From the NCBI RefSeq assembly GCF_020097135.1, contig NZ_CP083608.1:1116001-1180000 (forward strand): DNA of 64,000 nt, written 5' to 3'. This DNA is from Macrococcus armenti. GTDB taxonomy: Bacteria > Bacillota > Bacilli > Staphylococcales > Staphylococcaceae. This document shows positions 1-64,000 of the stretch, piece by piece; position 1 is the stretch's first letter, and each line of letters begins with the position of its first letter. The position numbers were made by a program, and so were the translations under genes. Under the pieces are notes generated by a model. It made no database searches. It saw only the letters and a program-made list of their open reading frames with translations, and was not told where the DNA came from.

Positions 1-1029
1 CTTTGTACCTACAATCTCAGTTTTATCATTATCTTTTAAAGATGCAGCAAAAACCTCTGATGCACTTGCAGACCCTTCATTCAGAATGATAACTATATGA
101 AGCTCGCTTGTCGCACTGTCAGAATCATTTTTAGCTTTAATTGCTTCTTTATTACCCTCTTTATCCTCAGTTTGAACAATGATTTCACCTTTTTCTAAAA
201 AAAGTTCAGCCATTTTTCTTGCCTCTTCTAAGTAACCACCAGGATTATCACGTAAATCTATGACAAGTCGCTTCATCCCTTCGTCATGCATCTTATGTAA
301 CGCTGTTTTAAATTCATCCGCCGTACCTTCCTGGAACTTTGTAACTGTTAATATTGCAGTCCCATCTTTATTTAACTTACTTTCTACACTATTCATATGT
401 ATTTTGTCGCGAATAATTTTTACATCAAATGGCTCTGCATCTCCACGTTTTAACGTTAATGTTACAGCAGTCCCTTTTTTACCTCTTACAAGCTTTACAA
501 CTTCCTGAGTTGATTTGCCTTCTACAGATTTATTATCAACAGCCTGAATAATATCACCAGACTTTACACCAGCTTTTTGAGCAGGTGCCCCTTTAATCGG
601 ACTACTTATCATAATCTTTTTATCTTTTTCTACTATTTCAGTACCAATACCTTGAAAATCTCCTTGCATTGATTCAGTAAAATCAGATTGTTCATCTTTA
701 GTCATATACTCACTATATGGATCGTCTAAACCATTCACCATCCCTTTGATTGCACCATCGATTAACTTTTCTTTATCTACTTTCGTATAGTATTTATCAT
801 TCAAAGTATCATACACGGCGTAAAGCTTTACAAAATCCGAACGCTTCTGAGCATTATCACTAATGATCTTATTATTGCCGCTCAATATCGCAAATGCTGT
901 CACAGCTGCAGTTATGATAATAGTTGATATTATCATCATAATAAATTTAAATGGTGATATTACGTAATTTCTCTTATCATTTTTCTTTTCGTATTTATAT
1001 TGTTCGTATTCCTTATGTTCAGTCATCAT
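1..1029 (-). CDS. ctpA: C-terminal processing serine protease CtpA (S41), 3' end outside window
   Basis: The first 343 codons are present and the gene runs off the left edge. It begins with a short basic cytoplasmic stretch and one membrane anchor (about residues 22-42). A PDZ-like region follows around residues 110-190 (IKGAPAQKAGVKSGDII), then the start of the S41 core. The segment NEGSASASE holds the expected catalytic Ser; the catalytic Lys lies beyond the edge. Members cleave the C-terminal ends of envelope proteins. Two adjacent ATGs (1029 and 1026) are possible starts behind a weak GGATGTGA ribosome site. The gene follows the terminator of the thyA-yozE operon by about 55 bp, so it probably has its own promoter. 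The family call is firm; the symbol rests on similarity to staphylococcal CtpA. Confidence 0.9.
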   Translation of the reverse strand, partial: MMTEHKEYEQYKYEKKNDKRNYVISPFKFIMMIISTIIITAAVTAFAILSGNNKIISDNAQKRSDFVKLYAVYDTLNDKYYTKVDKEKLIDGAIKGMVNGLDDPYSEYMTKDEQSDFTESMQGDFQGIGTEIVEKDKKIMISSPIKGAPAQKAGVKSGDIIQAVDNKSVEGKSTQEVVKLVRGKKGTAVTLTLKRGDAEPFDVKIIRDKIHMNSVESKLNKDGTAILTVTKFQEGTADEFKTALHKMHDEGMKRLVIDLRDNPGGYLEEARKMAELFLEKGEIIVQTEDKEGNKEAIKAKNDSDSATSELHIVIILNEGSASASEVFAASLKDNDKTEIVGTK

Positions 1030-1065
1030 TTCACATCCAAATCATCGTTATATTATTTTAGTATA

Positions 1066-1109
1066 TAAAAAATAATATAATAAAGCACGTATCATATATG
1101 ATACGTGCT
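1066..1109 (-). terminator. Rho-independent terminator after yozE
   Basis: A perfect 26-base palindrome occupies 1084-1109 (arms AGCACGTATCATA and TATGATACGTGCT). On the minus strand a T-rich run follows (1066-1083). The stem contains the first bases of the yozE stop codon. It closes the nine-gene thyA-yozE operon. Confidence 0.8.
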
Positions 1110-1329
1110 AAAATTTTTGCCATTCAGTATACTTTTCATATAATTGATCAAATATTGAAAGTGACATATCTCCACTCCCATATTCTTCGATATATGTTGA
1201 AATCACATGAAAATCACTCGTATCTTTTGGGAACATTAAATCATTGAATACAGCTTCAGCAAATGTGCCGTATTCATTTTTAGCGCCTCTTTCATTTAAT
1301 ACGAAGTGATAAAATGATGCTTTGTTCAT
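1108..1329 (-). CDS. yozE: YozE family (UPF0346, SAM-like fold) small protein
   Basis: This 73-residue acidic protein has the YozE SAM-like family pattern: SFYHFVL at the N-terminus, a central FAEAVFNDLMFPK and an aromatic-rich C-terminus. Length matches the family (about 70-75 residues). The biochemical role of the family is unknown to me. Its ATG overlaps the last base of the crr stop codon, so it is translationally coupled to crr. It is the last gene of the operon, directly before a strong terminator. Confidence 0.85.
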   Translation of the reverse strand: MNKASFYHFVLNERGAKNEYGTFAEAVFNDLMFPKDTSDFHVISTYIEEYGSGDMSLSIFDQLYEKYTEWQKF

Positions 1330-1829
1330 TACTTCATCTCAACTGTCATAACAGGTGTCTCACCTTTTGTTAATAAAGTTTGATTTTCAAATTTAATTTC
1401 AGATAATACATCTGAGTTTGTAATGATAACAGGAGAAATAATTGAAGATGCTTCTTTTTCAATCAATGCGATATCAAACTCTAATAAAGTATCTCCTTTT
1501 TGAACAATATCTCCCTGGCTTATGTGCGTTTTGAAACCTGCCCCTTTCATCGCAACCGTTTCAAGTCCAACATGGATTAATAGTTCAACACCATTTTCTG
1601 CCTTAATACCAATCGCATGCTTTGTAGGGAATACATTTACAACTTCTCCTGAAATCGGTGCAGCTACAATACCCTCAGTAGGCTTAATTCCAAAACCTTC
1701 ACCCATCATTTTTTGTGCAAAAACTGGATCGGGAATATCTTCAATTGCTACATATTCACCAGTAATAGGTGAAACGATTTCTATTTTTTTACTTTGCGGC
1801 TCACTTTTACCAAACATTTTTTTAAACAT
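1329..1829 (-). CDS. crr: PTS glucose-type IIA component (EIIA-Glc)
   Basis: This is a stand-alone 166-residue cytosolic IIA domain of the sugar phosphotransferase system, which passes phosphate from HPr to IIB domains. The active-site His is H86 in LLIHVGLETV, and the second conserved His is H71 in PTKHAIGI. The family turn APISGEVV is also present. Ribosome site GGAGAGAG precedes the ATG. It sits 12 bp after msrB and overlaps yozE by one base. No IIB or IIC gene is nearby, so it probably serves permeases encoded elsewhere. A regulatory role is possible but not shown. Confidence 0.92.
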   Translation of the reverse strand: MFKKMFGKSEPQSKKIEIVSPITGEYVAIEDIPDPVFAQKMMGEGFGIKPTEGIVAAPISGEVVNVFPTKHAIGIKAENGVELLIHVGLETVAMKGAGFKTHISQGDIVQKGDTLLEFDIALIEKEASSIISPVIITNSDVLSEIKFENQTLLTKGETPVMTVEMK

Positions 1830-1841
1830 AGTCTCTCTCCT

Positions 1842-2270
1842 TTATTTTTCGTTAAACAATTTCGTGTATTGATCATAACCGAGCTCAGTTAATTTATTAT
1901 ACGGTATAAACTGAATGCTCGCAGAATTTATACAATATCTTAGGCCGCCCTTATCGATTGGACCATCATTAAACACATGACCTAAATGGCTGTCGCTTAT
2001 TTCACTACGTACTTCTGTCCTCGTCATACCATGTGATTTATCAACGAGTTCAATAATCTCATCATTACTGATTGCCTTAGAAAAACTTGGCCACCCACAT
2101 GATGAATCGAACTTATCCTCTGAAGTAAACAACGGCTTTCCACTCAGTTTATCGACATAAATACCTTTTTCAAAATGATTCCAGTATTCATTCTGAAAAG
2201 GTGGCTCTGTACCATTTTCTTTTATTACATAATACTCAATATCATTCAGTTGTGTTACATCCTTTTTCAA
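1842..2270 (-). CDS. msrB: Peptide methionine-(R)-S-oxide reductase MsrB
   Basis: Reduces the R epimer of methionine sulfoxide in proteins in the cytosol. The 142-residue protein has the SelR/MsrB signatures [20 protein letters not shown] and RYCINSA. The catalytic Cys is C113, and C58 (SSCGWPSF) is the likely resolving Cys. No paired CxxC zinc sites are seen, so this is the zinc-free type. Its ATG overlaps the msrA stop by four bases (ATGA), so the two stereospecific repair enzymes are co-translated. Confidence 0.95.
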
Positions 2271-2788
2271 TTCGTATCCCCCCAGTGCTGCTCAATAAAC
2301 GCCCTTCTTCCTGAACCGATTTGATAGCGTTCATAATATAATGGTGCTTTTTTATAATAATATTGATGTCCTTCTTCTGCTGGATAGAAATTACGATAAG
2401 CTATGACTGGTGTATTCACACGTTCTTTAAAAATTTTCGCTTTATTTAATTCGTCAATATATTGAATCGCCGAACATTTCTGTGAATCATCATGATAAAA
2501 AATTGCAGGAGCATAACTTTCACCACGGTCAAAAAACTGTCCTTCATTATCAGTAGGGTCAAATGTCATAAAGAAGATTTTTAATATTTCCTCAAATGAT
2601 ATCTTATTCTCATCAAATGTTATTTGAACCGCTTCTCTATGCCCTGTTGTATTCGTACATACTTGTTCGTACGTAGGATTTTCTACATGACCTCCACTAT
2701 ATCCACTAATAACACTTAATACGCCGTCAAAAGTGTCAAATGGTTTAACTAAACACCAGAAGCAGCCTCCTGCGAGTGTGGCTTTCAT
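2267..2788 (-). CDS. msrA: Peptide methionine-(S)-S-oxide reductase MsrA
   Basis: Reduces the S epimer of methionine sulfoxide. The 173-residue protein begins with the MsrA signature GGCFWC, catalytic Cys C9, and contains [16 protein letters not shown] and GHREAVQI. Ribosome site GGGGAGTG precedes the ATG. It lies four bases after ypmS and overlaps msrB by four bases. The order msrA-msrB-crr-yozE resembles staphylococcal chromosomes. Probably expressed from the upstream thyA promoter; no promoter is visible in the tiny gaps. Confidence 0.95.
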
Positions 2789-2792
2789 AATA

Positions 2793-3344
2793 TCACTCCC
2801 CTAACTCTATATCAAATACCCACTTATTATCATCTGTAATCGATTTTAATACTAATTTCGTACCATTTTTCTTTATTATGCCCATATGATAGTATAGAGC
2901 AGATTGTTTTACACTAAGTGTTACGTCGTCCGGTAATTTACCAAACTTTTTAACGAGTTGTAATTGCTGCTTTTTGTTTAATGGCAATTGACCAATACTG
3001 ATTTGTTCAATATGTAATTTTAATGTACCATCAACTTCCACATCCGGCTTCGTTATCATCGTCGTCTTTACTTCTTTGTTAAGCATATTTGTCGTACTGA
3101 CAATTTTAATTTTATGGTCTTCAATAGAAAGTTTCGTATAACGATCATCTGGCAAATATTTAGCAATCGTTGACTCGTTTAAAATTAATTTATCATTAAA
3201 TTGTACAGAAATCTTTTCTGAAAGAACGCTCTCTTCCTCATTTTGCGTTAGTTCATGGTTTATCAACAGGAATAAGAAAATATTACAAATTGCTAGTAAT
3301 ATAAATAGAACGAACCAAATCGGTTTTTTTATTATGTTAATCAT
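2793..3344 (-). CDS. ypmS: YpmS family (DUF2140) membrane-anchored protein
   Basis: One N-terminal membrane segment (about residues 7-28) precedes an extracytoplasmic domain resembling the YpmS/DUF2140 family, whose function is not established. The reading frame is open further upstream, into degV, but that extension is basic and antisense-like in composition. The ATG at 3344, which overlaps the degV stop by 8 bases and is followed at once by the hydrophobic anchor, is the better start and gives 183 residues. Co-translated with degV and followed four bases later by msrA. Confidence 0.72.
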   Translation of the reverse strand: MINIIKKPIWFVLFILLAICNIFLFLLINHELTQNEEESVLSEKISVQFNDKLILNESTIAKYLPDDRYTKLSIEDHKIKIVSTTNMLNKEVKTTMITKPDVEVDGTLKLHIEQISIGQLPLNKKQQLQLVKKFGKLPDDVTLSVKQSALYYHMGIIKKNGTKLVLKSITDDNKWVFDIELGE

Positions 3345-4178
3345 TATAACCGAATACGGATAAACCAATTGCACCAGGACCTGTATGCGTTGAAACAATT
3401 GGTGTTGTTGTATGAATCGTAATTTTCTCATCTGTAAATGGAGAAAGGGCCGCTTCAACTTTCGTTAATAAGTCACCTGCATCTGCTTCAGATATACCTA
3501 TTTTTAAATATTTGTATTGTTCACTCATTGCTTTAACTTCTTTCGTTAACAGTTTTACGACTGCATTTTGAGTTCTTGCATTTTGAAGCACTTGAATTTC
3601 TCCATCAATGACTTGAGCGACAGGTTTCAAATTCATTAAGCCCCCGATAAATCCTTTACCACGAGAGATTCGTCCACCTTTGCGTAAATAATCAAGTTGT
3701 GATATTACAAGAAATAATTTAGATTGTGATTTCATTATTTCAATAGCAGCGACAATTTCATCCATAGATTTATGTTTTATAATCAGTTCCACTACATTTT
3801 GAATAATAAATCCATATGATTGTGCGATAAATCCAGAATCAATGACAGTAACATTCCCATCTACCATAGATGCGGCAGTCTGCGCGCTGTTTAATGTTCC
3901 ACTTAAGCGATGTGTCATATGCAGACTCAATATTTCATATCCTTCATCTATATACTTCTCATATGTTTCTACAAATTTACCAGTTGCAGGCTGGCTCGTT
4001 TTTGGGATTTCTTTAGATGCCACCAATTTATTTAAATATTCCTGTGAAGAAATTTCTTCCTGGTCTAAATAAGTTTTGCCATCCATCACGATATTTAATG
4101 GCACTTGCACAATCCCATGATCCACTAAATATTGTGCGGGTAAGTCGTGTGTTGAATCCACAATTAATTTTATTTTAC

Positions 4179-4182
<4 letters not shown>
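3337..4182 (-). CDS. DegV family fatty-acid-binding protein
   Basis: The 281-residue DegV protein has the N-terminal IVDSTHDLP motif, the TSQPATGKF segment and the HMTHRLSGTLNSA region that line the fatty-acid site. RKGGRISRGKGF lies in the second subdomain. Family members (FakB in Staphylococcus) present bound fatty acids to the kinase FakA for phosphorylation. Which acyl chain this copy prefers cannot be read from sequence. Its ATG overlaps the plsC stop by four bases. The adjacent acyltransferase supports a role in phospholipid synthesis from fatty acids. Confidence 0.9.
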
Positions 4183-6350
<2,168 letters not shown>

Positions 6351-6403
6351 TGCGCCACCTCTTTCTATTTTTACTTATATACATTATAATACATTTATAT
6401 AAG

Positions 6404-6433
6404 TTACATTTAAAGAATTACATATTGTAATAT
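6404..6433 (+). promoter_or_regulatory. Possible promoter of the 26-codon ORF
   Basis: TTACAT (6404-6409), an 18-base spacer and TAATAT (6428-6433), about 35 bp before the ATG at 6468. The match is imperfect; the strong ribosome site downstream is the better evidence for expression. Confidence 0.35.
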
Positions 6434-6467
6434 TAAACATGTATGTATAAAGAACGAAGGAGTGAAT

Positions 6468-6548
6468 ATGATGGATGCTTCAATTATGGTAGTTTCAGGA
6501 CTATTTCTTTTATTATGCTATATGATTAGTATGTGCATTACAGAATAA
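6468..6548 (+). CDS. Unrecognised 26-residue single-pass membrane peptide
   Basis: A short ORF of 26 codons begins ATGATG and follows an excellent ribosome site, GAAGGAGTG, with good spacing. The peptide starts with MMDASIMVVSG, has a hydrophobic run (VVSGLFLLLCYMI) and ends SMCITE. It would span the membrane once. A perfect 17-bp hairpin terminator starts 13 bases after its stop, so a complete small transcription unit is visible. It lies in the gap between divergent thyA and the convergent methyltransferase gene. I do not recognise a family. It could be a small membrane regulator or a type I toxin-like peptide; neither is shown. Confidence 0.6.
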   Translation: MMDASIMVVSGLFLLLCYMISMCITE

Positions 6549-6560
6549 TCTCATTTAATA

Positions 6561-6598
6561 ATAAACAGCACTGAAGTAAACACTTCAGTGCTGTTTAT
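6561..6598. terminator. Bidirectional terminator between the small ORF and the methyltransferase gene
   Basis: Perfect 17-bp stem with a 4-base loop (ATAAACAGCACTGAAGT and complement). T-rich flank on both sides. The right arm overlaps the last codons of the minus-strand gene ending at 6585. Confidence 0.8.
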
Positions 6599-7388
6599 TT
6601 ATTAAGTATCCATAATGTGTCACAGTATTTCGTCTTACTGACATGATAAACCCATAATCTTTAATAATTGGTGAATTATATTCTGCACGTAAAACGACTT
6701 TACCATACTTTGACGTAACGTAATCTAATAAAACATCATCATTTTGTTCATCATTATTAACAAACTTTACTAAATGGTTAATGTTCGATGTTTCAATCGT
6801 ATTGTGGTAAAGACAATCGACATAATATACATCATATGCTACTTTCGAATGAACAACTGATCCATATTGAAATTGAATTCTGTCAAATGCTTGCTTTAAA
6901 TCTCTATTTATATGGTTACAGTAATAGTGCATACTCCACTTTATAGTAAAATGAATATAAAAATTTTGTTCAAACGCTGTAAATTGAGCATGCGGTAACG
7001 TTAATGCCATTAACATTAAGTCGTTTCCTAACCCCATCGTACAGTCTGCAATGCGCTGTGTACAATTTTCATCTTCAGCTATCATCTGAACTAAAGGTGG
7101 CAATACGCCATTTTTTTTATATTCCTTAAATTTTATATTCATCGTACTTTCCTGATAGCTAATTTTTTCATCAGGTGAAATATATAAATATATACCGTTT
7201 TTCTGGATGATGAGTACTGGCGTTGTTGAATTTGTAAAAAGTGATTTGATTGTACGTTTTTTTCTTTCTGTTAACTGGAATTGAATGTTATATTGTTGTA
7301 AATCATTACGAATGTTTTCAACATACATCAAAACATTCGCATCAGGCTTTACACAAGTTGTAACACGCAGAAAATTAACAGTTTTCAT
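6585..7388 (-). CDS. Predicted class I SAM-dependent methyltransferase (YpiP-like)
   Basis: About 267 residues. [14 protein letters not shown] resembles motif I of SAM-binding Rossmann folds, and [11 protein letters not shown] fits a later catalytic strand. The N-terminus starts [17 protein letters not shown]. The overall pattern recalls Bacillus YpiP and the RsmJ-type rRNA methyltransferases, but the substrate is not known. The preferred ATG at 7388 lies within the end of brxB (14-base overlap), with a TTG immediately before it. The 3' end is inside the bidirectional terminator. Assignment to the fold is moderate. Confidence 0.6.
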
Positions 7389-7806
7389 CAAATTGTTCTT
7401 TTATGTCCATACATAGCTCTTCAACAGGACGTCCTTCTATATGCTCTCTTGGTATAAAGCCAACTAAAGTCTTTCCTTTAAATAGAGCCATTGAAGGACT
7501 TGATGGTACTTGTGCGATATATTCCCTCATCGTATCTGTAGCTTCTCTATCCTGACCCGCAAAAACTGTAACAACATGATCAGGTTTAATCGGGTTCTGA
7601 GTAGCGACTGTAACTGCAGCTGGTCGTGCAAGTCCAGCTGCGCAACCACATACTGAATTCACAACGACAAATGTCGTTTCTTCTCCTACTGAATTAAAAT
7701 GGTCATTAACCGCTTCACTCGTTTCAAGTGAAATAAATCCGTGATTCGTTAATTCACTTCTCATTCCTTCAGATAATTGTTTCATATAAGCTTCATATGC
7801 ATTCAT
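7375..7806 (-). CDS. brxB: Bacilliredoxin (BrxA/BrxB family)
   Basis: A 143-residue thioredoxin-fold protein that removes bacillithiol from S-bacillithiolated proteins. The unusual CGC redox motif is seen in [14 protein letters not shown] (C53 and C55). The cis-Pro region is [13 protein letters not shown]. Ribosome site AAAGGAG precedes the ATG. It sits between cvfC and a methyltransferase gene in one operon. bshA (bacillithiol synthesis) and ypdA (bacillithiol disulfide reductase) also occur in this window. A and B paralogues are not distinguishable with certainty here. Confidence 0.88.
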
Positions 7807-7808
7807 AG

Positions 7809-8927
7809 TTATTCTCCTTTATTTCTATTTGATATTTGTTTCCATACAGATCCAACAGCTTTTTCACCATTCATTATGCGTTCATATGCCATTTTCACCT
7901 GCAGTCGTACTTCAAATGCAGCATCGTCTAAGTGAGCTTTTAAGTAAGGTAAACTTGTCTCATCACCTTCATCATATATAAACATGGCCGCACGCCATCT
8001 TACTATTGGAGATTTATCACTTAATGCATCATGCATTACTGGCAAACTTTCTTTAAATCCAAAGTCACTCAATGTATCACCTGATGTTCTTCTAACGGCG
8101 ATATTTTTATCGTGCATCGCAAGATGAAGAAGCGGCAAAACGCTTTTATCCTCTATCATTCCTAGAAACATAACTGCAAGTCTTCTTAATTGAGGCGCTT
8201 CATCATTTAACACAACTTTGAAAAATTCAATATCTGTTTCATCTGGTGTTGGATATGCATCGAGCATACGATAACGCGCTTTCCAGTCTTCAGTATTTAA
8301 GTATGTCTCAATGGAAACACGACTTAATCGCTTAGTTAAATCCTCATGTTTATTTTCCTGACCTATTACAACAAGTTCTGCAAGTCGTTCATCTGTATAC
8401 AAAGCATCAAGTTCATCTTTTATCGTTTTAATAATTTCTTCATCTGTACCGTAACGAACACCAAAATCAACCCATTTTCTAAGTAATATGACATTATCGT
8501 CATCATTCTGACTGTTTAACATCGCATCGATAAAACGAACATCGAGTTGTTTTCTTGTCTCATTTTCATGAGATGTTACTTTAATTTGATAAGGGATATT
8601 TTTAAAATGCAGCACTTCAACCGATTTTTCACCTGAATCAATCGTTTCTTTCATCATTTCATTCATTTCATCTGATTGATCAAACACGTTTTTTATTTGA
8701 GGTAATAACATCTCCCAGTCACTTCTCGGCTTTTTATCAACTGAAATAAAATCCATTGCCTGGAATATTGATTGAATGTCTTCTATATGAAGTAAAGCAT
8801 TAATAAATTCAGGATTACTGTCACTTATTTCATTATATGTAATGCTTTTATTATCATTTTTACTTACATCTAATGTGATTTTTAAAGTGTTAGGACTCGG
8901 TGTCGGGTCTATTCTTTTTATTTGCAT
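7809..8927 (-). CDS. cvfC: CvfC-like protein: Nfu N-terminal-like domain plus HEAT repeats
   Basis: The 372-residue protein starts with a segment like the Nfu/NifU N-terminal domain ([15 protein letters not shown]). From about residue 190 it has HEAT-type helical repeats: [31 protein letters not shown] and [14 protein letters not shown]. Length and domain order match staphylococcal conserved virulence factor C, recalled from knowledge and not tested. Molecular function is unclear; HEAT repeats suggest protein binding. Strong ribosome site AGGAGG. Two bases separate it from brxB, and the upstream zinc-finger gene ends 9 bp before it. Confidence 0.72.
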
Positions 8928-8936
8928 AAGTTCCTC

Positions 8937-9119
8937 CTATTGAAGTATATTTCCTAGTCGTTTTATTTCTATACCGACCGAACATTTTTTTATACAATAA
9001 TGATGTGCATAATTTTTATTATATTGCTTTCGATGATATTCTTTAAGCAGACAATGCTCACAGTAATGATCATTAAGTTTATCTATTGTACGCAACGTCG
9101 CTTTCTGACTGATGTTCAT
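8937..9119 (-). CDS. Small zinc-finger protein (zf family PF10782-like)
   Basis: A 60-residue protein with YCEHCLLKEYHRK and HHYCIKKCSVG, giving paired Cys plus His residues that could bind zinc. It matches the small zinc-finger proteins of Bacillus and Staphylococcus. Ribosome site GAGGTGG precedes the ATG. It leads the operon with cvfC, brxB and the methyltransferase. Function unknown. Confidence 0.75.
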   Translation of the reverse strand: MNISQKATLRTIDKLNDHYCEHCLLKEYHRKQYNKNYAHHYCIKKCSVGIEIKRLGNILQ

Positions 9120-9137
9120 ATTTCCACCTCAAAATAT

Positions 9138-9146
9138 AGTATAACA
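9138..9146 (-). promoter_or_regulatory. Possible extended -10 promoter for the zinc finger-cvfC operon
   Basis: On the minus strand TG-T-TATACT, an extended -10 element, ends 19 bp before the ATG at 9119. The -35 region is poor. An inverted repeat with arms ATACA and TGTAT (9149-9160) lies just upstream. Confidence 0.4.
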
Positions 9147-9184
9147 AATACACTTGTATATGAAATGTAGTTTGCCTATACATA

Positions 9185-9213
9185 TTGCAATATCACTATA
9201 TACCCCATATAAT
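9185..9213 (+). promoter_or_regulatory. Sigma-A promoter of the queuosine-precursor transporter operon
   Basis: TTGCAA (9185-9190), 17-base spacer, consensus TATAAT (9208-9213). It lies 32 bp before the ATG at 9245, so the leader is too short for a riboswitch; no preQ1 aptamer is visible. Confidence 0.75.
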
Positions 9214-9244
9214 ACTAAAGTTGACTTTAAAAAGGAGGTAAAAT

Positions 9245-9925
9245 ATGACGAACGAAATTTGGGCATTAATTGCGTTTTTAGCGACATTTCTATTGCTCGT
9301 TATAATGTACAAGTACTTTGGTAAAGAAGGATTATTTGTTTGGGTCGCAATCGGGACTATAATTGCAAATATTCAGGTTACGAAGTCGGTTGAGCTCTTC
9401 AGCATTTCAGCGACGCTTGGGAACGTTTTATTTGCATCTATCTATTTAGCAACAGATATCCTAAATGATAAATACGGACGACGTACTGCAAAAAAAGCTG
9501 TCTGGTTAGGATTTGCATCTGCAATTATTATGACGATTCTAATGACAATTTCTCTCCAGTTTAAACCAGGTGAAAGTGATATCGCTCAGCAAAGTTTAGA
9601 AACATTATTCGGAATAGTACCGCGTATCGTGCTCGGTTCTATTGTTGCATATATTATTGGCCAGTACGTAGATGTATATTTATTTAACAAAATTAAACAG
9701 AAGTTTTCATCGGATAAAACATTTATTATTCGTGCATACGGCAGTACAATCATAAGTTCAATTATTGATACTGCATTATTTACAGTCATTGCATTTACCG
9801 GTATATTACCTAACAATGTACTGTTCGAAATATTCATCACGACTTATTTATTCAAACTCATATCAACGTTGCTAAATGTTCCGTTTGGTTATTGGGCGAA
9901 ATCATATCATAAAGAGGATATATAA
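9245..9925 (+). CDS. yhhQ: Queuosine precursor transporter (YhhQ/DUF165 family)
   Basis: A 226-residue integral membrane protein with about six hydrophobic helices. The family hallmark LATDILNDKYGRRTAKK is at about residues 68-85, followed by FKPGESDIAQQSLETLFG. The YhhQ family takes up preQ0/preQ1 or queuine for tRNA queuosine modification. Ribosome site AAAGGAGGT is near consensus. The following RNase H-like gene overlaps its stop by one base. No queuosine synthesis gene is in the window, which fits salvage. Confidence 0.9.
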   Translation: MTNEIWALIAFLATFLLLVIMYKYFGKEGLFVWVAIGTIIANIQVTKSVELFSISATLGNVLFASIYLATDILNDKYGRRTAKKAVWLGFASAIIMTILMTISLQFKPGESDIAQQSLETLFGIVPRIVLGSIVAYIIGQYVDVYLFNKIKQKFSSDKTFIIRAYGSTIISSIIDTALFTVIAFTGILPNNVLFEIFITTYLFKLISTLLNVPFGYWAKSYHKEDI

Positions 9926-10314
9926 TGGTACAAGTTTTCATTGATGCAGCAACAAGACAATCTCCATTACAAAGTGCATGCGGCATTGTTATCAAGCACG
10001 ATAGTTCTATTATAGAACATGGTGAATATCTGGGTGAAATCGATAATCATCACGCTGAGTGGCAAAGTTTAATTATTGCATTAAAAGTATGTAAGAAACA
10101 TAAATTTACATCACTATTAATAAAAACAGATTCAAAAATCGTTGCGGACTCCATTCAGAAAAATTATGTTAAGAATCAAGAATATAAACAATATTTATCA
10201 GCAATTCATGAATTAGAGAAAGCTTTCGAATTATTAATTATCGACTGGATTCCAAGAAACATGAATAAACACGCAGATACGATAGCGAGAAGAACCTTAA
10301 ATCAAATTCATTGA
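9925..10314 (+). CDS. RNase HI-like protein
   Basis: The 129-residue protein has the RNase H fold with a candidate catalytic set: D7 (VFIDAAT), E45 (HAEWQSL), D69 (IKTDSK) and D118 (KHADTIARR). The sequence WIPRNMNKHAD is typical of RNase HI and related RVT_3 proteins. It should cleave RNA in RNA-DNA hybrids, but the substrate is not shown. It starts in the TAATG overlap with the transporter gene. Its last codons overlap the convergent HAD gene by 7 bases, inside a perfect hairpin. Confidence 0.8.
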   Translation: MVQVFIDAATRQSPLQSACGIVIKHDSSIIEHGEYLGEIDNHHAEWQSLIIALKVCKKHKFTSLLIKTDSKIVADSIQKNYVKNQEYKQYLSAIHELEKAFELLIIDWIPRNMNKHADTIARRTLNQIH

Positions 10315-10326
10315 TTTAAGGTTCTT
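10290..10326. terminator. Hairpin terminator shared by the convergent RNase H-like and HAD genes
   Basis: Perfect 16-bp stem (AAGAACCTTAAATCAA and complement) around a 5-base loop. Both stop codons lie within it. The T-tract is short in both directions, so termination may be partial. Confidence 0.6.
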
Positions 10327-11078
10327 TCAATAACTTCAAGTACACCACTTTTATTATTAGATGGCGCAATAAAATTTGCATGATGTTTTACATTAACATC
10401 TGCATTGTTCATCGCATAGCTGTTCTTTGTTAACTGCATCATTGAAATATCATTTTCTCCATCGCCAAACACATAAAGTTCATCAGGATTAATCTGTTGC
10501 TCGTTTATTAAATATGTTAGCATCAATGCTTTATCAACCGCTCCAGTTATATCTATGCAATGCCCTCCGCTATAAACACATGTCAAACTATTGGGAATTA
10601 TCGTTCGGACACTTTCTAATTCACTTCTACGAGATGACACGGTTACTTTTAATATATCATCTTCAATTTCTTTATAATGACTTACTTTTATAAATTCAGG
10701 ATAATATGGCTGAGCAATTTCAATAAAATCCTCATCTGCATTTAACGGTACATATGCATTGTATACTGATGTAGCCACAAAGTTGTAATTATTTTTTGTG
10801 AGTGCAGAAAAAGCCAAATTAAAATCATCACGATTAATCGAAACACTATTAATAACACGTTCGTCCATCTCAAGCAGCGCACCATTTTGAGAAATATAGA
10901 TAATGTTGTCATACGATTCGAAATATTTTTTAAGCACGACGGAATGATTACTACTGGCAACGATAAAATAAATATTTAAACGAAGAAGCTTTTTATATAG
11001 TCGTGCAAACCTAAGTTCATCAAATGTATGCTGATCATTTAAAAATGTGCCATCTAAATCAACTGCGATTACTTTCAT
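10308..11078 (-). CDS. HAD-superfamily phosphatase, Cof subfamily (IIB)
   Basis: Motif I is DLDGTFLND near the N-terminus, with nucleophile D7. Motif II is IVASSNH. Motif IV is FGDGENDISMM with metal-binding Asp residues, and the conserved KALMLTYL Lys is motif III. The 256-residue length fits the Cof-type subfamily with a C2 cap that selects the substrate, usually a sugar phosphate or nucleotide-like compound. The exact substrate cannot be told. Last gene of the dynamin-rhodanese-xni-Fic-like group, 26 bp after the Fic-like gene. Ribosome site AAAGGAA. Confidence 0.85.
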   Translation of the reverse strand: MKVIAVDLDGTFLNDQHTFDELRFARLYKKLLRLNIYFIVASSNHSVVLKKYFESYDNIIYISQNGALLEMDERVINSVSINRDDFNLAFSALTKNNYNFVATSVYNAYVPLNADEDFIEIAQPYYPEFIKVSHYKEIEDDILKVTVSSRRSELESVRTIIPNSLTCVYSGGHCIDITGAVDKALMLTYLINEQQINPDELYVFGDGENDISMMQLTKNSYAMNNADVNVKHHANFIAPSNNKSGVLEVIERTLNQ

Positions 11079-11104
11079 TTCAAAATTCCTTTCACGTGAA
11101 ACAG

Positions 11105-12028
11105 TTATTTTAATGTATATCGGGTTGATTTCCCCTGACCTACTTTAATAATTTCATCGTCCTTCTGAAGCGCAACGAGTGCTCTTTCTATTGTTTTCCG
11201 ACTAATATCTGCAAGTTTAATTTCTATATCAGATCTTGCAAGTGGTTGAAACGAACGATTTAATAAATCCAGAACACGATAATAAGGTTCATAACGTTTA
11301 GTGTTAATGAGCTGCATTTGATTAAAAAATTGTTCATAGCATTCAACTAAATGACGAAGGAAAAAAATAAAAAATGAATGAAATGACGTTGAATTCGCAG
11401 TAATTGATTTATAAATATCAATATCTGAAACAATATATGCTTCTAAATTATTATATTTTAGACCGATAAAGTTATGTTTTAAGAGTAATAACGTCATCAG
11501 AAGATGCATAAATTTTATATGATGCGTTTTAAAGGGCTTAAGTTGATTCAAATCATAAATAAACTTAAATATACATTCTAATTCATTACGTAATTTTAAG
11601 TTTGAATGATACGAATCAATTATTAAACGCATTGATTTTTCAGATTCATGATCTAAAGTTCGAATAATATCTGTATTACCTGCCGTCATCTCTAAAAACA
11701 TTTTAATACATTCATCATACGTTATATCTATAAACTCATAATCACTATAAATATAAATAAGTGCATCTCTATACCCCATTAATGCTTCATCATCTGCATC
11801 AATAATCTCTCTTTTGTAATCAATCATCTGTATTACACGTGTATTTGCAAACTGTTTATTACTCAACTGCATCGTATATTTCAATGCATTTATCATCGTC
11901 ACTCGATTTATTTTTATCAATGCTTTTTGATGTGGTTCACTTATTATTTCCTGCATCCCTTTATATGTGTAAATACGTGTTAATAAGTTAACTATTATTT
12001 GCTGTTCATTATTAAATATAGACATCAT
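11105..12028 (-). CDS. Degenerate Fic-fold protein with C-terminal winged helix
   Basis: I chose the ATG pair at 12028, behind AAAGGTGGTG, over an upstream in-frame start; this gives 307 residues. Residues 80-120 (MGYRDALIYIY, then DECIKMFLEMTAGN) resemble the helices before the Fic core. Residues 163-185 (LKPFKTHHIKFMHLLMTLLLL) align with the canonical HPFxxGNGRxxR and its following helix. However, the catalytic His is Lys164, and the acidic residue, glycines and Arg are all replaced. Residues 250-307 form a winged helix (SRKTIERALVALQKDDEI). AMPylation is therefore unlikely; a DNA-binding or scaffold role is inferred. The fold call is by pattern recognition only. Confidence 0.6.
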   Translation of the reverse strand: MMSIFNNEQQIIVNLLTRIYTYKGMQEIISEPHQKALIKINRVTMINALKYTMQLSNKQFANTRVIQMIDYKREIIDADDEALMGYRDALIYIYSDYEFIDITYDECIKMFLEMTAGNTDIIRTLDHESEKSMRLIIDSYHSNLKLRNELECIFKFIYDLNQLKPFKTHHIKFMHLLMTLLLLKHNFIGLKYNNLEAYIVSDIDIYKSITANSTSFHSFFIFFLRHLVECYEQFFNQMQLINTKRYEPYYRVLDLLNRSFQPLARSDIEIKLADISRKTIERALVALQKDDEIIKVGQGKSTRYTLK

Positions 12029-12037
12029 TACACCACC

Positions 12038-12071
12038 TTTATCAGTCATTTTACCATATATGACTGATAAA
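12038..12071 (-). repeat. 12-bp inverted repeat next to the ribosome site of the Fic-like gene
   Basis: Arms TTTATCAGTCAT and ATGACTGATAAA flank a 10-base loop. The arm nearest the gene runs directly into the GGTGG ribosome site. No T-tract follows on the minus strand, so it is not an ordinary terminator of xni. It could be an operator or an mRNA hairpin that controls translation. Confidence 0.7.
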
Positions 12072-12078
12072 GTATGCA

Positions 12079-12951
12079 TTAAATTATGTTTATGAATCTG
12101 AAAACTGAGTTGAGTTCATATTCTGAACAAACATCCATTAACACATTGTTATCTACTACGTAAGACATATTTGATACTATTTCGTCAATATTTAATGGCA
12201 CTTCAGTATGGATTTCAGCGAGTTGCAGAGAGATATCGAGCGCTTTACGTGCATCATTAATTTTATTTTGCTGGCCTTTTGGTAATTCGTCGATCGATTG
12301 TAATACACCACTAACAGAATGATAATTCTGTATAAGCTTAAGTGCCGTTTTTTCACCTATACCTTTAACACCAGGGTATCCATCAGCAGTATCTCCCATA
12401 AATGCTTTTACATCAATCAGTTGAATTGGGTCAAGCTGATATTCATCTTTGAAGCGGTCTGTATCGTATTTATTATAAATATTAAAACCTTTTTTAATAA
12501 GCCAGACTTCAATATGTTCATCCAGTATTTGCAGCAAATCTCTATCACCACTTATTACGGTAATATGATAATTGTTATCCAGACTTTTCGCTAAAGTACC
12601 TATTACATCATCAGCTTCATAATGATGTACACCGATATTCAGAAAACCTAATGCTTTTGAAACACTTTGAGCCATTTCAAATTGTGGAACAAGCTCTTCC
12701 TGAGGCGCAGGTCGATGCGCTTTATAATTTTCATCAATATCATTACGGAACGTTTTAGCACCCATATCCCAACAAACGATAACGTGCTCGGCATTTGTAT
12801 CTTTAATTGCACTTAACGTATGTTTTACAAAGCCTTGAACACCATTAGTAGGAATCCCTTCTGAGTTTTTCATATAATTGCCATGCAGACTCGTTGCAAA
12901 GAAATGTCTGAATAGCAATGCCATACCATCAACAATCAATATATTTTCCAT
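12079..12951 (-). CDS. xni: 5'-3' exonuclease (PolA N-terminal-like, Xni/YpcP family)
   Basis: A 290-residue stand-alone FEN/5'-3' exonuclease. Metal-site motifs are LIVDGMALLFRHFFA, HYEADDVIGTLA, VISGDRDLLQI and VKAFMGDTADGYPGVKGIG. The last leads into the helix-hairpin-helix that grips DNA. The protein removes flaps or RNA primers during replication and repair, overlapping in role with DNA polymerase I. Two bases separate it from the rhodanese gene upstream. All expected acidic residues in the recognised motifs are kept, so it should be active. Confidence 0.88.
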   Translation of the reverse strand: MENILIVDGMALLFRHFFATSLHGNYMKNSEGIPTNGVQGFVKHTLSAIKDTNAEHVIVCWDMGAKTFRNDIDENYKAHRPAPQEELVPQFEMAQSVSKALGFLNIGVHHYEADDVIGTLAKSLDNNYHITVISGDRDLLQILDEHIEVWLIKKGFNIYNKYDTDRFKDEYQLDPIQLIDVKAFMGDTADGYPGVKGIGEKTALKLIQNYHSVSGVLQSIDELPKGQQNKINDARKALDISLQLAEIHTEVPLNIDEIVSNMSYVVDNNVLMDVCSEYELNSVFRFINII

Positions 12952-12953
12952 AC

Positions 12954-13802
12954 TTATTCTCCAGTCTCAATTTTTTCAGGATAAATGTTACACCATTCTG
13001 AAAAACTACCAGCATATAGTGCAACGTCTGCATCAAGCGATTTTAACGCTGCATATAGTGGTGTAGCAGATAATCCTGATCCGCAATAAACAATAGATTT
13101 CTTATTTAATACATCTCCAAATATGTCCTTTAATGCTGCGCCACTTTTTATAAAACCTTGTTCAAAAATTTTGGTGAACGGTATATTAATAGCACCCGGT
13201 ATATGTCCAGCAATCGGATCAATTGGTTCATATTCACCTTTGTATCTTTCGTGATTACGGGCATCAATCAAAATTTGTTTTTCTCCATTATTAATTTCAT
13301 TATGCGTCTTAAAAATCGCACAATTGTATTCGTCATTATAATTTATCGTTTCGTCAGTCATTTCATCAAATTTGACGGATGAAATATATTCGTTTATGTT
13401 AATAAATACTTTATCATCATTATTTGCAAGCGGAAATTGATTCAAATTTTCAAAACTACCGTCAATAATATAACAATTCAAATGAACGAGATGACATAAA
13501 TACAGAAATCTTGTAGCATAAAATCCGTCCTTATGATCAATCGCTATAATGTGCTTACCTTTACTTAAATTGCTGACAGAATGATAAAACAAATTTAAGT
13601 CTGGCAATGGATGCCTGCCACCACTGATTTTATTATCTCCTGTTAGTAATGGATAAATATATATACTATTTTTTATATGCGAATCTAAAAAATTTTGAAA
13701 TGTTGCACGTTCATCATCCATAATACCGCGACAATCAAAAATGATGGCTTCATCTGATGCATATAATTGATAAGCCTCATGCTCATCTATCCATATCTTC
13801 AT
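12954..13802 (-). CDS. Sulfurtransferase with two rhodanese domains
   Basis: Two rhodanese-like halves: an N-terminal non-catalytic half (residues 1-125) and a C-terminal half (about 175-282) with catalytic Cys240 in SIVYCGSGLSATP. CGSGxTA-type loops occur in 3-mercaptopyruvate and thiosulfate sulfurtransferases; here Thr of the common loop is Ser. GHIPGAINIPF is the second-domain hallmark. The donor cannot be decided. Ribosome site AAGGTGATG. Downstream of the dynamin gene by 9 bp and co-transcribed with xni. Confidence 0.85.
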   Translation of the reverse strand: MKIWIDEHEAYQLYASDEAIIFDCRGIMDDERATFQNFLDSHIKNSIYIYPLLTGDNKISGGRHPLPDLNLFYHSVSNLSKGKHIIAIDHKDGFYATRFLYLCHLVHLNCYIIDGSFENLNQFPLANNDDKVFININEYISSVKFDEMTDETINYNDEYNCAIFKTHNEINNGEKQILIDARNHERYKGEYEPIDPIAGHIPGAINIPFTKIFEQGFIKSGAALKDIFGDVLNKKSIVYCGSGLSATPLYAALKSLDADVALYAGSFSEWCNIYPEKIETGE

Positions 13803-13811
13803 CTCATCACC

Positions 13812-16800
13812 TTAACTTTCTAATATTTGTTTTATTTGAAGTACAGTGCGATCATCCAACTTAGTTTGAAGTTTGTCATCAATCTCTAAATTAATTTGAT
13901 GATTCATATTGTTAATATGTTGCTTTATAATCAATTCGCTTTCTTTTAAGTTCTTATTCATCATTAACTCAAATTGCTTTAATATTTGCTCCATTTCATT
14001 CATTGTTAGTGCATGAATTTGTGTAAAGAGCGTATCTCTTAACTTCATGTCCTTTAATTGTTTTTCTTTAATTGCAGGTAAACTGATTTTTTCAATTTCA
14101 TGCGCTATCGAACTAAATTTTATATCCTGCATCATTAATATTGGTAGTTTGAATGATACATCTTCTGTAATATTATACTTCATTAATTGTTCAGAAATTA
14201 ATGCCGTTTCAGCTTTATAATACGTTTGTGCCGCCTTATTGAGCCTTGGAACAATGAATTGGAATTCAGATATTAATTTCGTTGCAACAGCGTTTTTGTA
14301 TTGATTTTCCATTGCAGCATTCAATTGTGATGTATTAATTTCTGACTTGATAATATCATAGAGCTGTATTTTCATCTTATCCTTTAAATATGTAACTTGC
14401 TCATGAAGAAATCGTTCAAGATTCGTTGCAATGTTCGTGATAATATTCTCAGGTAATGGCTCATTTTGTAACCATTCATTATACTGATTTTGTTGTAACG
14501 CCTGCTGTTCTTTAAATGATTCATAGTTAGTTACCATACTTTCGGCATTTCGTAATAGTCTATGCGCATTCATGTTAAACTGTTTAATTTTTTGAACTCT
14601 ACTTGTAGTTGATACAAAGTGTTCTACATCAGACACAAATGCTGAGAATCTTTCATCATATTGTGTTAAAGCTGATTTGCTAGATACAGGATAAATAGCA
14701 TCATGTATGTTAAGTTGGCTTAATTCATTTTTCAAGTAATTAGTCACAAGATCAAGTTCATCATCATTTTTTCTTAAATCAACCGCGTTAATGACAAAGA
14801 AATTCTTACTTTCTTCATTCATAACTTCAATTTCATTTAAATACGTTAAAAACGCCTTATCTTTTTCAGTGTAAACATGATTATAGTAAGAAACATATAT
14901 AAGTAAATCGCTGTCAGCAATTATTTCTGTCGTTTCCATCGTATGACGACTGTTTGTACTTCCTGTACCAGGTGAATCGATGATAATTTTATTTTTAAGG
15001 AATTCATTTTCTATTCCTATCTTAATTTTATTAACAAAAGCCGCATGACTATCTTCAGCTGTGTATTTTTCAATTTCATTTTTATCGATTTCAATCGTAG
15101 ATGCATTGATAATATATGATTTATAAATTGAGTAATTATCAATTATCCCTTGAGCAAAGCTTTTGTCTTCATCACTTAAGATTTTAAGCTGACGCTTATT
15201 CTGTTTTATCCATTCCTGGATTGATTGATAATTTGGATGTGTAATTGATGTCATACTGTTTAACTTATTCAATAACACCTCTTCACTTTTAAATGTTACA
15301 TAGTGCTTATCTCCATAATATAATTCGGTTATACTCGCCGTTGTTGGATTTGGGGATGATTTTAATATTTCTTCCTTTAACATTGCATTGATTAATGCAC
15401 TTTTTCCTGCACTGAATGCCCCAAAAACGACTATTTTTGTAACATCTTCCTGTATTCTTCTGAGTTGTGCTTCTAACTTTTCTATATCAGGTTTAAAATA
15501 TGCTACGTCATTAAACATTTGTAACACTTGTGTTTCAAGTTCCACCTGCTCACCTGCACCATTATTTTTGTGTTGCGTCTTATGAGGTGTTATATTTTCA
15601 GTTTTTAAGTTTAATGTCACATATGATCTATCAATCAACTTATCTATCGACTCATCGATATGTATATAGTAATGCGTATAATTCCTAGTCGTAATTGAAG
15701 TAATTAGTTTTTCATTTTCAAAATAGTCATAAAATAAACTTGATTGATGAATGTCACTATCATTATTTATTTTAGACAAATTTATACTTTTTATGAACTT
15801 TTGAAGCCACGATTTCTGATTTTGTACAATAAACTGTTCAATATATTTCTTTAATTGTTCAGAAAATATTAATACATAGTCTTTCGTAACTTCAGGTTGT
15901 GCTTTTATATGCTTTTGTACATCATCTACTGTTACGATATAACGAATTTCATTTAATAGTGATGGCGTTTCACTATACTTTGAAAACTGATCATAAAAAT
16001 GCCTGAGTTGAAAATTAATTTGTTTATCGAGAATATCATTTAACATTACAACAACTTTCTCAGTTGTTGTATTACGCGCATTCTGCAGCTTAGCCTGTTT
16101 ACCGAATAGACCACCAACTTTATAATTTTGTGCAAATGTCTCAAGCATCTCTGCGATTTTTTCACGGAGTTCAAAAGGCATTAAGTATGCATTTGTGATG
16201 ATTTTTCTTACTTCCTCTATTATTCGTTCAGAATTGTCGTCGGCAGTAAGCAATTGAATTTGTTCATTTAATGTTTCCTGTGTTTTACTTCTTTCAGACG
16301 CATTTTCTACTTCTGATTCATCAATCTCTAATTTTGATAATAGCGCTGCTTTCTTTTCTTTAAGATATTCAGTTTGAGACGCTTCAATATAATTAATAAT
16401 TCGATCATAATAAGCATCTCTATTTTTAATATTTTCATTTATTACTTCTTTTAATGTTGAATCTAATTGTAAAAATTGATTATGTTCACATTCAAATATC
16501 GATGTGTAAATGATTTGTTCAACAGCAATACCCCATAGGTTGATATTATTTTGAATCGTTTGCTCAAATGCTTCAAACGATAGTTCATTTTCATTATGCT
16601 TGTCAATTTGATTGATGACTAATATGACCGGCACTCCAAGCTTATTCATATCTTTAATCTGATTAAAATTTTTTTCTGAATTTACATGATTGTATTCAAC
16701 TGTATAGAAAACAACATCGCTTATTAATAAGTACTTTAAAGTACTTTCCTCATGATTTTTAAATGTCGCATCAATTCCAGGCGTATCCTGAATAACAGTT

Positions 16801-17192
16801 CCTTTTTGAAATGGCAAATTATCTTTATGAATTTCAACAGATTCGATTTGAGTATTGGAAGTGTTTACTTGCTTAACGGTTTTATAATCATCAACATCCG
16901 TATACGTCTGATTTTCCATATTTATACGGATTAAAGATTTATCATCACTAATGATTTGTGCCGTATTACTCGTTGTTGGTATCGGTGAACTTGGCAGAAT
17001 TTCTTCTTTACATATTTTGTTGATTAACGAAGACTTTCCTGACGAGAAATGGCCGATAAAACTAACAATATTATATTGATAATGTACTTTCTTTATCACT
17101 TCATTTATTTGGCTGACAAGTAAATGATGATCAGACTTTTCAACTTCTTTCTTTAATTGATATAACATTTTAATCGTTTCAGTATTTTTCAT
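13812..17192 (-). CDS. Tandem dynamin-like GTPase (DynA type)
   Basis: About 1126 residues with two dynamin GTPase modules fused in one chain, as in Bacillus DynA, which acts in membrane fusion and membrane protection. Walker A loops are GHFSSGKSS at residues 47-55 and GAFSAGKSA near residue 590. The switch regions contain DTPGIDATF and DSPGTGSTN, and the G4 motifs VINQIDKHN and VINAVDLRK. Long helical, coiled-coil-like stretches follow each GTPase. I prefer the ATG at 17192 (MKNTETIKML) to the upstream start, since the extra residues look like untranslated promoter DNA. It is transcribed away from the ba3 oxidase operon. Confidence 0.85.
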   Translation of the reverse strand: MKNTETIKMLYQLKKEVEKSDHHLLVSQINEVIKKVHYQYNIVSFIGHFSSGKSSLINKICKEEILPSSPIPTTSNTAQIISDDKSLIRINMENQTYTDVDDYKTVKQVNTSNTQIESVEIHKDNLPFQKGTVIQDTPGIDATFKNHEESTLKYLLISDVVFYTVEYNHVNSEKNFNQIKDMNKLGVPVILVINQIDKHNENELSFEAFEQTIQNNINLWGIAVEQIIYTSIFECEHNQFLQLDSTLKEVINENIKNRDAYYDRIINYIEASQTEYLKEKKAALLSKLEIDESEVENASERSKTQETLNEQIQLLTADDNSERIIEEVRKIITNAYLMPFELREKIAEMLETFAQNYKVGGLFGKQAKLQNARNTTTEKVVVMLNDILDKQINFQLRHFYDQFSKYSETPSLLNEIRYIVTVDDVQKHIKAQPEVTKDYVLIFSEQLKKYIEQFIVQNQKSWLQKFIKSINLSKINNDSDIHQSSLFYDYFENEKLITSITTRNYTHYYIHIDESIDKLIDRSYVTLNLKTENITPHKTQHKNNGAGEQVELETQVLQMFNDVAYFKPDIEKLEAQLRRIQEDVTKIVVFGAFSAGKSALINAMLKEEILKSSPNPTTASITELYYGDKHYVTFKSEEVLLNKLNSMTSITHPNYQSIQEWIKQNKRQLKILSDEDKSFAQGIIDNYSIYKSYIINASTIEIDKNEIEKYTAEDSHAAFVNKIKIGIENEFLKNKIIIDSPGTGSTNSRHTMETTEIIADSDLLIYVSYYNHVYTEKDKAFLTYLNEIEVMNEESKNFFVINAVDLRKNDDELDLVTNYLKNELSQLNIHDAIYPVSSKSALTQYDERFSAFVSDVEHFVSTTSRVQKIKQFNMNAHRLLRNAESMVTNYESFKEQQALQQNQYNEWLQNEPLPENIITNIATNLERFLHEQVTYLKDKMKIQLYDIIKSEINTSQLNAAMENQYKNAVATKLISEFQFIVPRLNKAAQTYYKAETALISEQLMKYNITEDVSFKLPILMMQDIKFSSIAHEIEKISLPAIKEKQLKDMKLRDTLFTQIHALTMNEMEQILKQFELMMNKNLKESELIIKQHINNMNHQINLEIDDKLQTKLDDRTVLQIKQILES

Positions 17193-17246
17193 TTCATACC
17201 CCACACTAAAATTTATTTGTGAAAAAAATAACGAAATCTCAAAAAG

Positions 17247-17262
17247 TGTGATAAATATCACA
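17247..17262. promoter_or_regulatory. CRP/FNR-type palindrome upstream of the ba3 oxidase operon
   Basis: TGTGATAAATATCACA has 7-bp perfect arms and fits TGTGA-N6-TCACA, the site class used by Bacillus Fnr and staphylococcal ArcR. A TATAAA-like -10 at 17287-17292 lacks a good -35, and the palindrome centre falls roughly 39-45 bp before the predicted start, suitable for a class II activator. The divergent dynamin ATG is 54 bp away on the other side. Confidence 0.6.
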
Positions 17263-17324
17263 TTAATATATGTAACACTCTATTATTATAAAGAAAGAAA
17301 AGTTAATAAGAAAGGGTGTTCGAT

Positions 17325-17477
17325 ATGAAGGACGATAAAAATTTAAATCAAGCCAATGATCATTCAGATCATAAAGATTTAGATTTACGTGGCACAATGG
17401 CATCTGTACTTACATTAGGTGCAATTTTTGTGATTACATGGTTTGCAATTTTCATATTATTTATTGAACGAATTTAG
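17325..17477 (+). CDS. Small subunit of ba3-type oxidase (subunit IIa/CbaD-like), 50 residues
   Basis: A 50-codon ORF behind AAAGGGTG. Its N-terminus is polar and His/Asp-rich (NDHSDHKDLDLRG). One transmembrane helix follows (about residues 25-46). It ends 12 bases before the subunit II start, and the ribosome site of subunit II overlaps its TAG. Position, size and single helix match the extra small subunit of ba3-type oxidases in Thermus and bacilli, which substitutes for a missing helix of subunit II. Easily missed in annotation because of its size. Confidence 0.75.
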   Translation: MKDDKNLNQANDHSDHKDLDLRGTMASVLTLGAIFVITWFAIFILFIERI

Positions 17478-17489
17478 GAGGGGAAAACA

Positions 17490-17966
17490 TTGCATAAGTT
17501 AGAGAAAATTTGGCTTGGACTAGGTATAGGTTCATTAGTGCTGTTTCTAGGTATTATATTTGTTTCTGCGTTACATAATGGACATGAGCCTATTGCAAGT
17601 GGACGTGAATTCATCGCACCAGAACTCATCGATAAAGATGAAGTATTCAGTAAGCCAGGTTTACATAAAGTTGAAGGAAAAGAATGGGATTATGAATTAG
17701 TATTTGTAGTTTCTGCATTCAACTACAACCCTGGTAAAGTTGAAATTCCAAAAGGTTCAAAAGTAAAAATTATCGCAACAAGTCGTGACGTAGTTCACGG
17801 ATTTGAAATTGCACATACAAACGTAAATATGATGATTGAACCAGGTCATATTTCTACATTTGTGAAGACGTTTGATAAAAAAGGTGAATATTTATTATTA
17901 TGTAATGAATATTGTGGTATGGGACACGCTGATATGAAGTCAAACATTAAGGTGGTTGATAAATAA
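17490..17966 (+). CDS. cbaB: ba3-type cytochrome c oxidase subunit II (CuA)
   Basis: The 158-residue subunit has one N-terminal membrane helix (about 10-28) and an outside cupredoxin domain. CuA ligands are all visible: H103, then C138, C142, H146 and M149 in LLLCNEYCGMGHADM. This domain receives electrons from cytochrome c. Short length and a single helix are typical of the ba3 (B-type) family. The start codon is TTG, behind GGAGGGG. Its TAA overlaps the ATG of subunit I by one base. Confidence 0.92.
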   Translation: MHKLEKIWLGLGIGSLVLFLGIIFVSALHNGHEPIASGREFIAPELIDKDEVFSKPGLHKVEGKEWDYELVFVVSAFNYNPGKVEIPKGSKVKIIATSRDVVHGFEIAHTNVNMMIEPGHISTFVKTFDKKGEYLLLCNEYCGMGHADMKSNIKVVDK

Positions 17967-19693
17967 TGAACGAATTTAAATTGGATAATGGTGCATTCGA
18001 CGACAGATCTACGTTTAGAAATCACCATAAAGAAGAAATGGCAAATCGTGTAGAAATGTCAAAACAAGACGGTAAACTAGTAATGGCACACATGTATGTT
18101 GCTATCGTATGTTTAATAATTGGTGGTTTAGCAGGATTACTGCAAACACTAGTACGCTCAGGTACTTTAGAATTACCAGCAGGTATTGGTTATTATCAAA
18201 TATTAACAGTTCATGGTATTATTTTAGCTTTAGTATTAACAACATTTTTTATTTTAGGTTTCCAGACTGCCGCTGTAATTCGTACTTGTGGTGAGCTTAG
18301 CCCACTACAACGTAAATTAATTTGGCTTGGTTTCTGGGTAATGTTAATTGGTACTGCAATGGCAGCTACAATGGTTCTTCTTAATAAAGCGACAGTTTTA
18401 TATACTTTCTACGCACCATTAAAAGCACATGTTATTTTCTATGTTGGTATGGCACTTGTAGTTGTTGGCTCATGGTTATCAGCTGCTGGACAAGTGATGC
18501 GTTATGCACAGTGGAAAAAAGAGCATAAAGGACAGAAGTCACCATTACTTTCTTATATGGTTGCAATCAATAATGTTATGTGGTTCGTATGTTCTATTGG
18601 TGTTGCTTCTACTGTATTATTCCAGATGATTCCTTGGTCTCTTGGATTAGTTGAGCGCATTGATGTTACACTTAGTCGTACGTTATTCTGGTACTTTGGT
18701 CACGCATTAGTTTATTTCTGGCTATTACCTGCTTATATGGCATGGTATGCTGTCGTACCAAAAATTATCGGTGCAAAAGCATTCAGTGATAATTTAGCAC
18801 GCATGAGTTTTATGTTATTCCTGTTCTTCTCAATTCCGGTTGGTATTCACCACCAATTAACAGAACCAGGGATTGATGTAACTTGGAAATATGTACAAGT
18901 TGTATTAACGTTTATGGTAGTAATTCCTTCATTAATGACAGCATTTAGTTTATTTGCAACATTTGAAGCATATGGACGAAATATCGGTGCAAAAGGATTG
19001 TTCGGATGGGTTAAAACGCTACCTTGGAGCGATGCACGTTTCGTATTACCATTCATTGGAATGGTTGCATTCATTCCAGGTGGTGCTGGTGGTTTAGTAA
19101 ACGCATCTGCCCAAATGAACCAAGTTGTACATAATACAATCTGGATTACAGGTCACTTCCATTTAACAGTTGCAACAGCTGTAATCTTAACATTCTTTGG
19201 TACAATGTATTGGTTAATACCACATGCTACAGGTCGTGTAATGACTAAAGCAATCAACAAATTAGCAATAGCACAAGGCATCATGTGGGCAATTGGTATG
19301 TCAATTATGTCTGGTGCGATGCACTATGTTGGATTATTCGGAGCACCTCGTCGTTCAACTTACTCGACTTATGGCGGTTCAGAAATTGCTGCTGAATGGA
19401 TTCCTTATCAAGTCATTCAGGCAATTGGTGGTACGATATTATTCATTTCAATTATTATGGTTGTAATCGTATTTATTCAGCTTGCATTCTTTGCACCTAA
19501 AGGTTATGAAGCATTCCCAGTTTCTGAAGCAATGGATGAAGCTGCACCAGTTTATAAATTCGTAGAAAACTGGAAATTCTTAATCGTCGTTACAATCGCA
19601 CTTATTTTAGTGGCATATACTGTGCCGATTGGACAAATGTTTATGAATCCACCTCCAGGTGCTGCTGGTATGGGTGAAGGTAAACTTTGGTAA
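17966..19693 (+). CDS. cbaA: ba3-type cytochrome c oxidase subunit I
   Basis: A 575-residue heme-copper oxidase subunit I with about 13 membrane helices. It has GHALVYFWLLPAYMAWY (CuB His and the Tyr cross-link region of B-type oxidases), HHQLTEPGI with two CuB His residues, and WITGHFHLTVATAV with the heme ligands. It reduces oxygen to water and pumps protons. Together with subunits II and IIa it forms a complete operon. Staphylococcus generally lacks this enzyme; with qcrABC it gives a cytochrome c branch. A terminator follows at once. Confidence 0.94.
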   Translation: MNEFKLDNGAFDDRSTFRNHHKEEMANRVEMSKQDGKLVMAHMYVAIVCLIIGGLAGLLQTLVRSGTLELPAGIGYYQILTVHGIILALVLTTFFILGFQTAAVIRTCGELSPLQRKLIWLGFWVMLIGTAMAATMVLLNKATVLYTFYAPLKAHVIFYVGMALVVVGSWLSAAGQVMRYAQWKKEHKGQKSPLLSYMVAINNVMWFVCSIGVASTVLFQMIPWSLGLVERIDVTLSRTLFWYFGHALVYFWLLPAYMAWYAVVPKIIGAKAFSDNLARMSFMLFLFFSIPVGIHHQLTEPGIDVTWKYVQVVLTFMVVIPSLMTAFSLFATFEAYGRNIGAKGLFGWVKTLPWSDARFVLPFIGMVAFIPGGAGGLVNASAQMNQVVHNTIWITGHFHLTVATAVILTFFGTMYWLIPHATGRVMTKAINKLAIAQGIMWAIGMSIMSGAMHYVGLFGAPRRSTYSTYGGSEIAAEWIPYQVIQAIGGTILFISIIMVVIVFIQLAFFAPKGYEAFPVSEAMDEAAPVYKFVENWKFLIVVTIALILVAYTVPIGQMFMNPPPGAAGMGEGKLW

Positions 19694-19717
19694 ACAATTA
19701 ATAATGACATAATTAAT

Positions 19718-19755
19718 AAAAGCGATAGAAACATTAAATAGTTTCTATCGCTTTT
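19718..19755. terminator. Bidirectional terminator between cbaA and the RNA methyltransferase gene
   Basis: 15-bp perfect stem (AAAAGCGATAGAAAC and complement) with an 8-base loop and A/T-rich flanks. Serves the oxidase operon and the convergent gene ending at 19765. Confidence 0.85.
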
Positions 19756-19764
19756 AATTTTGTT

Positions 19765-20883
19765 TTATTTTTTACCCCAATATTGATAATACGTACATTC
19801 AATATAGCCATTAAATAGTTTACGACGTTTTGTCGCCTTTTGACCGATTAATGTTTCAAATGTTTTATAACTCGTCAAAATATAAAGTGACCATTCAGGA
19901 TTTTTATGAATTAATTCACCTAAAAATTTGTACATTTCCTCAACTTCTTTTCGTTCACCGATACGTTCGCCATATGGTGGATTCCCGACAATTGCACCTT
20001 TCTCTCCAGTTAAAGTTAAATCATGTACATTCATTTGCTTAAACGTAATAATATCACCAAACCCAACTTCAATCGCATTGTTTTTAGCAATTTCCACCAT
20101 CTTAGGATCAATATCACTTGCGGTAATTGAAATTTCCTTGTCATATTCTGCAACTTCTTCAGCAAGTGTACGTTCTTCATCAAATAATCCATCAGGAATA
20201 ATATCCCACGCTTCACTTGCAAAATCTCTATTGAAACCCGGTGCAATATTTTGCGCTATCATTGCAGCTTCAATGGCAATTGTTCCAGAACCACAAAATG
20301 GATCAATAAAAGGTGTTTCACCTTTCCAGTTTGATAATAATACTAATGCAGCAGCTAAAGTCTCCTTCATCGGTGCTTCCCCTTGTGCAAGTCTGTAACG
20401 TCGTTTATGTAGTCCAGCACCTGATGTATCAATTGTGAGGAGTACTTCGTCTTTCAGTATACTTACTTCAACTTTATATAGTGCACCTGTTTCTGTGAGC
20501 CACCCTTGCTTTCCATGCGCACGTTTAAGTCTTTCAACAATCGCCTTTTTAACAATAGCCTGACAGTCAGGAACGCTGAATAATTTAGACTTTAAGCTCT
20601 TACCTTGTACAGGAAACTGACCATTTTCACTAATAAAATTCTCCCATGGAATTTCTTTCGTTTTATCGAATAACTGTTCAAATGTTGTTGCATAAAATCT
20701 ACCAACAACAAGTTTAACTCTGTCCGCACTTCGTAACCATAAATTTGATTTTACTATTGCTCGCGCATCACCATTGTACAATACACGACCATTTTCAATT
20801 GTTGTTTCATACCCTAGTGCCTGAATTTCTTTTGCTGCGATTGCTTCCATACCCATAGGTGTTGTCGCTAATATTTGATACAT
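19765..20883 (-). CDS. THUMP-domain RNA N2-guanine methyltransferase (YpsC/RlmL-like)
   Basis: A 372-residue protein with an N-terminal THUMP RNA-binding region (about 45-155) and a C-terminal Rossmann methyltransferase. SAM motif I is IDPFCGSGTIAIEAA (193-207) and the catalytic motif is NPPYGERIGE near residue 310. Members methylate guanine N2 in rRNA; by family the target is probably 23S rRNA, not proven here. Ribosome site AAGGAG. Its place beside rnpB and gpsB is the same as ypsC in Bacillus. Confidence 0.88.
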   Translation of the reverse strand: MYQILATTPMGMEAIAAKEIQALGYETTIENGRVLYNGDARAIVKSNLWLRSADRVKLVVGRFYATTFEQLFDKTKEIPWENFISENGQFPVQGKSLKSKLFSVPDCQAIVKKAIVERLKRAHGKQGWLTETGALYKVEVSILKDEVLLTIDTSGAGLHKRRYRLAQGEAPMKETLAAALVLLSNWKGETPFIDPFCGSGTIAIEAAMIAQNIAPGFNRDFASEAWDIIPDGLFDEERTLAEEVAEYDKEISITASDIDPKMVEIAKNNAIEVGFGDIITFKQMNVHDLTLTGEKGAIVGNPPYGERIGERKEVEEMYKFLGELIHKNPEWSLYILTSYKTFETLIGQKATKRRKLFNGYIECTYYQYWGKK

Positions 20884-20962
20884 AACATTCTCCTTGTTAA
20901 CATAATATTTTTATACTCATTTAAATAATCACTCATTTTATTTTAACATTGAATCATACAAT

Positions 20963-20989
20963 AAAAAAAGCCCTCCATATGGAGAGCTT
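20963..20989 (-). terminator. Terminator of rnpB
   Basis: Stem around CTCCATATGGAG extended by GC pairs with one mismatch, followed on the minus strand by seven T residues (20963-20969). Confidence 0.85.
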
Positions 20990-20990
20990 A

Positions 20991-21383
20991 TGCTAGAAAG
21001 ATATCTCTATAAGCCATGTTCTGTACCATAGTACTACTAACGAGCCTAGTTACTCTCGTACGCCGGTGATAATCATCTGTCTGTACTTTCATACCTCTTC
21101 TATACGTTCATTTCCGCTAGAAAAGTGCTCCTACCAAATTTGGATTGCTCACTCGAGGGGTTTACCGCGTTCCACCTTCTTTATTTCTAAAGAAGCTACG
21201 TCACTGTGGCACTTTCAAACTACTTAAACCATATCATTGACTTAGGTTTGTTCATTGCCGTCAAATTAATGCCCTGGCTTATTGTTTCACCAGGCACGAT
21301 CACTACAGCCATCTCAGGCATGTGTGAGCATGGACTTTCCTCTATATATTAATATAGCGATTATCCGAGATATCTTTATATTA
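20991..21383 (-). ncRNA. rnpB: RNase P RNA, type B
   Basis: About 390 nt. On the minus strand the 5' part contains GAGGAAAGTCCATGCTCACA, the universal CR-I/P4 signature. The 3' part has ACAGAACATGGCTTATAG. The ends pair as P1: AAAGATATCTC near 21377-21367 with GAGATATCTTT at 21006-20996. It lies between gpsB and the YpsC-like gene, the usual place in Firmicutes. The catalytic RNA trims tRNA 5' leaders with protein RnpA. Exact ends are estimated from P1, the promoter and the terminator. Confidence 0.95.
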
Positions 21384-21390
21384 GAACCCA

Positions 21391-21399
21391 TTATAGCAT
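21391..21399 (-). promoter_or_regulatory. Extended -10 promoter of rnpB
   Basis: On the minus strand TGCTATAAT gives a perfect TATAAT with an upstream TGn. The -35 region is poor. Predicted start near 21383 agrees with the 5' strand of P1. Confidence 0.65.
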
Positions 21400-21423
21400 G
21401 GATATGATTATTTCTCTAGTTAA

Positions 21424-21735
21424 TTATTTACCAAATACAGCTTTCTCTAAATTAGAAATACGTTTTAGTAAATCAAAATTATTCGTATTTGCAGGACTTT
21501 CACTTCTACCAGTCGCAAGTCTCATTCTTAAATCTTCAATTTCACGCTTCAGCTTACTATTTTCATCCATAATTTTTAATAATTGATGATTCATATCTGA
21601 CATCTTCTGATAGTCTTCTATTACATCATCTAAGAAGCTATCAACGTCTTCCGGCTTAAAGCCTCTAAACATTGTACGTTCGAATTCTTTTTCATAAATA
21701 TCTTTTGCTGATAATTTTAAATTAATATCTGCCAT
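21424..21735 (-). CDS. gpsB: Cell-division regulator GpsB
   Basis: A 103-residue DivIVA-like protein. The N-terminal membrane-targeting domain has [18 protein letters not shown] and [16 protein letters not shown] coiled coil spans residues 35-70, and a short C-terminal helix ([14 protein letters not shown]) forms the multimer end. GpsB links peptidoglycan synthases, especially class A PBPs, with the division site; pbp2 lies 1.6 kb away. Ribosome site AGGGGAA. Confidence 0.93.
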
Positions 21736-21746
21736 AATTAATTCCC

Positions 21747-22298
21747 CTATTCTGAATGTTCTTCTATATAATTATTTACAAAATCTGATAAATCCTGCAT
21801 CGTTATAATATCAATATTATATTGATTTTTTGAAGCAAAATCAACGAGCGTCTTTTTAAAATATTTCGCACTGCCTTCATATTCTTCATCATAAAACAAA
21901 AGAGTGCCTTCAGTATTATCCAGTACAAACTGATCTGTATTTCTAAATTGGTGGCCACCTTGATAAGTGCTGTCATGTGCCGATGTTACAAAGTCTGCAC
22001 GTGCGCAAATCTGGCTATAATACAGTTGGTTTTCTTCATTCCATTTACTGAAGTGTTCCAAAAAAGGAGTAATGATACTCAACTTTATGTCATAATGTTT
22101 CTTTAGTCGAATGACTACTTCTGCTGCCCAAAGTTCTACCCCGAGTTGTCCTTCTATAATAACCCATTCTAGTCCTTCTTCAATGTATTCCTTAATGCGT
22201 TGCTGCAAATACAATTTAATATATTTAACTTCTTGCTGTTTATTATTGAATATATTTAATTCATATGGTTTATATCCTGTAATATAAATTGATTTCAT
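21747..22298 (-). CDS. ypsA: YpsA family SLOG-domain protein (DUF1273)
   Basis: The 183-residue protein has [14 protein letters not shown] at the N-terminus and [19 protein letters not shown], the glycine-rich nucleotide-binding turn of Yps[19 protein letters not shown] is also conserved. SLOG proteins bind nucleotide-like ligands; in Bacillus and Staphylococcus YpsA affects cell division. The biochemical activity is not settled. Its ATG overlaps the DUF1798 stop by four bases, and gpsB follows after 11 bp. Confidence 0.88.
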
Positions 22299-22630
22299 GA
22301 GACTGTCATTCTTTTTATATAGTTAACTTCATGTTTCACTGCTTTGTATTGATCAATAAAAACTTTTTTACTCGTTTTACTGAAAAAGCAGCTGACAGAA
22401 ATATCTCTTAAATGCGCAATACATAAATCGTATTTCTTTTCATTCATAAGCGGTAATGACGTAATTTCATCTTTATATTGATTAAGCAAAGTAATATGAT
22501 GATCAACTTTTTCAGTAAATGGTTGCACATCCATAACGAAGTTAAATGCATGACCTGCTTTTGCTAATTCGAAGTATTTTTCAATCTTCTCTAGATCATA
22601 AATTAAGCTTTGAATACATTGTTGTAACAT
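22295..22630 (-). CDS. DUF1798 family protein (YppE-like)
   Basis: A 111-residue mostly helical protein with a four-helix-bundle pattern, VQPFTEKVDHHITLLNQ and YDLCIAHLRDISVSCF. These fit the DUF1798/YppE family, found next to ypsA or recU in bacilli. Function unknown. First gene of the minus-strand unit with ypsA and gpsB, divergent from recU. Confidence 0.75.
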   Translation of the reverse strand: MLQQCIQSLIYDLEKIEKYFELAKAGHAFNFVMDVQPFTEKVDHHITLLNQYKDEITSLPLMNEKKYDLCIAHLRDISVSCFFSKTSKKVFIDQYKAVKHEVNYIKRMTVS

Positions 22631-22706
22631 ATATTATCTCCATTTCGCTTTTATGATACACTCATTGTATATTATATTAATAAACTTCACAAATAGGATG
22701 AGTAAA

Positions 22707-23333
22707 ATGGTGAATTATCCAAACGGTAAAAAACATAAGTCTAAAGCATTAGTTACAAAGCAATTAAAAAATAGTAAAATAGAGTATGGTAAACGTGGAA
22801 TGCGATTTGAAGAAGAAATTGACCTATCCAATCAATTTTATATGAAGGAAAATATCGCGATTATCCATAAAAAGCCGACACCTGTTCAAATTGTTGATGT
22901 ATCATATCCGAAACGTTCACAAGCGGTAATTAAAGAAGCATACTTCAGAAAACCGTCAACAACAGATTATAATGGTATATATAAGGGTAAATATATTGAC
23001 TTTGAAGCAAAAGCAACGCAAAATAAAACTAGCTTTCCGCTCAATAATATTCATAAACATCAAGTCACACATATGCAGCAAGTTACAGATCATGGTGCGA
23101 TTTGTTTTATATTATTTTATTTTTCTTCGCATGATGAAGTATATCTTCTACCATTCACTGCATTTAAAAAATATTGGAGTGCATATTTGCAGGAGAAAAC
23201 GAAATCAATACCATACCTTGATATTCAAAAAGAAGGTATACATGTAAACAGGAAATTTCAGCCAAGAATTGATTATATTCAAGCGGTTAACAGCATTTAT
23301 TTTAATGGATTAAATGAAAGCGAGGAAATTTAA
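22707..23333 (+). CDS. recU: Holliday junction resolvase RecU
   Basis: Cuts four-way junctions during recombination and chromosome segregation. Metal-site pattern PSTTDYNGIYKG, then YIDFEAKATQNKTSFPL (Asp, Glu-x-Lys). VNYPNGKKHKSKA matches the usual N-terminus of RecU, so I place the start at ATG 22707 behind AGGATGA, not at an upstream ATG in the promoter region. This gives 208 residues, the normal family size. The pbp2 ATG follows the recU stop with no gap, as in the recU-ponA pair of Bacillus. Confidence 0.94.
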   Translation: MVNYPNGKKHKSKALVTKQLKNSKIEYGKRGMRFEEEIDLSNQFYMKENIAIIHKKPTPVQIVDVSYPKRSQAVIKEAYFRKPSTTDYNGIYKGKYIDFEAKATQNKTSFPLNNIHKHQVTHMQQVTDHGAICFILFYFSSHDEVYLLPFTAFKKYWSAYLQEKTKSIPYLDIQKEGIHVNRKFQPRIDYIQAVNSIYFNGLNESEEI

Positions 23334-25655
23334 ATGACGAGAAAGAAAAAGAAACGTAATATAAAAAGAATAATTTTGCAAATTGTTGGTGGATTATTTT
23401 TATTATTTGCAAGTTTATTTATTTGTGCGATGTTATTGTTTCTTTATTATGCTTATAAAGCACCTAAATTTGATGAAGCAGCATTACGTGATCAATTACC
23501 AACAAAGATTTATGATAAAGATGACAATCTCGTAACAGTACTTCAGATGGGTCAAAAAAGAGAACGTATTAAATTTCAGGAAGTGCCTGACCAATTGAAA
23601 AATGCAGTGCTTGCAACTGAAGATAATCGCTTCTACGAGCATGGTGCAATTGACTTTAAGCGTCTAACCGGTGCAGTCTTCAGTAATGTATCTAGTGGAT
23701 TTGGTTCTCAAGGTGCATCTACTATAACGCAGCAAGTTGTTAAACGATCATTTCTAACGGATAAAAAATCCCTCGAACGAAAAGCACAGGAAGCATACTT
23801 ATCATACCGATTAGAACAGGAATACAGTAAAGATGAAATATTTGAAATGTATTTAAATAAAATCTATTATTCAGATGGAATATACGGTGTAAAAACTGCA
23901 GCAAGATATTATTTCAATAAAGATTTAAATCAGCTCACTCTTGCAGAAGCAGCATATTTAGCAGGGCTTCCCCAAGTTCCGAATACTTATAATCTATATG
24001 ATAATCCTGAAGCGGCAGAAAAACGTAAAGATACAGTGTTATACTTAATGAATCGACACGGTCGAATTACGAAAGCTGAAATGGAAGAGGCACAAAATCA
24101 AGATTTATCAACAAATCTTGTACAGAGAACAACAGCACAAAGACAGAATTTAGAACAAAATGATCCTAAATATGCATCGTATATTAATGTTATTAAACAG
24201 GAAATAAGAAATAATAAAGAATTTGAAGGCAAAGACTTACAGGATATATTAACGAGTGGCTTATCCATCTATACAAATATGGATAATAACGCACAAACGT
24301 CATTACAAAATAATACAGACAATATGAATATTTATAAAAATAAATATCATCAAGCAGCCTCATCTATTGTAGATACAAAGACTGGTGCACTGATAGCGAT
24401 TAGTGGTGGTCGCAACTATAAAGATGTTGTTGATCGTAATTTAGCGACTGACATTCATCCTGTTGGGTCTACAATTAAACCGTTTTTAAGTTATGGACCT
24501 GTCATTGAGAATGAACAATGGTCGACCGGACATAGAATACAAGATGAAGCGGAATATGATATTCATGGTATTAAATTCAGAAACTACGACAAACAAAGTC
24601 ATGGATTAGTTACAATGCGAGATGCGATTAGACGAAGCTTAAATATTCCGGCGTTGAAAACGTTCCAGGCAGTGCAACAGGAAGCTGGTAACGGTGCTCC
24701 AGCAAAATTTGCTAAAAATGTGGGATTGAACTATAAATCGTCCGATTTAGGGCCTTCAGATGCACTTGGTGGCTCGTCTAGTGAATTCTCTCCTTTACAG
24801 ATGGCAAGTGCATATGCATCTTTTGGTAATGGTGGAACATATAATGAAGCACATGCAATTCGAAAAGTAGTTACACAGGATAACGAAACAATAAACTTTG
24901 AATATAATTCAAGAAAAGCTATGGAAGATTATACGGCATATATGGTGACTGATATGCTTAAAGGTACTTTTGAGCCTTACGGAACAGCATACGGCAGCCA
25001 AATTCCTGGTTTAAACCTTGCCGCAAAAACAGGTACTGGTACATATGGCGATGAAACATATATAAAATATAACTTACCTGATAATGCAGCTAAAGATGTT
25101 TGGATTGTTGGCTATTCTCCGAGATATACAATGTCTGTATGGATGGGCTTTACACAAATGGCTCAGTATGGTGAGAACTCCTTCGTAGGACCAGATGAAC
25201 AGTCATTACCTAAAGAGTTGTTCAGGCAAGTTATGAGTGAAATCAGTCCGATAGATGGTGCTGATTTTGAAATGCCTGATTCAGTAGAACGTTCAGGAGG
25301 ATTCCTCCAAGTTAAAGGGAATTCTGATAATAATATAACGACATCAATTAAGCCTAATAGCAATAATGAAACTGTTCGAGATGATTCTCGAGCAGTTTCT
25401 AATAATCGTTATAAAGTAATTAGATCGCAACCGACAACGGAAGAACCGGTAACGACTGAACGTAAAACTATAGAAAAACCGACGACTGAGGCAAAAACTG
25501 TAGAGAAACCGACGACTGAACGTGCTACTACAGAGCCAACGACAACACAACCAGCAACAACACAGCCGGCAACGACACAGCCTGCAACGACACAACCAGC
25601 GACGACACAGCCAGCAACTACTCAATCACCTTCATCTAATTCGACACGTCCATAA
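23334..25655 (+). CDS. pbp2: Bifunctional class A penicillin-binding protein PBP2
   Basis: Glycan polymerase and transpeptidase at the outer membrane face. Cytoplasmic basic start RKKKKR, membrane helix about residues 13-40. GT51 motif ATEDNRFYEHGAID has catalytic E96; GASTITQQ and RKAQEAYLSYRLE follow. Transpeptidase motifs are S379-TIK, S435-LN and K565-TG. The 773 residues exceed S. aureus PBP2 by more than 50. The excess is a Thr/Pro/Gln-rich tail with EKPTTE and repeated ATTQP. Translationally linked to recU. A strong terminator begins at the stop codon. Confidence 0.95.
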   Translation: MTRKKKKRNIKRIILQIVGGLFLLFASLFICAMLLFLYYAYKAPKFDEAALRDQLPTKIYDKDDNLVTVLQMGQKRERIKFQEVPDQLKNAVLATEDNRFYEHGAIDFKRLTGAVFSNVSSGFGSQGASTITQQVVKRSFLTDKKSLERKAQEAYLSYRLEQEYSKDEIFEMYLNKIYYSDGIYGVKTAARYYFNKDLNQLTLAEAAYLAGLPQVPNTYNLYDNPEAAEKRKDTVLYLMNRHGRITKAEMEEAQNQDLSTNLVQRTTAQRQNLEQNDPKYASYINVIKQEIRNNKEFEGKDLQDILTSGLSIYTNMDNNAQTSLQNNTDNMNIYKNKYHQAASSIVDTKTGALIAISGGRNYKDVVDRNLATDIHPVGSTIKPFLSYGPVIENEQWSTGHRIQDEAEYDIHGIKFRNYDKQSHGLVTMRDAIRRSLNIPALKTFQAVQQEAGNGAPAKFAKNVGLNYKSSDLGPSDALGGSSSEFSPLQMASAYASFGNGGTYNEAHAIRKVVTQDNETINFEYNSRKAMEDYTAYMVTDMLKGTFEPYGTAYGSQIPGLNLAAKTGTGTYGDETYIKYNLPDNAAKDVWIVGYSPRYTMSVWMGFTQMAQYGENSFVGPDEQSLPKELFRQVMSEISPIDGADFEMPDSVERSGGFLQVKGNSDNNITTSIKPNSNNETVRDDSRAVSNNRYKVIRSQPTTEEPVTTERKTIEKPTTEAKTVEKPTTERATTEPTTTQPATTQPATTQPATTQPATTQPATTQSPSSNSTRP
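25539..25628 (+). repeat. Six 15-bp tandem units in the 3' end of pbp2
   Basis: Units encode (T/A)TTQ(P/S), for example GCAACGACACAGCCT. They differ mainly at third positions, and the last unit ends in Ser. Unit count could change by slippage without shifting the frame. Confidence 0.85.
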
Positions 25656-25698
25656 AATAAACCAGAGCAATGCATTATCCCATTGCTCTGGTTTATTT
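25655..25698. terminator. Bidirectional terminator between pbp2 and ypoC
   Basis: Perfect 18-bp stem (AAATAAACCAGAGCAATG and complement) with an 8-base loop. It begins at the pbp2 stop and its right arm enters the end of ypoC. Confidence 0.9.
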
Positions 25699-26001
25699 AT
25701 TTTTCAAATTATATATTGCTTTAAGTTTTAATACTTCCTTCATCATCGTTTTTAACTGTTCATATCCCATATAGTGATACTTTCTACCTTCAATATAATG
25801 TATTCTATCATCAAAGTTTAATGGACACTTTTCATAATTATGCATTTCACTATTTTCTTCGTATCCATTAATTTCGTTAAGTAAATTAATGAGTATATTA
25901 AAATATTCATCAATAAGGTTTCGGACGTCCTGCTGCTTTAGTCTTCTATCCTTTACCGCTAAATCTATTTTCGTCTCTAACTGTTTAATTTGTGCTTTCA
26001 T
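25693..26001 (-). CDS. ypoC: YpoC-like protein
   Basis: A 102-residue helical protein. Its C-terminal part (DDRIHYIEGRKYHYMGYEQL) resembles the YpoC domain, and its place between nth and the ponA-type gene is that of ypoC in Bacillus. Function unknown. ATG overlaps the nth stop by four bases. Confidence 0.65.
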   Translation of the reverse strand: MKAQIKQLETKIDLAVKDRRLKQQDVRNLIDEYFNILINLLNEINGYEENSEMHNYEKCPLNFDDRIHYIEGRKYHYMGYEQLKTMMKEVLKLKAIYNLKNK

Positions 26002-26651
26002 TCGACAATCACCTTATGACGCTTTTTTCCTTCACGACAGTCATTTAATAAAGGACAGTCCAAACATTTAGGGTTTCTGGCCGTACAATGATACCTTCCA
26101 AAAAATATAAGTTGGTGATGTGTTTTATTCCATCTTGATTTAGGTATTTTTTTGCACAATGTTTCTTCTACTTGCTTTACGTTATCTTTCCACCTGCATA
26201 TACCAAGGCGTTTAGAAACTCTTTCTACATGAGTATCTACTGCAAGTGCTGGTATTCCAAAAGCAACAGATACAACAACATTCGCAGTTTTCTGCCCAAC
26301 ACCAGGTAACTTAACGAGTTCAGCATGTGACTCTGGAATCTCCCCATTATATTTTTCTAATAGTATTTTGCATAATGCCTGAATGTTTTTCGCCTTATTT
26401 TTATATAAACCTATCGATCTGATATCTTCCATTAATTCTTCTAATGGAACTGCCAGGTAATCTTCTGGTGTTTTATATTTCTGAAATAAGTTTTTAGTCA
26501 CTTTATTTACGAGTACATCCGTACATTGTGCTGATAATAATACTGCAATTGTAAGTTCAAATGGATTTTCATGAATCAGTTCGCATTCAGCATCAGGAAA
26601 CATGTCATCAATTACATCAAGCATTTGCAATGTCTTCTTCTTACTTATCAT
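25998..26651 (-). CDS. nth: Endonuclease III (DNA glycosylase/AP lyase)
   Basis: Removes oxidised pyrimidines and cuts at the abasic site. The helix-hairpin-helix LPGVGQKTANVVV carries the Schiff-base Lys K121, and the catalytic Asp is D139 in VDTHVERVSKRLG. The 4Fe-4S cluster ligands are C189, C196, C199 and C205. The 217-residue length is usual. It overlaps dnaD by 11 bases, preserving the dnaD-nth pair known in bacilli. Confidence 0.95.
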   Translation of the reverse strand: MISKKKTLQMLDVIDDMFPDAECELIHENPFELTIAVLLSAQCTDVLVNKVTKNLFQKYKTPEDYLAVPLEELMEDIRSIGLYKNKAKNIQALCKILLEKYNGEIPESHAELVKLPGVGQKTANVVVSVAFGIPALAVDTHVERVSKRLGICRWKDNVKQVEETLCKKIPKSRWNKTHHQLIFFGRYHCTARNPKCLDCPLLNDCREGKKRHKVIVE

Positions 26652-27315
26652 ATGGACTCTCTCCGTTCACCCAGTCAAATACAGGAATATCTGGTATTTC
26701 TTTTACTAAACTTTTATTTTTGAAATGCTGACTTACTGTTTTCGAATCAACAACTGTCTTTACATTTTTCTTCTTCCAGTTTAATAATATGCGATCAATA
26801 TATTTAATACTTAGTTTATTATGCGCAGCTGCTTCATTTAAAGCTTCATTGATTAATTCAATGCTATGGCGGTCTTTATCAATCCAATGACTTATTGTTT
26901 CAATTTCAAGCGGTGTCATCGGTCTGGCAAATGTTAATTCAAATCTTTCAAATACTTTTTCAAAATTTAAATCATCATTTTTTGTCTTTTTCTCAAACAT
27001 TAGTTTTGATTTATACGCTTCAATCTTTGTCTCTAAAGGAGATAAATCATAAATTTCATTAAATTGTGCATGACTATCCTTTTCTACAGTAATTTTAAGA
27101 ATATCTTTACTAATAAGATTTTGAATAATCATCATTATCTCACTTTGGTTAATGCTCATATGATCTGCTAATACTTCAAATGATGGCAATTGCTGGAATT
27201 CAGACAACTCAATGATTTTTAATATGACAATGAGTTCAGTTTCACTCATATTAATTTTATGATAATAAATAAATAAATCGCTTGGAATAATTATCGGTTT
27301 ACGAAAAAGCGACAT
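26641..27315 (-). CDS. dnaD: Replication initiation protein DnaD
   Basis: Primosome protein that helps load the replicative helicase at origins and restart sites. The N-terminal winged helix (residues about 15-95) has ELIVILKIIELS and LADHMSINQSEIM. The C-terminal DnaB2/DnaD domain has RPMTPLEIETISHWIDKD and ends with IKYIDRILLNWKKKNV. 224 residues. It lies downstream of asnS on the minus strand and upstream of nth, matching asnS-dnaD-nth in bacilli. Confidence 0.92.
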   Translation of the reverse strand: MSLFRKPIIIPSDLFIYYHKINMSETELIVILKIIELSEFQQLPSFEVLADHMSINQSEIMMIIQNLISKDILKITVEKDSHAQFNEIYDLSPLETKIEAYKSKLMFEKKTKNDDLNFEKVFERFELTFARPMTPLEIETISHWIDKDRHSIELINEALNEAAAHNKLSIKYIDRILLNWKKKNVKTVVDSKTVSQHFKNKSLVKEIPDIPVFDWVNGESPYDK

Positions 27316-27362
27316 ACGTAGTCCTCCTTATAAGTTTCTTTAATTATTTCAGACTACATTAA

Positions 27363-27413
27363 AATCCGGACAAAATTAGAAAACAAATTTCATTTTCATA
27401 AATTGTCCGGATT
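27363..27413 (-). repeat. Long-loop inverted repeat between asnS and dnaD
   Basis: 11-bp perfect arms, AATCCGGACAA and TTGTCCGGATT, 29 bases apart. Each arm holds the palindrome TCCGGA. On the minus strand TTTTAATG follows, so it may be a weak asnS terminator, or a pair of protein sites before dnaD. Confidence 0.6.
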
Positions 27414-27440
27414 GAAATTTAGTAATTAATATTAACAGTA

Positions 27441-28736
27441 TTACGGATATAAGCGGTTTAATAGTCGTGGGAACGGACTCGTTTCACGAACATGTTCAAC
27501 ACCTGATAACCAAGCTACCGTTCTTTCTAATCCAAGTCCGAAACCTGAATGCGGTACACTACCATACTTACGTAAATCTGTATAATAACTATAAGCAGCT
27601 GGATCTAAACCATGTTCTTTAATGCGTTCTTCAAGAAGCGCTAAGTCATCAATACGTTCTGATCCACCGATGATTTCACCGTAACCTTCTGGCGCAATCA
27701 TATCTGCACATTTAACCGTACCCTCTTCATCAGGATTTGGCTGCATATAGAAAGGTTTAATACTTGTAGGATAATTAATAATAAATACTGGCATATCATA
27801 GTGATTTGCGATTGCAGTCTCATGTGGTGCACCGAAGTCATCACCCCATTCAATATCATCGAAACCTTGTTCTTTAAGGAATTTAATCGCATCTGTATAA
27901 GTAATTCTTGGGAATGGTGTAGAAATTTGTTCTAACTTCGAAGTGTCACGTCCAAGAATTTTTAAATCTAATTGACAGTTTTTAAGTACCGATTGAACAA
28001 GATGCGTTACATACTGCTCCTGCACTTCTAAACTGTCCTCATGCGTATAAAATGCCATTTCTGGTTCTATCATCCAGAATTCAATTAAGTGACGGCGTGT
28101 TTTCGATTTCTCTGCTCTGAACGTTGGCCCGAAAGAAAAAACTTTACCATGAGCCATAGCTGCTGCTTCCATATATAATTGACCACTTTGAGATAAAAAT
28201 GCATCTTCATCAAAGTATTTAGTATGGAATAATTCACTCGTTCCTTCAGGTGCTGAACCAGTTAAAATTGGTGGATCAATTTTAGTGAATCCTTCTTTGT
28301 TAAAAAATTCATATGTAGCACGGATAATTTCATTTCTGATTTTCATTACTGCATGCTGGCGTTTTGAACGTAGCCATAAGTGACGATGATCCATCAGGAA
28401 ATCTGTACCATGTGCTTTAGGTGTAATAGGATAGTCGACCGCTTCGTGTATTACTTCAAGGTTCGTAACTTCCATCTCATAACCAAAATCAGAACGTTCA
28501 TCTTCTTTAATTACACCTGTAATATATAAAGAAGATTCCTGTGTAATCCCTTTTGCAACTTTAAATAAGTCTTCACCAATTGATTCTTTTACAACGACAG
28601 CCTGCATAAAACCTGTACCATCTCTCAGTTGCAGGAACGCAATCTTACCGCTTGAACGTTTGTTTAAAATCCAAGCACCAATCGTCACTGTTTGACCGAC
28701 AAAGTTCGGTGATTGATTTATTGTAATTTTCGTCAT
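27441..28736 (-). CDS. asnS: Asparaginyl-tRNA synthetase
   Basis: Class II synthetase that charges tRNA-Asn. N-terminal OB-fold anticodon domain ([18 protein letters not shown]). Class II motif 2 is [15 protein letters not shown] and motif 3 is [15 protein letters not shown]. 431 residues from the ATG at 28736, which has GGAGAT before it; a slightly longer in-frame start exists. No T-box leader is present: only 72 bp separate it from dinG upstream. Confidence 0.95.
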
Positions 28737-28808
28737 GTTAATATCTCCAATCATAGTGTTTATAATAATATTTTACCAATTATCCATTAGAAAGATAAGT
28801 GGTGTGTA

Positions 28809-31361
28809 TTAAATTTTTTGATTTATTTCATCAATAACTTCTGTGAATGTATTAATATTGCCACTTTCTACATGAAATGACTTTAAAATATGAGAAAAGT
28901 GCGAAGAAAACTTCCCTTCAAGTATCCTTCTGTCAAAACAAATAAGCATTCCCCTATCATTTTCATTTCGAATGAGCCTACCTGTTGCCTGGTGCAACTT
29001 ATTAACTGCACTTGGTAACTGATAATCCATAAACACATCATTTACTTCATCTCTCATGAGCATAATGTTTAAATCGTCCGGATGCATAAACGGTAAGGAG
29101 ATGATCATCACCGTTTTAAATCCATCATATTTAAAGTCTACTCCTTCATAAAATGTCTGCGTTGCTAAAAATACACCTTTATCAAGTAAATTAAACTGCT
29201 CGTTCAACTTAACAGTATTAACATCTGACGTTTGAGAAATAATTAATGAAGGATCAAATAGTTCAACGAGATAACTTCGTAATAATTCAATTTGACCGTA
29301 GCTGTTCATTAAAATTAATACTTTAGATGAAATATGTTCTAAATAATAATGTATATATTGCATACAGCTTTCTATATATTGTTCAGTATGCCTGTAATTA
29401 AACTGCGGGACATCATTTGGTACGAACAGCGTCGCTTTATATTTTGAAAACGTGTTTTCATATTTATAGAAATGCTCTGCATCTGGATTAAACTGCTCTA
29501 GAAATGATAAAGTCTGCATCGTTCCGGATAGAAATACTTTAGATGAAAATTTATTAAAGATTCTATTTGTCAGTAAATCGTTTATGGATATCGATTTACT
29601 GATGAGTGACATGCTTGCTTTATTATTATTTTTCATCTGAATATATAATTCTTTATATACTTTGATTTGTATCCAGACAGTCAAAAAGTACTGATGCAGC
29701 ATTGCAAGTTTTGTTTTTACGACGTCTTCTAGTTTCCCGCTTTGTAACTGTGTTAAAATATCATTTATCTCTTTAAAGAGCGCATAAATATGACTGTGTT
29801 CTTCAATGGTAACTCTAATGACATATTTACCTTCATAATATAATGATAAGCGTTCAAATAAATCATCAATTTTTTGATTTAATAAAGTAATTTCATAATC
29901 ACTATTATGAATATCATTCAAAGATTGAACCTTGCTGTCGGGTAAAGATTTTATCGTTTGACCGATTATATATTTAATGTTCTGGTAATTTAATGTGTCA
30001 TACGCATTATTTAATGCATAATCCAGCAACTGATGTGCTTCATCTACTATTAAGTGATCGTACGATTTAAATATATCGTTTTTTCTACGACTTAATAAAT
30101 GCGCGTGATTCGTAATACCGATATGAGGTGTATTAGAAATATCATGATATATATAATACGCATCACGATTGTAGTCATATAATGCATACATTAAATCAAA
30201 ATATATTTTTCTTCCACCATTCAAATTGAGTCGATCAATATCACCGCCATGTGGCTCAAGTATAAACGTTAAAAGCTGCATTTTTAAAAGTAATATATCA
30301 TGATTCTCTTTTTCATCATTTAAAATTTCATTAATAAATTGCAATGATAAATAATGGCGTTTGCTTTTAATAAATTGCACTGGCACTTGAATATGTAGTG
30401 CTGCTTCAAGTTGCTTTAAATCATCATTAATAATTTGTTTTTGCAGAAATATAGTTGAAGTTGATAATAAAACTGATGTTTGTTGGTTACTCAAATAATA
30501 TATTAATGCGATTAAGTAGCTTACCGTTTTCCCACTTCCTAAATCCGCTTCAATCGTCAACGTATTATGCTGCATCAATTGATTATAAATACGTTGTGAT
30601 AATTCAAATTGTTTCTCACGATATGTAAACCCGAGTTTCATAATCGTATTTTCAAAAAATTGATCAAATGATTGATGTATAGGTGGTAACGTATCAAACG
30701 ACTGCTGTTTCTTATAAAAATACAACCCAGAGTGATTTTCGAAATGTTTTTCAGCCGAATATTCCATAAGTATTTCAAAGATGAGTTCTTCCATGTTGTA
30801 GCGCATAATTTTGGCATACTTATACAGTCTTTTTAAAGTATCGGTCGGATATACCGATACTTTATTTATACTTGCAATCAACACTTCTGCCGTCGCGACT
30901 GCATCATCTATTGCTCTATGTGCAAGATCCAGATTAATATTCAGTTCATCTGTTATGGATTTAAGCTGGTAGCGCTCTAAAGATGGATAGACAATTTTAA
31001 ACCAATCTACCGTATCAATAATATAATTCGGATGATAATCCATATGCATTCGTCTAAAATATTTCTGTAAAAATCTTAAATCGAATTGTACATTATGTGC
31101 TACAAATACACAGTCTTCTATTAATGCGTATACGTCTGATGCAATTTCGCTGAACTTTGGCGCATTTAATAAGTGTGCTTCATCAATTTTTGTCAGTGAT
31201 TGAATAAATGCAGGTATTTGCTGATTACACGCTATAAATGAATCAAATGTTTCAATAATTTTCTTATCCTGAACAATTGCGATTCCAATTTGAATCATTT
31301 CATCGCTATCAATATTGTTACCTGTCGTTTCTATATCAACGACTGCATATTTCCGCTTCAT
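28809..31361 (-). CDS. dinG: DinG-family protein with N-terminal DEDD 3'-5' exonuclease
   Basis: The 850-residue protein fuses a DEDD exonuclease (residues 1-165: VVDIETTGNN, FVAHNVQFDLRFL, LDLAHRAIDDA) to an SF2 helicase-like part. Walker A is EADLGSGKT near residue 275, the Walker B box VDEAH, and the C-terminal motif ATGRLIRNENDRG. No Cys cluster lies between Walker A and DEAH, so the iron-sulfur domain of E. coli DinG is missing, as in Staphylococcus, where DinG is reported to act as a nuclease. birA ends 8 bp upstream. Ribosome site AGGTGAT. Confidence 0.92.
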   Translation of the reverse strand: MKRKYAVVDIETTGNNIDSDEMIQIGIAIVQDKKIIETFDSFIACNQQIPAFIQSLTKIDEAHLLNAPKFSEIASDVYALIEDCVFVAHNVQFDLRFLQKYFRRMHMDYHPNYIIDTVDWFKIVYPSLERYQLKSITDELNINLDLAHRAIDDAVATAEVLIASINKVSVYPTDTLKRLYKYAKIMRYNMEELIFEILMEYSAEKHFENHSGLYFYKKQQSFDTLPPIHQSFDQFFENTIMKLGFTYREKQFELSQRIYNQLMQHNTLTIEADLGSGKTVSYLIALIYYLSNQQTSVLLSTSTIFLQKQIINDDLKQLEAALHIQVPVQFIKSKRHYLSLQFINEILNDEKENHDILLLKMQLLTFILEPHGGDIDRLNLNGGRKIYFDLMYALYDYNRDAYYIYHDISNTPHIGITNHAHLLSRRKNDIFKSYDHLIVDEAHQLLDYALNNAYDTLNYQNIKYIIGQTIKSLPDSKVQSLNDIHNSDYEITLLNQKIDDLFERLSLYYEGKYVIRVTIEEHSHIYALFKEINDILTQLQSGKLEDVVKTKLAMLHQYFLTVWIQIKVYKELYIQMKNNNKASMSLISKSISINDLLTNRIFNKFSSKVFLSGTMQTLSFLEQFNPDAEHFYKYENTFSKYKATLFVPNDVPQFNYRHTEQYIESCMQYIHYYLEHISSKVLILMNSYGQIELLRSYLVELFDPSLIISQTSDVNTVKLNEQFNLLDKGVFLATQTFYEGVDFKYDGFKTVMIISLPFMHPDDLNIMLMRDEVNDVFMDYQLPSAVNKLHQATGRLIRNENDRGMLICFDRRILEGKFSSHFSHILKSFHVESGNINTFTEVIDEINQKI

Positions 31362-31369
31362 TTTATCAC

Positions 31370-32335
31370 CTACAATTCTATATCTGCACTAATAAATCGA
31401 TACGTTTTACCATCTTCACCCATTACATTTAAAGTTCCATTTTCATTCATTGATGTTGCCTTTCCATATACAACATTATTACCTTCTGTATACTTTAAAG
31501 TTCTGTCGAACATTAATGCATATCGCTCATAGTCTGATTTTACATCTTTGAATTCACTGTGCAAAAATTTGTTATAATATTTTTCTAAGTTACAAATCAG
31601 CAATTTAAAAAACTGATAACGATCAATATACAGACCCGTTTCAACACTTAAGCTCGTAGCTGTTTGCTGTAACGCTTCAGGAAATTGTTTCACTTCTGTA
31701 TTTAAGTTGATACCAATGCCACAAATGATTTGATTAATTTGATCCTGGTTCCCTTTAATTTCCGTCAAAAACCCACTAAGTTTCTTGTCATTTATAAATA
31801 TATCATTCGGCCACTTAATGTTTACATCTTCGTAGTAATGATGCATCGTTTCTGCGAGCGCAAGTGCGATAAATAAATTAAATGTCGTTAGCTTATGAAG
31901 CGCTATATCTGGCTTTAATACGACGCTCATCCATAAACCTGTATCCGGTAATGAAGACCAATTACGTCTAAAGCGTCCTCGACCATCCGTCTGGACTTCA
32001 CTTAATACGATAAAAGGGTCGCTTTCATTTAGTGCTAATTTTTCAGCCTCATCCTGTGTGGACGTCAATGATTCATAAATGAAACCTTTATGAAACAGTT
32101 GTGAATCTTCTAAAATTAAATTAATGAGATGCGCATCCCATCTTTTAGGAAACTGAATTAACGTATAACCTTTATTACTAACGGAAGTAATGTGATATCC
32201 CTTTTCCTTTAGCGCATCAATTGCTTTCCATACAGCAGTTCTTGAAATGTTTAATTGTTCAGCTAACTTTTGGCCAGACACTGCTGACGCTGAACGATAT
32301 AAAACTTTAACAATATCATATTCATATTTTGACAT
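31370..32335 (-). CDS. birA: Biotin ligase/biotin operon repressor BirA
   Basis: Attaches biotin to carboxylase subunits and represses biotin genes. N-terminal winged helix LAEQLNISRTAVWKAIDAL. Ligase domain has the biotinyl-AMP loop GRGRFRRNW and KWPNDIFI with the catalytic Lys. C-terminal SH3-like domain ends TYRFISADIEL. I take the ATG at 32335, since the earlier in-frame start codon is TTG; this gives 321 residues and overlaps cca by 14 bases. Confidence 0.93.
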   Translation of the reverse strand: MSKYEYDIVKVLYRSASAVSGQKLAEQLNISRTAVWKAIDALKEKGYHITSVSNKGYTLIQFPKRWDAHLINLILEDSQLFHKGFIYESLTSTQDEAEKLALNESDPFIVLSEVQTDGRGRFRRNWSSLPDTGLWMSVVLKPDIALHKLTTFNLFIALALAETMHHYYEDVNIKWPNDIFINDKKLSGFLTEIKGNQDQINQIICGIGINLNTEVKQFPEALQQTATSLSVETGLYIDRYQFFKLLICNLEKYYNKFLHSEFKDVKSDYERYALMFDRTLKYTEGNNVVYGKATSMNENGTLNVMGEDGKTYRFISADIEL

Positions 32336-33551
32336 GCTTATCAATCCATTCTAATATCGCATTCTTTTCATTTTTTAACGTATTGTGAATAACAGCATTC
32401 TCAACAGACTCGATGACCGTTTTAACCCATGGACCACCCTTTTTGTTAAAATGCTTCATTAACATTGTACCATTTATTGCGAGCATTGCTCTTGATTGTA
32501 TTTGAAGCGCATCCTTTACACGTAGTATTTCTGATGCATTAAATTCTCTATATGCGTCACTTAATTCAATCTCTTCAATCAAATTAATAATATGAGCTAA
32601 ATTAATGAGTTGTTCCTGACGATAATGATAGACAAGATACGGTAGTGACTTGTCTCCACGTGACAAAGTTGATAGCAATGTTACATTATCTTTGATGCTC
32701 TTTTTCTGATTATTAGACAACTTTAATATATTTAATTTATTTAATAGTGTCAGATCAATTAAATATATGTATAAGGATATATAATCAGTAAAAGACATTG
32801 GTTGATCTACAACAAAGTTTTCCATCTCTTTAAAAAATGGAATATGTTTATGAAGCTGAATTGAAAAAAATGTATTTAGTGCACCAGCAACATTTATGCC
32901 TTCAGTTAGTTTACATAATTCGATTATGATTCTCTCGATTGATACGTGTGACAATAACGGTGCATGTTTTTCCATCGCCTTCAATGTCTCGTCCTCAATT
33001 GAAAAATTAAGTACACTCATAAATCTTAATGCACGTATAATGCGCAATGCGTCTTCATAAAAACGTTTATCCGGGTCTCCTACAGCTTTAATCAAGCGTT
33101 TTTCGATATGCATCTCACCATTAAAGTAATCATATAATGTATTATGTTGAATCGCCATCGCATTGACTGTGAAATCTCTTCTTTCTAAGTCTGTTTTTAA
33201 AGATTTAACAAACGTTACACATTCCGGTCGTCGATGGTCTTCATATTCACCATCTTCGCGGAATGTTGTAACCTCAAATGGCATATCATCCTGTAATACG
33301 ATTACTGTACCATGTTCTATCCCAACTGGAATTGTTTTATCAAATAATTCAACGATCTTGTCTGGCATGCAATCGGTCGTTATATCTATATCGTTGACCG
33401 GAATATTCATTAATAAATTTCTCACGGCGCCACCAACAATATATGCTTCATAGCCATGTTGATTCAGTAAATTGATAATTGATTGCGCACGTTGAAACAT
33501 TAACTTTTTATCTTCGTCCAACCCACTTATCATATTTTTAATATTATTCAT
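32322..33551 (-). CDS. cca: CCA-adding tRNA nucleotidyltransferase
   Basis: Builds or repairs the CCA end of tRNAs. The head domain has YIVGGAVRNLLMNIPVNDID with the G-G and D-x-D metal residues, then ERRDFTVNAMA. The neck motif is EDALRIIRALRF. 409 residues fits the class II single-enzyme CCA type. The ATG overlaps the bshA stop by 8 bases. The bshA-cca-birA order is shared with bacilli. Confidence 0.94.
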   Translation of the reverse strand: MNNIKNMISGLDEDKKLMFQRAQSIINLLNQHGYEAYIVGGAVRNLLMNIPVNDIDITTDCMPDKIVELFDKTIPVGIEHGTVIVLQDDMPFEVTTFREDGEYEDHRRPECVTFVKSLKTDLERRDFTVNAMAIQHNTLYDYFNGEMHIEKRLIKAVGDPDKRFYEDALRIIRALRFMSVLNFSIEDETLKAMEKHAPLLSHVSIERIIIELCKLTEGINVAGALNTFFSIQLHKHIPFFKEMENFVVDQPMSFTDYISLYIYLIDLTLLNKLNILKLSNNQKKSIKDNVTLLSTLSRGDKSLPYLVYHYRQEQLINLAHIINLIEEIELSDAYREFNASEILRVKDALQIQSRAMLAINGTMLMKHFNKKGGPWVKTVIESVENAVIHNTLKNEKNAILEWIDKHVKI

Positions 33552-34680
33552 TTATCTTCTTACTTTCTATCAAACTTCTATAAATTTCTTCATACTGATC
33601 CGTAATATGATGTGAAGCGAATCGTTCATTTATATCATCCAGCATTTTTGTTTGAAATTGTTTGTACAGTACATCGTTCGTCAGTAAATCTATCGCATAT
33701 TGACTCGCTTTTTTCGTATCTCCAATATCAACGATATATCCCGTCTCACCGTTCTTAATCACTTCTTTTATTCCACCGGCAGTAGTACCAATACATACAA
33801 CTCCCGAATGCATTGCTTCTAATAATACAAGCCCAAAACTTTCTTTTTCACTCATTAATAAAAATAAGTCTGCCATTTGATATAATGGTGCAACTCTTTC
33901 CTGTTTTCCTAAAAATAAAACATGATCACAAATATTTAATGACTTCGCATAGTCTCTCATCTTAGAAAGTTCTGGTCCATCCCCAATCAATACAAGTTTT
34001 GCAGATACTTCATCCAATATACCTTTAAACGTTTTAATGACATCCTGAATGCGTTTAACTTTCCTGAAATTCGAGACATGTACGATTACTTTTTCCTCAT
34101 CAGAAATACCGTAACACTGTCTTAAATATGGATTACTTTTATTTTCAAAATCTGATTCATTAATAAAATTATAAACTGTCTGTATATCTTTATCGGGTCC
34201 GATTATTTCATACGTTTCATTCGTTAATGAATTACTTACACTTGTTACGATGTCACTTTCTTCAATTCCAAACTTTATTGCTTCTTTAAGGGTAGAATCA
34301 TAACCTAGTACTGTAATATCTGTACCATGTAAAGTCGTTACAATCTTTACATCTTTACGTGCAATTTGACGTCCTAAAATGCCACATATCGCATGTGGTA
34401 CCGCATAATGCATATGCAGTACATCAAGGTCATATACATTTATAACTTCTGCAATTTTTGTCGCTAAAGTAATATCATATGGTGGATATTGAAATACTGA
34501 GTATTGATTCACATCCACTTGATGCACTGTTATATTGGGCATTTGAAAATGAATTCGAAATGGTGTATTCGATGTAATAAAATGAACATCATGACCTCGT
34601 TTAGCCATCATTATGCCAAGTTCTGTTGCAATGATGCCCGAACCGCCCATCGTAGGATAACATGTGATACCTATTTTCAT
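33544..34680 (-). CDS. bshA: N-acetyl-glucosaminyl L-malate synthase BshA
   Basis: First step of bacillithiol synthesis: joins GlcNAc from UDP-GlcNAc to L-malate. GT4 glycosyltransferase with N-terminal GITCYPTMGGSGIIATELG, HMHYAVPHAICG and TTLHGTDITVLG. The C-terminal nucleotide site has EKESFGLVLLEAMHSG. These are characteristic of BshA among GT4 enzymes. 378 residues. One base separates it from the MazG-like gene. Confidence 0.94.
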   Translation of the reverse strand: MKIGITCYPTMGGSGIIATELGIMMAKRGHDVHFITSNTPFRIHFQMPNITVHQVDVNQYSVFQYPPYDITLATKIAEVINVYDLDVLHMHYAVPHAICGILGRQIARKDVKIVTTLHGTDITVLGYDSTLKEAIKFGIEESDIVTSVSNSLTNETYEIIGPDKDIQTVYNFINESDFENKSNPYLRQCYGISDEEKVIVHVSNFRKVKRIQDVIKTFKGILDEVSAKLVLIGDGPELSKMRDYAKSLNICDHVLFLGKQERVAPLYQMADLFLLMSEKESFGLVLLEAMHSGVVCIGTTAGGIKEVIKNGETGYIVDIGDTKKASQYAIDLLTNDVLYKQFQTKMLDDINERFASHHITDQYEEIYRSLIESKKINE

Positions 34681-34681
34681 A

Positions 34682-35008
34682 TTATTCCTCCTCTATTCTT
34701 TCAAATCTATCATGGTCTCTCGTATTAAATTTCTGCATCGTCATATTGAAATATTCTGTCAGATCAATATCCATTGAGTTTGCAAGAGAAATTAATACGA
34801 ATAAATTATCGGCGAGCTCCATGCCAATTTCTTTTTCCTGTTCTGTAAGTTTCTTTTGTTTCGGTCCATAAACATGGTTAATTTCTCTCGCAAGTTCACC
34901 TACTTCTTCCGTAAGTCGGACCATATTTTCCATTGGTGTAAAGTAACCAACTTTAAACTGACGAATATATGTATCCACTTCGTTCTGCATTTCGTGTAAA
35001 GTATTCAT
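34682..35008 (-). CDS. MazG-like nucleotide pyrophosphohydrolase (YpjD-like)
   Basis: A 108-residue all-alpha NTP pyrophosphatase. Metal-binding pattern EEVGELAREINH and ELADNLFVLISLAN fits the MazG/YpjD family. It may hydrolyse non-canonical nucleoside triphosphates; substrate unknown. Start at ATG 35008 behind GGAGGAGAA; the longer frame would run into the divergent yitT promoter region. It leads the bshA-cca-birA-dinG group. Confidence 0.85.
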   Translation of the reverse strand: MNTLHEMQNEVDTYIRQFKVGYFTPMENMVRLTEEVGELAREINHVYGPKQKKLTEQEKEIGMELADNLFVLISLANSMDIDLTEYFNMTMQKFNTRDHDRFERIEEE

Positions 35009-35068
35009 TTTTCTCCTCCAAATAAACAGAATATTATGTATAATAATGGTTAAGAAAGGGGATTTTAT

Positions 35069-35941
35069 ATGAATCAGCAACTTAAGATTATCAACATTTT
35101 ATTTATTTTACTCGGTGCATTTATTTTTAGTTTCGGAATTGTCAATTTCAATATGGAAAATGAGCTGACTGAAGGTGGATTCACCGGTATCGCGTTAATA
35201 TTATATCATTTATTTGGCACAAGTCCTGCTCTATTGAACTTGATATTTAACATTCCATTATTTTTTGTAGGGTATAAATTACTAGGGAGACTGTCTTTCA
35301 TCTATACGATCATCGGAACTGTAAGTGTATCATTTTTCTTATGGTTATGTGAATTATTTCCGATGCACATTGCCCTTAAAAATGATTTACTGCTTGCTAG
35401 TTTATTCGGTGGTGTGTTCATCGGAACTGGTCTTGGTATAATATTCCGTTTCGGAGGTACGACTGGTGGAGTGGATATTGTTGCACGGCTAATGAAAAAA
35501 TTCTTTGATGTCCCAATCGGGAGAACGATGTTCGCATTTGATTGCCTGGTACTTATCGCTACGTATATAACGATTGGTGATTATATCATTACTATGTATA
35601 CACTCGTATGTGTGTATGTCGGTGCACGCGTTATCGATATCATTCAGGACAGTGGATATTCTGCACGTGGCGCTATGATCATTTCAGAATATCATAATGA
35701 AATATCTGATGAAATTAATCATTTATTAGAACGTGGCGTAACGATTATTTCAGCGCATGGCCATTATTCAAAATCAAATCGTCCAATTATATATTGTGTC
35801 GTTTCAAGAAATGAAATTCCACGTTTAAAGCAAATCATCAATACAATCGACCCTCATGCATTCGTATCATTACTTGACGTTCACGATGTCCTCGGTGAAG
35901 GATTCACGCTTGATGAGTTTAAAAAACCTATAGAAAGATAA
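35069..35941 (+). CDS. YitT family membrane protein (DUF161/DUF2179)
   Basis: A 290-residue protein with about five or six N-terminal membrane helices, GGTTGGVDIVARLMKK (conserved loop) and a C-terminal soluble DUF2179 domain (RGVTIISAHGHYSKSNRPII). It resembles Bacillus YpjC/YitT proteins, which have no settled function. Ribosome site AAAGGGGA. Divergent from the mazG-bshA group; TATAAT occurs at 35039-35044 in the gap. Confidence 0.85.
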   Translation: MNQQLKIINILFILLGAFIFSFGIVNFNMENELTEGGFTGIALILYHLFGTSPALLNLIFNIPLFFVGYKLLGRLSFIYTIIGTVSVSFFLWLCELFPMHIALKNDLLLASLFGGVFIGTGLGIIFRFGGTTGGVDIVARLMKKFFDVPIGRTMFAFDCLVLIATYITIGDYIITMYTLVCVYVGARVIDIIQDSGYSARGAMIISEYHNEISDEINHLLERGVTIISAHGHYSKSNRPIIYCVVSRNEIPRLKQIINTIDPHAFVSLLDVHDVLGEGFTLDEFKKPIER

Positions 35942-35967
35942 AAAGTGAGGCATTTGCCTCACTTTTT
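35941..35967. terminator. Bidirectional terminator after the YitT gene
   Basis: Stem AAAAGTGAGGC with its complement around a short loop, then six T. It touches the stop codons of both convergent genes. Confidence 0.85.
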
Positions 35968-36662
35968 TAATCACTATTTCTAGCCATCATAAAAAATCTA
36001 ATAAATTCTGCGACCGCAACTGCTGTAGCAGCAACATAAGTCATTGCAGCTGCAGATAAAACACGTTTCGCATGTTTATATTCTTCTGCATTTACAATTC
36101 CTAGCTTTTCAATTTGATGCATTGCACGATTACTTGCATCAAATTCTACTGGTAAAGTAACAATTGAAAACAATACTGCAAATGACATTAAAATGACACC
36201 TGCCCAGATTGCCATCGTACCTATGCCGCCACCTTGAGCACTTAATCCCGTTAATACTGCACCTACCATAATGAGTAAGTAACTGAATGTTGTACCTAAA
36301 TTTGCTAGTGGTAACAATGCACTACGTAACTTTAACATACTATAGCCTTTCGCATGTTGTATTGCATGCCCTACTTCGTGCGCAGCAATTGCTGTGCCTG
36401 CAACGCTCGGTTGTCTGAAATTTGAAGGACTGAGTACTACAAGTTTCTTTGTCGGATCATAATGATCAGATAAGAATCCTTCGCCTTCTACAACACGTAC
36501 ATCTGTAATACCGTTCGCTGCCAGAATTTCCTCTGCAACTTGTTGTCCTGATTTTCCACTGGTAGATTTAACACGACTATATTTATTATAAGTCGACTTA
36601 ACTTTATACTGGAAATACATTGGAACTAACATAATAATAATAAAATAAAAAATATAGCTCAT
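35967..36662 (-). CDS. Neutral zinc metallopeptidase (YugP-like)
   Basis: A 231-residue membrane protein of the zinc peptidase family PF04298. The zinc motif is AAHEVGHAIQHA. A membrane helix at the N-terminus (3-18) and two more after the motif (about 115-165) are followed by VEFDASNRAMHQI, the probable third zinc-ligand region. The C-terminal AAAMTYVAATAVAVAEFIR is also hydrophobic. Substrate unknown. Confidence 0.87.
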   Translation of the reverse strand: MSYIFYFIIIMLVPMYFQYKVKSTYNKYSRVKSTSGKSGQQVAEEILAANGITDVRVVEGEGFLSDHYDPTKKLVVLSPSNFRQPSVAGTAIAAHEVGHAIQHAKGYSMLKLRSALLPLANLGTTFSYLLIMVGAVLTGLSAQGGGIGTMAIWAGVILMSFAVLFSIVTLPVEFDASNRAMHQIEKLGIVNAEEYKHAKRVLSAAAMTYVAATAVAVAEFIRFFMMARNSD

Positions 36663-36698
36663 GTAAACACTCCTTCATAAGTATAGTTATATTTTAAT

Positions 36699-37289
36699 TT
36701 ATTGGTCAATTTTAATCAAATTATTTTGTTTGTATAAATAAAACAGTAGTAAGAAACTGCTTATAGTAAGCCAGAATGAAAAATAGCCAATATGATGTAT
36801 GTAATCTGACAGCATACTATATACCGGATACTGCATATAGACGTAATCAATCACATCATTATGGAACACCCATACCGCACTAATCGTCATCACTTTTAAG
36901 TTAATTTTAAATAAAGGAAAAAACATAATCGCCTGAATGGCCATAATACCGTGTGAAATAAGAAGCATCATACCGATAGTCGTTATCGTATCGAGTTTAA
37001 TAAATACGAGAATATTCATTACAACTGCCCATATACCGTATTTAAATAACGTTATAAAAGCAAGCGTTTCAAATAATGGTAAATGCTTTTTCAACAATAT
37101 CGCTATTAGCGCAATAACTAAAAATAAAGATGCTGTCGGACTATCAGGGATAAATGGCATGAAATACCACTTTGCTTGCTGTAACTGTCCTGCATACCAA
37201 TAGTAGCCATATAGCGTACCTAATATATTACAGACAATTATTATAGATAAAAATATTTTGTTCTGAATTAAGAAATAATATTGTGACAT
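36699..37289 (-). CDS. ypjA: YpjA family membrane protein (DUF1405)
   Basis: A 196-residue protein with five to six membrane helices and the DUF1405-like FIPDSPTASLFLVIALI near the N-terminus. Located directly after qcrABC, as ypjA in Bacillus. Function unknown. A strong terminator separates it from qcrC, so it likely has its own promoter or relies on read-through. Confidence 0.8.
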   Translation of the reverse strand: MSQYYFLIQNKIFLSIIIVCNILGTLYGYYWYAGQLQQAKWYFMPFIPDSPTASLFLVIALIAILLKKHLPLFETLAFITLFKYGIWAVVMNILVFIKLDTITTIGMMLLISHGIMAIQAIMFFPLFKINLKVMTISAVWVFHNDVIDYVYMQYPVYSMLSDYIHHIGYFSFWLTISSFLLLFYLYKQNNLIKIDQ

Positions 37290-37305
37290 ATCTTCACCTT
37301 ATAAA

Positions 37306-37337
37306 AAAAGAATCATCTTTTGCAAGATGATTCTTTT
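37306..37337 (-). terminator. Terminator of the qcrABC operon
   Basis: 14-bp stem AAAAGAATCATCTT with its complement and a 4-base loop. On the minus strand it is followed by a T tract of seven. Confidence 0.88.
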
Positions 37338-37342
37338 AGTCA

Positions 37343-38131
37343 TTATTTTTTAAGTGGTTTACCGTTCTCGTCAGTTTCTTCTAAACCTTCGATGAACTTA
37401 CCAACTTCTTTAATTTGTTCTTCTGTCAATGTATCTTTAAATGATGGCATTGATCCAGCACCGTTTTTAACAAACGCTTCTACACCAGCTGCTGGTAAAT
37501 TAGCTTTCACTAAGTTTGGACCAGCACCACCTGTTAATTCTCCACCGTGACATGAAGTACAGTTTGATTTAATAATCTTTTCATATGTTGGGTCTTTCTT
37601 ATCTAAGTTCGTAAATACGATTTTACCTTGTGCAGCTTGTTTCTTCCAATCATGGTAATGTGAAGATTCCCAAGTTGTATAGAAAATAACTGCTACAGAT
37701 AATAACATAAATCCAGAAGCTAACGGACGTTTTGTCCATTTACGTTCTGGTCCACGATCTAACCAAGGTGCTAACATTAATGCACCAAATGCAATACCTG
37801 GCATTACAATCGCACCAAAAGTATTAAATGGTCCTGAAGCATACGTATACTTTAAGATTTGGTATAAGAATAAGAAGTACCAGTCAGGTAAAGGTGTGTA
37901 ACCCGTGTCTGATGGGTCTGCGATACGTTCTAATGGAGATGGATGCGCAACTGTTAAACATAAATATGCAACTAAGAATACCGCACCTGTCATCCATTCT
38001 TTTAATAAGAAATCTGGCCAGAAGCTTTCTGTTTTACCAGGAAATTCTGAATAATCTCGATTTAACTTTGGTTTTTCATACGATTTAATACGTGAATCAC
38101 CAACAAATTTCATCCCTTTTCCGCGATGCAT
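37343..38131 (-). CDS. qcrC: Menaquinol:cytochrome c reductase, fused cytochrome b/c subunit QcrC
   Basis: The 262-residue protein combines subunit IV-like membrane helices (about 48-64, 105-122, 138-153) with a C-terminal class I cytochrome c domain. Heme attachment is C191-TSC-H195, and MPSF supplies the likely Met ligand. This fused form is typical of Firmicutes bc complexes. DWYFLFLYQILK is the conserved subunit IV quinol-site region. Ribosome site AAGGAGG. It needs c-type heme attachment, consistent with resC in this window. Confidence 0.95.
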   Translation of the reverse strand: MHRGKGMKFVGDSRIKSYEKPKLNRDYSEFPGKTESFWPDFLLKEWMTGAVFLVAYLCLTVAHPSPLERIADPSDTGYTPLPDWYFLFLYQILKYTYASGPFNTFGAIVMPGIAFGALMLAPWLDRGPERKWTKRPLASGFMLLSVAVIFYTTWESSHYHDWKKQAAQGKIVFTNLDKKDPTYEKIIKSNCTSCHGGELTGGAGPNLVKANLPAAGVEAFVKNGAGSMPSFKDTLTEEQIKEVGKFIEGLEETDENGKPLKK

Positions 38132-38161
38132 CTGTATAACCTCCTTTTAGAATATTCGTGT

Positions 38162-38836
38162 TTATAGTGGCCCCGAAATACCTTGTTTTCTAATCATAAT
38201 AAAGTGAGCTGCTAACAACGCGAATAAACATGCAGGTAAGAAGAATACATGAATCGCGAAGAATCGCGTTAATGTCTGTGCTCCAACAATATGTGGGTCA
38301 CCAGCTAATAATGTTTTTACCCATGGACCGATAAACGGTACAGATTCAGCGATTTGTAAACCTACTTTTGTCGCAAATAATGCTTTCATATCCCATGGTA
38401 ATAAATAACCAGTAAATGATAATCCTAACATTACGAAGAAAATTAATACTCCAACTAGCCAGTTTAATTCACGTGGCTGTTTGTATGATCCAGTAAAGAA
38501 TACGCGTAGTGTATGTAAGAACATCATTACAACTACTAAACTCGCACCCCAGTGATGCATACCACGTACAATAACACCTGCTGCTACATCATGTTGTAAA
38601 TAATAAACTGATTTCCATGCGTTAACGATATCTGGTACATAATACATCGTTAAGAACATACCTGATAATACTTGAATTACTGTAATAAAGAATGTTAAAC
38701 CACCAAAACAGTATACGAATGCAGAAAAGTGATAAGCAGGGTTAACATGCTCAGGCACCTCATGATCTGCGATATCGCGCCAAATTGGTGTAATATCGAG
38801 TCTGTCATCGACCCAATCATAGATTTTATCGATCAT
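38162..38836 (-). CDS. qcrB: Menaquinol:cytochrome c reductase cytochrome b subunit QcrB
   Basis: A 224-residue cytochrome b6 with four membrane helices. Heme ligands fall in HFSAFVYCFGG and RGMHHWGASLVV, plus later His residues in TRFFAIHVFFLP. C43 matches the Cys that binds an extra covalent heme in Bacillus QcrB. PWDMKALFATK is the conserved quinol-site loop. It is between qcrA and qcrC, 11 and 30 bp away. Confidence 0.95.
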   Translation of the reverse strand: MIDKIYDWVDDRLDITPIWRDIADHEVPEHVNPAYHFSAFVYCFGGLTFFITVIQVLSGMFLTMYYVPDIVNAWKSVYYLQHDVAAGVIVRGMHHWGASLVVVMMFLHTLRVFFTGSYKQPRELNWLVGVLIFFVMLGLSFTGYLLPWDMKALFATKVGLQIAESVPFIGPWVKTLLAGDPHIVGAQTLTRFFAIHVFFLPACLFALLAAHFIMIRKQGISGPL

Positions 38837-38847
38837 TTTGTCCCCTC

Positions 38848-39351
38848 CTATTTCACTAATTCATTTTCGTGTTTTTTACCGATTGTTAACATTCCGCCTT
38901 TTTCTCCAACTTCATATTGGTCTAAAGGTCCAAGTGGTGGTGTACCAGGAACGTTAGCGCCATTCTTCTCGTAACGACCATTATGACATGGACAGAAGAA
39001 TTGGTTTGGGTTACCTTTGTCACCATTCCAAGATACTGTACAACCTAAATGTTTACATACAGGCGACATAGCAATAATTTTGTCTCCATCTTTGTAAACC
39101 CATGCGAATTCTGTAACTTCGCTCGTGTACCATGCATCTTTTTGTTCGAATTTAAAGTCAACCTTTGTTGGTTCTTCTTTAATTTCAGAAACTTTTACGC
39201 TAGTAGTGATCATTTCTCCAGCTGCACCACTTTTAAATACTGGATCTAGTGCAAAACGACCTAAAGGCATAACCATACCAGCAGCCATAAATGATCCAAC
39301 TCCCATTAAGGAATAGTTTAAAAATTGGCGTCGTGTGACACGTTGGCTCAT
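38848..39351 (-). CDS. qcrA: Menaquinol:cytochrome c reductase Rieske subunit QcrA
   Basis: A 167-residue Rieske protein. N-terminal RRQFLNY plus a hydrophobic helix (13-30) fits Tat-type insertion. The 2Fe-2S cluster boxes are C99-K-H101-LG-C104 and C120-P-C122-H123. It passes electrons from menaquinol to the cytochrome c part of QcrC. First gene of the operon; ribosome site GGGGGGAAAA. A clear promoter lies about 57 bp upstream. Confidence 0.95.
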   Translation of the reverse strand: MSQRVTRRQFLNYSLMGVGSFMAAGMVMPLGRFALDPVFKSGAAGEMITTSVKVSEIKEEPTKVDFKFEQKDAWYTSEVTEFAWVYKDGDKIIAMSPVCKHLGCTVSWNGDKGNPNQFFCPCHNGRYEKNGANVPGTPPLGPLDQYEVGEKGGMLTIGKKHENELVK

Positions 39352-39407
39352 TTAATTTTCCCCCCTCTAATGCGATTCTTTTATAAAAAATATACTAGGA
39401 CATATCA

Positions 39408-39436
39408 ATTTTAGCCTATAAATATAGGTTGGTCAA
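39408..39436 (-). promoter_or_regulatory. Sigma-A promoter of qcrABC
   Basis: On the minus strand TTGACC (39436-39431), 17-base spacer, TAAAAT (39413-39408). The spacer holds the palindrome CCTATA-N2-TATAGG (39415-39428), suitable for an operator. Confidence 0.7.
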
Positions 39437-39445
39437 TAAGATGTC

Positions 39446-39467
39446 ACAATTTAAGTACTAAAATTGT
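39446..39467. promoter_or_regulatory. 22-bp palindrome upstream of the qcr promoter
   Basis: Outer arms ACAATTT and AAATTGT, with further pairing (AG/CT) inside and one mismatched pair. It starts 10 bp above the -35 and just after the ypiF stop. No T-tract follows on the minus strand, so a protein-binding site is more likely than a terminator. Confidence 0.5.
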
Positions 39468-39469
39468 CA

Positions 39470-39895
39470 TTATTTATTCCATATTGTAATAATATATTTC
39501 ATTAATGCTTTTACATTGTCCTGAATAAATTCCTGTTTCATATTGTCATCCATTGATTCTAAAGGCATTACCGTCACTTTATGCAGATTTTCAGCTTCTA
39601 TATTTAAAGTTTGAGGACAAACGATTACGACATGTTTAAAACCAAATTGTTTTAGTTGCTGCGTAACAATTTCAACTAGGTTTAATGCATCAAATAATTG
39701 AACCGGTGGTGTAACGAGCAGTCGTCCTTTAAACTGTTGTTCAGTGCCGAGCGTTACATATTGCAGCATCTCATATTCATCAGCAATTTTCAGAAGTTTT
39801 TGACTGTAGTCGACAGGAATAACTGGCACAATCGCTGTATCGATATAATCCAGCTGATCATTTAATAATAGTAAATCTCGATGATTAAATAACAT
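39470..39895 (-). CDS. ypiF: YpiF family protein (DUF2487)
   Basis: A 141-residue protein with DTAIVPVIPVDY near the N-terminus and FKGRLLVTPPVQLF, matching DUF2487. Placed after ypiB and before qcrA exactly as in Bacillus. Function unknown. Three bases separate it from ypiB. Confidence 0.78.
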   Translation of the reverse strand: MLFNHRDLLLLNDQLDYIDTAIVPVIPVDYSQKLLKIADEYEMLQYVTLGTEQQFKGRLLVTPPVQLFDALNLVEIVTQQLKQFGFKHVVIVCPQTLNIEAENLHKVTVMPLESMDDNMKQEFIQDNVKALMKYIITIWNK

Positions 39896-39898
39896 ACT

Positions 39899-40426
39899 TC
39901 ATTCTCCTAACATTTGTTTAAAATTCATAAGCTGATTAAAACGTTCTTTATCTTTATTTAATAGCGTTACTTCAATGAGATTATCAATGTAATTATTTAT
40001 ATGTTGTTTTACAATTTTATTTCGTTGTATAATGTATAAGTTTCGTTCAATATCTTGTATCTGGTTTACATCAACTGAATGTACAAACAGATCGAGCTGT
40101 TCTTTCATTTCAATTTGCATATACTTTTGATTATGCGGTAAATAAACTAAATAAAGTGTATGTTTTAATGAAAGTAAGTAATGAAATATTACAAATGCAT
40201 CTGTCACAATACCATGTGGAAGCACGAGATGAATTTTAAAATCATTGAAAATTATGAGCCGATTACTCATAGCATCATGTCGCATAAATTTTATTTTACT
40301 GAGTATATCTTCTCTGTCCTTTAATAAATTTAATATCCAGACTGTATTTTTATTTTCAATCTGATGCTGCATTAGTAAATACTTTAAGAACTGCTGGCGT
40401 TCATTTATTAAGTTAGTAATTTCCAT
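39899..40426 (-). CDS. ypiB: YpiB family protein (UPF0302)
   Basis: About 175 residues. ERQQFLKYLLMQHQIENKN and VWILNLLKDREDIL are typical of UPF0302. I take the ATG at 40426, giving MEITNLINERQQ, overlapping the ypiA end by 14 bases. A start 21 bases earlier is possible. The function of the family is not established. Confidence 0.82.
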   Translation of the reverse strand: MEITNLINERQQFLKYLLMQHQIENKNTVWILNLLKDREDILSKIKFMRHDAMSNRLIIFNDFKIHLVLPHGIVTDAFVIFHYLLSLKHTLYLVYLPHNQKYMQIEMKEQLDLFVHSVDVNQIQDIERNLYIIQRNKIVKQHINNYIDNLIEVTLLNKDKERFNQLMNFKQMLGE

Positions 40427-41627
40427 CAAAATCCGGTTCCAGAGCAACGATTATTTTTAGCAGTTGTGCACTTCTTTCATTGTCTGCAATTTCTCTGCTG
40501 TAATAGTAATAGTCTTTTAAGAATGATATATTTTCGTTTAAACTGTTATATGCTTCCTTATAGAAATGCTTTGCTTCTTTATCTTTCTCCAGTTGTTGAT
40601 AACTATATGCAAGATGCCATAATATTTCAGGATCTATATCTTCTTCATCAACGACGGTAAACAGCTGGATCATTTCTTCATACATCTCTTCTTTTCTGTA
40701 ATAGTCCGCTAAAACTAAACCTGCTTCTGTGTATGAAGGATCAATCGTTAACGCCTGGATTAAATATTCTGTTCCTTTTTCGTTATGCATCTTAATCATA
40801 ATACGCCCTGTATCTGCCAGCAACTCTTTATAAAATTCATTTAAGCGAATACCTTTTTGGCCAGCAATTATCGCATCTTCATATTTGCGCTCACTTTCAA
40901 GTAACTGCACAAGTAATAAATATGCCTGCATATAATCTGGATCCTTATCAAGTAACGTTTGAAGTGTTTGTATAGCTCGTTCTATAAAATCAGCTTTCTG
41001 GTAACTGATTGCTTTTTTGAAAAAGTCATCACTAGTGTAATCTTTTTCATCAACTTTTTCATAATACATTACAGCCTGTTCATAATCACCTGTTTGTAAT
41101 AAACTGTCAGCTATTCTTAAATGAAGCATGATATTATTGATTTCATCAATACCACTATTAATCAACGTCTCATAATTTCTAACTGCTGGTAAGTACTGTC
41201 CATCAAAGTAATAAAGTTCAGCAAGTGCGAAACTAAGGACTGGGTCTTCACTTGACAATTCATAAGCTTCTTTCACTTTATCAATTGCAACTTCCGGCAT
41301 ATCCTGCTGCTGATAAATATCTGCTTCAAGCAATAAACGTTCTACTGTTTTTGGTAAACCGTGTAAGATCATTAATGCTTTATCCATTTCATTTGTATCA
41401 ATTAAACTTTCAATATAGAAGCTTAGAACTTCCGGCTCTTCAGGATAAAGTTCAAATAATCTTTCAAAAACAAGCTTACCTTCCTGTACAATTCCAAACT
41501 GCATTAATGTTGCTCCGAGCTCGTATAACGCATCATGATCATCAGTAAACAATGCACCTTTCACATTTTCCGATAACCCTTCTAAATGCTGTAGATGAAT
41601 TTGGTCAATTAATTGATTAATATCCAT
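40413..41627 (-). CDS. ypiA: TPR-repeat protein YpiA
   Basis: A 404-residue cytosolic protein made of about ten tetratricopeptide repeats, for example DPVLSFALAELYYFDGQYLP and PEILWHLAYSYQQLEKDKEA. Such repeats bind proteins. Located between aroA and ypiB as in Bacillus (tpr gene of the aro cluster). Starts in a TAATG overlap with the aroA stop. Specific role unknown. Confidence 0.85.
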   Translation of the reverse strand: MDINQLIDQIHLQHLEGLSENVKGALFTDDHDALYELGATLMQFGIVQEGKLVFERLFELYPEEPEVLSFYIESLIDTNEMDKALMILHGLPKTVERLLLEADIYQQQDMPEVAIDKVKEAYELSSEDPVLSFALAELYYFDGQYLPAVRNYETLINSGIDEINNIMLHLRIADSLLQTGDYEQAVMYYEKVDEKDYTSDDFFKKAISYQKADFIERAIQTLQTLLDKDPDYMQAYLLLVQLLESERKYEDAIIAGQKGIRLNEFYKELLADTGRIMIKMHNEKGTEYLIQALTIDPSYTEAGLVLADYYRKEEMYEEMIQLFTVVDEEDIDPEILWHLAYSYQQLEKDKEAKHFYKEAYNSLNENISFLKDYYYYSREIADNERSAQLLKIIVALEPDFDGNY

Positions 41628-42928
41628 TATAAATCTCCTTTTAACTGCTTAATATGTTCTAAAAAATTAGGGTATGAGACATTGACCGCTTCAAAACGAT
41701 GAATCTCTATCGGTTCTAATTCAATAAGTGCAGCAATTGCTAACATCATTCCAATGCGATGGTCATTATATGAATCAAATATATCACGCGTTCTATCTAC
41801 TCGTGATTGTCCATAAACGATCATACCGTCATGAGTCGGTTGTATGTTGTATCCTAATGCATTTATTTCAGACACGACGGTGTCGATTCTGTTTGTTTCT
41901 TTCACTTTAAGTTCTTCAGCATCCTTTATTACACTTTTGCCGTTCGCATGCGCAAGTAAAAGCGCAATCACAGGAATTTCATCAATTAATTTTGGAATTA
42001 ATTCTCCCTCTATCGTAATTGCGTTTAAATCTCTTGTATATGAAACGATAATATCACTTACTGGCTCTGCATTAACAGATCGCTCATTAATTTCGATATT
42101 ACCCCCCATCATTTTAACGACTTCAATAATACCATTTCTAGTTATATTCGTCCCTACATTACTTAGAACAATTCTGCTGCCTGGTACGATAAGCGCAGCA
42201 ACTATAAAAAATGCCGCAGAAGATATATCGCCTGGTATCGTAATGTCGTGCATCATTAATTTATCAATACTTAAAGGTTTTAATGTAATTGTATTATCAA
42301 TAACGTCTAAATCAATATTGCTTTGATTGAACATAAGCTCCGTGTGATTACGTGAAATATCCTGCTCAGTAATTCGCACTTCACTATTTGCAAACAATCC
42401 TGCAAAAAGGAGTGCACTTTTTACTTGCGCACTTTTTACGGGCATAACATAATCAATACCATTGATGTCAGACGGTGTCCCTTCATTAATAACAACTGGC
42501 GTAAATCGATTTTCATTACCTTTTATATTCACGCCCATTTGTCTTAATGGCTCAATTACGCGATCCATAGGACGTTTACGAATAGAGTCATCTCCATCTA
42601 AGACTGTTTTAAACGGAAGACCTGCCAATAAGCCACATAAAAGTCGTGTTGTAGTCCCTGAGTTTCCTGTATATAATACGTCATCCGGTTCATGAAATGC
42701 TTCATATCCGGGTGAATCGACAATAATTTTATCTGAAGTGATAGATATATTTACACCGAGTTGTCTGAAAATATTTATCGTTGATAAACAGTCCTCACCT
42801 AATAGCGGCTTATGTATAACCGTTTCTCCATTATAAAGGCTCGCGAGCATTATTGCGCGATGCGTAATGGATTTATCACCAGGAACGGAAATTTCACCTT
42901 TTAGTGGACCGATAGATTTTAATTTCAT
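41627..42928 (-). CDS. aroA: 3-phosphoshikimate 1-carboxyvinyltransferase (EPSP synthase)
   Basis: Joins PEP to shikimate-3-phosphate. PGDKSITHRAIMLASL holds the active-site Lys and Ser. TGNSGTTTRLLCGLLAG and SAQVKSALLFAGL are the family signatures. The TGNSGT loop has Gly-Ala-type variation common in Gram-positive, glyphosate-tolerant class II enzymes; tolerance is not asserted. 433 residues. Overlaps aroB by four bases. Confidence 0.96.
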   Translation of the reverse strand: MKLKSIGPLKGEISVPGDKSITHRAIMLASLYNGETVIHKPLLGEDCLSTINIFRQLGVNISITSDKIIVDSPGYEAFHEPDDVLYTGNSGTTTRLLCGLLAGLPFKTVLDGDDSIRKRPMDRVIEPLRQMGVNIKGNENRFTPVVINEGTPSDINGIDYVMPVKSAQVKSALLFAGLFANSEVRITEQDISRNHTELMFNQSNIDLDVIDNTITLKPLSIDKLMMHDITIPGDISSAAFFIVAALIVPGSRIVLSNVGTNITRNGIIEVVKMMGGNIEINERSVNAEPVSDIIVSYTRDLNAITIEGELIPKLIDEIPVIALLLAHANGKSVIKDAEELKVKETNRIDTVVSEINALGYNIQPTHDGMIVYGQSRVDRTRDIFDSYNDHRIGMMLAIAALIELEPIEIHRFEAVNVSYPNFLEHIKQLKGDL

Positions 42929-43998
42929 AAAAACTCACCTTCTAGTTTTCTTAGCATCTCAAATGTTTGCTGTAGCTGTACTTCCTCAAATTGACGTATA
43001 TGAAAGCCTGTTGATGCATTATAAACAACAAAGTTAATATGTGATGCCTCATTTTTTTTATCATTCTGCATAAGTTTATAATAAATATTAAATTCATCAA
43101 AATTTAATGACTGTAAACCTAAACGTCTCATCCAGGTTAAAATCAAAGTTAAATCCGACTTTTCAACGCCACTTAATATTAACGCAAAAATCATACCATG
43201 TAATACTGCAACACCGTGTGGCAATTTATGATGAAACTCAATCGCATGACCAAATGTATGACCGAAGTTCAGATGCTTTCTAATGCCATTTTCGAATTCA
43301 TCTTCTAATATTACCTGCATCTTCGTTTTTATGCCAAATGTAATCCATCGCTCAATTTCGTTAAGATGACTTAATGCATGTTTATCAGGAATATCATTCA
43401 TCAATTGCAGAAGCGTCTTACTTTCAATTATTTTACCTGTACTACTCAGTATTACATGTTTAATAATTTCAGCAAAACCACTGAGTTTTTCAGTTTGCGA
43501 TAATGTTTTAAGAAAATTCAAATCATAAATCACTTTATCAGGACGTTTAAATGCGCCAATTAAATTTTTACCCGTAGTTGCATTAATCCCGGTTTTGCCT
43601 CCGATAGACGCATCATGTGCGAGTATCGTCGTCGGAATTTGAATGAAATGAATGCCACGTAACACTGTTGCTGCAATAAATCCGGTAAAGTCTCCTGTAG
43701 CACCACCACCAATTGCAAACAGGCAGCTGTTTCGCGTAACTTGCTTCGTTAATATTTGTTCAGTGAATTTAATATAATGCGCTGAAGTTTTTACTTGCTC
43801 ACCAAACGGAATAAGCATTTTTTCGATATGATGTTGTTTGATAAAAGACTCAATAGCAACGCTATGTAATCCATATACATGTTCGTCAATTAATGCGATA
43901 CGTTTATCATATTGCGTAAAATCATAGTTTAAATTTAATGCCCCATGCTCCACAACAATTTCATAATTGTTAACTTTATAATTAGTAGTAAATTTCAT
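42925..43998 (-). CDS. aroB: 3-dehydroquinate synthase
   Basis: Cyclises DAHP to 3-dehydroquinate using NAD and zinc. GGGATGDFTGFIAA and PTTILAHDASIGGKTGIN bind NAD and phosphate; zinc ligands are in HLNFGHTFGHAIE. I start at ATG 43998 behind AAGGAGTG, which gives 357 residues; an upstream GTG two codons earlier falls inside the ribosome site. Confidence 0.95.
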   Translation of the reverse strand: MKFTTNYKVNNYEIVVEHGALNLNYDFTQYDKRIALIDEHVYGLHSVAIESFIKQHHIEKMLIPFGEQVKTSAHYIKFTEQILTKQVTRNSCLFAIGGGATGDFTGFIAATVLRGIHFIQIPTTILAHDASIGGKTGINATTGKNLIGAFKRPDKVIYDLNFLKTLSQTEKLSGFAEIIKHVILSSTGKIIESKTLLQLMNDIPDKHALSHLNEIERWITFGIKTKMQVILEDEFENGIRKHLNFGHTFGHAIEFHHKLPHGVAVLHGMIFALILSGVEKSDLTLILTWMRRLGLQSLNFDEFNIYYKLMQNDKKNEASHINFVVYNASTGFHIRQFEEVQLQQTFEMLRKLEGEFL

Positions 43999-44007
43999 AA
44001 ACACTCC

Positions 44008-45168
44008 TTAATATTCAAGGATAAATTGGTTGTGACGTGCTATATTTTCTTTAAGTTGATTTAAGTCATTACTCTGGAATTCATTTATTATTTCTTTCGC
44101 AAGTTCAAATGCAACAGCATGTTCACAAACGACTGATGCGGCAGGAACTGCACAACTATCGCTGCGTTCAATCGATGCCTGATACACTTCTTTCGTATCA
44201 ATATCAATGGACTGAAGCGGTTTGTATAATGTCGGTATCGGCTTCATAACGGCATTTACAACGATTGGCATACCATTTGTCATACCACCTTCAAAACCAC
44301 CTAAATTGTTAGACATTCTATTAAATCCGATTGCGCTATCATAGCCGATTGGATCCTGTACTTTAGATCCAGGTAAATGTTTCATATCATTTCCTGCACC
44401 AAAACTTACTGCTTTAAAAGCATTAATACTAATAACAGATTGTGCAATTTTGCCATCAAGCTTTCTATCGTAATGCACATAGCTGCCAAGTCCCGCCGGT
44501 ACACCTTCAGCAATCACCTGTACTTCACCACCGATAGAGTCACCGTTAGATTTTGCTTCATCAATTTTATCGCGCATTTTTTGTGCCAATGTACCATCGA
44601 TACAACGTACGTCATTTTGATCATTCTTAGACTTAATTTCAGACAAATTGTAATTACCTGTATCACGGGCGCCACCAATTTCAATGACACGTGAATAAAT
44701 TTCGATTCCTAATGCATTTAGGAGCACTTTACATACAGCACCGACAGCTACACGAGCTGCAGTCTCACGCGCACTGGAACGCTCAAGAACATTCCTTAAA
44801 TCTCTATGTCGATACCTCATCCCACCGACTAAGTCTGCATGACCTGGTCGTGGTTTTGTAATTTTTCTGCGATCCGGCGTCATATCTTCAGTAACTTCTA
44901 CACCCATAATTTTTAACCAATGTTTATGATCATCATTATTAATTTCTATCGTAATTGGGCTGCCGAGTGTCACACCATGACGAACACCTGACGTTATTAC
45001 AACTGCATCTTTCTCAATCTGCATACGACGCCCACGTCCATACCCACCTTGGCGCTTAAACATTTCTTTATTGATCATGTCACTCGTTAATGCCATATTA
45101 GAAGGAATCCCTTCAATAATAACCGTTAACTTTGGACCATGCGATTCTCCAGCTGTTAGAAATCTCAT
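44008..45168 (-). CDS. aroC: Chorismate synthase
   Basis: Final step of the common aromatic pathway, using reduced [19 protein letters not shown] opens the protein; [17 protein letters not shown] and [15 protein letters not shown] carry FMN and substrate residues. 386 residues, monofunctional bacterial type. First gene of aroC-aroB-aroA-ypiA-ypiB-ypiF. Upstream AT-rich DNA includes TATAAT-like elements but no clear -35. Confidence 0.96.
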
Positions 45169-45236
45169 CTTAAAACCTCACAATATATAATAAGTATTAT
45201 TATAACGCACTTATGACAATAATTATAATCAAAATG

Positions 45237-45269
45237 AAAAAGGTTAAGACAGTCTGTCTTAACCTTTTT
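45237..45269. terminator. Terminator between ndk and aroC
   Basis: Long near-perfect stem (AAAAAGGTTAAGACAG and complement) with T-rich flank in both directions. Serves ndk on the minus strand. Confidence 0.82.
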
Positions 45270-45286
45270 CATATTCAAAGACTCTA

Positions 45287-45733
45287 TTAGTACACCCAAG
45301 CAGATGTTACTAAGTCATATGATAAAATTTCTTCTTCTTTGAACCATAACGCGATTTCTTTTTCAGCAGATGCTACTGAATCTGAACCATGGATGATGTT
45401 TTTACCAACAGTCATACCAAAGTCTCCGCGAATTGTTCCAGGTGCACTTTCAGCAGGATTTGTTTTACCTACTAAAGTACGTCCGATTTCAACTACGTTT
45501 TCTCCTTCAAGAACCATCGCAAATACTGGTCCTGAAGTAATAAAGTCAACTAATTCACCGAAGAATGGTTTTTCGCTGTGCTCGCCGTAATGTGTTTTTG
45601 CTAATTCTTCTGAAACTGTCATTAATTTAGCGCCAACAACTTTGATGCCTTTGTTTTCGATACGTTTTACAATCTCTCCGATAAGGCCGCGACCTACACC
45701 GTCAGGTTTAATCATTAAAAATGTTTTTTCCAT
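45287..45733 (-). CDS. ndk: Nucleoside diphosphate kinase
   Basis: Balances NTP pools by a phospho-His mechanism. N-terminal [20 protein letters not shown] and active-site His in [17 protein letters not shown]. 148 residues from the ATG at 45733 (after GAGGTAGGG); an open frame further upstream only reads the promoter. It has its own promoter and a candidate cre site. Confidence 0.95.
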
Positions 45734-45773
45734 GGTTATCCCTACCTCTTTGTAATTTAGTAAATCCTTAAAT

Positions 45774-45802
45774 AGTTTACCATTGTAAGCGATTACTTGC
45801 AA
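45774..45802 (-). promoter_or_regulatory. Sigma-A promoter of ndk
   Basis: On the minus strand TTGCAA (45802-45797), 17-base spacer, TAAACT (45779-45774), 40 bp before the ATG. Confidence 0.6.
45783..45798. promoter_or_regulatory. Candidate CcpA cre site within the ndk promoter
   Basis: TTGTAAGCGATTACTT matches the consensus WTGNNARCGNWWWCAW at 15 of 16 positions (T instead of A near the end). It overlaps the spacer and -35, a position expected for repression. Confidence 0.45.
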
Positions 45803-45805
45803 TTG

Positions 45806-47503
<1,698 letters not shown>

Positions 47504-47511
<8 letters not shown>

Positions 47512-47935
47512 AAGACACCACTTTCTCATTGTTCATATAAGGTTGTATGAACATATAATGAATTTGTTTATTAATATTATGCAAAGCAATTTCGTCTGTT
47601 ATCGTTGCTCTTATTGATTTTAATTCATTGATACGACTTACACAATCCGTCAGTACTAAAAAATCATGCTGATAAAATGGCTCTGATAAATACTTATAAA
47701 ATAATGCACTCAAAACATCCGTTGATAGTACATAATTGTCTTTATTATCTTCATTGATCAAATCCTGCATACGCATACTCGTATCAATGGCAACAATCGC
47801 ACACTTTACATTTTCATCGACATTTAGATTATCAACGAGCTTAATGATTTCAGCATCAAATTCAATTTTTTTGAAATATGGATATCGACTTGTAAGTCTT
47901 TTTAATTCTAGTTCAATTTTATGTAAATAACGCAT
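47504..47935 (-). CDS. hepS: Heptaprenyl diphosphate synthase component I-like (HepS), short
   Basis: A 143-residue helical protein. Identification rests mainly on its place (hup-hepS-menG-hepT) and on a pattern like the HepS family: [14 protein letters not shown] and [14 protein letters not shown]. Bacillus HepS is about 250 residues and the staphylococcal one shorter, so this copy is at the small end. It should support chain-length binding by HepT rather than catalyse. The gene looks intact, with no internal stop. Confidence 0.65.
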
Positions 47936-48003
47936 TGATCTACCTCTATTTTTGTCCTTTTATTATTATAACGATAATTTATAAAAAATGGTATAAGAAC
48001 AAA

Positions 48004-48027
48004 TAAAAAAAGCCCATAGTGGGCTTT
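48004..48027 (-). terminator. Terminator of hup
   Basis: Stem AAAGCCCA with complement TGGGCTTT and a short loop, followed on the minus strand by a T tract. Confidence 0.85.
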
Positions 48028-48035
48028 AGATACAA

Positions 48036-48308
48036 TTATTTAACTGCATCTTTTAATGCTTTACCAGCTTTGAATGCTGGAACTTTGCTTGCTGGGATTT
48101 CAATTTCATCACCAGTTTGCGGATTACGTCCTTTACGTGCAGCACGTTCGCGAACTTCAAAGTTACCGAAACCAATTAATTGTACTTTCTCACCATTAGA
48201 TAATGATTTTTGAATTGATTCGAAAACAGCATCTACTGCTAAACCAGCTTCTTTCTTAGTTAAGTTAGCGCTATCAGCAACAGCATTGATTAAATCTGTT
48301 TTGTTCAT
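48036..48308 (-). CDS. hup: DNA-binding protein HU
   Basis: A 90-residue HU homologue that bends and coats the nucleoid. Signature [21 protein letters not shown] includes the DNA-binding arm, and the N-terminus [20 protein letters not shown] is canonical. Ribosome site GGGGAGGTG is very strong. The mtrB gene often found after hbs in Bacillus is absent here. Confidence 0.97.
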
Positions 48309-48433
48309 GTCAATTCACCTCCCCAACAATTATGTAAATGATATATAAAATATCATTATGTAATGACTTTAACATAACAAACGTTGTCACTGCAACGATT
48401 ATTGTATATATTCATGTAATTTTTTGTAGATTT
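48309..48433. other. hup upstream region
   Basis: 125 bp without a gene. Contains inverted repeats ATGATAT-N4-ATATCAT (48338-48356) and CGTTG-N6-CAACG (48382-48397). The second lies in the likely promoter area of hup; I see no convincing -35/-10 pair. Confidence 0.4.
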
Positions 48434-49141
48434 TTAATGTTGAATGGTTTTAAAAACAGGTTCATTTTTGTCATTTACAGTATATGGAACAGAATATGCC
48501 GGTAAAATTGGATTATCCTTATACAAAATTGGTCGAATATCTTCACCTGGCTTGAATTTAACCTTATTTTTATTTAAAGCGCGCGCCAAATCGATGCGAT
48601 AATCAATTTTGAAGTCATTACCACCATTAATGTAAATTGGTAAAGCTTCGCCAGAATATGGACTTTTTACCGTTGGGTATGATTTTAATCCATACTTTTT
48701 ATAATCAATTTCGTATATGTTCGGTCCTATTTTCTTCCCTAATGCGAGTTCATCAGAACGCGTTTCTAATCTAATACGTAAGTTTTTTAGCGCTTCTGAT
48801 GTACGGAGATCAATAAGCATTACTTTTGGATGCGTATCAACGTCCATCATCACATATTGATAGTATCCTCCCATTTCAAAAGAAGATCCTGGTAATTGAG
48901 ATAAATATTTCGGTTTTAGTTTTCCAAAATCAATCGGGTGTTTTAAATACAATTCATAAGACGCATCTCTATCTTTAAGCGGTAGTAATCCTCCAGTATC
49001 TTTCTGATAATTCGTAATAGCCTGCTGAACCATATTTAACTGGTCCTGTGGTGCGACTTGATTTTCAGCTAATTCTTCTTTCGGATACATACAACCGCTT
49101 AGTAGTAATGAAACGACAACTAACAGTATCATTTTACGCAT
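48434..49141 (-). CDS. yphF: Lipoprotein, YphF-like
   Basis: The start at ATG 49141 gives MRKMILLVVVSLLLSGC, a lipoprotein signal with lipobox LLSGC (Cys17). The mature domain (YELYLKHPIDFGKLKPKYLS and following) has no motif I can assign. Place between yphE and hup agrees with Bacillus yphF. Overlaps the yphE stop by 8 bases. Confidence 0.75.
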   Translation of the reverse strand: MRKMILLVVVSLLLSGCMYPKEELAENQVAPQDQLNMVQQAITNYQKDTGGLLPLKDRDASYELYLKHPIDFGKLKPKYLSQLPGSSFEMGGYYQYVMMDVDTHPKVMLIDLRTSEALKNLRIRLETRSDELALGKKIGPNIYEIDYKKYGLKSYPTVKSPYSGEALPIYINGGNDFKIDYRIDLARALNKNKVKFKPGEDIRPILYKDNPILPAYSVPYTVNDKNEPVFKTIQH

Positions 49142-49340
49142 GACTGGAACCACCTAACACGATAAACATTAATAGTGCACTTATTACTAGTGCCGCATAT
49201 GCTAAAAACGTTACAAATATATTTAATGGTTTATTCGTAATTTTAAAGCGTGCAACATAAATTAATATCATTGCTGCAAGCATTAACCCTAACGAATAAA
49301 ACGAAACCCACATTAAGTCCATTCTAGATATATTAAACAT
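49134..49340 (-). CDS. yphE: YphE-like small membrane protein (DUF2768)
   Basis: A 68-residue protein with two membrane helices (about 8-30 and 37-61). Position between gpsA and yphF and two-helix size fit DUF2768/YphE. Function unknown. Ribosome site GAGGTAC overlaps the gap after gpsA. Confidence 0.7.
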   Translation of the reverse strand: MFNISRMDLMWVSFYSLGLMLAAMILIYVARFKITNKPLNIFVTFLAYAALVISALLMFIVLGGSSHA

Positions 49341-49349
49341 ATTGTACCT

Positions 49350-50348
49350 CTATTCGTTCGTTTTTTCTCTATTCATTAAATTTTGTACACCTTCGTGTAC
49401 ATCGAGTCCTTCAAATAAAACTTTGTATAATGATTGTGTAATCGGCATTTCAACACCGAATGCGTCAGCCATTTCATTTGCCGCTTCAGTCGTACGAACA
49501 CCTTCTACTACCATGCCCATATTGCTTAATGCTTCTTCTAGCGTTAAACCTTTACCGAGCATATTACCACACTTCCAGTTTCTTGAGTGTACAGAAGTAC
49601 ACGTTACGATAAGATCACCGATTCCGGCAAGACCTAAGAATGTCATTGGATCTGCACCCATTCTTGTGCCTAAACGCGTAATTTCAGCAAGTCCTCTTGT
49701 CATTAAAGCTGCTTTCGCATTATCTCCATAACCTAAACCATCTGTAATACCTGCGGCTAGTGCGATAATATTTTTTAATGCCCCGCCGATTTCGACACCG
49801 ACTAAATCATCATTTGTATAAATTCTGAAATATTCATTCATAAAGATATCTTGCGCAATTTGTCGAATCGTTTCATTCTCACTTGCGACAGCAACTGTTG
49901 TCGGGTGTTTGAGCGCGAGTTCTTCTGCATGGCTCGGTCCGCTAAGTACAGCTACACCTTCCATATTTTCAATGTCTATCTCTTCAGAAATCATTTCGGA
50001 TATTCGCTTAAACGTATGCGGTTCGATACCTTTTGATACATGTATAAAAGTTTTTTTATTATTAATTACTTGATTGATTTGCTGCATTACAGAACGTATT
50101 GCTTTCGTTGGTACAGCAATAATAATAATTTCTGCATGATGTACGACATCTTCAAGAACGTCAGATGCAGCTAATTTAACATGTAAATCAATATCTTTTA
50201 AATACTTTTCATTTGTATGATGCGTATTAATCTCTTCAATTGTCGCTTTCGTCTTCCCCCACATTAATACGTCATGACCATTTTCTGAGAGTACATTCGC
50301 TAATGCAGTCCCCCACGAACCCGTTCCAATAACTGAAACTTTCATCAT
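49350..50348 (-). CDS. gpsA: NAD(P)-dependent glycerol-3-phosphate dehydrogenase
   Basis: Makes glycerol-3-phosphate for phospholipids. Rossmann motif [19 protein letters not shown] at the N-terminus, then HVSKGIEP, and catalytic Lys in [16 protein letters not shown]. Starts at the ATG pair 50348/50345 behind AGGAGTGG (332 residues). Lies 10 bp after der, as in Bacillus. Confidence 0.95.
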
Positions 50349-50358
50349 AATACCACTC

Positions 50359-51669
50359 CTAATTTCTCTTTCTTGCAATTAAATGTAATGGCGTCCCTTC
50401 AAATCCAAAGGCAGCTCGAATTCGATTCTCTAAAAATCTTTGATATGAGAAATGCATCATTTCAACATCATTAACAAAGAATACGAATGTTGGCGGCTCA
50501 ATTGCAACTTGTGTCGAATAAAAGATGTTTAAACGACTACCTTTATGTGTTGGCGTTGGATTCATTGCAACTGCATCCGTAATAACCTCATTAAGTGTAC
50601 TGCTTTGAACACGTTTACGATGGTTTTCACCTGCCATATTAATTAGTGGGAATAAAGTGTTTAAACGTTTACGCTCCTTTGCTGAAACGAAAGCAATCGG
50701 TGCGTAATCCAGGAACTGGAAGTTTTGACGAATCTTATCTTCGAACTTTTTCATCGTTTTAGAATCTTTATCAACAGTATCCCATTTATTAACAACGATT
50801 ACGATGGCTTTACCTGCTTCGTGTGCATACCCTGCAATTTTCTTATCCTGCTCAATGATTCCTTCTTCAGCATCAATGACAACAAGTACGACATTTGAGC
50901 GCTCAATAGCTTTTAATGCACGTAATACCGAGTATCGTTCAGTCGATTCATAAACCTTACCTTTTTTACGCATACCGGCAGTATCAATCATTACATATTC
51001 CTGATTTTCAAATGTATATACTGTATCAATTGCATCTCGTGTAGTTCCGGCAACAGGTGATACGATTACACGTTCTTCACCTAAAATAGCATTAATTAAG
51101 CTTGATTTCCCTACATTCGGTCGCCCAATTAAAGAAAACTTTATGACATCATCATCATAATCTTCTTCATGCTGCTCAGGAAAATGCTTTGCCGCTTCAT
51201 CAAGTAAGTCACCAATACCTAAGCCGTGTGAACCTGAAATCGGAAAAGGTTCTCCAAATCCTAATGAATAAAACTCATAAATATCTGCACGCATCTCTGG
51301 GTTATCAATTTTGTTTACGCCAAGCACAACTGGCTTATTTGATTTAAATAATAACTTCGCTACGAAGTCATCTTCATTCGTTATGCCATCTCGACCATTA
51401 ACCATAAAAATTATTACATCTGCTTCATCAATTGCTATTTCAGCTTGTGCTCTAATTTGTTCCTGGAATGGCTCATCACCTAGTTCAATTCCTCCTGTAT
51501 CAATAATATTGAACTCATGTGTTAGCCATTCTCCGCTTGAATAAATTCTGTCTCTTGTCACGCCGGGCGTATCTTCTACAATTGATACACGTTCTCCGAC
51601 GATTCTATTGAAAATTGTAGATTTACCTACATTGGCACGTCCTACAATCGCTATCGTTGGTTTCGTCAT
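50359..51669 (-). CDS. der: Ribosome-assembly GTPase Der (EngA)
   Basis: Two GTPase domains in tandem and a C-terminal KH-like domain. P-loops are GRANVGKST (first domain) and GRPNVGKSS (near residue 182); G3 motifs DTGGIE and DTAGMR; G4 motifs NKID and NKWD. Needed for 50S subunit maturation. 436 residues, the standard size. Confidence 0.96.
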
Positions 51670-51734
51670 TTTATCTATCCTCTCAAATAATATCCCTATT
51701 ATTTTAACATATATTCGCTTATATTAATATTTAA

Positions 51735-51767
51735 ATAAAAAAGGCAAGGATCAGTGCGATCCTCACC
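51735..51767 (-). terminator. Terminator of the S1-like gene
   Basis: 10-bp stem (GGTGAGGATC with GATCCTTGCC, some GU pairs) and a 5-base loop, followed on the minus strand by a T tract. Confidence 0.8.
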
Positions 51768-51782
51768 AAATATATAAGATGA

Positions 51783-52946
51783 TTATAAATTTAAGTTTTT
51801 AAGTTTCTCTCCGAAAACATCACCTAATGTAGGTGCATCTTCGTCATCTTGTGCATTTTCATTACTTAAGTAAGAAGTATCAAAATCTTCTACTTGTTCC
51901 TGAGTTGCTTTAATTGATAAACCGATACGTTTTTCTTCTTTGTTAATATCTAAAATTTTAACGTTTACTTTTTGACCCACTTCTAAAACTTCAGATGGGT
52001 TGCCAATATGATCATGACTAATTTGTGAAATATGTACTAAACCTTGTAGTCCTTTGTCAATCTCAACAAATGCACCGAAGTTTGCAAGACGCATCACTTC
52101 ACCTTCAACTACATCTCCAACATTGTATTTTTCTTCAATCGTTTCAAATGGCCCTGGTAATGCAGCTTTAATTGATAATGATACACGTTCAGCATCTTTA
52201 TCTACGCTTAATACTTTAACTTTTACTTTATCACCAATTGATACAGCATCTTCAACTTTATCAATGTGGTCATGTGTAATTTGTGAAATATGCACAAGTC
52301 CGTCAACTTGACCAATGTCAACAAATGCACCGAAGTTAGTAATACGGAGCACTTCACCTTCAAGTACTGATCCGACTTCAATTTCATCTAGACGTTGTTC
52401 TTTCTTCACTTTATTTTCTTCTGCTTCAATCACTTTATGATTTAATATCACACGATTTTTCTCCTGATCAAGCTCTTCAATTTTTAAAGTTAACACTTGA
52501 TCTACATAATTAGAAAAATCTTCAATGTAATTTGTAGAAATAAGTGATGCAGGAATAAATCCTCTTAAACCAACATCTACAACTAATCCGCCTTTTACAG
52601 CTTCTTTAACTTCAGCTTCAAGCGTTTCACCACGTTCGAATTTCTCTTTTAAAGTTTCAAATGATTCTGATTCATCAAGTTTACGCTTTGATAAAATATA
52701 ATGTCCATCTTCTTCTTTGTCTTCAATCTTTGTAACAAACGCTTCAATCTCATCGCCAATTTGTACGACTTCTTCAGCGCTTTCGATATGTAAACTTGAA
52801 AGTTGACTAATCGGAATAATACCGTCATATTTCGCACCATCTAAGTTAAGTACAACATGCTTTTCTTCGATTGCCTGAACGGTACCTTTAACTTTATCTC
52901 CTTCATGAATTTCTTTAATCATTGCTTCGTTAAATTCTTCTGTCAT
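51783..52946 (-). CDS. rpsA: Ribosomal protein S1 homologue with four S1 domains (YpfD-like)
   Basis: A 387-residue RNA-binding protein. Four S1 repeats are recognisable from motifs such as [32 protein letters not shown] and [19 protein letters not shown]. In low-GC Gram-positives this short S1 is not a typical essential ribosome component; it may help mRNA binding. Strong ribosome site AAGGAGG. Between cmk and der. Confidence 0.9.
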
Positions 52947-53028
52947 TGTGGATTCCTCCTTGAGTTTACAACTAGTGTTATAATAAACTTCTTATAAATT
53001 GACTAGAAAGTCAAGAAATTAGCATTGT

Positions 53029-53706
<678 letters not shown>

Positions 53707-53750
53707 TTATTTTATCATAGAGCTATATTAATGTATATTGGAGGAACAAA

Positions 53751-54716
53751 ATGAAGAATATTCTCGTCATGCATACAGGTGGCACAATCAGTATGTCTGA
53801 AAACGCACATGGTGTTGTAACAACGAATGACACAAATCCGATGACAAATATTGAAATGATCAGAAATATCGCAAACATTACTGAAAAACATCTTTTTCAA
53901 GTTCCATCACCTCATATGACTTTAAAACATATGAATATTTTGCGTAAAACAATAATAAATGAAATATATGAAGAAAATTATGACGGAATCGTCATCACAC
54001 ACGGGACAGATACTTTAGAAGAAACAGCATATTTCTTAGATTTAACTTTAAATGTTTCAATTCCGGTTATCTTAACAGGGGCAATGCGTTCATCAAATGA
54101 AATTGGTGCTGACGGTCTGTACAATTACATTTCAGCTATACGCACAGCTTGCCATGACGACGCTAGAAATAAAGGTGTCCTTGTCGTATTTAATGACGAA
54201 ATTCATACAGCGATGAACGTTACAAAAACACATACTTCAAACACAAGTACATTTCAAAGTCCTAATTATGGACCTCTTGGCATTATTACGAAAAAGGACA
54301 TTTTCTTTCACCACTTACCATTAACATATCCACCACTTGTAAAGGTTAATGAAAACGTAAAGGTAGGACTTATTAAAGCACATAGTGATCTGGATGCAGA
54401 TTTAATTAAATTTTTTGCTGATAATCATTACGATGGACTCGTTATTGAAGCATTAGGTCAAGGAAATTTACCACCGAGTGCATTACATGGTATCCAATAT
54501 TTAATCGACAAAAATATTCCAATCGTCATTGTTTCCAGATGCTTCAATGGTATTGCAAGCGGCAATTATCAATACGAAGGTGGCGGCTTCGAATTACTTA
54601 ATATGGGACTTATTTTCTCAAATGGTCTAAACGGACAAAAAGCCCGACTGAAACTCATCGTAGCAATAAGCAATGGTCTGGCTGACACGTCACTTCAAAA
54701 TTACTTCAAAAAATAA
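53751..54716 (+). CDS. ansA: L-asparaginase
   Basis: Hydrolyses asparagine to aspartate and ammonia. First active-site Thr in MHTGGTISM (T12), second in GIVITHGTDTLEETAYFLD. 321 residues with no signal peptide, so probably cytosolic type I. Ribosome site GGAGGAAC. A terminator starts at its stop codon. Confidence 0.93.
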   Translation: MKNILVMHTGGTISMSENAHGVVTTNDTNPMTNIEMIRNIANITEKHLFQVPSPHMTLKHMNILRKTIINEIYEENYDGIVITHGTDTLEETAYFLDLTLNVSIPVILTGAMRSSNEIGADGLYNYISAIRTACHDDARNKGVLVVFNDEIHTAMNVTKTHTSNTSTFQSPNYGPLGIITKKDIFFHHLPLTYPPLVKVNENVKVGLIKAHSDLDADLIKFFADNHYDGLVIEALGQGNLPPSALHGIQYLIDKNIPIVIVSRCFNGIASGNYQYEGGGFELLNMGLIFSNGLNGQKARLKLIVAISNGLADTSLQNYFKK

Positions 54717-54736
54717 AGAGGCTTTTCAGCCTCTTT
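54715..54736. terminator. Bidirectional terminator between ansA and ypdA
   Basis: 9-bp stem AAAGAGGCT with its complement around TTTC, then a T tract. The right side overlaps the end of ypdA. Confidence 0.85.
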
Positions 54737-55697
54737 TTCTCTTTATATCTTCAGCAATCATTCCTCCATGAAATTTTCCGTTCTCAATGAAAATCGTATT
54801 AGCATCGTTTCCCGCTGCGATAACACCCGCAATATATAAATTCTTAATATTTGTCTCCATCGTTTCATGATTATAAAATGGTGCAGTTCCATATTCATTC
54901 GTGATAAGCTCAATTCCCATGTCACTTAAAAAAGTATAATCCGGGTGGTAACCAATCATTGCAAAGACTGTATCATTTTTAATCGTTTTTTCTCCATCAG
55001 GCGTTTCAATCGTAACTTCATCTTCAGTAATCGACTTTACATGACTATTAAAATGCAGTTTTATTTTTTCATGATTAACAAGTGATTCATAAAGAGGTAA
55101 TATCCATGGTTTTACACTTTTAGAATAAGCATCTCCACGATAAACAGCTGTAACACGTGCACCCGCTTTCTCAAGTTCAATTGCTGCATCTACTGCAGAG
55201 TTTTTTCCACCGATAATGACAACATCTTTATCGAAATATGGATGCGCTTCTTTAAAGTAATGATGTACTTTCTTTAAATTAGCGCCTGGAACTTCCAGTT
55301 TATTTGGCTGACCGTAATATCCTGTTGCAACAGTCACATATTTACATTCATAGTTATTCTTATTTGTCGTGACGATAAACGTATCATCTTGTTTATATAC
55401 TTTTAATACTTCTTCATTTGAATGAATATTTAAATCATGGTGCTTTACAACACTTCTGTAATATACAAGCGCCTGATTCCTTCTCGGTTTATGTTCTTCT
55501 ACAATAAACGGAATATCACCAATACTTAACTTTTCACTTGTTGAGAAAAATGTCTGATGTGTCGGATAATTATAAATCGCTTCGACGACATTCCCTTTCT
55601 CAATAACGATATTTTCAATACCACGTTTTTTCTGCTCTATACTTGCAGATAAGCCACACGGTCCTGCACCTATTATAATACTTTCGATTTTAATCAT
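54726..55697 (-). CDS. ypdA: Bacillithiol disulfide reductase YpdA
   Basis: Thioredoxin-reductase-like flavoprotein that uses NADPH to reduce oxidised bacillithiol. FAD motif IIGAGPCGLSASIEQKKRG and NADPH motif VVIIGGKNSAVDAAIELEKAG. The Cys in GPCGLS matches the redox Cys of YpdA; no CxxC pair is present. The ATG at 55697 gives 323 residues; an upstream GTG lies inside the ribosome site. Confidence 0.9.
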   Translation of the reverse strand: MIKIESIIIGAGPCGLSASIEQKKRGIENIVIEKGNVVEAIYNYPTHQTFFSTSEKLSIGDIPFIVEEHKPRRNQALVYYRSVVKHHDLNIHSNEEVLKVYKQDDTFIVTTNKNNYECKYVTVATGYYGQPNKLEVPGANLKKVHHYFKEAHPYFDKDVVIIGGKNSAVDAAIELEKAGARVTAVYRGDAYSKSVKPWILPLYESLVNHEKIKLHFNSHVKSITEDEVTIETPDGEKTIKNDTVFAMIGYHPDYTFLSDMGIELITNEYGTAPFYNHETMETNIKNLYIAGVIAAGNDANTIFIENGKFHGGMIAEDIKRKRG

Positions 55698-55720
55698 AGT
55701 CGTCACCTTTCTTTAAAGAA

Positions 55721-55743
55721 AAAAGGACTCCTCAAGAGTCCAG
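55721..55743 (-). terminator. Terminator of the CBS-domain gene
   Basis: Stem GGACTC with GAGTCC, 5-base loop, followed on the minus strand by six T. ypdA starts 24 bp further. Confidence 0.75.
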
Positions 55744-55746
55744 TTT

Positions 55747-56388
55747 TTATTCGTGTTCCTGAATATCGAGTATTTTAAACCCATTGTTTTTTAAATACTT
55801 CGTAAATTTTTTTATATTTTTATGATCTTCAACTTTTACTATCATTCTGCGATGCATTTTATCTGTCTCATCGAATGTTACAAATGAAATTGCATTCAAT
55901 TTATATTTTTTAAGTGCAGATGCTAAACGCATAATACGTCCTTCAGCATCAATTGATGTTATCGCAATACGTACACCTTTTTGCTTCATTCCGAATGCAG
56001 ATTTAAATTGTTCCATCACGTCAAAACGCGAAACTACGCCTAAAAATTCATTTCTATCATTAATAACACTTAAAATCGGAAAATCCTGTAATGTTAAAAA
56101 TGATTCTTCAAATAACGTGTCATCTTTAACGCTATATTCATCTAGAGGTAAAATATCTTTAATTTTAGTTTCTTCAATAAATTCATCACGCGTTTTATTT
56201 GATTTCATAAAGAAGAAATGCCTAAAAATACTATAACGTGTAGCAGTGCCTACATACTTACCAGCTTCTACTACCGGCATCCCATCTATACCATGATGTT
56301 CAAGCTTATCGATAACACTTTTTACGGTATCATCCGGATTTGCAACATAACACTTTTCTTTAGGAATCATTATTGATTTTAAATACAT
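55747..56388 (-). CDS. CBS-domain protein with C-terminal ACT-like region (AcuB-like)
   Basis: A 213-residue cytosolic protein. First CBS motif (residues 1-55) has DDTVKSVIDKLEHHGIDGMPV; the second (80-135) has FPILSVINDRNEFLGVVSRFD. The last 75 residues (GVRIAITSIDAEGRIMRLAS) resemble an ACT fold. CBS pairs often bind adenosine nucleotides. Function unknown. Located between ypdA and ebpS. Confidence 0.83.
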   Translation of the reverse strand: MYLKSIMIPKEKCYVANPDDTVKSVIDKLEHHGIDGMPVVEAGKYVGTATRYSIFRHFFFMKSNKTRDEFIEETKIKDILPLDEYSVKDDTLFEESFLTLQDFPILSVINDRNEFLGVVSRFDVMEQFKSAFGMKQKGVRIAITSIDAEGRIMRLASALKKYKLNAISFVTFDETDKMHRRMIVKVEDHKNIKKFTKYLKNNGFKILDIQEHE

Positions 56389-56407
56389 AAATCCATCCCC
56401 TTTAATA

Positions 56408-57430
56408 TTATTTAGGAATTACTAAAGTTTGGCCTTGAGCAACATTATTTCCAGATATTCCATTTGCTTGTCTAATTTTTTCTACGTTTTCTGGAGATCC
56501 ACTACCATAATATTGAATTGCAATACGATATAAATTTTCTTTAGCTCCGACAACATGCGTTGATTGTGTATTAATATTTTGTGAATCATTTGCTGAATTT
56601 TGGTTATTTGATGTATTTTGAGTATCGTTTTCTACAGTCGCTTTTTCTTCGGCTAATTTTTTCGCTTCTTCTTGATCTTTCGCTTTTTGTTCAGCTGTTT
56701 TTTCTGCTTTCTCTTTTTCTGTTGCTGCTTTTTCTGTTGCTGCTTTTTCTGCTGCCGCTTTATCTTTTGCAACCTGCTCTTCTGCAGCTTTTTCTTCAGC
56801 AGCTAATTCTTTCTCTGCTTGCTTTTTCTCTTCTGATGCATTCTTATCTGCATTAGACTTTTCTGCATTAGACTTTTCTGCATTTTTTGTAGCAACTTTC
56901 TCAGTTTTATTTTCATTGTCACCTTGAGAATTAATGTAGTTCGCAAGTAATAACATAATCGGTAATAATATTAAAATTCCTGCAATAAGTGGGATAAATT
57001 TCTTTAAACCACTATCATCGCTTTTATGATTTTCTTCTTTAACTTTATTTTGTTGATGATTATTCTCGTTTGGTTGATTCTCTTTTGCATTTGCTTTATT
57101 AACTGTTGCTCCGGCTGCCGCACCAGTAACAGCTGCTGTTTTCTTAGTTTTAGAATTATTCTGTTTTCGCTGTTCTTTTTGCTTTTGATTTGAAGTATTA
57201 GCTGGAGCTACTGCTGCACCTTTTTTATGTTTTGAGTTGTCCTCACGCTTTTTTCTTTCTTGAGAACGATTGCGACGAGAAGCACCACGTGGTGGGAATA
57301 TGTCTTCTTTTTCTTGTTCTCCTTCGTAAGTCTCACTTACAACTTCTTCTTTTTCCACTTCTACGTCTTTTTGTCTTTCAACTTTTTGCTTGCTCTTTTC
57401 AAATTCATCTTTAAAATCGTTTTTTGTCAC
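56408..57430 (-). CDS. ebpS: EbpS-like LysM membrane protein
   Basis: The C-terminus ([20 protein letters not shown]) is a LysM domain that closely matches S. aureus elastin-binding protein EbpS as I recall it; the N-terminal [10 protein letters not shown] and [12 protein letters not shown] also match. One membrane helix (about 150-172) separates a charged cytoplasmic part from an Ala/Glu/Lys-rich outer stalk with repeats ([10 protein letters not shown]). About 341 residues compared with 486 in S. aureus, so the N-terminal part is much shorter. I prefer the GTG at 57430, behind GGGTGG; an ATG lies five codons upstream. Confidence 0.85.
56690..56886 (-). repeat. Short tandem repeats in the ebpS stalk
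   Basis: Two runs: period-15 units encoding [10 protein letters not shown] (about 56850-56886) and units encoding AATEK (about 56715-56762), inside Ala/Glu/Lys-rich low-complexity sequence. Confidence 0.7.
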
Positions 57431-57505
57431 AATATCCACCCACATTCATATTTATAGTCTAATCATATTATAGACAAACATGATTACTTTAGTAAAGTAT
57501 TACAG

Positions 57506-58891
57506 TTAATTAAATAACCTGTTTAAAATTGCTGCTACAGTTTCTAATTCATTATAATAAATTGCACTTTTAAAGCGCTGAATTTCGTTTGACTGACAAT
57601 AGTCACAATCTTCGTTCAGTCGATTTCCTGACTTGGTGTTATCTAAAGAATTTATACTTAAATTTTCTAATTCATTGTGCAAACAATTGTTACAATTTAC
57701 ATAGCGTAACATACTGTTTAAATTGTGTTGCTGCTCTTCAAACTGCTTTTTTAATCTCATTGGCAGTTCTTCATCATTAAACCGCTTTCTGAAAATATTG
57801 ATTCTTTCAATCAGAGTCTCATCTTGTAAATTATTATGATAATAATTATATAGAACTGACTCATCTATCCTATCAAGTTCAATCATCCGTCTAGCCTGCA
57901 CAATATCATGGTCATTATATAATAATATTGACTGACAAACTTCCCCGTCACGTCCAGCACGCCCGATCTCCTGTATGAACTGATATATTGATGAAGGCAT
58001 ATGATAATGAATCACTGTACGTATATTCTTCTTATTAATTCCCATACCGAATGCACTCGTAGCACAAATAATCTGCACATCATCAGCCATATATCTGGAC
58101 TGTACATCAGCACGATCTTTATATTCCATATCCGCATGATATCGGTCGACAGTATATTCCTTACTTAGAATTGAATAAATTTCATCACAAATCCTTTTGG
58201 ACGAAAAATATATTATCGTCGGTCCGGTGTCATTAAGTGTTTTTCTTAAAAACGTAATCTTATCCTGCTCTTCTATTTCAAATTTATATAAAAATATATC
58301 TTTATCCATATGAAGAAAGTTTAATACATTTAAATCTCTTTCAGTCACTTCTATTATATCGTTAATTATTTTTTGTGAAGCTGTTGCAGTTAGTCCGATT
58401 ACAACTGCATTGCATTTATTTATAATGCGGTTTACAAGCAAATAATACGGCCTGAACTGATACCCCCATTGAGAAATACAGTGCGCTTCATCTAGTATAA
58501 TATGTGTAATGCGTACTTTAGATAAAATAACATCACATAATTCGCTTTGCAGCCATTCTGGTGAACAGTAAATAAACTGGTAACGTTCTATATCCCCCAT
58601 AATTAAATGAATTGCTTCACTTGAAAGACCACTATGTATTGCAACAGCTCTTATACGGTTCATATTCAACTGCATAACTTGATCTTCCATTAATGCAATA
58701 AGTGGTGTAATGACGAGTGCCCTACCACCACAATAAATTACTGGTAGCTGAAATGTAATTGATTTACCACTACCTGTAGGCATAAGGGCTAGTACGTCTT
58801 CTTTTTCGAGTATATTATTGATAACGGTAATTTGAGCAGGCTTCAATGAATGAATGCCAAACACTTTCTGAGCAAATGATTCAATACTCAT
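57506..58891 (-). CDS. recS: RecQ-family ATP-dependent helicase (RecS-like)
   Basis: A 461-residue short RecQ helicase. Walker A PTGSGKS at residues 38-44, DEAHCISQWGYQFRP, QEIGRAGRDGE in motif VI. A C-terminal zinc region has CNNC and CDYC pairs. There is no HRDC domain. Place next to ypbB, ebpS-like gene and fer matches Bacillus recS (ypbC). Starts at ATG 58891 behind AAAGGAGT, 11 bases inside the ypbB end. Confidence 0.9.
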   Translation of the reverse strand: MSIESFAQKVFGIHSLKPAQITVINNILEKEDVLALMPTGSGKSITFQLPVIYCGGRALVITPLIALMEDQVMQLNMNRIRAVAIHSGLSSEAIHLIMGDIERYQFIYCSPEWLQSELCDVILSKVRITHIILDEAHCISQWGYQFRPYYLLVNRIINKCNAVVIGLTATASQKIINDIIEVTERDLNVLNFLHMDKDIFLYKFEIEEQDKITFLRKTLNDTGPTIIYFSSKRICDEIYSILSKEYTVDRYHADMEYKDRADVQSRYMADDVQIICATSAFGMGINKKNIRTVIHYHMPSSIYQFIQEIGRAGRDGEVCQSILLYNDHDIVQARRMIELDRIDESVLYNYYHNNLQDETLIERINIFRKRFNDEELPMRLKKQFEEQQHNLNSMLRYVNCNNCLHNELENLSINSLDNTKSGNRLNEDCDYCQSNEIQRFKSAIYYNELETVAAILNRLFN

Positions 58892-59825
58892 ATATACTCC
58901 TTTCACTTATACTCGCTTTAGTAATACCAAGTTTCAATTTAAAATAGTCATCAACTTGTGAATTAACATAAAATGTTTTCAGTTTCCCATATTGAGCAGT
59001 TTTATACTGTTCGCAAATCACGTCCATTTCAAATGCATCAATATAACGCATTATATCTACTTCGTAATCTTTTATGATCATTTCTATTATATGATCCTGA
59101 ATCGTATGTGTCCTTAGCTTTAACTGTTTTGATGTCGCTTCTATATCATTATTATGAATTAAACGATAAGTCTTCAGCGTATTTTTGTGCAGCGGAACTC
59201 TGTAATACAATTGATTAAATACTTTAAATGGCGCATTTCTGAGTAAATGAATGATAAAGTTTTTTTCAATAAATAATTTGAATTTTAGTTCATGCGTTTC
59301 TATATTTAAACTACGTGCTAACTGAGCATCATTTAATGCCCTTGTATTATTACCGCTTAACTGATAAATAAAAATATTATGTCCAAATTTTTGATGAACT
59401 GCATCTACAAGCATCTTTAAATCGTCCCTCACGTAATGCAGCTGATCCGGGTTTATCTCGTGTACAATACGTTTAACTTGTCGCTGTATCATTATATCAG
59501 AGGAAACAGGCATAAATTTATTATTGTGATAACTCAACTCAGATGATGTTTGAACGAGTAATCTTAACGCTTGAAACGATACTTCGGATGCTAAATAAAA
59601 ATAAGGGTAAAGTTTTAATGAACAGTTATCATCAAGTGCTTTAATTTTTTCTTCAAATTTATGTAAAGGATAGCTCGGTGAAAGTTCATAAACAGGTAGT
59701 AACTGTTGCATTGCAGCGTCAAAATATGTTTGCTGAGTTCTCGCGCCAACCACAATATTCCACAAACTTTTAAGTGATTTGTCTGTTCTGTAATTTGATT
59801 TTATGTATGCTGTAATAGAATTCAT
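58881..59825 (-). CDS. ypbB: YpbB-like helix-turn-helix protein
   Basis: A 314-residue protein with AYIKSNYRTDKSLKSLWNIV near the N-terminus and LIHNNDIEATSKQLKLRTHT, a helix-turn-helix like the helicase-associated C-terminal HTH of YpbB. Located upstream of recS and divergent from fer, as in Bacillus. It may act with the helicase; not shown. Confidence 0.8.
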   Translation of the reverse strand: MNSITAYIKSNYRTDKSLKSLWNIVVGARTQQTYFDAAMQQLLPVYELSPSYPLHKFEEKIKALDDNCSLKLYPYFYLASEVSFQALRLLVQTSSELSYHNNKFMPVSSDIMIQRQVKRIVHEINPDQLHYVRDDLKMLVDAVHQKFGHNIFIYQLSGNNTRALNDAQLARSLNIETHELKFKLFIEKNFIIHLLRNAPFKVFNQLYYRVPLHKNTLKTYRLIHNNDIEATSKQLKLRTHTIQDHIIEMIIKDYEVDIMRYIDAFEMDVICEQYKTAQYGKLKTFYVNSQVDDYFKLKLGITKASISERSIYEY

Positions 59826-59847
59826 TGGAAGCTCCTAAATCTTTTTG

Positions 59848-59876
59848 TTGAAAAAGCATTAAACAATCACTAAAAT
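59848..59876 (+). promoter_or_regulatory. Sigma-A promoter of fer
   Basis: TTGAAA (59848-59853), 17-base spacer, TAAAAT (59871-59876), 55 bp before the TTG start. Confidence 0.65.
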
Positions 59877-59888
59877 AGTTATGTATGA

Positions 59889-60182
<294 letters not shown>

Positions 60183-60185
60183 TAT

Positions 60186-60223
60186 AAAAAAAGAACGCTG
60201 CAAATAAGCAGCGTTCTTTTTTT
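60186..60223. terminator. Bidirectional terminator between fer and ribU
   Basis: Perfect 16-bp stem (AAAAAAAGAACGCTGC and complement) with a 6-base loop and T tracts both ways. Confidence 0.9.
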
Positions 60224-60761
60224 ATATTAGTCGCGGTAACATTTTTATTAAAATTGCCGCGATTATTGAAACGATTAATCCTTTAATAATATTAAACGGA
60301 ATAATACCTGATGTAATAATAGCTTTTAAGTTTGCTGCGATATCAGAAAAATTCATAATCATTCCGTATAGAGGCAACAATACAAAATAATTCATTAAGC
60401 TCATTACAATTGTCATAACAATCACTGCACAAATAAAACCAATTAATAATTTATGTTTGCGGCCTTTTGTAATGATAAATAAAGTTAATACAAATGAACT
60501 ACCTGCTAAAAAGTTAGCAAGTGGACCGATTGGGTCCGCCATATTAATTAAAAAGTTTAAAACGTTTTTAATGATTTCTACACCTATAGCACCAACAGGA
60601 CCTACTGTAAACAATGCAATAATCGCAGGTATATCACTTAGGTCAACCGTTAAGTACGGTGGTAAAAATGGTAGCGGAAACTTTAAAAACATAAGTAAAA
60701 AAGCAACCGCACTGAGTAGACTCACAATTATGAGCCTTCTTGTCTTATTAAATTGTGTCAT
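60222..60761 (-). CDS. ribU: Riboflavin ECF transporter S component RibU
   Basis: A 179-residue substrate-binding membrane subunit with about five to six helices. LKFPLPFLPPYLTVDLSDIPA and NMADPIGPLANFLAGSS are RibU hallmarks. It works with a shared EcfA/A'/T module encoded elsewhere. The FMN riboswitch upstream confirms the substrate. Ribosome site AAGGAGAAGG. Confidence 0.94.
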   Translation of the reverse strand: MTQFNKTRRLIIVSLLSAVAFLLMFLKFPLPFLPPYLTVDLSDIPAIIALFTVGPVGAIGVEIIKNVLNFLINMADPIGPLANFLAGSSFVLTLFIITKGRKHKLLIGFICAVIVMTIVMSLMNYFVLLPLYGMIMNFSDIAANLKAIITSGIIPFNIIKGLIVSIIAAILIKMLPRLI

Positions 60762-60788
60762 TTCCTTCTCCTTCTATTCATCTTACAA

Positions 60789-60922
60789 AGAGGAGGATAA
60801 CCTCCATCTTCTCCCATCCAGACTGTACTGTCGGTACTGGAATTCCACCAGATCAGCCAGCGCATAGCACCAGGTCGCGGACTATAACCGCCGGTTCGGA
60901 ATTTCACCGACCCCGAAGATGA
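60789..60922 (-). promoter_or_regulatory. FMN riboswitch (RFN element) controlling ribU
   Basis: The minus strand carries the RFN core: GGGTCGGTGAAATTCC, AACCGGCGGT, and CTGGTGGAATTCC toward the end. P1 pairs ATCTTC near 60920 with GAAGAT near 60806. Right after it, GGAGG-TTAT-CCTCC (60792-60805) forms a small hairpin with no long T tract. Control of translation seems more likely than termination. FMN binding should switch ribU off. Confidence 0.93.
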
Positions 60923-60947
60923 ATGATAAATTTTCATAAATTATATA

Positions 60948-62705
60948 TTACGCAATTGTATTACTGCCGTCAACTTTAGGGATTTTAATAATAAACGTCG
61001 TTCCGACACCTAATGCACTTTCTACACTTATCGTACCATTGTGCGCTTCAATAATAGACTTAACGATAAACAGACCGAGCCCAGTTCCATGTTTACCACG
61101 CGTTCTTGCCTGGTCTACTTTATAAAACCTTTCAAAAATATTGTCTATATGTTCTGGTGCAATACCAACTCCTGAGTCTGAAATTGTTATTAAAATATGC
61201 TTGTCTGACTCTTTTGTTTCAACGGAAATATTGTCACCACTTACCGTATATCTAACTGCATTATCTATTATATTCGTCAGCACTTGAATCATTTTGTCGT
61301 AATCCATTAAAGCAAGTGATGTATGATGAAATGCAACGTTTAATTTGATGTCATTTTCCTTCATCGTCTGCTTAAAGTTTATTAAAGTTCTATTGACTAA
61401 ATCGACAACATCGACCGGCTCAATCGTCATAATTTGTTCTCCTGCATCAATACGTGCAACATTCAGTAATTCATTTACAAGACGATTAAGTCGTTTTGAT
61501 TCGTCTAAAATAATATTTAAAAATTCTTCAACATCTCTTTTTTCTGTTACAATGCCGTCCAGTATCGCTTCAGTATAACCTTGTAACATCTGAATAGGTG
61601 TTCTAAGTTCATGAGAGACATTAGCAATAAACATTTGTTTCATCTGATCAAGTTTTCTTTCTTCAGTCATATCACGGATGATAACAACTGCACCGTTACC
61701 TTGTTTTATATCGCGATTGATAACCGGAGAAACGATGAGTACATAATGTTTATCCTGCGCCACCATATCATGATAAATCGTATCACCATATTGCATCACT
61801 TCGTTTACAATTTGGCTTAATTCATCTATCTGATGCGAGTCAATATCATCCAGAAACTTTACAGCTTTCGGATTCTGGAGCTGCTTCTCAAGATGCATAT
61901 TAAAACTTAAAACACCATCTTCCATCGCATTAATGAGTCGGTCCCTTAAATTACGTTCTGAATAAATTCGATTCATGTTCATGGAAATATCTTCTTCCAT
62001 TTTATTGAACGCCAATGCAAGTTCTCCGATTTCATCTCTTGACTGAACTTTAATTTTTTCATTCCTTTCCCCTCGTGCTAATTTAAATGCGGCATGCTTT
62101 AAATGTATTAACGGTTTCGTTATTCGCGTAGACAGGAAAAAAGCAAAAATCGTAGTTAATATCAAAAGTACTAATGCGACAAGAAAAATAATAATGGCGA
62201 TGTAATTAAATGCATCTGAAATTGTATTTGTATCTTGATAAATAAATATCGCACTGCTGTTATTATTAAAAGCCTGTGATGGATATCCTAATAAAATATA
62301 TTCATGTTTACTACCTTGATATTTTACTTTTATCGACTGGACGACTGTTTCGTCTTTTTTGAAAACTTTTTCAAATTTTTTATTTGTATTTATTTCATTA
62401 AGCATAAGTGCTTTGAGTGGATCATCATACTTAATATTTTTATCAGAATCATTTGTAATTAATATTAGTCCTGCTGGATTTTCAATTAATTCTTTCACGT
62501 AATTCATCGCATCATTTTTATCATGACGACTCATTAAAACAAGTTCAACCTTCTCAGCTTGCTGCTTTAAATTATGTCCAGACTCACTCATTAAATATGC
62601 ATTAAAAAAGCTCATAAGTGCTATTGATAATATAATTAAAACTGTGGTAACTATAAATAATATAGTTAACCACAGTTTAATTACAACGCTATTCATATAT
62701 TTCAT
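60948..62705 (-). CDS. srrB: Sensor histidine kinase SrrB/ResE
   Basis: A 585-residue membrane kinase of the respiratory regulator system. Helices at residues 8-34 and 168-192 flank an outer sensor region. HAMP is at 193-245 and a PAS-like domain at 255-345 (MEDGVLSFNMHLE). HisKA has H365 in SHELRTPIQML; the ATPase has N box NAVRY, DSGVGI and GTGLGLFIVK. Its start overlaps the srrA stop by four bases. Paired with resC, as in the resABC-DE cluster. Confidence 0.94.
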   Translation of the reverse strand: MKYMNSVVIKLWLTILFIVTTVLIILSIALMSFFNAYLMSESGHNLKQQAEKVELVLMSRHDKNDAMNYVKELIENPAGLILITNDSDKNIKYDDPLKALMLNEINTNKKFEKVFKKDETVVQSIKVKYQGSKHEYILLGYPSQAFNNNSSAIFIYQDTNTISDAFNYIAIIIFLVALVLLILTTIFAFFLSTRITKPLIHLKHAAFKLARGERNEKIKVQSRDEIGELALAFNKMEEDISMNMNRIYSERNLRDRLINAMEDGVLSFNMHLEKQLQNPKAVKFLDDIDSHQIDELSQIVNEVMQYGDTIYHDMVAQDKHYVLIVSPVINRDIKQGNGAVVIIRDMTEERKLDQMKQMFIANVSHELRTPIQMLQGYTEAILDGIVTEKRDVEEFLNIILDESKRLNRLVNELLNVARIDAGEQIMTIEPVDVVDLVNRTLINFKQTMKENDIKLNVAFHHTSLALMDYDKMIQVLTNIIDNAVRYTVSGDNISVETKESDKHILITISDSGVGIAPEHIDNIFERFYKVDQARTRGKHGTGLGLFIVKSIIEAHNGTISVESALGVGTTFIIKIPKVDGSNTIA

Positions 62706-63415
62706 GCGTCCTTAACCTCAAACTTATAGCCGACACCCCATACTGTATGAATCATCTCTGCTGCATTAGGTGATACTTTATTTAGTTTCTCACGTAATCG
62801 TTTTACATGTGTATCTACAGTACGTAAGTCACCGTAAAACTCATAATGCCATACATCTTTCAACAATTGTTCACGATCAAAAACTTTATCGGGACTTTTT
62901 GCGAGGAAGAGCAATAATTCATACTCTTTCGGTGTTAAATTCACCTCTTTATTATCAGCTAATACACGGTGTGCATCGTTATCAATAACGAGTGAATCAA
63001 ACACGATTAAATCTTTTGCATGCGTATCCTGCTGTAAAAACATTGTTGATTGTGAACGTCTTAAAATTGCTTTAACACGTAAAACAACTTCTCTCGGTGA
63101 AAATGGTTTTACGATATAATCATCAGCACCGATTTCAAATCCCTCGACACGATTGTTCTCTTCACCTTTAGCCGTTAACATAATAACAGGCGTAGACTTT
63201 TCTTCACGTAGGCGTTTACAAACTTCAATGCCATCAATCCCTGGCAGCATAATATCCAACAGTATACAATGAAAATTCTCTTCAAGCGCTAATTTTAACG
63301 CTGTTTCACCATCTTCTGCTTCGACTGTTTCAAATCCTTCGCGTTCAAGATACATCTTCGCGAGTTTACGGATTCTATCTTCATCATCAACGATTAATAT
63401 CTTTTCTTTCATCAT
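62702..63415 (-). CDS. srrA: Response regulator SrrA/ResD
   Basis: OmpR-type regulator of respiration and oxygen-limited genes. Receiver domain with phospho-Asp D54 in ILLDIMLPGIDG and VIMLTAKGEE; winged-helix DNA-binding domain from about residue 135 (KEVNLTPKEYELLLFLAKS, DTHVKRLREKL). 237 residues. Two adjacent ATGs behind AAGGGTGA. Candidate targets in this window include the ba3 and qcr operons; not tested. Confidence 0.94.
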   Translation of the reverse strand: MMKEKILIVDDEDRIRKLAKMYLEREGFETVEAEDGETALKLALEENFHCILLDIMLPGIDGIEVCKRLREEKSTPVIMLTAKGEENNRVEGFEIGADDYIVKPFSPREVVLRVKAILRRSQSTMFLQQDTHAKDLIVFDSLVIDNDAHRVLADNKEVNLTPKEYELLLFLAKSPDKVFDREQLLKDVWHYEFYGDLRTVDTHVKRLREKLNKVSPNAAEMIHTVWGVGYKFEVKDA

Positions 63416-63430
63416 TAATTCACCCTTTCA

Positions 63431-64000
63431 TTATGCATAAGAATGAAGCCCTGCAATAATCAAATTCACTGCAATTACATTAAATAAAATTATTGCCATA
63501 CCTATAACTGCTAACCAGGCAGACTTTTTACCTTCCCATCCTTTACCTAATCGTAAATGTAAGAATATTGCATAGAATAAGAACGTAATAAGCGCCCATA
63601 CTTCTTTCGGATCCCAACCCCAAAATCTGCTCCACGCAATTTGTGCCCATATACTTGCAAACAATAAACCACCAAGCGCAAAGAGCGGGAAACCTATAAT
63701 TACTGAGCGATAACAAATCTCATCCATTAACCTTAATGATACTTTATTCGTTAACGGTTTTACAATTGAGAAGATTGTTCTACGTAATATGAGTCGTATT
63801 AATCCATACATTATTGAACCAATTATAATTGACCATAGTACCGTATTTAACTTTTGTGCATTAATTACTGGTGGTAATTCAATTCCCGTATCAAAACGTT
63901 TTACTTCTTTGTAATCATTCTTCGTACCTTCAATTTTTACAACAGGTTTACTGTCTTTAAACGTGACAAGTCCTGGTAAATGATATTCTGCAACCGCATC
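63431..64000 (-). CDS. resC: Cytochrome c biogenesis protein ResC/CcsA, 5' end outside window
   Basis: The last 189 codons are in the window; the frame is open through the right edge. Haem-handling WWD-type sequence [18 protein letters not shown] is clear, with surrounding membrane helices and a C-terminal GLHSYA containing a conserved His. The part near the edge ([20 protein letters not shown]) is an outer loop or linker. ResC works with ResB to attach haem to c-type cytochromes such as QcrC. Fifteen bases separate it from srrA. Confidence 0.9.

Follow-up and report, generated by a model that had tools for sequence, protein, structure and literature searches.

Fic enzymes attach AMP to other proteins. 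According to the authors of the CccR study, class II Fic proteins account for ~80% of the family, and almost nothing is known of their biology (PMC9755527); Kinch et al. had suggested that fic expression may be regulated by Fic-fused HTH domains (PMC2686095). In Yersinia pseudotuberculosis, the active class II Fic protein CccR, which ends in an HTH, dimerises and represses its own promoter through an inverted repeat; this autorepression requires the dimer and the HTH but survives loss of the catalytic His (PMC9755527). Coxiella burnetii CbFic2 (8cil; PMC10628234) is likewise a class II Fic protein with a C-terminal wHTH; it binds DNA, on which it forms dimers. CbFic2 is an active AMPylase/deAMPylase, however, and control there runs from DNA to enzyme, not from protein to promoter (PMC10628234). 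Degenerate relatives have also been described: AvrB, a secreted plant effector of the Fido superfamily, has the Fido fold without the canonical motif, lacks a winged helix and is reported to be a glycosyltransferase (PMC10866546), whereas C. fetus Fic2 is a bacterial Fic protein with a degenerate motif whose toxicity to E. coli is neutralised by Fic1, with no operator described for it (PMC5651007).

Here, we describe a Fic-derived gene in the window, i.e., the whole 64,000-nucleotide stretch of Macrococcus armenti DNA that was analysed. As in CccR, its product (hereafter pseudo-Fic) has a Fic core followed by a C-terminal HTH, and an inverted repeat lies near the -10 element of its own gene; it shares this domain architecture with CbFic2, and the absence of a canonical motif with AvrB and C. 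fetus Fic2. Unlike CccR, an active AMPylase that is also a T6SS effector and whose half-sites lie 26 bp apart and differ entirely in sequence, pseudo-Fic lacks a catalytic motif; its palindrome has a 12-bp spacer, and its gene has no secretion context. By this comparison, pseudo-Fic looks like the repressor half of CccR function with the enzyme removed. We put a probability of about 80% on the full reading, namely, that a Fic-derived protein which has lost its enzyme would bind the palindrome as a dimer, repressing its own gene and that of the HAD phosphatase downstream.

Table 1. Features of the pseudo-Fic locus (window positions, or residues of pseudo-Fic where stated)
Feature	Position	Strand	Remarks
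HAD-IIB phosphatase (PF08282)	10308-11078	minus	starts 26 bases past the pseudo-Fic stop, co-directional
Pseudo-Fic/winged-helix gene	11105-12028	minus	intact ORF, 307 aa
Fic core	residues ~7-243		
Degenerate motif	residues ~162-171		
Winged helix	residues ~247-307		
Putative operator palindrome, TTTATCAGTCA-N12-TGACTGATAAA	12038-12071; core 26-mer 12042-12067		over the -10 region
Extended -10-like element, TGGTAAAAT	12048-12056 (approximate)	minus	inside the palindrome; read from sequence
xni-like 5'-3' exonuclease	12079-12951	minus	directly upstream of pseudo-Fic
Rhodanese-domain protein	12954-13802	minus	variable linker contains the second palindrome
Second operator-like palindrome, TCGTCAGTCA-N12-TGACGGATGA	13351-13382		in the rhodanese CDS, ~1.31 kb upstream of the first
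Double dynamin	from 13812	same direction as pseudo-Fic	upstream of rhodanese

The initial annotation had given no strand for the ORF; it is intact and was found on the minus strand (Table 1), as the penultimate gene of a co-directional series: dynamin, rhodanese, xni, pseudo-Fic and HAD. A longer ORF would begin at 12079, but 12028 is the better start because one at 12079 falls upstream of the likely promoter. Despite this arrangement, a separate promoter immediately upstream very likely drives pseudo-Fic, and the HAD phosphatase is expected to share it. Of the operon with xni, a rhodanese and a dynamin claimed earlier, the shared direction and the intact gene stand, whereas a promoter of its own very likely serves pseudo-Fic.

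Similarity to Fic proteins extends well beyond chance. A PDB search with the single sequence gave one match, to the chain of Fido protein 8uqu (E 4e-6), and a profile of 10 pseudo-Fic sequences matched 8uqu at E 3.5e-21 and, over its full length, a catalytic Fic-winged-helix protein of the same order at E 4e-38. An AlphaFold2 model of the monomer, built from a 7-sequence alignment, reached a mean pLDDT of 87.3 and a pTM of 0.82; the best 48 Foldseek matches to it were all Fic-domain structures, and it superposed by VIA-align on 8uqu with Z 28.6 (229 residues, 1.9 A) and on SoFic 3eqx with Z 21.4. These closest solved folds, namely, the N-terminal domain of a Bordetella bronchiseptica Fic (8uqu) and Shewanella SoFic (3eqx, 3zec), are canonical Fic proteins, and 8uqu reads HPFPDGNGR, which the Macrococcus family does not. 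Residues 247-307 of the model match wHTH domain structures, and the DIP2311-like_C match to this region falls just under the cut-off of that model. Thus, pseudo-Fic is Fic-derived, with the Fic core and the winged helix (given earlier as 250-307) that the initial annotation had read from the letters. At its curated cut-off, the Pfam Fic model (PF02661) gave no match to the window protein, its best hits (E 0.02) being in 2 of the 10 members; annotation overlooks the group, as this model is blind to the window protein.

The window palindrome ends ~10 bases ahead of the pseudo-Fic start codon. A palindrome with the consensus TCAGTCA-N12-TGACTGA occupies the same place over the -10 region in all ten species carrying the gene, although copies are degenerate at L008 and L009 and imperfect in G002, G003 and G007. 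In sister species the -10 element is TATAAT, and the L002 promoter reads TTGATA-17-TATAAT, with TATAAT within the palindrome spacer; the window promoter has no good -35, and a standard promoter search of the window finds none here. The centres of the half-sites are about two helical turns apart, on one face of the DNA. The palindrome pattern occurs once in the 64-kb window against 0 expected by chance, and a PWM built from the ten promoter copies scored its own site there at 36.9, the site in the rhodanese gene at 28.9 and the next best at 11.8.

In catalytic Fic-wHTH relatives, the corresponding promoter position is likewise occupied by a palindrome, but with different letters. More specifically, half-sites follow the winged-helix subfamily, being AAACATAGTCA in one, TTATATTTT in another, TATATATAT in a third and TCGCCTA in a fourth, the last read by eye while the promoter scan picked other repeats for those two genes. 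When the best repeat of each promoter was compared with dinucleotide shuffles (p<=0.05), 8 of 9 promoters of pseudo-Fic genes had a significant inverted repeat, as did 14 of 18 from catalytic Fic-wHTH genes but 2 of 79 control promoters, the controls being drawn from Macrococcus genomes only; as several of the compared promoters are phylogenetically related, combined P values are indicative only. At L008, where the operator copy is degenerate, the significant repeat is a different hairpin. The occurrence of a palindrome at the promoters of both pseudo-Fic and its catalytic relatives is new here, and those lying over the -10 region in most tested catalytic Bacilli relatives constitute specific predicted operators for these proteins.

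Further copies were found outside the promoter. The extended pattern TCATCMGTCA-N12-TGACKGATGA, to which the rhodanese-gene site has 1 mismatch, has three sites each in G000 (the window's genome), G004 and G005 and four in G006, and the reversed pattern has 0-1. Three of the sites are orthologous, lying at the gene's own promoter, in the rhodanese linker 1.24-1.36 kb upstream, and where an ABC exporter gene ends, ahead of miaB; the fourth G006 site is a single one with 3 mismatches. In the rhodanese genes of four species the arms are conserved within a linker that is otherwise barely alignable, and we consider this site probably a second operator. Weaker aligned copies in G002 and G003 (19-20 bits) could be explained by conservation at the protein level. 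The third site, which follows directly on the stop codon of the heterodimeric ABC exporter, is confined to the M. caseolyticus group (L043 3944-3977, L044 3952-3985, L045 3979-4012), and miaB's own conserved promoter lies beyond it. We initially read it as a plain terminator, but within each of these genomes its 10-base arms are identical, or nearly so, to the arms of the rhodanese site; it may be an operator, and it may double as a terminator. Across the genus, a regulon search with the short pattern AGTCA-N10-16-TGACT did no better than its reversed control; the fixed N12 spacing alone separated signal from noise. Recurrent near-matches in SufD, an M16 peptidase and an ABC permease were set aside, as they lie within CDS and mostly have asymmetric arms. 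All copies in gapless genomes lie near mid-chromosome; a role at the replication terminus was rejected, given no dif site in the window, a steady GC skew and mostly single sites in other species.

Since all of these elements are perfect or near-perfect inverted repeats whose outer arms vary symmetrically between species, they might instead be RNA hairpins (terminator, attenuator or stability element), as the G005 copy after the ABC exporter, which scores as a terminator (20-pair stem, T-rich tail), would illustrate. We regard this explanation as unlikely. The pseudo-Fic promoter has no T tail and no terminator match, and its -10 element falls within the loop, which means that transcripts starting there would lack the hairpin. 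Moreover, the same letters recur at unlinked places, beyond what complementarity demands, and the position relative to the -10 element is kept in catalytic relatives even though their letters differ. These observations argue for DNA operators.

To characterise the catalytic site, the ten members were aligned with ~20 catalytic relatives in which the motif reads HPFxDGNGR or is a close variant of it. Residues 160-175 of pseudo-Fic, LKPFKTHHIKFMHLL, align with IHPFNDGNGRMSRLL of the relatives; in the window protein (KPFKTHHIK) the His has become Lys, and the acidic residue, both glycines, the Asn and the Arg are all altered, while the following Leu-rich helix is retained. The initial annotation had described these changes, apart from that of the Asn. 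All of the checks that it proposed support it: the structure prediction has a Fic core, the motif is lost throughout the clade, and the alignment with catalytic relatives is full-length. HPFx[D/E]GN[G/K]R occurs in 0 of 10 Macrococcus/Macrococcoides species. The extent of loss nevertheless differs between species, as G005 and G006 keep a partial motif (HAFQEDNLK and HIFEEDNRK, glycines lost), a HxFxEDNxK pattern restricted to these two, whereas the goetzii/bohemicum group has no trace of it. Two further features are missing: (i) the class II inhibitory motif [S/T]xxxE[G/N], with the SNxIEG of relatives replaced in 10/10, and (ii) the substrate-docking beta-hairpin flap (GGRWKxxDNxIxE...F), deleted or shortened in 10/10 by alignment, the model having no strands there. 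The window protein is a real pseudo-enzyme. Neither of these two losses was in the initial annotation. One catalytic relative, L078, reads HPFNDGNER where HPFNDGNGR is expected, possibly an early step of motif erosion.

Degenerate Fic proteins can still act as enzymes with altered chemistry, and the toxicity of C. fetus Fic2 (PMC5651007) and the reported glycosyltransferase activity of AvrB (PMC10866546) set precedents; in addition, the Fic core is under purifying selection, and G005 and G006 retain the motif His, Glu and Asn. We nonetheless find such an activity quite improbable here, as no catalytic-loop residue is common to all ten proteins and none of them has the flap or the ATP-phosphate glycines; they have lost the inhibitory Glu too, as expected with nothing left to inhibit. 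It is very improbable that pseudo-Fic serves as a partner or antitoxin-like decoy that heterodimerises with an active Fic/Doc protein: neutralisation of one Fic by another is known (PMC5651007), and some of the ten genomes have another Fic/Doc-family protein, but 5 of 10 have no PF02661 match at all, yet pseudo-Fic is kept in every one. The window genome itself encodes a separate short Doc-like protein, a 133-aa frame with an intact Fic-family match (L121, G000:C1:267216-267470).

Pseudo-Fic was found in 9 of 9 same-genus genomes (the window's included) and one sister-genus genome, i.e., in 10 of 108 Staphylococcaceae genomes; the other genera sampled in this family gave weak winged-helix matches at most. 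Public records of it come from Macrococcoides and Macrococcus, and catalytic relatives are scattered across Bacilli. The dN/dS of the Fic core was 0.08-0.16 in six pairwise comparisons of closer sister species and 0.26 in the most divergent pair, and that of the winged helix, the most conserved part of the protein (ADISRKTIERALV), was about 0.05-0.12 in most pairs. Both domains are under purifying selection; the remaining fold is therefore selected, as the initial annotation had supposed of the gene. Unequal erosion of the motif across species could suggest a decaying pseudogene, a reading refuted in practice by the ten ORFs, all intact although identity drops to 28%, by the dN/dS of the two domains, each well below 1, and by a conserved promoter.

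We propose that the ancestor of pseudo-Fic was a class II Fic-winged-helix AMP transferase, and that loss of the catalytic loop, the inhibitory Glu and the substrate-docking flap would have left a DNA-binding protein. A pseudo-Fic dimer would bind TCAGTCA-N12-TGACTGA over its own -10 region and block RNA polymerase, keeping its own expression low and probably holding down the HAD phosphatase downstream too. The Fic core would now most likely be a dimerisation scaffold, possibly a sensor. Negative autoregulation is the most likely mechanism, and one by which the active Fic-HTH protein CccR has been found by experiment to act. That a pseudo-enzyme may act as a transcription factor, the option of most interest to the initial annotation, gains independent support from the palindrome at its own promoter in ten species and the same architecture in catalytic relatives, the binding itself being predicted. 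Macrococcus pseudo-Fic would represent a natural case of an enzyme turned gene regulator and, within a large and poorly understood enzyme family, of functions separated by selection, with DNA-binding self-control kept and chemistry discarded.

Pseudo-Fic may do more than repress itself, because in the M. caseolyticus group neither of the two additional copies sits at an obvious promoter. A regulator class of the following kind on the Fic fold has not, to our knowledge, been described. It is possible, though on balance doubtful, that the dead Fic core is the sensor, for some ligand, of a dedicated one-component regulator with few targets that would control its own gene and HAD, use the rhodanese site as an auxiliary operator 1.2-1.4 kb away to close a DNA loop (like lac O2), and act at the ABC exporter/miaB site.

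The surroundings of the gene vary between genomes. A gene in reverse orientation, encoding a protein of 179-180 aa (MTSLTIQQAIFISSKLRAQLDN...), borders pseudo-Fic on its upstream side in G001, G007 and G008 (L118 5551-6836; L005, L007). Relocation of pseudo-Fic away from xni was considered for these three; in G007, the one analysed over the full region, it is still downstream of xni, split from it by the inserted reverse gene, and its promoter palindrome is retained. In the sister-genus genome G009, pseudo-Fic is followed by an aminotransferase and a FolD-like gene (L112 3285-5364); the downstream partner is not fixed, because the aminotransferase stands in HAD's place. The G009 protein is the most divergent (28%) although its MiaB is close, with 92% to the window species versus 85-86% for the same-genus G001-G003, G007 and G008 (L104 versus L105-L109), pointing to an odd genus boundary or gene history.
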